A program made the translations under genes and the position numbers. Of a stretch of 35,291 bases of DNA, positions 1 through 35,291 are shown one piece after another (within the stretch, counting starts at the first letter, position 1; every line of letters begins with the position of its first letter). The stretch covers positions 1 through 35,291 of the forward strand of contig JAMDDG010000299.1 of assembly GCA_023488865.1 (NCBI GenBank), in the 5' to 3' direction. The notes under the pieces were generated by a model. It was not told where the DNA came from, made no database searches, and saw nothing but the letters and a program-made list of their open reading frames with translations. This DNA is from Bacteroidota bacterium. GTDB lineage: Bacteria > Bacteroidota > Bacteroidia > Bacteroidales > Prolixibacteraceae.

Positions 1-1399
1 GAAGACATTCCTGGATTCCTTCAGTTACACTTGGATGTGGATGGATGCTTTGCAATACTTCCCGAAGACGAATATCCGCATTGATGAGATAAGCGATAGA
101 GACGATAAAAGCCGAAGCCTGTGGGCCGGCTGCCCTCATTCCTAAAATTCGTTCTGATCCATCGTTACTTACCATGATTTTCACAAAACCGTTGGTATTT
201 CTCATGGCAATGGTCCTGCTAACCAATTCGTTGGAATAGTATGCCGCTTTATATGGAATCCCCATGCTTTGAAGCATTTTTTCATTTGCTCCAACTGCAG
301 CCAGTTCAGGTTTAAAAAACATCAGGGTTGGCATGTGTGAATAATCCAACAAGTAGTTGGTTTTGCCAAAAATAGCCTCTATGATCAAGCGACCTTGTTC
401 CTCGGCAACACCGTACAATGCTTTTTGACCAGTAACATCCCCTGCTGCAAAAATATTGCAAGCGCTAAAATTGGAGAGGGCACACGCATCATTGATTTTT
501 AGGTATCCCTTCGGGGTTGTTTCAATCCCGGCATTTTCCAGCGAAAGTCCGGCTGTATTCGGATCGCGTCCGATGGAGACCAGTATGATATCAACCTCTA
601 CCACACTGCTATGCCTGTCTTCGTAGTCTAAAACAACTTCAAGATAATTACTTTTCTTTCTGACTGTTCGAAGATTCGCGGTCCTGTGAATAATAACCCC
701 GTTTTTTTCCAGGTTTTTGGATACAAAATCACTTACATCGTCGTCTTCAAATGGAATTACCCGGTGGGTGCGGTCAAGCAAATGCACTTCAGTCTGACCG
801 AAGTTGGAGAAGATGGTAGCAAATTCACAACCAATGATACCTGAACCGATGATCATCATTCGTTCAGGGAAACTCTCGAGGTTGAGAATGCCGTCTGAAT
901 CAAGAATCTGCTTTTGATCAATGACCAGATCGGGGTGGGGGCGTGGCAACGAACCGGTTGCAATAACAACATAATCAGCCCGGATAATTTCTATTCCTTC
1001 AGTGCTTTTGATTTCCAAGGTGTTGCGATCGAGAAACCGGGCAAATCCCTGTTTGTAGGTGATGCTTCCCGGATGTTTTTCATCATCCGAAAAAGTTTCG
1101 AGTTGTGAGAGTATTTGATTCTGCTTGGTTTTGGCTGCCTGCAGAACGGTTTTTTTTACCAGGTTATAATCTACCTGCAATCCGGAGGCACGGTAGCCAC
1201 GGTCAACCGCAGCTGCTACCGAATAATCAGCCGAAAGTTCCCACATGGTTTTGGACGTGAGCGGCCCATTCATAATTCCGTTGCCTCCCAGATGGCCGGC
1301 CTCTATGATGCAAACGCTTTTCCCAAAGTCAAACGCCCGCATGGTTGCAGCAAAACCACCTGGTCCACTGCCAATTACTGCAAGATCAAATTTCTTCAT
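1..1399 (-). CDS. Dihydrolipoamide dehydrogenase-like / pyridine nucleotide-disulfide oxidoreductase family flavoprotein, C-terminus truncated by window edge
   Basis: Reverse-strand translation from ATG at 1399: MKKFDLAVIGSGPGGFAATMRAFDFGKSVCIIEAGHLGGNGIMNGPLTSKTMWELS...; second Rossmann motif IIGSGIIGCEFA; NIFAAGDVTGQK; C-terminal HPHPSVTEG. Missed by the ORF track because it runs off the edge. Confidence 0.9.
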   Translation of the reverse strand, partial: MKKFDLAVIGSGPGGFAATMRAFDFGKSVCIIEAGHLGGNGIMNGPLTSKTMWELSADYSVAAAVDRGYRASGLQVDYNLVKKTVLQAAKTKQNQILSQLETFSDDEKHPGSITYKQGFARFLDRNTLEIKSTEGIEIIRADYVVIATGSLPRPHPDLVIDQKQILDSDGILNLESFPERMMIIGSGIIGCEFATIFSNFGQTEVHLLDRTHRVIPFEDDDVSDFVSKNLEKNGVIIHRTANLRTVRKKSNYLEVVLDYEDRHSSVVEVDIILVSIGRDPNTAGLSLENAGIETTPKGYLKINDACALSNFSACNIFAAGDVTGQKALYGVAEEQGRLIIEAIFGKTNYLLDYSHMPTLMFFKPELAAVGANEKMLQSMGIPYKAAYYSNELVSRTIAMRNTNGFVKIMVSNDGSERILGMRAAGPQASAFIVSIAYLINADIRLREVLQSIHPHPSVTEGIQECL

Positions 1400-1546
1400 T
1401 CTGGTTATTCGATAGTTGTGTCAATCAATGTTCAAAGTACGAAAAAAAAATGAGATGATCGCATTTCTTTAGGCTGTCATTGACAAAAATTAATGGGTAT
1501 TTTGAAAACCACAAAATTAGACTTAATTTTCGGGCGACAAAACTAA

Positions 1547-1569
1547 TTGACTTTTCGCTTTATCTTTTG
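1547..1569 (+). promoter_or_regulatory. Candidate Bacteroidetes-type promoter (TTGA ... TATCTTTTG) upstream of the ECF sigma gene
   Basis: TTGACTTTTCGCTTTATCTTTTG resembles the Bacteroidetes -33 TTTG / -7 TAnnTTTG pattern, but not exactly, and it sits very close to the ATG at 1581. Confidence 0.25.
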
Positions 1570-1580
1570 AAAAACGGCCA

Positions 1581-2150
1581 ATGATTTTGGAAGATGATTG
1601 GATCCTTGCCTTAAAGAATGGTGATCTTTGTGCTTTTAACGAGCTATTTGATCGTTATGCAAAACGATTGTTCCATTTTTCAATGGGATATTTGAATCAA
1701 GCAGCGGATGCTGAGGAAATTGTCCAGGAAGTTTTTTTGAAAATATGGGACAACAGGATAGAATTGTCTACCCAAAAATCCTTTGAGTCCTATTTGTTTA
1801 CTATTGCCAGAAATGGCATCTTAAATACAATCCGCAAATCAAAATCAGAGCAAGCCTATTTGAATTATGTGAAAATTAATCCTGAAAGAAATGTTTTACT
1901 CGATGAGGAACTGAATTTCAATGAGCTTGAAAAAGCATACCACGAAGCAATAGAACAATTGAGCCCGCGAAGAAAAGAAATTTATTTATTGAGCAAAGAG
2001 CGCTCTCTTTCGAATGCAGAGATTGCACTGAAGATGAATATTTCGGTAAAAACAGTTGAAAATCAGATGACTTCATCCCTGGCCAAAATTCGTAAAACCC
2101 TTCGTGCCCTTGGTTTTTCCGGGATTATCTTTTTTGAATTGTTTTTATAG
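1581..2150 (+). CDS. ECF (sigma-70 family) RNA polymerase sigma factor
   Basis: Region 2 (FNELFDRYAKRLFHFSMGYLNQAADAEEIVQEVFLKIWDNR) and region 4 (LSPRRKEIYLLSKERSLSNAEIALKMNISVKTVENQM) hallmarks; followed by FecR and SusC. Confidence 0.93.
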   Translation: MILEDDWILALKNGDLCAFNELFDRYAKRLFHFSMGYLNQAADAEEIVQEVFLKIWDNRIELSTQKSFESYLFTIARNGILNTIRKSKSEQAYLNYVKINPERNVLLDEELNFNELEKAYHEAIEQLSPRRKEIYLLSKERSLSNAEIALKMNISVKTVENQMTSSLAKIRKTLRALGFSGIIFFELFL

Positions 2151-2225
2151 GTTAAAAAAGATTAAAACTTAATAGGGGTTTTGTACCCTATAGGTGTATA
2201 CCTGTTTGAATAACCAAAAGTCGAA

Positions 2226-3272
2226 ATGGGTACAAATCACGAAATAGATTATAAATACCTGCGCGACCGGATGCTTTCCGGCGGGTTGACCAGCGCTGAA
2301 AAGGACGATCTTCTGAACTATATCCAGGCCTCCTTTCAGGACCATCAATTGGATTTATTGATGCGGGAACACTGGTTGGGCATGGAAAATCAGGAGATTG
2401 TCGCTGATGAAATGCAAATCCAGCTTATAAAGAACCAGATCCTTTCCAAAATCAATCAAAAAATAAATTCATCAAAAAAGGAGCGCCAACTTTTTCCCTC
2501 CAATTGGAAAAATTATCTGCTGCGTATTGCCGCTGTGTTGTTTATCCCTCTTTTGTTAGGGTCGGTATTTGTTATTTACCGGATGGATAAGCGGTTGGAC
2601 CAAATGATAGTTTCGACAGCCAGCCAGCGAGTGACCGCTAACCCAGGTTCCAGGGTTCATTTTACATTGCCCGATCAAACGGAAGTATGGCTGAACTCGG
2701 GCAGTATGCTTGAGTTTCCGCTTGCGCTAAATTTACAGGATAACCGTAAAGTTAAATTGTCGGGACAAGGATATTTTAAGGTTGCCCATGATAAGAAGCA
2801 TCCATTTTTTGTCGAAACCGATGGGTTAAGTATAAAAGCATTGGGGACTTCGTTTGATGTGTCCAGTTATGATAATGACAAGCAAATCAGTTCAACATTG
2901 GAAGAGGGATCGATCGCCCTTATCGGTTTGGATGGCAAGGAAGTAACCCGCATACATCCCGGACAAAAAGCTATTCTCGATAAAACAACCCATATGATGG
3001 TGGTCAGGGATGTAGAGACTTTGCTAACCACTTCATGGAAAGACGGAAAACTTATTTTCAGGAATACATCCTTGTCAGATGTAACGGTACAACTCGAAAG
3101 ATGGTTCAACTGTAAAATACACCTTGATCCGCGGTTATTGGACTCTGGTTTGATGTACACAGCAACAATTCAGGACGAAACTTTGGGCGAAGTGTTGAAA
3201 ATGATAGAAATATCCACAAGAATAAAAACTTTAATAAAAGAAAGGGAGGTGTATATAAACAGTAAAAATTAA
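2226..3272 (+). CDS. FecR-family anti-sigma factor
   Basis: Single TM segment followed by FecR core (GSRVHFTLPDQTEVWLNSGSMLEFP...GYFKVAHDKKHPFFVETDGLSIKALGTSFDVSSY) and DUF4974-like C-terminus. Confidence 0.93.
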   Translation: MGTNHEIDYKYLRDRMLSGGLTSAEKDDLLNYIQASFQDHQLDLLMREHWLGMENQEIVADEMQIQLIKNQILSKINQKINSSKKERQLFPSNWKNYLLRIAAVLFIPLLLGSVFVIYRMDKRLDQMIVSTASQRVTANPGSRVHFTLPDQTEVWLNSGSMLEFPLALNLQDNRKVKLSGQGYFKVAHDKKHPFFVETDGLSIKALGTSFDVSSYDNDKQISSTLEEGSIALIGLDGKEVTRIHPGQKAILDKTTHMMVVRDVETLLTTSWKDGKLIFRNTSLSDVTVQLERWFNCKIHLDPRLLDSGLMYTATIQDETLGEVLKMIEISTRIKTLIKEREVYINSKN

Positions 3273-3357
3273 ACCAAAGAAATAAGGGCAGTGTTTACGG
3301 CACCACCCTTAGCGAATCAATCATTTATTAATAATCAATTCTAGAAAAATCAAAAGT

Positions 3358-6300
3358 ATGAAAAAAAGATGGTTCTTAACGAATCACAGGCATTTATTTG
3401 CTTGTGGCGGAAAATTACTAAAAATCATGAAAATTACTATTTTCATTGTGGTTTTTGCCAGTATGCAAACATTCGCATTAGACAATTACGCCCAAACCAA
3501 AAAAATGGATGTAAAGATTGAAGAGTCAGGTATTGTCGCGGCATTAGAGAAAATTGAGGCACAATCCGAGTTCTTCTTCTTTTACAACAACAAGGTTGTC
3601 AAACTCGACAAAAAAGTTTCACTTGATCTAAAGGATAAAACGATCAACGAAATATTAGATGCCCTATTCAAAGATACGGACATAGAATACACCATCAATA
3701 ACCGGCAAATTATCCTTTCGGGAAAAGAAACAGGAAGTTCACCAAGCCAACAGCAAAAACCTGTTTCCGGAAAAGTTACCGATTCTTCAGGTGGCGCTTT
3801 GCCCGGAGTAACGGTTGTGGTTAAAGGCACAACTAACGGTTCTATCACTGATGTTAACGGGAAATATTCGTTGTTTAATATTCCGACGAATGCTTCTCTG
3901 CAGTTCTCTTTTATTGGGATGAAAACGAAGGAAGTTGTTGTTGGAAACAAGACTGTAATAAATGTAGTAATGGAAGATGAAACCATTGGTATTGAGGAAG
4001 TCGTGGCTATTGGGTATGGAACCGTGCTTAAAAAGAATATTACTACTTCGGTGTCAAAAGTCACAGTAGATGATGTACCAAAAGCTGCAAGCAGCAATGT
4101 TGCTCAACTTATGCTGGGGCGTGCCTCTGGTTTGAATGCAAATATGGTCAGTGCCCAGCCTGGCGGTAATGTTAACATTTCTATCCGTGGTGCAGGTTCT
4201 CCAATCTACGTTGTTGATGGTGTTGTCGTGCCAGGTGGTTCATTCGAGCCGGGAGCTGGTTCAACGACTAGATTATTCAACAATGTTAATCGTTCTGGAC
4301 TTGCCGGGTTGAATCCTGAGGATATCGAATCGGTTGAGGTACTGAAAGATGCCTCTGCCTCAATTTACGGTATTGGAGCTGCTAATGGCGCGATATTAAT
4401 TACTACAAAGAAAGGGAAAGAAGGTAGGTTAAAAGTCACTTATGATGGAAGTCAATCTCTTGTTAATAATTATAAATATCTAGAGCCACTTAATAGTCAG
4501 CAATATATGGGGTTTGTTAATATATTTAACAAAGAGCAATATCTTTATAATAAGAAATTGGCCCCTTATGGGCCTACTGCCTACACCAGTGGGTGGACTC
4601 CCCTTTTTGATGCTGCTACTATTGCAAACGCAAAAACTACCGATTGGTTAAACATGGTGTTAAGAAATGGCAGTATCTCAAATCACAATATTTCTCTTAA
4701 TGGAGGTACTAAAGCAATTGCTTACTTAGTCTCCGGTAATTACTTTTCACAGGAAGGTAGCGTATCAAACTCAAGTATGGAACGTTTTGCATTAAGGAGT
4801 AATGTAGCGGCTCAACTCACCTCATTTATCAAGCTGACCTCAGTAATTAATGTGAACAGGAACAACTATAACAACTCGTCAGTAGGTGAAACCAGCACAA
4901 ATGGTGGACAGGGCAGTGGCGCTTTAAGTGCAGCTTTGCTTTATCCTCCCAATATGCCTGTAATGGACGTTGATGGGAAATATTCGCTGTTCCTAAATGT
5001 CCCTAATCCTGTTGCAGTTGAGAATATACAAGACCGTACCTATAGTAACGGGCTCTTTATGAAATTTGATGCGGATTTTACTATTATTAAGGAAATGCTT
5101 ACTGCCAAATTACTTTTCGGGGATAACCTTGAAAATTCCCGTCGTTCCTCTTTTATACCATCAAATGTTTATTTCGACCAGACATATCAATCTCGTGGTA
5201 ATCTTGCCTATATCGGACGGGAAAATAAGACGATCGAAGCTACAATGGCATTTAACAAAAAAATCGGAGGATTTATGGATTTTGATGCATTAATTGGTGT
5301 AGGCCGATATTTTTCTAAATCTGAGGGGATGAATGTTTCGTACACAGGTCAGCATGATGCAATTGCAAATGACAACCTGGGTGCTGTTAATGGCACAATA
5401 TCTCCCGGTTCTTACAGGGCAGAAGACAAAAAACGTTCTCAGTTTGCCCGGCTCAGTTTTAATATTCTTGACCGTTATGTCATCACTTCAACTATACGCC
5501 GTGATGGTACTGATAAATTCTTCCCCGATAAGAAATATGCTATTTTCCCTTCGGTTTCTGCTGCATGGAAAATATCTAACGAATCATTCATGAAAGGTTT
5601 CTCGTGGATTAACCTGTTAAAAGTGAGGGCATCATATGGAACAACAGGCAGTGATAACCTGGGTTCAACTCTTTATGGTACTTACGGCCCTAATTCGCTT
5701 ACGGTTATGTTTAACAATAATACCGTGAAATATATTCCGATTGTAGCCAATGGCATGGATTACCCCGATGTAAGTTGGCAAAAAACCTCGATGAGAAATA
5801 TTGGATTAGATTTCTCTCTGTTAAAAGACCGGATATCAGGAAGTTTTGATGTATATCAAAATGATGTTACAGATATATTAGGGTCTGACAACACGCCTGG
5901 CCTTTCAATGTTTAGTTATTATCCTGTTAATGGGGGCCACATTAGAAGACAGGGCTGGGATGCGAGCGTTAGCACAAAGAATATTCAAGGCTCAACCTTT
6001 TCCTGGACTTCCATTTTGAACTTAACAAGATACAATTCACTTTGGATGTCAAGGTTTCCTAACTACGATTATAAAACTTACGAATTAAAAGGTGTTGCCC
6101 CAACAAATGCCCGTTATTATTATGAAACAAAGGGTATAATTAACGCTGATAAAAGTAATATGCCAGCATCCCAGCCTGCTAAAGCTCAATATCCCGGATA
6201 TCCGATTATTGTGGATAGAACCAATGACGGAACAATCACAGAAGATGATATTAAAATGGAGAATGCAGTTCCTGATATTTATTTTGGTTTCGGTAATACA

Positions 6301-6789
6301 TTTAGTTATAAAAATTTCGATTTGGACATTTTTATGTATTCCCAACTTGGTGTGAGAAAGTATAGCTTTGCATTAGGATGGGCCAGCGCAGGTCAATTTT
6401 CGAAATCAGAAGCCCAGGGAAACCAAAACACTTATGCATATAGGCTGTGGAATTCCCAGACCAATCCGAATGGAACATTGCCCGGTATTGCGTATAGTAT
6501 GGCTCAGGTTTCATTGCCCGGGAATGTAGGAACCGACCTCAATTTTCAGGATGCCTCTTTTCTTCGCGTCAGAAACGTAACGCTTGGGTATAATATCAAG
6601 GGCAGTCAGATAGGAGCAGTGCTTAAAAACATTAACAATATCAGAATTTATATTGATGCTCAAAATCCATTTACATTTACCAAATATGAAGGATATGACC
6701 CTGAAATAAGGACAGGTGGTCAATGGGGTTTAGCTGCTGAATACCCAATGACAAGAACAACTTCTCTTGGTATTAGAATAACTTTATAA
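3358..6789 (+). CDS. SusC/RagA-family TonB-dependent outer membrane receptor with N-terminal STN signalling domain
   Basis: STN (MDVKIEESGIVAALEKIEAQSEFFFFYNNK...), carboxypeptidase-like domain (VSGKVTDSSGGALPGVTVVVKGT), plug (IEEVVAIGYGT...GSPIYVVDGVVVPGG...IESVEVLKDASASIYGIGAANGAILITTKKG). Confidence 0.97.
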   Translation: MKKRWFLTNHRHLFACGGKLLKIMKITIFIVVFASMQTFALDNYAQTKKMDVKIEESGIVAALEKIEAQSEFFFFYNNKVVKLDKKVSLDLKDKTINEILDALFKDTDIEYTINNRQIILSGKETGSSPSQQQKPVSGKVTDSSGGALPGVTVVVKGTTNGSITDVNGKYSLFNIPTNASLQFSFIGMKTKEVVVGNKTVINVVMEDETIGIEEVVAIGYGTVLKKNITTSVSKVTVDDVPKAASSNVAQLMLGRASGLNANMVSAQPGGNVNISIRGAGSPIYVVDGVVVPGGSFEPGAGSTTRLFNNVNRSGLAGLNPEDIESVEVLKDASASIYGIGAANGAILITTKKGKEGRLKVTYDGSQSLVNNYKYLEPLNSQQYMGFVNIFNKEQYLYNKKLAPYGPTAYTSGWTPLFDAATIANAKTTDWLNMVLRNGSISNHNISLNGGTKAIAYLVSGNYFSQEGSVSNSSMERFALRSNVAAQLTSFIKLTSVINVNRNNYNNSSVGETSTNGGQGSGALSAALLYPPNMPVMDVDGKYSLFLNVPNPVAVENIQDRTYSNGLFMKFDADFTIIKEMLTAKLLFGDNLENSRRSSFIPSNVYFDQTYQSRGNLAYIGRENKTIEATMAFNKKIGGFMDFDALIGVGRYFSKSEGMNVSYTGQHDAIANDNLGAVNGTISPGSYRAEDKKRSQFARLSFNILDRYVITSTIRRDGTDKFFPDKKYAIFPSVSAAWKISNESFMKGFSWINLLKVRASYGTTGSDNLGSTLYGTYGPNSLTVMFNNNTVKYIPIVANGMDYPDVSWQKTSMRNIGLDFSLLKDRISGSFDVYQNDVTDILGSDNTPGLSMFSYYPVNGGHIRRQGWDASVSTKNIQGSTFSWTSILNLTRYNSLWMSRFPNYDYKTYELKGVAPTNARYYYETKGIINADKSNMPASQPAKAQYPGYPIIVDRTNDGTITEDDIKMENAVPDIYFGFGNTFSYKNFDLDIFMYSQLGVRKYSFALGWASAGQFSKSEAQGNQNTYAYRLWNSQTNPNGTLPGIAYSMAQVSLPGNVGTDLNFQDASFLRVRNVTLGYNIKGSQIGAVLKNINNIRIYIDAQNPFTFTKYEGYDPEIRTGGQWGLAAEYPMTRTTSLGIRITL

Positions 6790-6811
6790 TTAACTTTAAA
6801 TTGACATAGCG

Positions 6812-8422
6812 ATGAAAAAAATAAGAGTCTTTTTACTATTCATTTTAGTAACACTACTTATGAGTAGTTGTGAAAAGAACTTCGACCCTCAAATATATGG
6901 TAAGTTATTCACTGCTAATTTCCCTAAAACTGAGGCCGACTATGAAGCAGAGTTGATGACCTGTTATATGCCTTTCACTTCAGTTCCGGCATATTTTCTT
7001 TCAGGAGCTTATCAGAATACCTGGTATTATGCTGACAATGGGTTAATAAGAAACTTTGACACTAGTTCTGATTATTGTGCCCCGGCTACTAATGCATGGG
7101 CTGATTGGTTAAAACTGTCTTCCGGAAATTTTGCAAATTACGTTTATGCAGGACGTAACGGCTCACACTTTGAAAAGATCAGGGATATAACCCGTTTTAC
7201 TAAAATTATTGCTGATATCGACGGATCAACTGTTCTTTCAGATACAAAAAAGAAACTTTTTTTAGGAGAAGCCAGGTTCCTAAGGGGGATGATGATGTAC
7301 TACCTTCTTCACATCTATGGCCCTGTCCCGGTCGTTCTTGATCCAGCCTTAGTGGGAGATGCTGAGGCTGAAAAGAATATGGAGCGCCCAACTTTGACCC
7401 AGATGGTTGAATGGATCACTGCAGACCTGGAATTTGGTTTAGCCAATATGGCTACTAAAGCCGTAAAAGGCCGTTATACAGCTAATTATGCACGTTTTTG
7501 CCTAATGAGACATTACCTGAATGAAGGTTCATATATGGCCGGATATTATGACAAAGCAATTGACATGTACAATGCCCTAAAATCTGGCGGTTATGAATTG
7601 TTTGCTAAAGGCGGTGCAACAGCTTATGCAGATCAGTTTAAAATTGCAAATAAATTTAACAAAGAAGTGATCATGGCAGTGACATGTAGTGAAACAGCCA
7701 CTGGTGATCAAAAGACTGGCAATGTAAACAAGTATTCATATTATTTTTTCCCTAATAACGTAGCCAGATATGCAGATGTGAACAATACAATCCCAACACC
7801 TTTTGTGAATTGTGGCCCCGGATGGTGGCAATACTATAACGTTTCACCTAATTATTATAAAACCTATGAAAGTGGTGATGTACGTAAAAATGTTATCCTT
7901 ACTTCGTATGTTATTAATAATGCTGCCAGAACACTTGTTACTGAGGCTGATTTAGGTAGTAGATGGGTTGGTTATATTCTTTGGAAATATCCCGGAGAAA
8001 CAAGCTTTGCTAACCAACCTACAGATATTCCTATAGCCAGATGGGCTGATGTGCTTTTGATGTATGCCGAAGCAGTTGCCAGAAAAACCCAGGCGGTTCC
8101 TACAGGTGAAGCCCTGCAAGGGGTTAATGATGTAAGGGCCCGCGCAGGACTCCCCTCACTTAGTGGAGATGCATTGGCCAGTTATAACGGATTCATGGAT
8201 GCTTTATTAGCAGAACGAGGACATGAATTGCTTTACGAAGGCGGTAGGAAAGTTGATCTGATCCGTTTTAACAAATACAGACATAATTGCACCGCTATTA
8301 AAGGAATTGTTCCAACACATCAGTATCAGCCAATTCCTAACTACGCAGTTGAGCAGGCTGCTTCTTATGGCAAAACACTGGTACAAACCTACGAAAGGCC
8401 AAATTGGGCTTTGGATAATTGA
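6812..8422 (+). CDS. SusD/RagB-family nutrient-binding outer membrane lipoprotein
   Basis: Lipoprotein signal (LLMSSCEKNFDP), TPR/SusD motifs (FLRGMMMYYLLHIYGPVPVV; IPIARWADVLLMYAEAVAR; ERGHELLYEGGRKVDLIRFNKY); immediately follows susC. Confidence 0.96.
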   Translation: MKKIRVFLLFILVTLLMSSCEKNFDPQIYGKLFTANFPKTEADYEAELMTCYMPFTSVPAYFLSGAYQNTWYYADNGLIRNFDTSSDYCAPATNAWADWLKLSSGNFANYVYAGRNGSHFEKIRDITRFTKIIADIDGSTVLSDTKKKLFLGEARFLRGMMMYYLLHIYGPVPVVLDPALVGDAEAEKNMERPTLTQMVEWITADLEFGLANMATKAVKGRYTANYARFCLMRHYLNEGSYMAGYYDKAIDMYNALKSGGYELFAKGGATAYADQFKIANKFNKEVIMAVTCSETATGDQKTGNVNKYSYYFFPNNVARYADVNNTIPTPFVNCGPGWWQYYNVSPNYYKTYESGDVRKNVILTSYVINNAARTLVTEADLGSRWVGYILWKYPGETSFANQPTDIPIARWADVLLMYAEAVARKTQAVPTGEALQGVNDVRARAGLPSLSGDALASYNGFMDALLAERGHELLYEGGRKVDLIRFNKYRHNCTAIKGIVPTHQYQPIPNYAVEQAASYGKTLVQTYERPNWALDN

Positions 8423-8434
8423 TAAAATTGAAAG

Positions 8435-8483
8435 ACACTTGACTACCTCGCAATTTTGTTGCGAGGTAGTTAAAATGAAGTGT
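8435..8483 (+). terminator. Strong stem-loop after susD, possible intrinsic (partial) terminator or mRNA-stabilising hairpin
   Basis: ACTACCTCGCAA-ttttg-TTGCGAGGTAGT (12-bp perfect stem, 8442-8453/8459-8470) with outer ACACTT/AAGTGT pairing, followed by a T-rich tract (TTTGATTTTTT). Confidence 0.7.
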
Positions 8484-8573
8484 TTGATTTTTTATGTGTT
8501 GAAAAAATATCAGCTTGTATAAAAAACCTATTCCTTTTCGTTGAAGAATTTCAAGGAATTTAACCTGCTTGTT

Positions 8574-9824
8574 ATGAAATTATCTTATATATTTTTTTTA
8601 TTATTGTCACTATTATTTAGCGCCTCATGTAAAAAACCGGAGAAACCTAAGGAAAATACGGCAACGGCGCAACTGGATAACCGGTACATTCTTTTTCACT
8701 CTGACGAATCGAACTATACTGCCGCGATCAACGGTGTAGCCGGTGCATTCACCGGACAATCGCCCAAAAATATCCATGCCGGTTGTGCTATTACCTTTAA
8801 CTGCATGGGTCACTCCGACCCCGGTATTGTGGCAAACGCGCTGTCCGGTGCCCTCAGCCTCGCGCAAACCAAGTCTGTCCCTGTTTTCATCTGCCTCGAT
8901 GTGGAGCAATGGCTTGGTGGCCATCCGGAACTCTGGAACTGGTGGAATCCGAACGGGGCCGGGTATAACGCTTCGAATGCGAACAACGTGGAATGGTTTG
9001 GCTGGAGCAACAGCAACGCCATAAAAATTTCATGGCGCAACTGGGGTGGGCAGGCCCGTGTGCTGCCCGCTCCCAATCTGATGTCCCCGGCATACAGGGC
9101 CCTGGCCCGTGTTCAGTTCAATCGGTATATCCCCACCATTATGAACTGGTATAACGCGCTTCCAGCCAACAAAAAATACCTGTTTGCCGGACTTAAGGTG
9201 GGATGGGAAAGCTCAATCGGAACAACAAATGCCTCCTACCATCCCAACGGAAATTATTACCTGGAAACCTGGCCGACTGATCGAAGTCATGATCCAGCAT
9301 GGAGCTATAATGGAATACCACCCGCCTATGGCTTCCAGCAAATTGGCTATGCCGCCCTCAAAACCAGCGATCTCAAAACAACCGGGTCGATTACAGAAGC
9401 AGACCTGGCCGCTGTGATCCACATGCATTTGGATGACCTTACCGAGTTGGCCGCCAGTCTGGGCATACCCAGAGAAAAAATGTTCACACATGTTCAGCCC
9501 GGCTGGGAGACCGGAGATCTCGAATACAAAGCATCATACACCGGTTCAAGCTGTCCGGGATTCTCCTGCTACGGATTCACCGACATCCGCCAGCAGCTTA
9601 GCAACAGGGTGGGCGCAGCCGTGACCAAAGCCCTGGCAAACGGCGCCCCTGCTTGGGGGATGGTGGAAGCAGGACCGTCAAACGACTATAACTTTATGTA
9701 CCAATTGCTACATACTGGATTCGCTGCCGATCCATCCTGCCGGTTAGTAAGTTTTTATAATTGGAAAGAGGTCGCCAATTGGCCAAACGCGCTTAAGGCC
9801 ACCCGCACTGTCCTTGCAGAATAG
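8574..9824 (+). CDS. Surface lipoprotein, putative TIM-barrel glycoside hydrolase of unassigned family
   Basis: Lipobox LLFSASC after MKLSYIFFLLLSL; the ATG at 8574 is a better start than TTG at 8541. Trp/aromatic-rich, with acidic motifs spaced as in (b/a)8 glycosidases (CLDVEQW, GLKVGWESS, VQPGWETGD, WGMVEAGPS). I could not place it in a named family. Confidence 0.6.
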   Translation: MKLSYIFFLLLSLLFSASCKKPEKPKENTATAQLDNRYILFHSDESNYTAAINGVAGAFTGQSPKNIHAGCAITFNCMGHSDPGIVANALSGALSLAQTKSVPVFICLDVEQWLGGHPELWNWWNPNGAGYNASNANNVEWFGWSNSNAIKISWRNWGGQARVLPAPNLMSPAYRALARVQFNRYIPTIMNWYNALPANKKYLFAGLKVGWESSIGTTNASYHPNGNYYLETWPTDRSHDPAWSYNGIPPAYGFQQIGYAALKTSDLKTTGSITEADLAAVIHMHLDDLTELAASLGIPREKMFTHVQPGWETGDLEYKASYTGSSCPGFSCYGFTDIRQQLSNRVGAAVTKALANGAPAWGMVEAGPSNDYNFMYQLLHTGFAADPSCRLVSFYNWKEVANWPNALKATRTVLAE

Positions 9825-9896
9825 CCCGGATTCGTAAACAATGAAATTTACAAATTGAGATCTTTTATAAAATAACAAACGTAAAATAATCAGGTT

Positions 9897-11588
9897 ATGA
9901 AAATAGCATTGAAAATTATTTCCTCATCAAAAATCCTTTTCCTGATATCTTGTCTTTACCTTTTAACCCTGAAGGCAAAAGCTGAAACCATCCACCAGTG
10001 GGATGTATATACCATTTCAGTCAAGTCACGAAGTGTTTATGCCAATCCTTATACTGATATACCCTCAACTTTTGGGGGCGATCTGTTAAAGGCAACCTTT
10101 CAGGGGACTGAAGGTGATGCTTTAAACAAGAAAATCACAGTTGTGGGATTTTGGGACGGGGGATCGGAATGGCGTGTAAATTTCACACCTCCTTATACGG
10201 GAAGCTGGAAATTTACTACGACTTCAACCGATAGGAGTATGAATGGGAAGAAGGGAAATTTTGAGGTTGTGGCATGGAGTGAAGAAGAGAAAAAGGCCAA
10301 TCCTGCCAGGCGTGGTTTGATCAGGGTAAGAAAGAGTGGTGAAAACGCCGGTCATTTTTTTGAATATTCCGACGGGCAGCCATTTCTTTGGATCGCTGAC
10401 ACGTGGTGGCGTTGGACAAAAAAGAATATACAATTCGATACCTACAAACATTTAGTGGACGACCGTGCAGAAAAGGGATTTAACATCGGTCAGCTTTTTG
10501 TACCGGGAAATGGGGGCAGGGAAAGTTCCCTGTTGGATGCAACTTTTACTCATTTGGATACCGAACACATGAAAAAAGTTGAAGCGATGATACGGTATGC
10601 AAATTCGAAAGGAATCACCATATGGATACATGGATGGTGGGGCGGACAAAACCTGAACACTAAGGCAGGAGCCGAAAAGATGCAGCGCTGGTGGCGATAT
10701 CTGGTTCATCGGTTTGGCGCCTATAATGTTATCTGGGTACTTGCCGGTGAATATAATCTGTATAATAATAGTGATTTTAGTCTTGACTTTTGGAGGGATC
10801 TAGGCAAATTGATAAAACAGGAAGACCCCTATGAACGAATAGTCAGTGTCCACAATACACCACCGTTCTGGAAAGGCGGGGCTGAAGCTCCTCAATGGTC
10901 CACTGGAAGTGTTATGCATCAGGAACCGTGGCTCGATTATAATCAAAGCCAGGTTGGGCATGGTAAATATGCGAATGAGATGATCCCCCTGGTTGTATCT
11001 GAAGAATATAATCGCCAGCCATCAAAACCAATCGTGGTTACAGAACCCTGGTATGAATTTGTTGAGGGTAGCGCCACCGGAATGGATATCCGGTTTGGAG
11101 CATGGTCGGCTATCTTATCGGGCGCAGCAGGTCACACTTATGGAGGTGGACATGTTTGGCTTGCCGATGTTCCTGAATCACCGGAAGAAGGTGGAACATG
11201 GCCCCTTGAAAAGGGATTTGAACGGACGACATACGATTATGAAGGTGCGGTATCGATTAAGCATCTGGCTGGTTTCTTTAAAAATATTAAATGGTGGGAC
11301 ATGGCGCCACACCCCGAATTAGTCCGGGAATACCCTCAGCCATTTTGCCTGGCAAAACCAGGGGAGGAATATGTTTTGTACCTGCGGTATGGAGGGGTGG
11401 CTAAGGTTAAGATGGATGGCTCTGCCGCTTCCAAAAAATATTTATACCAATGGTTTAATCCGGCTTCAGGTAAGTTATATGATGCCAAGGCTATTCAAGG
11501 CTCCGGACTGCTGACATTCAATTGTCCGGAAGGATATCCGGGAGTATTGGATTACAAGGATTGGGTACTTTATATACATAAGGAATAA
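9897..11588 (+). CDS. DUF5060 + DUF4038 (apiosidase-like, GH140-related) protein
   Basis: N-terminal Ig-like module (DLLKATFQG...ITVVGFWDGGSEWRVNFTPPYTGSWKFTT), then TIM barrel (GQPFLWIADTWWRWTKKNIQFDTYKHLVDDRAEKGFNIGQLFVP...YNVIWVLAGEYN...IVVTEPWYEF), C-terminal all-beta domain. Confidence 0.8.
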   Translation: MKIALKIISSSKILFLISCLYLLTLKAKAETIHQWDVYTISVKSRSVYANPYTDIPSTFGGDLLKATFQGTEGDALNKKITVVGFWDGGSEWRVNFTPPYTGSWKFTTTSTDRSMNGKKGNFEVVAWSEEEKKANPARRGLIRVRKSGENAGHFFEYSDGQPFLWIADTWWRWTKKNIQFDTYKHLVDDRAEKGFNIGQLFVPGNGGRESSLLDATFTHLDTEHMKKVEAMIRYANSKGITIWIHGWWGGQNLNTKAGAEKMQRWWRYLVHRFGAYNVIWVLAGEYNLYNNSDFSLDFWRDLGKLIKQEDPYERIVSVHNTPPFWKGGAEAPQWSTGSVMHQEPWLDYNQSQVGHGKYANEMIPLVVSEEYNRQPSKPIVVTEPWYEFVEGSATGMDIRFGAWSAILSGAAGHTYGGGHVWLADVPESPEEGGTWPLEKGFERTTYDYEGAVSIKHLAGFFKNIKWWDMAPHPELVREYPQPFCLAKPGEEYVLYLRYGGVAKVKMDGSAASKKYLYQWFNPASGKLYDAKAIQGSGLLTFNCPEGYPGVLDYKDWVLYIHKE

Positions 11589-11654
11589 TACTTAATCCGG
11601 ACATCATTTCCAACATTACAGATCAGACAAACAAAACCTAAAAGCACTTACAAA

Positions 11655-13919
11655 ATGAGGAGGGGAATTTTAACGCTAATCGTTCTTATCTATTTGGCTC
11701 TATTCTCCTTTATCGCGGCACAAGAAAAGGAATTTGATTTCACCAAATATGTGGATCCTTTTATCGGAGCTGATGGTGGTGGATATACTTTCCCGGGAGC
11801 CACCTTGCCTTCTGGCATGGTCAAAGTAGGGCCCGATTGCAATAAGCTGACCGAAAACGCAGGGTGGGATGCCAGGGGCAACATAGTTGGCTTTAGCCAT
11901 ACTCACATTAACGGCTCGGGGGGTGGGTGTAAGTATGGCAATATACTGTTAATGCCTACTGTGGGCGGGATCAAATCACAAGATTACTCTTCGCCACGAG
12001 CCAACGAATACGCCGAAGTAGGATTGTACTCGGTAGATTTGATCCGTTACAATACCTCTGTAAGGATCTCCGCCACCCATAGCGCCGCTATTCATGAATA
12101 TACATTCCCTGCCACCGATAGCGCCAATGTACTGATTGATTTGGGGAGTTTTTTGTCCTCATACGAAAAGCAGGAGTTTGTGGGATCTGAAGTGCGCATA
12201 CTCTCCAGTACTGAGGTGGAGGGGTATAGCCGCATACGCGGAGGATGGAATATGAGCCGGGCATACACGGTTTATTTTTATGCAAAGTTTGAATACCCGG
12301 CAACCTCTTATGGAACCTGGAAGTCAGGAAAACTTTTCCCCAATGAGAAATCTCAGTTTGACAGCAATGAAAAAACGGGAGCTTACTTTACATTTAATAC
12401 CAAACAAAATAAAACAGTGAGGGCGAAGGTTGCCATATCCTACATGGGTGTGAACAAGGCTCATTATAATGCAGAAGAAATACCCTCCTGGAATTTAGAT
12501 ATGGTGAAGACAAATGCAGTAACCGCGTGGAACAAGATACTCAGTCAGGTGAAAGTGGAGGGTGGAAGCGAGGAAAGTAAAAAAATATTCTACTCTTCAG
12601 TTTATCGAATCTTTTTGCAGCCCACCAACTATAAGGGAGAAAATCCTCTTTGGCAATCTAACGAACCATACTATGGCGATTACCATGCAATATGGGATAC
12701 TTACAGAGCTACGCACCCCTTCATAACCCTATTGCGACCCTCACTTGAGTCCGATATGGTAGAATCGATCGTGGATATATACCGCTACGACCACTACATG
12801 CCCGATGCCCGTACAAGCAACGACAATGGTCGCACACAGGGAGGTTCCAACTGCGATATGCTGGTGGCAGATGCCATGGTTAAAGGAGTAAAAGGGATCG
12901 ACTATAAAACAGCTTTGAAAGCTATGCTAAAAAATGCAGAGGTTCCTCCGGGCGATGACGAGCGTAAGCAAGGACGGGGTGGCCTATGGGATTATAACCG
13001 AATAGGATATGTATCCACCGATTTTGAGCGATGCTGTACCCGCACCCTGGAGTACTCCGCCAATGACTATGCTATTGCTACAGTGGCAAAAGGACTTGGC
13101 GAATCTGCCATTTTCGAAAAGTACAGAAAAAAAGCCTCCAGCTGGGAAAACCAATGGAATACGAACATAGAAAATTTGGGATTTAAGGGCTTTATCTGGC
13201 CACGAAAATCGGATGAGGCCTGGATGGATACTTCTAAGTTTAATGTGTTTGCTTCCGGTTCGTTCGAAGCTCCTTTTTACGAAACTTTCTCTTGGGAGTA
13301 CTCCTTTTATGTACCTCACGATATGAAACAGCTCATAAAAAAAATGGGGGGAAAAGAAACCTTTACCAAGAGGCTAGACACTTACTTCACGAAATCATTC
13401 CCAGGTAAGCGCGACGATTTGCTGTTCTACACCAGGATGATTGGCATGTGCCAGATTTCAAACGAACCGTCCTTTTTAACACCCTCGCTGTACTGTTATG
13501 TAAACGAACCATACAAAACAGCAAAGATCGTCCGGCAAATTCTGGCAACTCAATATAACACAACCAGGAGTGGGGTTCCCGGAAACGACGACTCTGGCTC
13601 TATGGGGGCATGGTACGCCTTTCATGCCTTAGGGTTTTATCCTAATGCTGGGCAAGATATTTACTTAATCTCAAGCCCAATATTCCATAAAGTTACCATA
13701 ACCCTGGAAAATGGAAAGAAGTTGGTGATTGAGGCGAAAAATGCCGGCGTTAAAAATATTTACATACAGTCGTGCATGCTCAACGGAAAGCCTTTTAATA
13801 ATTGCTGGTTCCGCCATAAAGATATAGCCGATGGGGCCACCTTTGAGTTTGTGATGGGCGACAAACCATCCTCATGGGGCACGAATGGGGAGTTGCCCCC
13901 TTCTATGTCTGACAATTGA
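11655..13919 (+). CDS. GH92 family protein (alpha-mannosidase-type)
   Basis: FTKYVDPFIGADGGGYTFPGATLPSGMVKVGPDC, DYHAIWDTYRATHPF, FYVPHDMKQLIKKMGGKETF, GNDDSGSMGAWYAFHALGFYP. Confidence 0.93.
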   Translation: MRRGILTLIVLIYLALFSFIAAQEKEFDFTKYVDPFIGADGGGYTFPGATLPSGMVKVGPDCNKLTENAGWDARGNIVGFSHTHINGSGGGCKYGNILLMPTVGGIKSQDYSSPRANEYAEVGLYSVDLIRYNTSVRISATHSAAIHEYTFPATDSANVLIDLGSFLSSYEKQEFVGSEVRILSSTEVEGYSRIRGGWNMSRAYTVYFYAKFEYPATSYGTWKSGKLFPNEKSQFDSNEKTGAYFTFNTKQNKTVRAKVAISYMGVNKAHYNAEEIPSWNLDMVKTNAVTAWNKILSQVKVEGGSEESKKIFYSSVYRIFLQPTNYKGENPLWQSNEPYYGDYHAIWDTYRATHPFITLLRPSLESDMVESIVDIYRYDHYMPDARTSNDNGRTQGGSNCDMLVADAMVKGVKGIDYKTALKAMLKNAEVPPGDDERKQGRGGLWDYNRIGYVSTDFERCCTRTLEYSANDYAIATVAKGLGESAIFEKYRKKASSWENQWNTNIENLGFKGFIWPRKSDEAWMDTSKFNVFASGSFEAPFYETFSWEYSFYVPHDMKQLIKKMGGKETFTKRLDTYFTKSFPGKRDDLLFYTRMIGMCQISNEPSFLTPSLYCYVNEPYKTAKIVRQILATQYNTTRSGVPGNDDSGSMGAWYAFHALGFYPNAGQDIYLISSPIFHKVTITLENGKKLVIEAKNAGVKNIYIQSCMLNGKPFNNCWFRHKDIADGATFEFVMGDKPSSWGTNGELPPSMSDN

Positions 13920-13965
13920 TGAAAGATCTTCAATTATTACTCAATACTATAATCATATTTGCATT

Positions 13966-16554
13966 ATGAGCGATTTATCAAGACGTTCTTTTTTCCGGAA
14001 CGGATTATTAGCAGGAGGTTCTTTAGTGCTGCATGAGCATATCACTCCACCTTATATTGGCCAGGGAAAAATAAGCGGTTCTTCTCTTGCTGATGAGAAG
14101 GCAGTTTTATCCAATTCCGGCAAAACGCTTAACCTTCATCCGGCACAATGGATATGGTTTCCTTCACAGAGGACCCTTCAGAATACGATCGTATTATTCC
14201 GCCATCAAATAAATATTCGTAAGCCCATTACTTCTGCTAAAGGATGGGTACTCGGCGACAGCCGTTATAAATTGTATTGCAATGGCAATAGGATCCAGTT
14301 TGGCCCTTCGCCTTCTGATCCCCGCTGGCCCGAGGCTGATCCTTTTGATGTATTATCATTTCTACAGGAAGGCAATAATGTTATCGGAGTAGAAGTATTG
14401 TACTACGGTACCGGCGACGGCACCTGGCCAATAGGCAAGCCGGGATTGATCTTAAAGATGGACCTTACTTATTCGGACGGGAGCAGTGAAATCATCAGTA
14501 CAAATGATGACTGGCTCTGTAGTATTCCACGAAGCTGGACACCGGGCAAATATAAACGATGGTACCTGCGTGCTTTTCAGGAAGAATTTGATGCACGTCA
14601 ATATCCTTACGGCTGGCATACCAGTCGATTTACTGATTTGTCAGGCTGGGTTAAGGCACAGATGATCAGTACACTTTCAGATAAACCTTCAATCGCTTCT
14701 ACCTATCTGGAATACCAGTTCGATGTGGGAAGCAGTGAACCGGGAAACATTGAACTCAGGGGCCGCAGTATCAGGTTGATGAAAGAGGAGATTATTTTTG
14801 TAAAACAGTTGACTGAATCATTTTTACTTCAATGGAAAAAAGATCCGCTGGAGTATTTTGAATTCAATACGCCGGATGCGTTTACCCGTGGTGGTGACCT
14901 CGCTGTAAAAGAAACATCCAAAGGTAATTGGGAATTTAACATTGCCGCCGGTCAATCGGCCGCATTATGTTTTGAAATGGCAGAACAGCATGTGGGATTC
15001 CCTGTATTTACAATTGAAGCGACTGAAGGAACCATTGTCGAATTGCTGGTACATGAAGCGCATGTGCCGGGAACAGACCCGTTAATAAATACGCATCTCA
15101 ATTCATGGACAAGATTTATCTGCAAAGGAGGTATTAATCATTTTGAAACTTTTGATTATGAATGTTTCCGGTGGATGCAGCTCCACATCCGCAATAGCAC
15201 CGGCAGTATCCGTATCAGCAGCACAGGTATGCGCCACCGTGTGTACAGTTGGACATCGCCGCCCGTGGTAACCTGTAATGATGCAAAAGTGCAGAAGGTG
15301 GTAATGGCCTCCCTCAATACGCTTTACAATTGTGCACAGGAAACCCTGGTGGATGGTATGGGCAGGGAGCGCCAGCAATATAGCGGGGATGTAAGCCACC
15401 AGATACATGCCATACACATGGCTATGGGCGAACCTGCAATGTCAGCACGTTTTATAAATACTTACTGCGAGGGAATGACTACCGAAGGTTTTTTTCTCGA
15501 TACCTGGCCCGCTTACGACCGTCTTGCCCGGTTAATGGAAAGGCAGATGCAGTTAACACCCTGGGGGCCATTGCTTGATCATGGAATCGGTTTTAATTTT
15601 GATAACTACTACCATTACCTGTACACCGGCGATACCCAATCTATCGGGCAGGCGTATCCCAGGTTGCTCCGGTTCTTTGATTACCTCACAAGCATTATTG
15701 GATCAGATGGATTGTTGCCTGTTGAAAATATAGGTATTCCTGTTGTATGGATGGATCATACCGCCTTTAAAGCTCAAAAGCATAAACAGTGTGCATTTAA
15801 TTTATATGCCGCCGCCATGATGAAACTGGCTTTACCCACACTCTGCAGGGCTAACGGTGATGAAGGCAAAGCAAAGATTGTTGAACAAAAAAGCAAAGCG
15901 ATTATCTCCGCTACTGTGAAAAAATTCTGGGATACCAATCAGAAAATTTTTGTAGATAACCTGCCCTGGCGTGCTGCTGAAAATGAAACCCGGCTAAGCG
16001 ACCGAAGCCTTGCCACTGCTATTCTTTTTGATCTTTGTCCTGGTGGAAATATTGCTGCAGGCGGCAAAGCGCTTACAAATCTTCCACCTGAAATGGGTAC
16101 ATCCTATCCGGCCAATATGGTATGGGCTCATTGGGCGCTGACAAAAATCGGGCGAACAGATAAAATCATTTCGGATATCAGGAGCCGTTGGTATGAAATG
16201 AAATCTGTTCACCTCAATAATACTATATCAGAACACTGGGATGCTGAACCCGATACGAATTCGCAGTGGAGCCATTGTGCAGTCGGCGCATTATTTTTGA
16301 TGCACCAGGCTGTGGCAGGCATCCATTGCCTGAAACCCGGGTTTAGTGAAATAGAAATTGCACCCCAGTTGGGTGGACTTGAAAAGCTATCATTAACAAC
16401 ACATACTTTGAAAGGGCCAATACATACTGATTTGGAGCTGATCAATAATAAATTAAATGTAAAGCTTGACCTGCCAGAGGGCATTAGTGGAATTTTTAAA
16501 TGGGAAGGAAGGAAGAGGACACTGCAGACCGGTAAACAGGAATTTATTGCTTGA
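13966..16554 (+). CDS. GH78-type alpha-L-rhamnosidase, Tat-type signal
   Basis: MSDLSRRSFFRNGLLAGGSL (twin-arginine-like); APAQWIW-like N-terminus (HPAQWIWFPS); six-hairpin domain with DGMGRERQQYSGDVSHQIHA; C-terminal FSEIEIAPQLGGLEKLS. ORF start at 13885 overlaps GH92; internal ATG 13966 preferred. Confidence 0.87.
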   Translation: MSDLSRRSFFRNGLLAGGSLVLHEHITPPYIGQGKISGSSLADEKAVLSNSGKTLNLHPAQWIWFPSQRTLQNTIVLFRHQINIRKPITSAKGWVLGDSRYKLYCNGNRIQFGPSPSDPRWPEADPFDVLSFLQEGNNVIGVEVLYYGTGDGTWPIGKPGLILKMDLTYSDGSSEIISTNDDWLCSIPRSWTPGKYKRWYLRAFQEEFDARQYPYGWHTSRFTDLSGWVKAQMISTLSDKPSIASTYLEYQFDVGSSEPGNIELRGRSIRLMKEEIIFVKQLTESFLLQWKKDPLEYFEFNTPDAFTRGGDLAVKETSKGNWEFNIAAGQSAALCFEMAEQHVGFPVFTIEATEGTIVELLVHEAHVPGTDPLINTHLNSWTRFICKGGINHFETFDYECFRWMQLHIRNSTGSIRISSTGMRHRVYSWTSPPVVTCNDAKVQKVVMASLNTLYNCAQETLVDGMGRERQQYSGDVSHQIHAIHMAMGEPAMSARFINTYCEGMTTEGFFLDTWPAYDRLARLMERQMQLTPWGPLLDHGIGFNFDNYYHYLYTGDTQSIGQAYPRLLRFFDYLTSIIGSDGLLPVENIGIPVVWMDHTAFKAQKHKQCAFNLYAAAMMKLALPTLCRANGDEGKAKIVEQKSKAIISATVKKFWDTNQKIFVDNLPWRAAENETRLSDRSLATAILFDLCPGGNIAAGGKALTNLPPEMGTSYPANMVWAHWALTKIGRTDKIISDIRSRWYEMKSVHLNNTISEHWDAEPDTNSQWSHCAVGALFLMHQAVAGIHCLKPGFSEIEIAPQLGGLEKLSLTTHTLKGPIHTDLELINNKLNVKLDLPEGISGIFKWEGRKRTLQTGKQEFIA

Positions 16555-16611
16555 GCTGATAATAAAATAGCATTCAATTGATAACTGTTTCCTTAGTTTA
16601 ATTTTTTTTAA

Positions 16612-18513
16612 ATGAAAAACGATAAAATGAAAAAATCAACACGAAGAAATTTCATAAAAACTGTTTCTGTCGTAGGGTTGTCAATTCCATTATTAAGCCC
16701 TGAAAAAGTATTTGGCCAATTCCTGGATTTATTTGCCTTTGAGTCGCCTTTCATGAAAGTCATAATGCAAAAGGACTGTCCTCAATTAACTTCTTTATGG
16801 GTAGATTCATTAGGTAAAAATAAAACAGCAGATAACCCGCTTTTAAGTGATGACAAAATTAACGCTAAATATAAAAGTAAGATTTCTTCAAAATCAATTT
16901 CATACTGGACTGAAAATCAGGAAATAAATAGTTTGCCGGCCTGGAAGTTTATATTTTCAGAAAAAAGCATACAGGTTATCTCAGAAAAAAATGATATCAG
17001 TGAGCCATTTAATGTCACCGTCAATCAGGAGCTGAACCATGCTACCGTCCTTGGCATTATGAAAGAGCGTAATAAGGTTTCCCTGCCATGTTTAATTCAT
17101 CTGCCGGATATGGGAACTTTCCGGGTTACCAGTAATGTTCCGGAGGTAGAATTATTAATAGATGCCCGCCGTATTAGTACGGAAGTTAAAAATGATGAGG
17201 AGCATAGTTTTGTAAGTATTTCCTTTCCCGCGGCTTCCAATGAACATCCCCGGATTATTTATCAATTAGAAATAGTTAGCATTTATCCTGATATAGCAGG
17301 CATAAATAACAACCCGCTTTATGATGGCTTTAGGCGGAATTTCATAAACATTTTTCAGGTGAATCCCCGGCTTCGCGTTTTAGCCAATAATTCCTCCTCA
17401 GATCCTTGTGCTTTTACTTTGTATATGTCTGCCCAACTGGCCCAATATACTCCTCCTTTGTCGGATGGGCTAATAGCAATGGACTTGGTTAAAATGACAC
17501 TTGACCGGTATATCAGTGGAATGAAAGCTTATGGTTTGGTTGGATATACAGATAACTACGAAGGCGCAGATACTGTTTCTTGGAAATCAAAATATGATAG
17601 CCTCGATTCTCATCCATCTTTGTTAATGGCTGCCTGCTATTATATCAATTCTGCAAAAGATAATAAATGGCAAAATGAAAACGTAAGTTCACTTATAGAT
17701 TGGGCAGATATAATTATAAAAAAAGATATTGACGGGGATGGGCTGATTGAATATCCGTTAAGTGGAAATTACGGTTCATGGAATGGTAAACAGCGTCCTG
17801 CAAATTGGTGGGATACAATTGGTTTTGCCCACAAAGATGCTTACTCAAATGCATTGGCTTACCGGGCATTGAATTTATTTGGGGATATCCTGAAAAATGC
17901 AGGTAAGCCCGATGGTCAGAAATACCTTGATCAGGCAGCTAAATTAAAGTCGGTCTATTTTTCAACTTTTTATAACCCTGAATCTGGTGTTTTGGCGGGG
18001 TGGAAAAGTATGGACGGGCAATTACATGATTATTACTTCACTTTTGTAAACAGCATTGCGATTAGTTATGGTTTAATAAGTGCAGAACAAGGCAACCAGG
18101 TAATGGATAATTTATTATCAAAAATGGAGGCTGTTGGGTTTACCGATTTTTCTTTAGGCATGCCGGGAAATTTAATTCCAATAAAAAAAGGGGATTATAC
18201 CGTTCCCGATCACCGTTGGGGAGGGCCAACGCAGGAAGATGGCACAGATGGGTTTCAGATTTATGAAAATGGCGGGGCAACAGCCTGTTATACTTATTTT
18301 ACTGTAGATGCCTTACAGAAACTGAAACGAAATTCAGATTTGAAAAAAATATTTCCTCCAATTCTTAAAAGCGTAAAAGAAGGAAATTTTAATGGTAAAT
18401 GTGAAAACAGAATGTCCAAAGACTGGAAAACCTGGAAAGGCGAATGCTGGGGCTACGAAGGTTTCTTATGTGACGGTTATATGGTACTGCTGGCTTGTTT
18501 AGGAGAAAAGTAA
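16612..18513 (+). CDS. Putative six-hairpin (alpha/alpha-barrel) glycosidase, Tat-type signal
   Basis: KKSTRRNFIKTVSVVGLSIPLL signal; DNYEGADTVSWKSKYDSLDSHPSLLMAACYYI..., RPANWWDTIGFAHKDAYSNALAYRAL, RWGGPTQEDGTDGFQIYENGGATACYTYFTVDALQ resemble six-hairpin glycosidases; family not assigned. Confidence 0.6.
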   Translation: MKNDKMKKSTRRNFIKTVSVVGLSIPLLSPEKVFGQFLDLFAFESPFMKVIMQKDCPQLTSLWVDSLGKNKTADNPLLSDDKINAKYKSKISSKSISYWTENQEINSLPAWKFIFSEKSIQVISEKNDISEPFNVTVNQELNHATVLGIMKERNKVSLPCLIHLPDMGTFRVTSNVPEVELLIDARRISTEVKNDEEHSFVSISFPAASNEHPRIIYQLEIVSIYPDIAGINNNPLYDGFRRNFINIFQVNPRLRVLANNSSSDPCAFTLYMSAQLAQYTPPLSDGLIAMDLVKMTLDRYISGMKAYGLVGYTDNYEGADTVSWKSKYDSLDSHPSLLMAACYYINSAKDNKWQNENVSSLIDWADIIIKKDIDGDGLIEYPLSGNYGSWNGKQRPANWWDTIGFAHKDAYSNALAYRALNLFGDILKNAGKPDGQKYLDQAAKLKSVYFSTFYNPESGVLAGWKSMDGQLHDYYFTFVNSIAISYGLISAEQGNQVMDNLLSKMEAVGFTDFSLGMPGNLIPIKKGDYTVPDHRWGGPTQEDGTDGFQIYENGGATACYTYFTVDALQKLKRNSDLKKIFPPILKSVKEGNFNGKCENRMSKDWKTWKGECWGYEGFLCDGYMVLLACLGEK

Positions 18514-18668
18514 AGTTCTTTAATTAGGGTCTGTTTAAATTTATAAAATAATGATATAAAACATTGACTATCAGTTGCATAATTGAATAATATTTATTAA
18601 CTTAATGGTTCCCAAACTGTTAAGAACACATAAAACACTATTCATCAGACATTACTGATAGCCAATGG

Positions 18669-19100
18669 ATGCTATTACAAGGCATTTTAAGAGACGGCCG
18701 CAAAAGAAAACATTCTTTGCGGGATATTTTCAATGCCATCTTTTATTTGCTTAAAACAGGCTGCCAATGGCGTATGTTGCCAGGCTGTTTTCCAAAATGG
18801 GAATTGATTTACTACTATTTTACCAAATGGAAGAACACCGGAGTCATCGAACAAATTCGTGAATTGTTACGTGACAAAATACGCAAAAAAGCAGGGAGAG
18901 AAATTTCTCCAAGTTTGGCTCTCATTGATAGTCAGTCTATTAAAACAACAAGACTAGGTGGTGAGAATCAGGGGGGGGTGACGGAGGCAAAAAGATCAAT
19001 GGATGCAAACGCCACATCATTACTGATACGATGGGTTTGCTACTTGCCTTTGTTGTACATGCTGCAAACGTGCATGACAGTAAAGGTGCAACCGATGTGA
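18669..19100 (+). CDS. IS5-type transposase, N-terminal part (ORF A); frame leaves the transposase reading at a G8 run near 18971-18978
   Basis: RKRKHSLRDIFNAIFYLLKTGCQWRMLPGCFPKWELIYYYFTKW... and ALIDSQSIKTTRLGGEN (DDE first Asp); sequence after the G run is not transposase-like in this frame. Confidence 0.85.
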   Translation: MLLQGILRDGRKRKHSLRDIFNAIFYLLKTGCQWRMLPGCFPKWELIYYYFTKWKNTGVIEQIRELLRDKIRKKAGREISPSLALIDSQSIKTTRLGGENQGGVTEAKRSMDANATSLLIRWVCYLPLLYMLQTCMTVKVQPM

Positions 19101-19399
19101 TTGCCCTATTGAAAGGTAGGTTCGAAAGATTGGTCAAGATCGTTGCTGATGGTGGTTATCGTGGTGAGCTCATTGAGAAAACCAAAACCGCATTCGGCTG
19201 GATACTTGAAATTGTCTTACGCTCAGACCATTCAAGCAAATTTGTCGTGATACCCAAAAGATGGGTTGTTGAAAGAACGTTTGCTTGGTTTGAAAGCTAC
19301 CAAAGACTTAGTAAAGACTTTGAATATCTTACAGATACAAGCGAGGCTATGATTCAATTTGCGATGATTAAATTAATGCTTAATAGAATTCAAAAATAA
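18980..19399 (+). CDS. IS5-type transposase, C-terminal part in -1 frame (ORF B)
   Basis: In the -1 frame from the G run: DGGKKINGCKRHIITDTMGLLLAFVVHAANVHDSKGA...DGGYRG...RWVVERTFAWFESYQRLSKDFE (DDE-YREK-type). Confidence 0.85.
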   Translation, partial: DGGKKINGCKRHIITDTMGLLLAFVVHAANVHDSKGATDVIALLKGRFERLVKIVADGGYRGELIEKTKTAFGWILEIVLRSDHSSKFVVIPKRWVVERTFAWFESYQRLSKDFEYLTDTSEAMIQFAMIKLMLNRIQK

Positions 19400-19441
19400 A
19401 ATTTAAACAGTTTCTAAGTAATAACTAAAAAGGAGAATAAC

Positions 19442-20695
19442 ATGGAACGACGCAAACTAATTCGGAACTTAACAGGCTTGGGGATACTGGGCGGACTTTT
19501 CGTGACCAAAATGAGTATAGGATCGCCAAGAACGGATGGATCACAGATCAACGACTGGAATACGGAACTGACTAAACGGATCGCAGCCTTGGTGGACTGC
19601 GGTGGAGGGACGTTGGAGTTGGGTGACGGAGTGTATGAAATCTCAAAGCCGCTTCTCCTGCCGAATTCAGTCAGCTTGGTGATGACACCATGCGCGGTCA
19701 TCCGGGCGCGGGACGGTTTTGAAGGAGACGCGGTCATCATCAAGGGTGGTGGGGAGGCCAAGTCCTCAAAATTCTCTCATACCGGTGGTTGGATTCGCGG
19801 AGGTGTGATTGACGGGGGCAGCCAACCGCTGACCGGACTGAGGGTTGAAAGTGTGGGACGGTTGGAAATCGCGGACCTTGTAGTGCTGAACGCCACTTAT
19901 AAAGGCATTCACTGCACCAGTAATGGATATGAAACGAACTGTTCTCGGGTTCGCTGCGATGTTGATTTGAAAACGCGTTATGCGCCCGGGAGCATCGGTA
20001 TCCATTACGAAAGAAACGACTGCATAGTAAATTTGGCTCATATCATCGGCTATGAGACCGGCCTGCGCACCGATGGTAGCACAAATTTTTTCACGGGAAT
20101 CCATGTCTGGAATTTGGATCCCGACCAGGGACCAATGCTATATTGCTTCTATATCAACGGAGCAGCCTGTACTTTTAACCAGTGCTACGCGGACTCGCCG
20201 ACCCTTGCAGGATTCTACATAACAAGGCCTCACCAATCTATAGCCCAATGCCGTGTATTCTTCAGTCGATGGGCAAAAGACAATAGCGGAGCCGGGTTCT
20301 TGATCACGCCCGAAGGCAAGCAGGGGAATCACATAGAGGGCAACGTACTGTTTGCCGATCCAAAACACAGACTTGCCAAAGCATTCGATGGTGAATTAGG
20401 TGGCTCCATCATTCTTGGAAATAGCTGTTGGGGAAGTAACGTGTTAGGGGGCATGGAGAATCGTATTCCGTCGGGTGAGTTACTTGAGTCATCCAAATTT
20501 GGCACACAGCAGACAAGCTCTTTCGAATACCCTCGGTTGAACCTGGCTGGCACCGGTTTCCGGATGACACAACAAACAAAGCCCCCGTTGCCAGAAGAGG
20601 GAGAGTTGGGGGAAGTAAGATGGGTGGATGACGGCAATACCTCGGCTTTGTGGGTCATGACCACGAGCGGTTGGAAGCAATCTAAACTGCTTTAA
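19442..20695 (+). CDS. Right-handed parallel beta-helix protein (pectate-lyase-like superfamily), Tat-like signal
   Basis: MERRKLIRNLTGLGILGG signal; N-terminal ALVDCGGGTLELGDGVYEISKPLLLPNSVSLVMTPCAVIRA; repeated short beta-strands (GLRVESVGRLEIADLVVLNATYKGIHC...). AGGAGA lies just upstream of ATG. Confidence 0.7.
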   Translation: MERRKLIRNLTGLGILGGLFVTKMSIGSPRTDGSQINDWNTELTKRIAALVDCGGGTLELGDGVYEISKPLLLPNSVSLVMTPCAVIRARDGFEGDAVIIKGGGEAKSSKFSHTGGWIRGGVIDGGSQPLTGLRVESVGRLEIADLVVLNATYKGIHCTSNGYETNCSRVRCDVDLKTRYAPGSIGIHYERNDCIVNLAHIIGYETGLRTDGSTNFFTGIHVWNLDPDQGPMLYCFYINGAACTFNQCYADSPTLAGFYITRPHQSIAQCRVFFSRWAKDNSGAGFLITPEGKQGNHIEGNVLFADPKHRLAKAFDGELGGSIILGNSCWGSNVLGGMENRIPSGELLESSKFGTQQTSSFEYPRLNLAGTGFRMTQQTKPPLPEEGELGEVRWVDDGNTSALWVMTTSGWKQSKLL

Positions 20696-20819
20696 TAACC
20701 AGAACGTGAATGAAATATATTACAAATTGAAGAGAGCCGTTTAGTGGATAAAGTAGTCGAAGAACAAAAGTTGAATATCTTTAATAAATAAAAAACGTCA
20801 CAACATAATAAATTTAAAT

Positions 20820-22874
20820 ATGATTTCTGTTAAAAAAAATCCTGCCTGCCAAACATTTGTTTGGTTTAAATCTTTATTAACAGTCGTTTTACTGGCTGCA
20901 TTTCAAATACATGCATTTCCCCAGGTATCTAATACGGATATTCCAATGATTGGCGCTGAAGTTTTTATAGAACCGGGCCAAACCAACGAGCAGATAGATA
21001 CCTGGTTTCGCAGGATGAAAGAAGCGGGAATGACGGTTACCCGTATCCGTATGTTCGAGTCTTACATGCATAAACCCGATGGTACCTGGGATTACAGCCT
21101 GTTCGATATGGCATTTAAGGCAGGTGAAAAATATGGCATCAAAATATATGGCAACGCTTTTCCGGCAACCTCATTTACCGATGTGGGTGGATTTAAATTC
21201 CCCAAAAGTGAAGAGAACCTACGTTCTATTGCCGATTATATAAAAAATATGGTTACCCATTTCAGGCAATTTTCTTCATTGTACGGATGGGTGCCTATTA
21301 ATGAACCAGGATCGGGAAGTTTACCGGATGATGCATTTACCGGTAATAAATTTACTGAATGGGAAAAGCATCAGGCAAAACCAACTTATAACAGTAAAGG
21401 TTACCAGGAACTTGATTTTAAGGAACAGCAATTTTTAGTAGATTATAATACGTGGTTCTTAAATTGGCTTACGGAACAAATTCATCAATACGATCCCGGC
21501 AGGCCCGTTCATGTTAATAACCATGCTATCTTCCAGAATGTGGCCGAATATAATTTTCCGGAATGGAGAAAATTTCTTACAAGCCTGGGCGGTTCGGCAC
21601 ATGCCAGCTGGCACTTTGGGTATTTTAACCGCCAACAATATGCTGTGGCTATGTCGGCGAATAGTGAAATCCTGCGTTCAGGCGCGGGCAATATTCCCTG
21701 GCTCATGACTGAATTGCAGGGAGGCAATAACATATACAGCGGAGGCCAGCCTATGTGCCCCACCAAAGAGGAAATAAGTCAATGGTTGTGGACTGTAATT
21801 GGCACGGGAAGTAAAGGGGCTATCTTCTGGTGCCTAAACCCCAGGGCTTCCGGGTTTGAGGCGGGCGAATGGGCCATGCTTGATTTTCAGGATAAACCTT
21901 CTGACCGGATGATAGCGGCTTCTGATATTGCAAAAATAATAAACAATAATCCCGACTTATTTGCTCATGCTAAAGTGCTTGAGTCTGGCATCAATATCAT
22001 TTATACCCGTGAATCCATGTGGGTAGAAAAGAAACTTCAAACCGGCGTTACACCTTATGAAGGCCGTAATGTTGGTGGTGTAATGAAGTCGGCATTGGGA
22101 TATTTTGAAGCATTGGGCGAAATGGGCATCCAGGCAAATTTTAAAGAAATAGATGAATTTGATTTTACGCAAAAAGACTATAAAGGGGAAACGATTATTC
22201 TTGCCCACCAGGTGAGTATCCCGTCCGGATATTGGGAGAAGCTGGAAAATTTTGTTAATAATGGCGGTAAGTTGATTGTAGATGGGCTGACTGCCTATTA
22301 TGATGAAAATGCACACTGTATAATGATGACAGGTTTCCCACTTCAAAAACTCTTCGGAGGAAACATCAAAGAATTCAAATTAGTTGACAACCTGTTCGAT
22401 GTAAATTTATCGATCCCAAAACTGATATTACCTGCCCATTTATGGAGAGGCACTATTGCTTTGACATCAGCAAAATCAATTGGAAATATTGGAGATGAAA
22501 CGATTGCCTCCTTCAATCAATACGGCAATGGCGAAGTGTTATGGATACCCTCTCTTTTAGGTTTAGGGGGAAGGATCAGCAAAGACTACAGTCAGTTGGT
22601 TGCATTATTAAATGATGAGGCAAAGGAAAGTATTAATACAATCCCTTTCCGGTTTAAAAACCAGCAAAAGGGTATGATGATGAAAACGCTTAAGTCTGGT
22701 AATTCTTACCTTACTATTATCATTAATAAATCCGGGGCAAAACAATTTGTACAGCTTGATGTCAAAGATTCAAAACTCAAACCCACTGTTTTGTTTGCGA
22801 ATAAGCAGGGTACAGCTACCGTAGAAAGTGTTCAGATTGAACCGGAAGAAACTATGGTTTTAAAATGGGACTAA
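20820..22874 (+). CDS. GH42-like (clan GH-A) secreted glycosidase, putative beta-galactosidase
   Basis: IPMIGAEVFIEPGQTNEQIDTWFRRMKEAGMTVTRIRMF..., WVPINEPGSGS (acid/base NE), WLMTELQGGNN (nucleophile E), GATase-like trimerisation domain (ETIILAHQVSIPSGYWEKLENFVNNGGKLIVDG). Confidence 0.8.
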   Translation: MISVKKNPACQTFVWFKSLLTVVLLAAFQIHAFPQVSNTDIPMIGAEVFIEPGQTNEQIDTWFRRMKEAGMTVTRIRMFESYMHKPDGTWDYSLFDMAFKAGEKYGIKIYGNAFPATSFTDVGGFKFPKSEENLRSIADYIKNMVTHFRQFSSLYGWVPINEPGSGSLPDDAFTGNKFTEWEKHQAKPTYNSKGYQELDFKEQQFLVDYNTWFLNWLTEQIHQYDPGRPVHVNNHAIFQNVAEYNFPEWRKFLTSLGGSAHASWHFGYFNRQQYAVAMSANSEILRSGAGNIPWLMTELQGGNNIYSGGQPMCPTKEEISQWLWTVIGTGSKGAIFWCLNPRASGFEAGEWAMLDFQDKPSDRMIAASDIAKIINNNPDLFAHAKVLESGINIIYTRESMWVEKKLQTGVTPYEGRNVGGVMKSALGYFEALGEMGIQANFKEIDEFDFTQKDYKGETIILAHQVSIPSGYWEKLENFVNNGGKLIVDGLTAYYDENAHCIMMTGFPLQKLFGGNIKEFKLVDNLFDVNLSIPKLILPAHLWRGTIALTSAKSIGNIGDETIASFNQYGNGEVLWIPSLLGLGGRISKDYSQLVALLNDEAKESINTIPFRFKNQQKGMMMKTLKSGNSYLTIIINKSGAKQFVQLDVKDSKLKPTVLFANKQGTATVESVQIEPEETMVLKWD

Positions 22875-22914
22875 ACGTAGACTTATTGCCTTTAATTTAT
22901 TGATTATATAAAAT

Positions 22915-27668
<4,754 letters not shown>

Positions 27669-27855
27669 TATATATGAATTAAAAAATTGAAAATAAGGAA
27701 GAAATGGGCTCCAGACAATCAGGTAAAGCTTCTGACAATAATCCGTTTGCCGACTACATTTTTGATACTTTTTGAATATACCGTTTCCAAAATTTTCAGA
27801 AACGCAAACAGTATAGAAATAATCCCTGATTTTTTGTTCCTTGGCGAGGGTAAAA

Positions 27856-27990
27856 TTACAGTTCGAGCAAAAGAAAATCAATCAGATTCATTTGCTTGAT
27901 ACCCTGATAATCATCCCCTATAATCATGTCGTTTAGCGTAATCACGTATTTGGGATAGTTGTCGTTGATCATCAGCAAACCACCACAAGA
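27856..27990 (-). pseudogene. 3' remnant A of an AAA ATPase gene
   Basis: Minus-strand frame reads ...KGSCGGLLMINDNYPKYVITLNDMIIGDDYQGIKQMNLIDFLLLEL*, resembling the C-terminus of AAA_14/DUF4143-type ATPases; no N-terminal part is present. Confidence 0.65.
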
Positions 27991-28010
27991 TCCTTTAACC
28001 GGTATTTTGT

Positions 28011-29492
28011 TTAGATATTTAAGCTTGATTTATTTAAGAACAAACATTCCATTGTCAACGAATTGGATATTATATCATTGGAATGCGAATTGCTTGTAAT
28101 TCCAAAGGTGGTGATCATGGTAATGAAGATGTTTTTCTTTGTTTTGGTCATATTTATAAGAACATCCTTTTTTTGCCTGAGTTTTTTTGCATAATCTGCA
28201 TCAATTGTAAATTCAGCTTCCGAGAACTTCATTTCGCAAAGGTTAATGGAGGCATCTTTCCTGTCGATCAGCAGATCGATCTGAGTTCCAATGTCAGACG
28301 AATTTTTTTGTGCAGAATAGTGCCAGGGGCCATGAAAAGTTCCAACCATTCCAATCCCAAGTGCATTTTTGATATGTTGTATATGTTTCATACAGATCCC
28401 TTCAAAAGTATACCCAGCCCATGCTCTTCTCCGTGGATCATTTTGCTTGGATAGCCAATATCCCTCTCCGGGATCTCTTTTACCCAGGGGTTTTATCCAG
28501 TCAAAATAAAAAAGTGTAAATTCATCGGTAACCCGGTAAATCACATCATTTGATTTTTTTCCAAAGGGAATCCATGACTCGATAAAGCCCGATTCTTCCA
28601 ATTCTTCCAGTATCTGGCTGGCCGTACCCCCGCTTGGAATCTTGGCTGCGGATAAAATCAGGTTTCGGCTCATTCCTGATCGGTTCTGTCTTAATGCCTC
28701 AATAATTCTGATATGCTGATCGCTTTGATCGAAAAGTGATGCGTATAGCTTTTCAAATTCACTCCTTAATAGTCCTCCCCTCGAAAAGCAGATTTTATCT
28801 ATAATTTGCACCGATGAAAGACCTGGTTCTGCCTGTTTCAGGTAGTATGGCACACCACCCAAGGCCATGTAAAGCGAAATGATTTGAAATCTGGTAAGTA
28901 CAACTCCCCTCGATTTCAAAAAGCTTTCAGCTTCCGGAATTGTAAAAGGTAATAACCTGATTTGACGGGTAAGTCTGTTGTGAAGTCCCCCTTTGGAGTT
29001 AACAATTTTTTGAATCATCCAGGAGGCGGCGGATCCGCAAACAACCAGAACCAGGTTGCTTTGTTTCGAACCAAAACTATTCCAGAAATGCTCTAGTGCT
29101 GCTAAGAATTTCGATTTCGGAGTATTTAGCCACGGCAGTTCATCAATAAAAACAACCCTTTTGCCAGTATCTTGTTTCTGTTTTAACGATTCTATAAATT
29201 GCTCCAGAAAAGAAAAAGCTTCAAACCACGATCCTGGAGTTTGAGGTAGGATACCAATTCCGATGGCATTTTTAAGCGATTGCGCGAAGTTTTTTAGCTG
29301 CACTGTCAGTGATGCCTGGTGAACACCCACCATTTCAAAACAGATCGAATCCCCATAAAATTCCCTGATCAGAAAAGTTTTACCCACCCTGCGGCGACCA
29401 TAAACCGCCATGAATTCCGGATCTGGTGAATGAAAGGCTGTTGCTAGTATTTCGGTTTCATTAATTCTTCCTATGATCTTTTCTTTTGCCAT
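28011..29492 (-). CDS. AAA ATPase (PF01637-type ATPase_2 / DUF234-like)
   Basis: KIIGRINETEILATAF...FMAVYGRRRVGKTFLIREFYG (Walker A), VVFIDELPWLNTPKSKFL (Walker B), VLVVCGSAASWM; C-terminal nuclease-like segment DLLIDRKDASINLCEMKFS. ATG at 29492 preferred over 29534. Confidence 0.88.
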   Translation of the reverse strand: MAKEKIIGRINETEILATAFHSPDPEFMAVYGRRRVGKTFLIREFYGDSICFEMVGVHQASLTVQLKNFAQSLKNAIGIGILPQTPGSWFEAFSFLEQFIESLKQKQDTGKRVVFIDELPWLNTPKSKFLAALEHFWNSFGSKQSNLVLVVCGSAASWMIQKIVNSKGGLHNRLTRQIRLLPFTIPEAESFLKSRGVVLTRFQIISLYMALGGVPYYLKQAEPGLSSVQIIDKICFSRGGLLRSEFEKLYASLFDQSDQHIRIIEALRQNRSGMSRNLILSAAKIPSGGTASQILEELEESGFIESWIPFGKKSNDVIYRVTDEFTLFYFDWIKPLGKRDPGEGYWLSKQNDPRRRAWAGYTFEGICMKHIQHIKNALGIGMVGTFHGPWHYSAQKNSSDIGTQIDLLIDRKDASINLCEMKFSEAEFTIDADYAKKLRQKKDVLINMTKTKKNIFITMITTFGITSNSHSNDIISNSLTMECLFLNKSSLNI

Positions 29493-29502
29493 AAGATCGA
29501 TT

Positions 29503-29640
29503 TTGGCTGCATTTAAACATCTATAACCAGCCAAAAATACACAATTAGTTTTGATTTGGCTGCATTTACTAAATTATTATCAGCCAAAAATACATATATA
29601 CTCTCGTTATGGCTGCATTTAATTATTTATTATCAGCCAA
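29503..29640. repeat. Three dyad-symmetric repeats (TGGCTG-N18-CAGCCA type) with 53-bp period upstream of the ATPase
   Basis: GGCTG at 29505, 29558, 29611; CAGCC at 29528, 29581, 29634; both arms recur at exactly 53 bp. Confidence 0.85.
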
Positions 29641-29806
29641 AATATTTTATTGATCAGATATACAACATCATAATATCTCTATCTCAATCGCTCGGGCATC
29701 AATATCTCCCTCTGCCGTAAGTTGATTTGCCTGATTTGGGAATATAACTTGGATCTAGTGCGATAACCGTTTCAGTAGAGACTGTTTGTTTGATACCCTG
29801 ATATCT

Positions 29807-31003
29807 TTAATACAAAAACCCAAACGACCAAAACGGGATCTTATTTTGTTGGGCATATTCTATATTGTCGGCGACCACATAGGCGTTTTCAATTCCTGTA
29901 ATTTGTTTGCGGGTTTTGTTTTTGCCTCCAATTTCAAAGGTGTATTTATGGTCGACCAGAAAATCACTCTTGTCTATAGCGTTAATGGCGTGAAGAACCT
30001 GAAGTTGGTTTAAAAAGAAGGTTTCCCGTAAGGTTCCCTGATTTGATTGATGATCTGTCAGTGTATTGACAAGATTCGGATTATTCAGGTATATTTTTTC
30101 GGGTTTGTTCATTTTAGTGATTCCATGGGCGCTGGTTTGTAAAAGTATTAATAGATCAGCCTTCTCGAGCAGATATAAATATCGAACGAGTGTTTCACGA
30201 CTCACCCCCACCTGCTGACTGAGATTCACAATATTGGGCTTGTAAGGAACAATCTCCGCCAGTATGGCAATGAGCTTTCTTAAATAATGGACTGCATTAA
30301 AGTCAATATTTTCAACTGATGGTAAATCGCTGTCCAATAAATGATTTACTGTTTGTTTAAGCCTGATTTGAAATTCGGCTTCACCTTCCCTGAAAAAGGG
30401 ATAATATCCGAATTGGAGATACTCTTCGAAAAGTTTTAGCGGTTTTATTTTCTCCAGAATAGCCGGAATCCTTTTTGACGCATTTTTCAAAAGATCGTCC
30501 AGATCAAGAACTGGAAGATGATAATTGTATTTTAATGCGATAAACTCCCGAAAAGACAAGCCCTGTAATTTATAAAGGATGGCTCGCCGGCTTAAATCAG
30601 CTTTCCCTCTGTAAATATCCAATGCGGAAGAACCGGTTATTGCAATCTTTAGATCAGGGAAATAATCATATATGTTTTTGATCTCCTGCGACCAGTTTTT
30701 GTATTTGTGAATTTCATCCAGAAAAAGATACTTCCCACCCTTTTTTACAAACTCATCTGCAAAACTAACAAGGGTGTTTTTTGAAAAATATAAATCATCA
30801 AGGTTTGCATAAATAACTTCATCTGGTGTTTTATTTAAATTTTCCCTGATGTATTGGAGCAATAGCGTAGTTTTCCCAACACCTCTCGCTCCGGTTATCG
30901 CTATTAATCGGTTGTTCCAGTTAATCTTATTCCATAAATAACGTTTGAAAGAGGTATCAACAGCGGCGATCCTTGATGCTGAAAATTGAAACAATTTTTC
31001 CAT
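29807..31003 (-). CDS. AAA_14 / DUF4143-type ATPase
   Basis: NRLIAITGARGVGKTTLLLQYI (Walker A), KYLFLDEIHKYKNWSQEIKNIYD (Walker B), KIAITGSSALDIYRGKADLSRRAILYKLQGLSFREF; winged-helix and DUF4143-like C-terminus. ATG at 31003 preferred over TTG at 31057. Confidence 0.88.
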   Translation of the reverse strand: MEKLFQFSASRIAAVDTSFKRYLWNKINWNNRLIAITGARGVGKTTLLLQYIRENLNKTPDEVIYANLDDLYFSKNTLVSFADEFVKKGGKYLFLDEIHKYKNWSQEIKNIYDYFPDLKIAITGSSALDIYRGKADLSRRAILYKLQGLSFREFIALKYNYHLPVLDLDDLLKNASKRIPAILEKIKPLKLFEEYLQFGYYPFFREGEAEFQIRLKQTVNHLLDSDLPSVENIDFNAVHYLRKLIAILAEIVPYKPNIVNLSQQVGVSRETLVRYLYLLEKADLLILLQTSAHGITKMNKPEKIYLNNPNLVNTLTDHQSNQGTLRETFFLNQLQVLHAINAIDKSDFLVDHKYTFEIGGKNKTRKQITGIENAYVVADNIEYAQQNKIPFWSFGFLY

Positions 31004-31036
31004 TTTGTCAGATGCTTTCTGCAAATATAGCAATAT

Positions 31037-31058
31037 ATTGACAGATGCATCTGTCAAT
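31037..31058. promoter_or_regulatory. 22-bp perfect palindrome ATTGACAGATGCATCTGTCAAT upstream of the AAA_14 ATPase gene
   Basis: Directly read; 33 bp upstream of ATG 31003; an imperfect half-site TTGTCAGATGC lies at about 31005-31015. Confidence 0.7.
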
Positions 31059-31147
31059 TACATCTTTTTATTTTTGGTATCATATTTAGGAATCACTCAT
31101 TTGTGCCTACGGCATGGATTTTCTGAATTACCAGATTGATGACAAAA

Positions 31148-31234
31148 TTACTGTTCGAGCAAAAGAAAATCAATCAAATTCATCTGCTTGATACCCTGAT
31201 AATCATTCCCTGTAATCATGTCGTTTAGCGTAAT
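31148..31234 (-). pseudogene. 3' remnant B of an AAA ATPase gene, near-identical to remnant A
   Basis: Minus-strand frame reads LNDMITGNDYQGIKQMNLIDFLLLEQ*; about 5 mismatches over 87 nt versus 27856-27942 by eye. Confidence 0.65.
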
Positions 31235-31237
31235 TTC

Positions 31238-32467
31238 TTAATCCCTGATCTTATCCATCGCTGTTTGAATATTGTTACTTGTTTCTTTGGTGATGCCATA
31301 TTCACTGGCAATTGCGCCCCATTGGCTTATGGCCTCCTGAACCTCTTCGATTATGGAGCTTGCATTTTTCAACCCGAAATGTGCGGACAATTTCATAAGC
31401 TCTTTTCGTCCCGGATTTTTACTTTCCCCGGCTATCATGGTACTGTGAAACCCGTATCCGGAATACGAGAAGGTAAGATCGTAGGCCGGTGCAAACCGCC
31501 ATTCTCCTTTGGCATCCAATAGGAAAGAGAAATTCTTGCTGTGGTCATCCCGGTTATGCGAATACACGTTAAATGCAGCCAACCTGAAAATTTTTTCATA
31601 GGCTTTCACATGCTTTTCCAGCCGGAAAGCACAATCCATCAAATGCCCGTAATCCATTGTACTCATCCTGAAGTTGTCGTGCATGATACCAGAAGCGGTG
31701 TGTGTATGCAGACGTTTCTCAGCTGCCCGGTCAAACCGCTTTGTCCCAAAATATACCTGTCCTGATTTCCCTTTAAAAAGACGGCATTCACTCATTTCTA
31801 TGCCTGCCAGAAGGGCCATTTTGTGATAAGCAAATTCGATGTTCGCGATCTCCCTGTTATCAGATGATGACGGGAATTTGATGATCCATTCGTCATAGCC
31901 TTCCGGGATGTTGTCCACACCGTGTATCAGGTCGTCGGTCAGCGGGTTGTAAGCAGCAAAAATCTTTGGCCTGGCGCCACCTGAAGATCCTCCGAGGATA
32001 AACAATTCCTCGATAATCTCTGAGCTGGTGCCCTGGAGTATGTGGCTCATTTCAGTGGCAAGGATATCCAGTTCGGGAACAAGGTCTGTTGTCTTTTCAG
32101 GTTTAATTTCTGGTCTGTAAGCAAGGGCCCCCATTCCCCGTGATCCGACATAAGCCAGCCGGTCCAAAGGTGTTATCCTACCAATGTCAATCCCTTTTGC
32201 AGATAAGGAGCGGTCCAATAATAGTCGGCCCCAGCCATCAGGTAATGAGTCGTTGAATACCCCAAACAACCCGTCAAAAGGTTGTTTCTCGGCACTTACT
32301 ATATCACCTGAAAAAGGGAGTTTTATGGGCGAAAGATTAAGCCCGGTTTTAAGGTAATCAGTATTGTACCTGAAATATATTTTTTGGCCGGAAAGCACCA
32401 GTTCCCCAACTTCAAGGCTATTTCCCCCGAGAAGCAGCGATACGAACAATTTATTGATACCGGCCAT
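31238..32467 (-). CDS. hipA: HipA-family Ser/Thr kinase toxin
   Basis: KPFDGLFGVFNDSLPDGWGRLLLDR, GGSSGGARPKIF, NIEFAYHKMALLAGIEMSECRLF, FGTKRFDR, FNVYSHNRDDHSKNFSFLLD. Confidence 0.9.
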   Translation of the reverse strand: MAGINKLFVSLLLGGNSLEVGELVLSGQKIYFRYNTDYLKTGLNLSPIKLPFSGDIVSAEKQPFDGLFGVFNDSLPDGWGRLLLDRSLSAKGIDIGRITPLDRLAYVGSRGMGALAYRPEIKPEKTTDLVPELDILATEMSHILQGTSSEIIEELFILGGSSGGARPKIFAAYNPLTDDLIHGVDNIPEGYDEWIIKFPSSSDNREIANIEFAYHKMALLAGIEMSECRLFKGKSGQVYFGTKRFDRAAEKRLHTHTASGIMHDNFRMSTMDYGHLMDCAFRLEKHVKAYEKIFRLAAFNVYSHNRDDHSKNFSFLLDAKGEWRFAPAYDLTFSYSGYGFHSTMIAGESKNPGRKELMKLSAHFGLKNASSIIEEVQEAISQWGAIASEYGITKETSNNIQTAMDKIRD

Positions 32468-32477
32468 TGGTTATTGC

Positions 32478-32774
32478 TTAATCTTTAAATAATTTTTTAA
32501 TATCATCAAGGTTTTCCTTTAAAAGCAGGAGGTTGTCAAATTCATTCAACCGTCCTAAAAGGTGCATCAGTTTCAGCAGCGAATCCAGCGATATTTTTCC
32601 GGTATTCTCGAAACGCTTTAAACTGCCCAGGGATACGCCCGAACGTTCGGCCATCTCTTCCTGCGACATTTTTAGTTGCTTTCGCAAGGAGCGGTGTCTT
32701 TCGGCCAGTGCTTTACTTACCTTCAGTGGCGTTGGTCCTAATGAATACATTTTTTTGGTTAAAATATTATCCAA
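32478..32774 (-). CDS. hipB: HipB-like XRE-family antitoxin/regulator
   Basis: HTH_3: LAERHRSLRKQLKMSQEEMAERSGVSLGSLKRFENTGKISLDSLLKLMHLLGRL; 10 bp upstream of hipA on the same strand. Confidence 0.85.
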   Translation of the reverse strand: MDNILTKKMYSLGPTPLKVSKALAERHRSLRKQLKMSQEEMAERSGVSLGSLKRFENTGKISLDSLLKLMHLLGRLNEFDNLLLLKENLDDIKKLFKD

Positions 32775-33096
32775 ATATAGCTATAAATATTAAATACGGC
32801 TAATATATTATCTGTATTTTATTGATTGTGCTTTTATGGATTGCCTTACTTATTTGAAAAGGTGTTTAAATATACTTATCGCAAACAATAGTTGTTGAAA
32901 TATTTGTGCTATTTTGTAAATAGTCATTTGAATATTTGCAACTTGTTATTCATTATAAACTTATACGATGAAATGGCCATGATTTGACAATCATCAATCG
33001 TGATGAAAATAATCTCAGGGCTATTCCATTTGGCAATTAAAAAACAAATTATTTACAAATGAAACGACTATAAAAAAATCTTCCACACGCAGGCTA

Positions 33097-33142
33097 ATCC
33101 GCCAGCTGGCGGATCGGGTGTTCCATCCCGCACCTGCGGGAT
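33097..33142. repeat. REP-like pair of adjacent hairpins
   Basis: ATCCGCCAGCTGGCGGAT (perfect 18-bp palindrome, 33097-33114) and ATCCCGCA-CC-TGCGGGAT (33125-33142). Confidence 0.75.
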
Positions 33143-33164
33143 TAAAAAACAAAATCACAAACAG

Positions 33165-34439
33165 ATGAAAAGGGAAAATGAACTATTTGCACCTCAAATT
33201 GATTCGGTTATCAGTAATTTAAGTCCGGAGATGGATTTAATGTGCTGTAGTATTTACCTTATGCTAAAGGAAATATACGAACTGTTTAGCTGTGTAAAAC
33301 CTATTGGTGACGACGATGTCAGGCATATTTGGATTGAAGCAGAGAGAGGACCGCTGGAAGCTTTCGGCGATTATGAAGAATACAAAGAGTGCGGCGAGGT
33401 CGAAAGTCCGGATGATTTTGAACAACTTTGGAAAGCCTATTATCCTGCGAAGGCAAAATGGTATCAATTCCAAACCGCGAGATACAAGGATGATCAGTAT
33501 TTTTATTTTGATGGAAAGCTGATCTTTTCAATTGATATAAATTCTGAGATTCCGGACAGTAAACCAGGTTTGAACCTGGAGTATATTCAACGTTTCCTTG
33601 AATGGTTATTGGAAAGAATAAATGATGAAACCGAAAAGCTCAAGAATGATATATTTTCCTATAATCTTTATATTCTGCAAAACCTTCCTTTCACGAAAAG
33701 ATTTGGCCGTATCAGGCGACAAGATTTTTGGGATATACTTGGAGAGGAATCTTTTCGTCCGGATATTGCCCTGGGTCAAGATTTAATAGAAAAGCTGAAA
33801 CAAGCATTGAATTGGATAAAAGATAAGGAATCGACTCTTTTGCATGAAATGACGGCCAACGAGTTTTACAGGATTTGCGAAATTTGTTACGATGCAAATG
33901 GCTATTTTAAAGACCAAAACAAGACCCTCCCTTCCCGCGAAAAATATTTGAGCATGGCTGATGGCCGTGATGCCGGGTTGAGGGATATTGCCGCAGATTC
34001 GCCAATGGCTTTTTCTGAATGGTTCCACAGCGATTGCATGCTAGGCGCTCACCCATGGGAGATTTGCCGGGGAGGCAATTCAACCCATATCTCTCTGTTT
34101 GCTTCACCTAAAGATGGTAAATGGAGCATCCGTTTGGCCGGCCCTGGTATCAGCAGGGTGGAAGAAACCGTACGGATGGCGGTTGCCTTGTATGAAAACG
34201 ATATTCCTTTTGAATTGAGCGATGCCGAAGAAATCGTTAACATGATTTCAGGTACTGATTTAATTGGAATAGTCCCCGATACGGTAGTTCCCCGTTATTG
34301 CCATAGTCTGTTTCCAAAAGATGACCGGATTATTGATTTTATGAATCTTGATAACGACGAAAGTACACAACATGCGATCTTAGGGAAGACCTATTGGTAT
34401 CCTTTGGAAAAGATTGAACATAATTGCAAAACAATTTAA
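33165..34439 (+). CDS. Conserved-looking hypothetical protein (424 aa), function unknown
   Basis: Long uninterrupted ORF; distinctive FYRICEICYDANGY...HPWEICRGGNSTHISLF...GIVPDTVVPRYCHSLFP...IIDFMNLDN; no signal peptide. Confidence 0.75.
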   Translation: MKRENELFAPQIDSVISNLSPEMDLMCCSIYLMLKEIYELFSCVKPIGDDDVRHIWIEAERGPLEAFGDYEEYKECGEVESPDDFEQLWKAYYPAKAKWYQFQTARYKDDQYFYFDGKLIFSIDINSEIPDSKPGLNLEYIQRFLEWLLERINDETEKLKNDIFSYNLYILQNLPFTKRFGRIRRQDFWDILGEESFRPDIALGQDLIEKLKQALNWIKDKESTLLHEMTANEFYRICEICYDANGYFKDQNKTLPSREKYLSMADGRDAGLRDIAADSPMAFSEWFHSDCMLGAHPWEICRGGNSTHISLFASPKDGKWSIRLAGPGISRVEETVRMAVALYENDIPFELSDAEEIVNMISGTDLIGIVPDTVVPRYCHSLFPKDDRIIDFMNLDNDESTQHAILGKTYWYPLEKIEHNCKTI

Positions 34440-34452
34440 TAGCACATCAAAT

Positions 34453-34818
34453 ATGGAAAGGATTATAAATGAAGTTGTTTACAAAACCACAATGGAAAGG
34501 ATAGAAGAACTTTTGCCAATGGTAACGGACGATACACCACTATACGATCGCAAAGCCATAGAACTGAAAATAATGTCAGATATTGTGATTGAGTACGAGG
34601 AGTGTCATTTTCCTATCGCTAATTCTACGCTTGCGGATGTAGTGAAGATGAGATTAGAACAAGAGGCAATGTCTCAGTGCGATTTTGCAAAAAAATTTGG
34701 CGTATCACCCTCTCGTGTGAGTGAGTATTTTACAGGGAAAAGTGAACCAACGCTAAAAATAGCGCGAAATATCAGTAAAATACTCAATATTGAACCCTCC
34801 ATCATTTTGGGAATATAA
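34453..34818 (+). CDS. HigA-like XRE-family HTH protein
   Basis: LADVVKMRLEQEAMSQCDFAKKFGVSPSRVSEYFTGKSEPTLKIARNISKILNIEPSIIL; internal ATG 34453 avoids overlap with the upstream gene. Confidence 0.8.
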   Translation: MERIINEVVYKTTMERIEELLPMVTDDTPLYDRKAIELKIMSDIVIEYEECHFPIANSTLADVVKMRLEQEAMSQCDFAKKFGVSPSRVSEYFTGKSEPTLKIARNISKILNIEPSIILGI

Positions 34819-34870
34819 TAACTGTTTGAAAAAAGTGTAAAGTATTAAAATTGAATCAAATCAGGCTGAA

Positions 34871-35278
34871 ATGAACGTATCAAAAATCGAACACATTGGT
34901 ATCGCAGTTGATAAACTGGATACAGCTATACCCTATTATGAAACCCTTTTGGGAACAAAATGTTATGCCATCGAAGAGGTAGTCGACCAGAAAGTAAAAA
35001 CCGCTTTTTTTAAAGTAGGGGAAACAAAAATTGAATTGTTGGAATCAACTGACCCCACAGGCCCTATCGGGAAGTTTCTCGAAAAAAGGGGACAAGGTGT
35101 CCACCATATCGCCTTTGCAGTTGACAAAGTAAATGAAGCGCTTGGTGAAGCAGAAGCATCAGGTATTCAACTGATTGACAAGCAAGGACGTAAAGGGGCT
35201 GAGGGATTGACCATTGGTTTTCTCCATCCAAAATCTACTTTTGGTGTATTGACGGAACTGTGTAGCGAAAAGATTTAA
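34871..35278 (+). CDS. mce: Methylmalonyl-CoA epimerase
   Basis: Glyoxalase/VOC fold: KIEHIGIAVDKLDTAIPYYETLLGTKCYAIEEVVDQKVKTAFFKVGETKIELLESTDPTGPIGKFLEKRGQGVHHIAFAV. Confidence 0.92.
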   Translation: MNVSKIEHIGIAVDKLDTAIPYYETLLGTKCYAIEEVVDQKVKTAFFKVGETKIELLESTDPTGPIGKFLEKRGQGVHHIAFAVDKVNEALGEAEASGIQLIDKQGRKGAEGLTIGFLHPKSTFGVLTELCSEKI

Positions 35279-35291
35279 ACAATTACTCCAT

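Follow-up and report, generated by a model that had tools for sequence, protein, structure and literature searches.

Just upstream of an ATPase gene in the 35,291-nucleotide stretch of DNA analysed here (the window), a short inverted repeat recurs at a fixed interval, which raises the question of what the repeats do and which protein, if any, reads them. The first-pass annotation had taken the layout for a cooperative operator or an iteron array, bound possibly by the ATPase itself or by a regulator. Our analysis makes it very likely that the array is a private operator of the downstream gene, read by the winged helix of that gene's own product, with autorepression as the most likely outcome.

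The repeat array upstream of the ATPase gene

GGCTG starts at 29505, 29558 and 29611 and CAGCC at 29528, 29581 and 29634, a spacing of exactly 53 bp. These half-site coordinates and the exact period, given already in the first-pass annotation, were confirmed by the sequence and by TRF, in which the period-53 array (2.7 copies, 29497-29642, score 158) was by far the strongest tandem repeat of the window. The array consists of six half-sites in alternating orientation just 5' of ATG 29492, which comparison of homologues identified as the conserved start of the ATPase gene. Copies 1 and 2 read TTTGGCTGCATTTA ... CAGCCAAAAATACA and copy 3 reads TATGGCTGCATTTA ... CAGCCAAAATATTT. Two different spacings separate the alternating half-sites, so that two phases of reading are possible. 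The dyads had been paired across an 18-bp spacer, but the phase conserved in the family is the other one, which joins CAGCC 29528 with GGCTG 29558 and CAGCC 29581 with GGCTG 29611. The conserved unit is 31 bp long, GCCANA-N19-TTTGGC on the minus strand, and each unit of the window contains the -7 box TATTTTTG (Table 1). Cooperativity is suggested by the regular spacing taken by itself.

Searches of the genome assembly, which is 83% complete, found TGGCTG-N12..24-CAGCCA at 7 places, three of them those of the window, compared to 1 place for a reversed-pattern control. In the 31-bp phase there were 11 places and 7 for the control, and only the two window copies were operator-like. No full operator was found elsewhere in this assembly. 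A low-complexity or REP repeat, scattered through the genome, was rejected on these grounds. Because the operator occurs at no other gene of the assembly, control by it appears to be local.

Table 1. Coordinates, in the window, of the array and of the gene that it precedes
Feature	Position	Strand	Basis
PDC-S27-type ATPase gene, 493 aa; ATPase_2 / ORC-STAND-like ATPase, winged helix, PD-(D/E)XK-like C-terminus	28011..29492	-	Pfam, PADLOC, AF2, Foldseek
PD-(D/E)XK-like nuclease core, residues 385-461	28110..28340	-	invariant columns, strand-helix pattern
Winged-helix domain (residues 257-321), with its recognition helix at 289-300 and wing strands at 304-307 and 318-321	28530..28724	-	AF2 secondary structure
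Codon of Ser287, predicted main specificity residue	28632..28634	-	top of 378 columns, z 14.4
Half-site TGGCTG closest to the ATG, likely part of the 5' leader	29504..29509	+	sequence
Proximal operator unit, GCCAAATCAAAACTAATTGTGTATTTTTGGC	29530..29560	-	family-wide geometry
TATTTTTG, matches the Bacteroidota -7 box TAnnTTTG	29532..29539	-	inside right arm, proximal unit
Distal operator unit, GCCATAACGAGAGTATATATGTATTTTTGGC	29583..29613	-	paired half-sites of conserved phase
TATTTTTG, -7-like box of the distal unit	29585..29592	-	sequence match
Outermost half-site CAGCCA	29634..29639	+	sequence

The ATPase-nuclease protein

The ATPase domain of the gene product was recognised by Pfam PF01637 (E 3e-13), and residues 4-485 of the protein aligned with positions 2-473 of the 474 in PADLOC model PDLC04984 (PDC-S27) with an E value of 3.6e-191. 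In the AF2 model (pLDDT 88.8) a P-loop ATPase is followed by a winged helix, the arrangement of STAND and ORC/Cdc6 proteins, with winged-helix helices at residues 257-269, 276-283 and 289-300. Foldseek returned 2qen from P. abyssi as the best match to this model, followed by ORC/Cdc6 and plant NRC NB-ARC proteins. The C-terminal part, previously described only as nuclease-like, is backed as PD-(D/E)XK-like by the predicted fold and by D406 and E420-x-K422, which are invariant among homologues and typical of PD-(D/E)XK. PF01637, the invariant residues and the strand pattern together place the protein among the ATPase-PD-(D/E)XK fusions called PDC-S27, and the gene is accordingly a predicted, uncharacterised phage-defence candidate.

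PDC-S27 is described as a putative single-gene defence candidate in which an ATPase is fused to PD-(D/E)XK, with 3503 instances in Archaea and 4562 in Bacteria; the PDCs are experimentally unvalidated and antiphage activity is pending for most of them (PMC12988326). The window gene is a strong, full-length match with the same fusion. The passages of that source on PDC-S27 concern its domains, distribution and tree, to which a predicted operator and its code are added here. In the literature available as open-access full text we found no operator, autoregulation or recognition code for PDC-S27.

Dyads upstream of homologues

We collected 166 distinct homologues by searching the family and the class and by scanning genome-wide; 164 of them had usable upstream DNA. 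A significant dyad (p<=0.05) was present in the 130 bp before the ATG in 84% of the 164 and was not found by that score in about 16%. Over these 130 bp, the top-scoring inverted repeat had a median score of 15.2, compared to 7.4 in dinucleotide shuffles, 7.6 in far-upstream DNA and 8.0 downstream. A fixed-geometry score >=8 was reached by 87% of homologues, by 1.2% of shuffles and by 9% of far-upstream stretches. The operator-array reading is strengthened by these data, since arrays with the same 53-bp period stand 5' of nearly all homologues and repeats were present in the upstream regions of the orthologues.

Orthologues at 75-82% identity kept TGGCTG/CAGCCA-type dyads or close variants, and homologues at 43-49% identity had dyads at the same place in other spellings. 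Half-site spelling varied from gene to gene, also between paralogues of one genome, so a fixed TGGCTG motif, as first proposed, was rejected in favour of a spelling private to each gene. A dyad of the same layout was present on a Butyrivibrio (Bacillota) plasmid and on an Emticicia plasmid. Dyads were also seen in contigs labelled Planctomycetes, Chlamydiae and Myxococcota, labels that can be wrong for metagenome-assembled genomes (MAGs), which make up many of the source genomes and are of uncertain binning. No consistent dyad was found in more distant ATPase_2 homologues, an archaeal plasmid copy included.

Geometry of the dyads and overlap with the promoter

The arms paired at 0.87-1.0 over the positions 9-17 bp to either side of the dyad centre, with a drop beyond about 24 bp; base identity at 12-18 bp from the aligned centre was mixed despite the high pairing. 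Convergent half-sites were 29 or 30 bp apart in 171 cases (75 and 96, respectively). Half-sites of the same orientation recurred at 52, 53 and 54 bp in 23, 59 and 40 cases, respectively (122 in all), with a second peak at 106-108 bp. Because this recurrence extends across homologues, the 53-bp period is a property of the family.

The -7 box of Bacteroidota has the consensus TAnnTTTG (PMC7366714). Of the homologues, 77% had a match no more than 130 bp from the start, compared to 3.8% in far-upstream DNA, an enrichment that may partly reflect the dyad itself because box and arm overlap: in Bacteroidota the TTTG of the box is the inner right arm of the dyad. Among 103 aligned dyads, TAnnTTT[GA] was most often placed +6 or +4 relative to the dyad centre (39 instances). 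The dyad is thus in register with the -7 box, and the sites overlap the gene's promoter, as defined by consensus match and predicted start.

Covariation of half-site and protein

The spelling of the half-sites was compared with the protein by mutual information between 378 variable protein columns and 14 half-site bases. Half-sites were aligned without protein information, by their geometry, which together with the -7 box also fixed the phase. Residue 287 with half-site base 4 ranked first among the 378 x 14 pairs (z 14.4), followed by 315 with base 2 (9.3), 287 with base 3 (8.6), 290 with base 7 (6.5) and 293 with base 7 (6.2), where z derives from plain permutation and ignores relatedness. 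Columns 287, 290, 293, 314, 315 and 320 all fall within the winged helix, and some scattered columns elsewhere in the protein were also among the following pairs. In the AF2 model, residue 287 immediately precedes the recognition helix at its N-terminal end, 290 and 293 are on the helix and 315 is in the wing.

Relatedness was addressed for the pair of 287 and base 4 by simulating residue 287 along a tree from which the winged helix had been left out. Mutual information was 0.566 in the data and reached at most 0.254 in 2000 phylogenetic simulations. By parsimony, residue 287 changed 41 times and the half-site base 34 times.

Ser287 was accompanied by T-G at bases 3-4 in 53 of 53 genes (TTTGGC) and Thr287 by G at base 4. 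The remaining classes are not absolute: with Asn287, base 4 was A (A before GC) in 25 of 33, and of the 26 genes with Asp287, 18 had C at base 3 and 15 had C at base 4. The window protein, with Ser287 and a TTTGGC half-site, is as the code predicts. Genes that had no part in deriving the code also agreed with it, namely six with Ser (L130, L251, L253, L255, L256 and L257), four with Asn (L027, L258, L259 and L260) and the clear Asp cases L230 and L152, the last being the second copy in the window genome, with the dyad ATTCAGCGAATAAT. Two further Ser cases outside the derivation, L086 (whose start is uncertain) and L225, had no usable dyad. Thr members of another class, likewise outside the derivation and most of them from one genus, keep G at base 4. 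None of 36 pairs of paralogues from the same genome shared a half-site.

The spelling of the half-sites follows a few amino acids of the protein's own predicted DNA-reading helix. It is the covariation that points to the gene's own product as the probable reader, and the suggestion that the ATPase binds the array is in this respect well supported. At the level of sequence, this is a real, family-wide candidate operator system of an uncharacterised ATPase-nuclease family, whose recognition code appears readable.

A model of autoregulation and its alternatives

It is very probable, on the covariation and the promoter overlap, that the ATPase-nuclease switches its own gene, and autorepression by binding of each ATPase to its own promoter is the most likely mode. 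The conserved dyad, its fixed geometry, the promoter overlap and the covariation with the protein were established by computation; what we infer is that the protein binds directly and as a dimer, that it represses and does not activate, that a signal releases it and that it has a role in defence. The winged helix would read the half-site, residue 287 specifying the base or bases before GC, residues 290 and 293 those after it; the A/T-rich inner part would be read by the wing. A dimer, if that is the stoichiometry, would sit on two half-sites 29/30 bp apart, covering the -7 box and the region upstream, and the recurrence of units every 53 bp would let further molecules bind on about the same face of the DNA. 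Repression would be the natural outcome because the dyads sit over the -7 region: bound protein would block RNA polymerase, and the gene would repress itself until a signal switches the ATPase. Release may depend on the ATP state or on a bound ligand, as in other STAND-like or ORC-like switches.

A HipB-like HTH gene at 32478-32774 of the window could suggest that a separate regulator binds the dyads and that the ATPase has no part. Against this, the covariation between half-sites and the recognition helix of the ATPase itself exceeds what phylogeny accounts for, paralogues of one genome have different half-sites, and the six annotated plasmid records contained no common neighbouring regulator; we regard this explanation as highly improbable. 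The complementary arms near the start codon could also be those of RNA hairpins (an attenuator, a leader structure or a terminator) rather than of protein-binding DNA. With the -7 box placed inside the arms and between them, the transcript is predicted to start after most of the unit and to lack the left arm; a hairpin loop needs neither the fixed 29/30-bp nor the 53-bp distances, and the spelling tracks a protein residue. An RNA element was rejected, as the array matched no Rfam family and the promoter lies inside the dyad, and it is in our estimate extremely improbable.

Dyads after the stop codon

Promoter repression alone leaves one result unexplained: in 28 of 131 homologues (21%) a complete copy of the gene's own dyad recurred downstream of the stop codon, in most cases no more than 20 bp away. 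With another gene's half-site the corresponding frequency was 3-7%, and further downstream it was 1-2%. Loci such as L177, L145, L089, L144 and L190 have their own dyad on both sides of the gene. Upstream and downstream copies kept the half-sites, but most of their spacers differed (direct identity 0.56), a pattern that suggests function and not just a recent duplication. The window gene has no downstream dyad.

For the dyad-gene-dyad locus L145 (G379:C58), the corresponding site was located in relatives by joining the flanks. The site is empty in L264 and L269, with neither gene nor dyad, and L265 (G902:C2:121900-122563) has a solo dyad exactly there; the stretches examined of all three contained no PDC-S27 gene. 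A similar search for the empty site of a second bracketed locus, L150, gave a match to one flank only and no joined match. Deletion between the flanking dyads, precise excision, and insertion with terminal dyads are all possible histories of the L145 locus.

The bracketed genes, together with the empty and solo-dyad sites, are what would be expected if the dyads were the ends of a mobile or self-excising unit, recognised by the ATPase-nuclease, with the promoter overlap secondary. TnsC/TnsA-like and REP/RAYT-like systems recognise their own ends in an analogous way, and the ATPase is weakly similar to the TnsC profile (E 4e-4). Against this, 79% of the genes, the window gene among them, have no downstream copy, the spacers of the two copies differ as noted, and solo dyads are not dispersed, since G379 and G902 have operator-like copies at this locus only. 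A single locus was resolved, without a demonstrated target-site duplication, and deletion between direct repeats would equally leave a solo dyad. We consider this explanation quite unlikely. A broader proposal, in which PDC-S27 genes are self-recognising units, whose dyads on both sides are bound for control of expression and also allow the gene to move, to excise or to be lost in a precise manner with solo dyads left behind, while the private address coevolves with its DNA reader, is likewise unlikely. The private operator read by the gene's own winged helix remains our preferred interpretation of the array.

The upstream flanks of L146 and L150 share the stretch ctattctcgaaccaattttgggatga.tgagggttta, which occurs again downstream of the gene in L146 and may mark an insertion site. 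A tRNA-Asn gene adjoins L150.

Comparison with known systems

Autoregulated wHTH and HTH repressors, such as those of toxin-antitoxin operators and RptR of defence islands, likewise have repeated sites on their own promoters, with repression inferred (PMC12255303). In contrast to these small, separate repressors, the reader here would be a domain inside a large ATPase-nuclease effector, and its specificity is diversified across the family. Autoregulation by a winged helix is known; in the present case it would form part of a candidate defence effector, with a specificity that differs from one gene to the next. REP/RAYT genes are similarly bracketed by their own palindromes (PMC2817692), as are about a fifth of PDC-S27 cases, but the dyads described here are neither high-copy nor dispersed, and the window protein had Pfam ATPase domains only and no Y1 (HUH) transposase.

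The ATPase and winged-helix fold is shared with ORC/Cdc6, with STAND (NB-ARC) proteins and with PABY2304 of P. abyssi (2qen), as judged by Foldseek. ORC/Cdc6 winged helices bind DNA. The window ATPase differs in its additional PD-(D/E)XK domain, and no link to a replication origin was found. The fold resembles ORC/Cdc6, but the earlier idea of iterons found no support in our analysis: the dyads lie over the promoter of one gene, and nothing in the data points to replication.

PDC-S27, a very common family, would gain from this analysis a cognate DNA element and named candidate reading residues. Well over a hundred private operator-reader pairs offer a natural set for the coevolution of regulator and site after duplication, and such pairs may be useful for building orthogonal repressors. 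The bracketed genes and solo dyads raise the question whether PDC-S27 genes move as units.

Neighbouring genes in the window

The neighbouring PDC-S01/DUF4143 ATPase gene (29807-31003, minus strand) has the palindrome TTGACAGATGCATCTGTCAA at 31036-31057. A second half-site, GCATCTGACAA, lies beside its likely ATG, with TATATTTG in between, and the window copy reads TTGACAGATGC...GCATCTGACAA. Dyads 5' of relatives of this gene gave a weak and mixed signal (median 9.6 vs 7.4), and the gene possibly has a similar private operator. A 91-bp direct repeat (27852-27942 and 31144-31234, 86 of 91 positions identical), of which the genome has no third copy, brackets the two ATPase genes and adjoins hipA. 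The hipA/hipB-like toxin-antitoxin pair (31238-32774) and the two ATPases beside it, both predicted defence candidates, suggest a small defence cluster.
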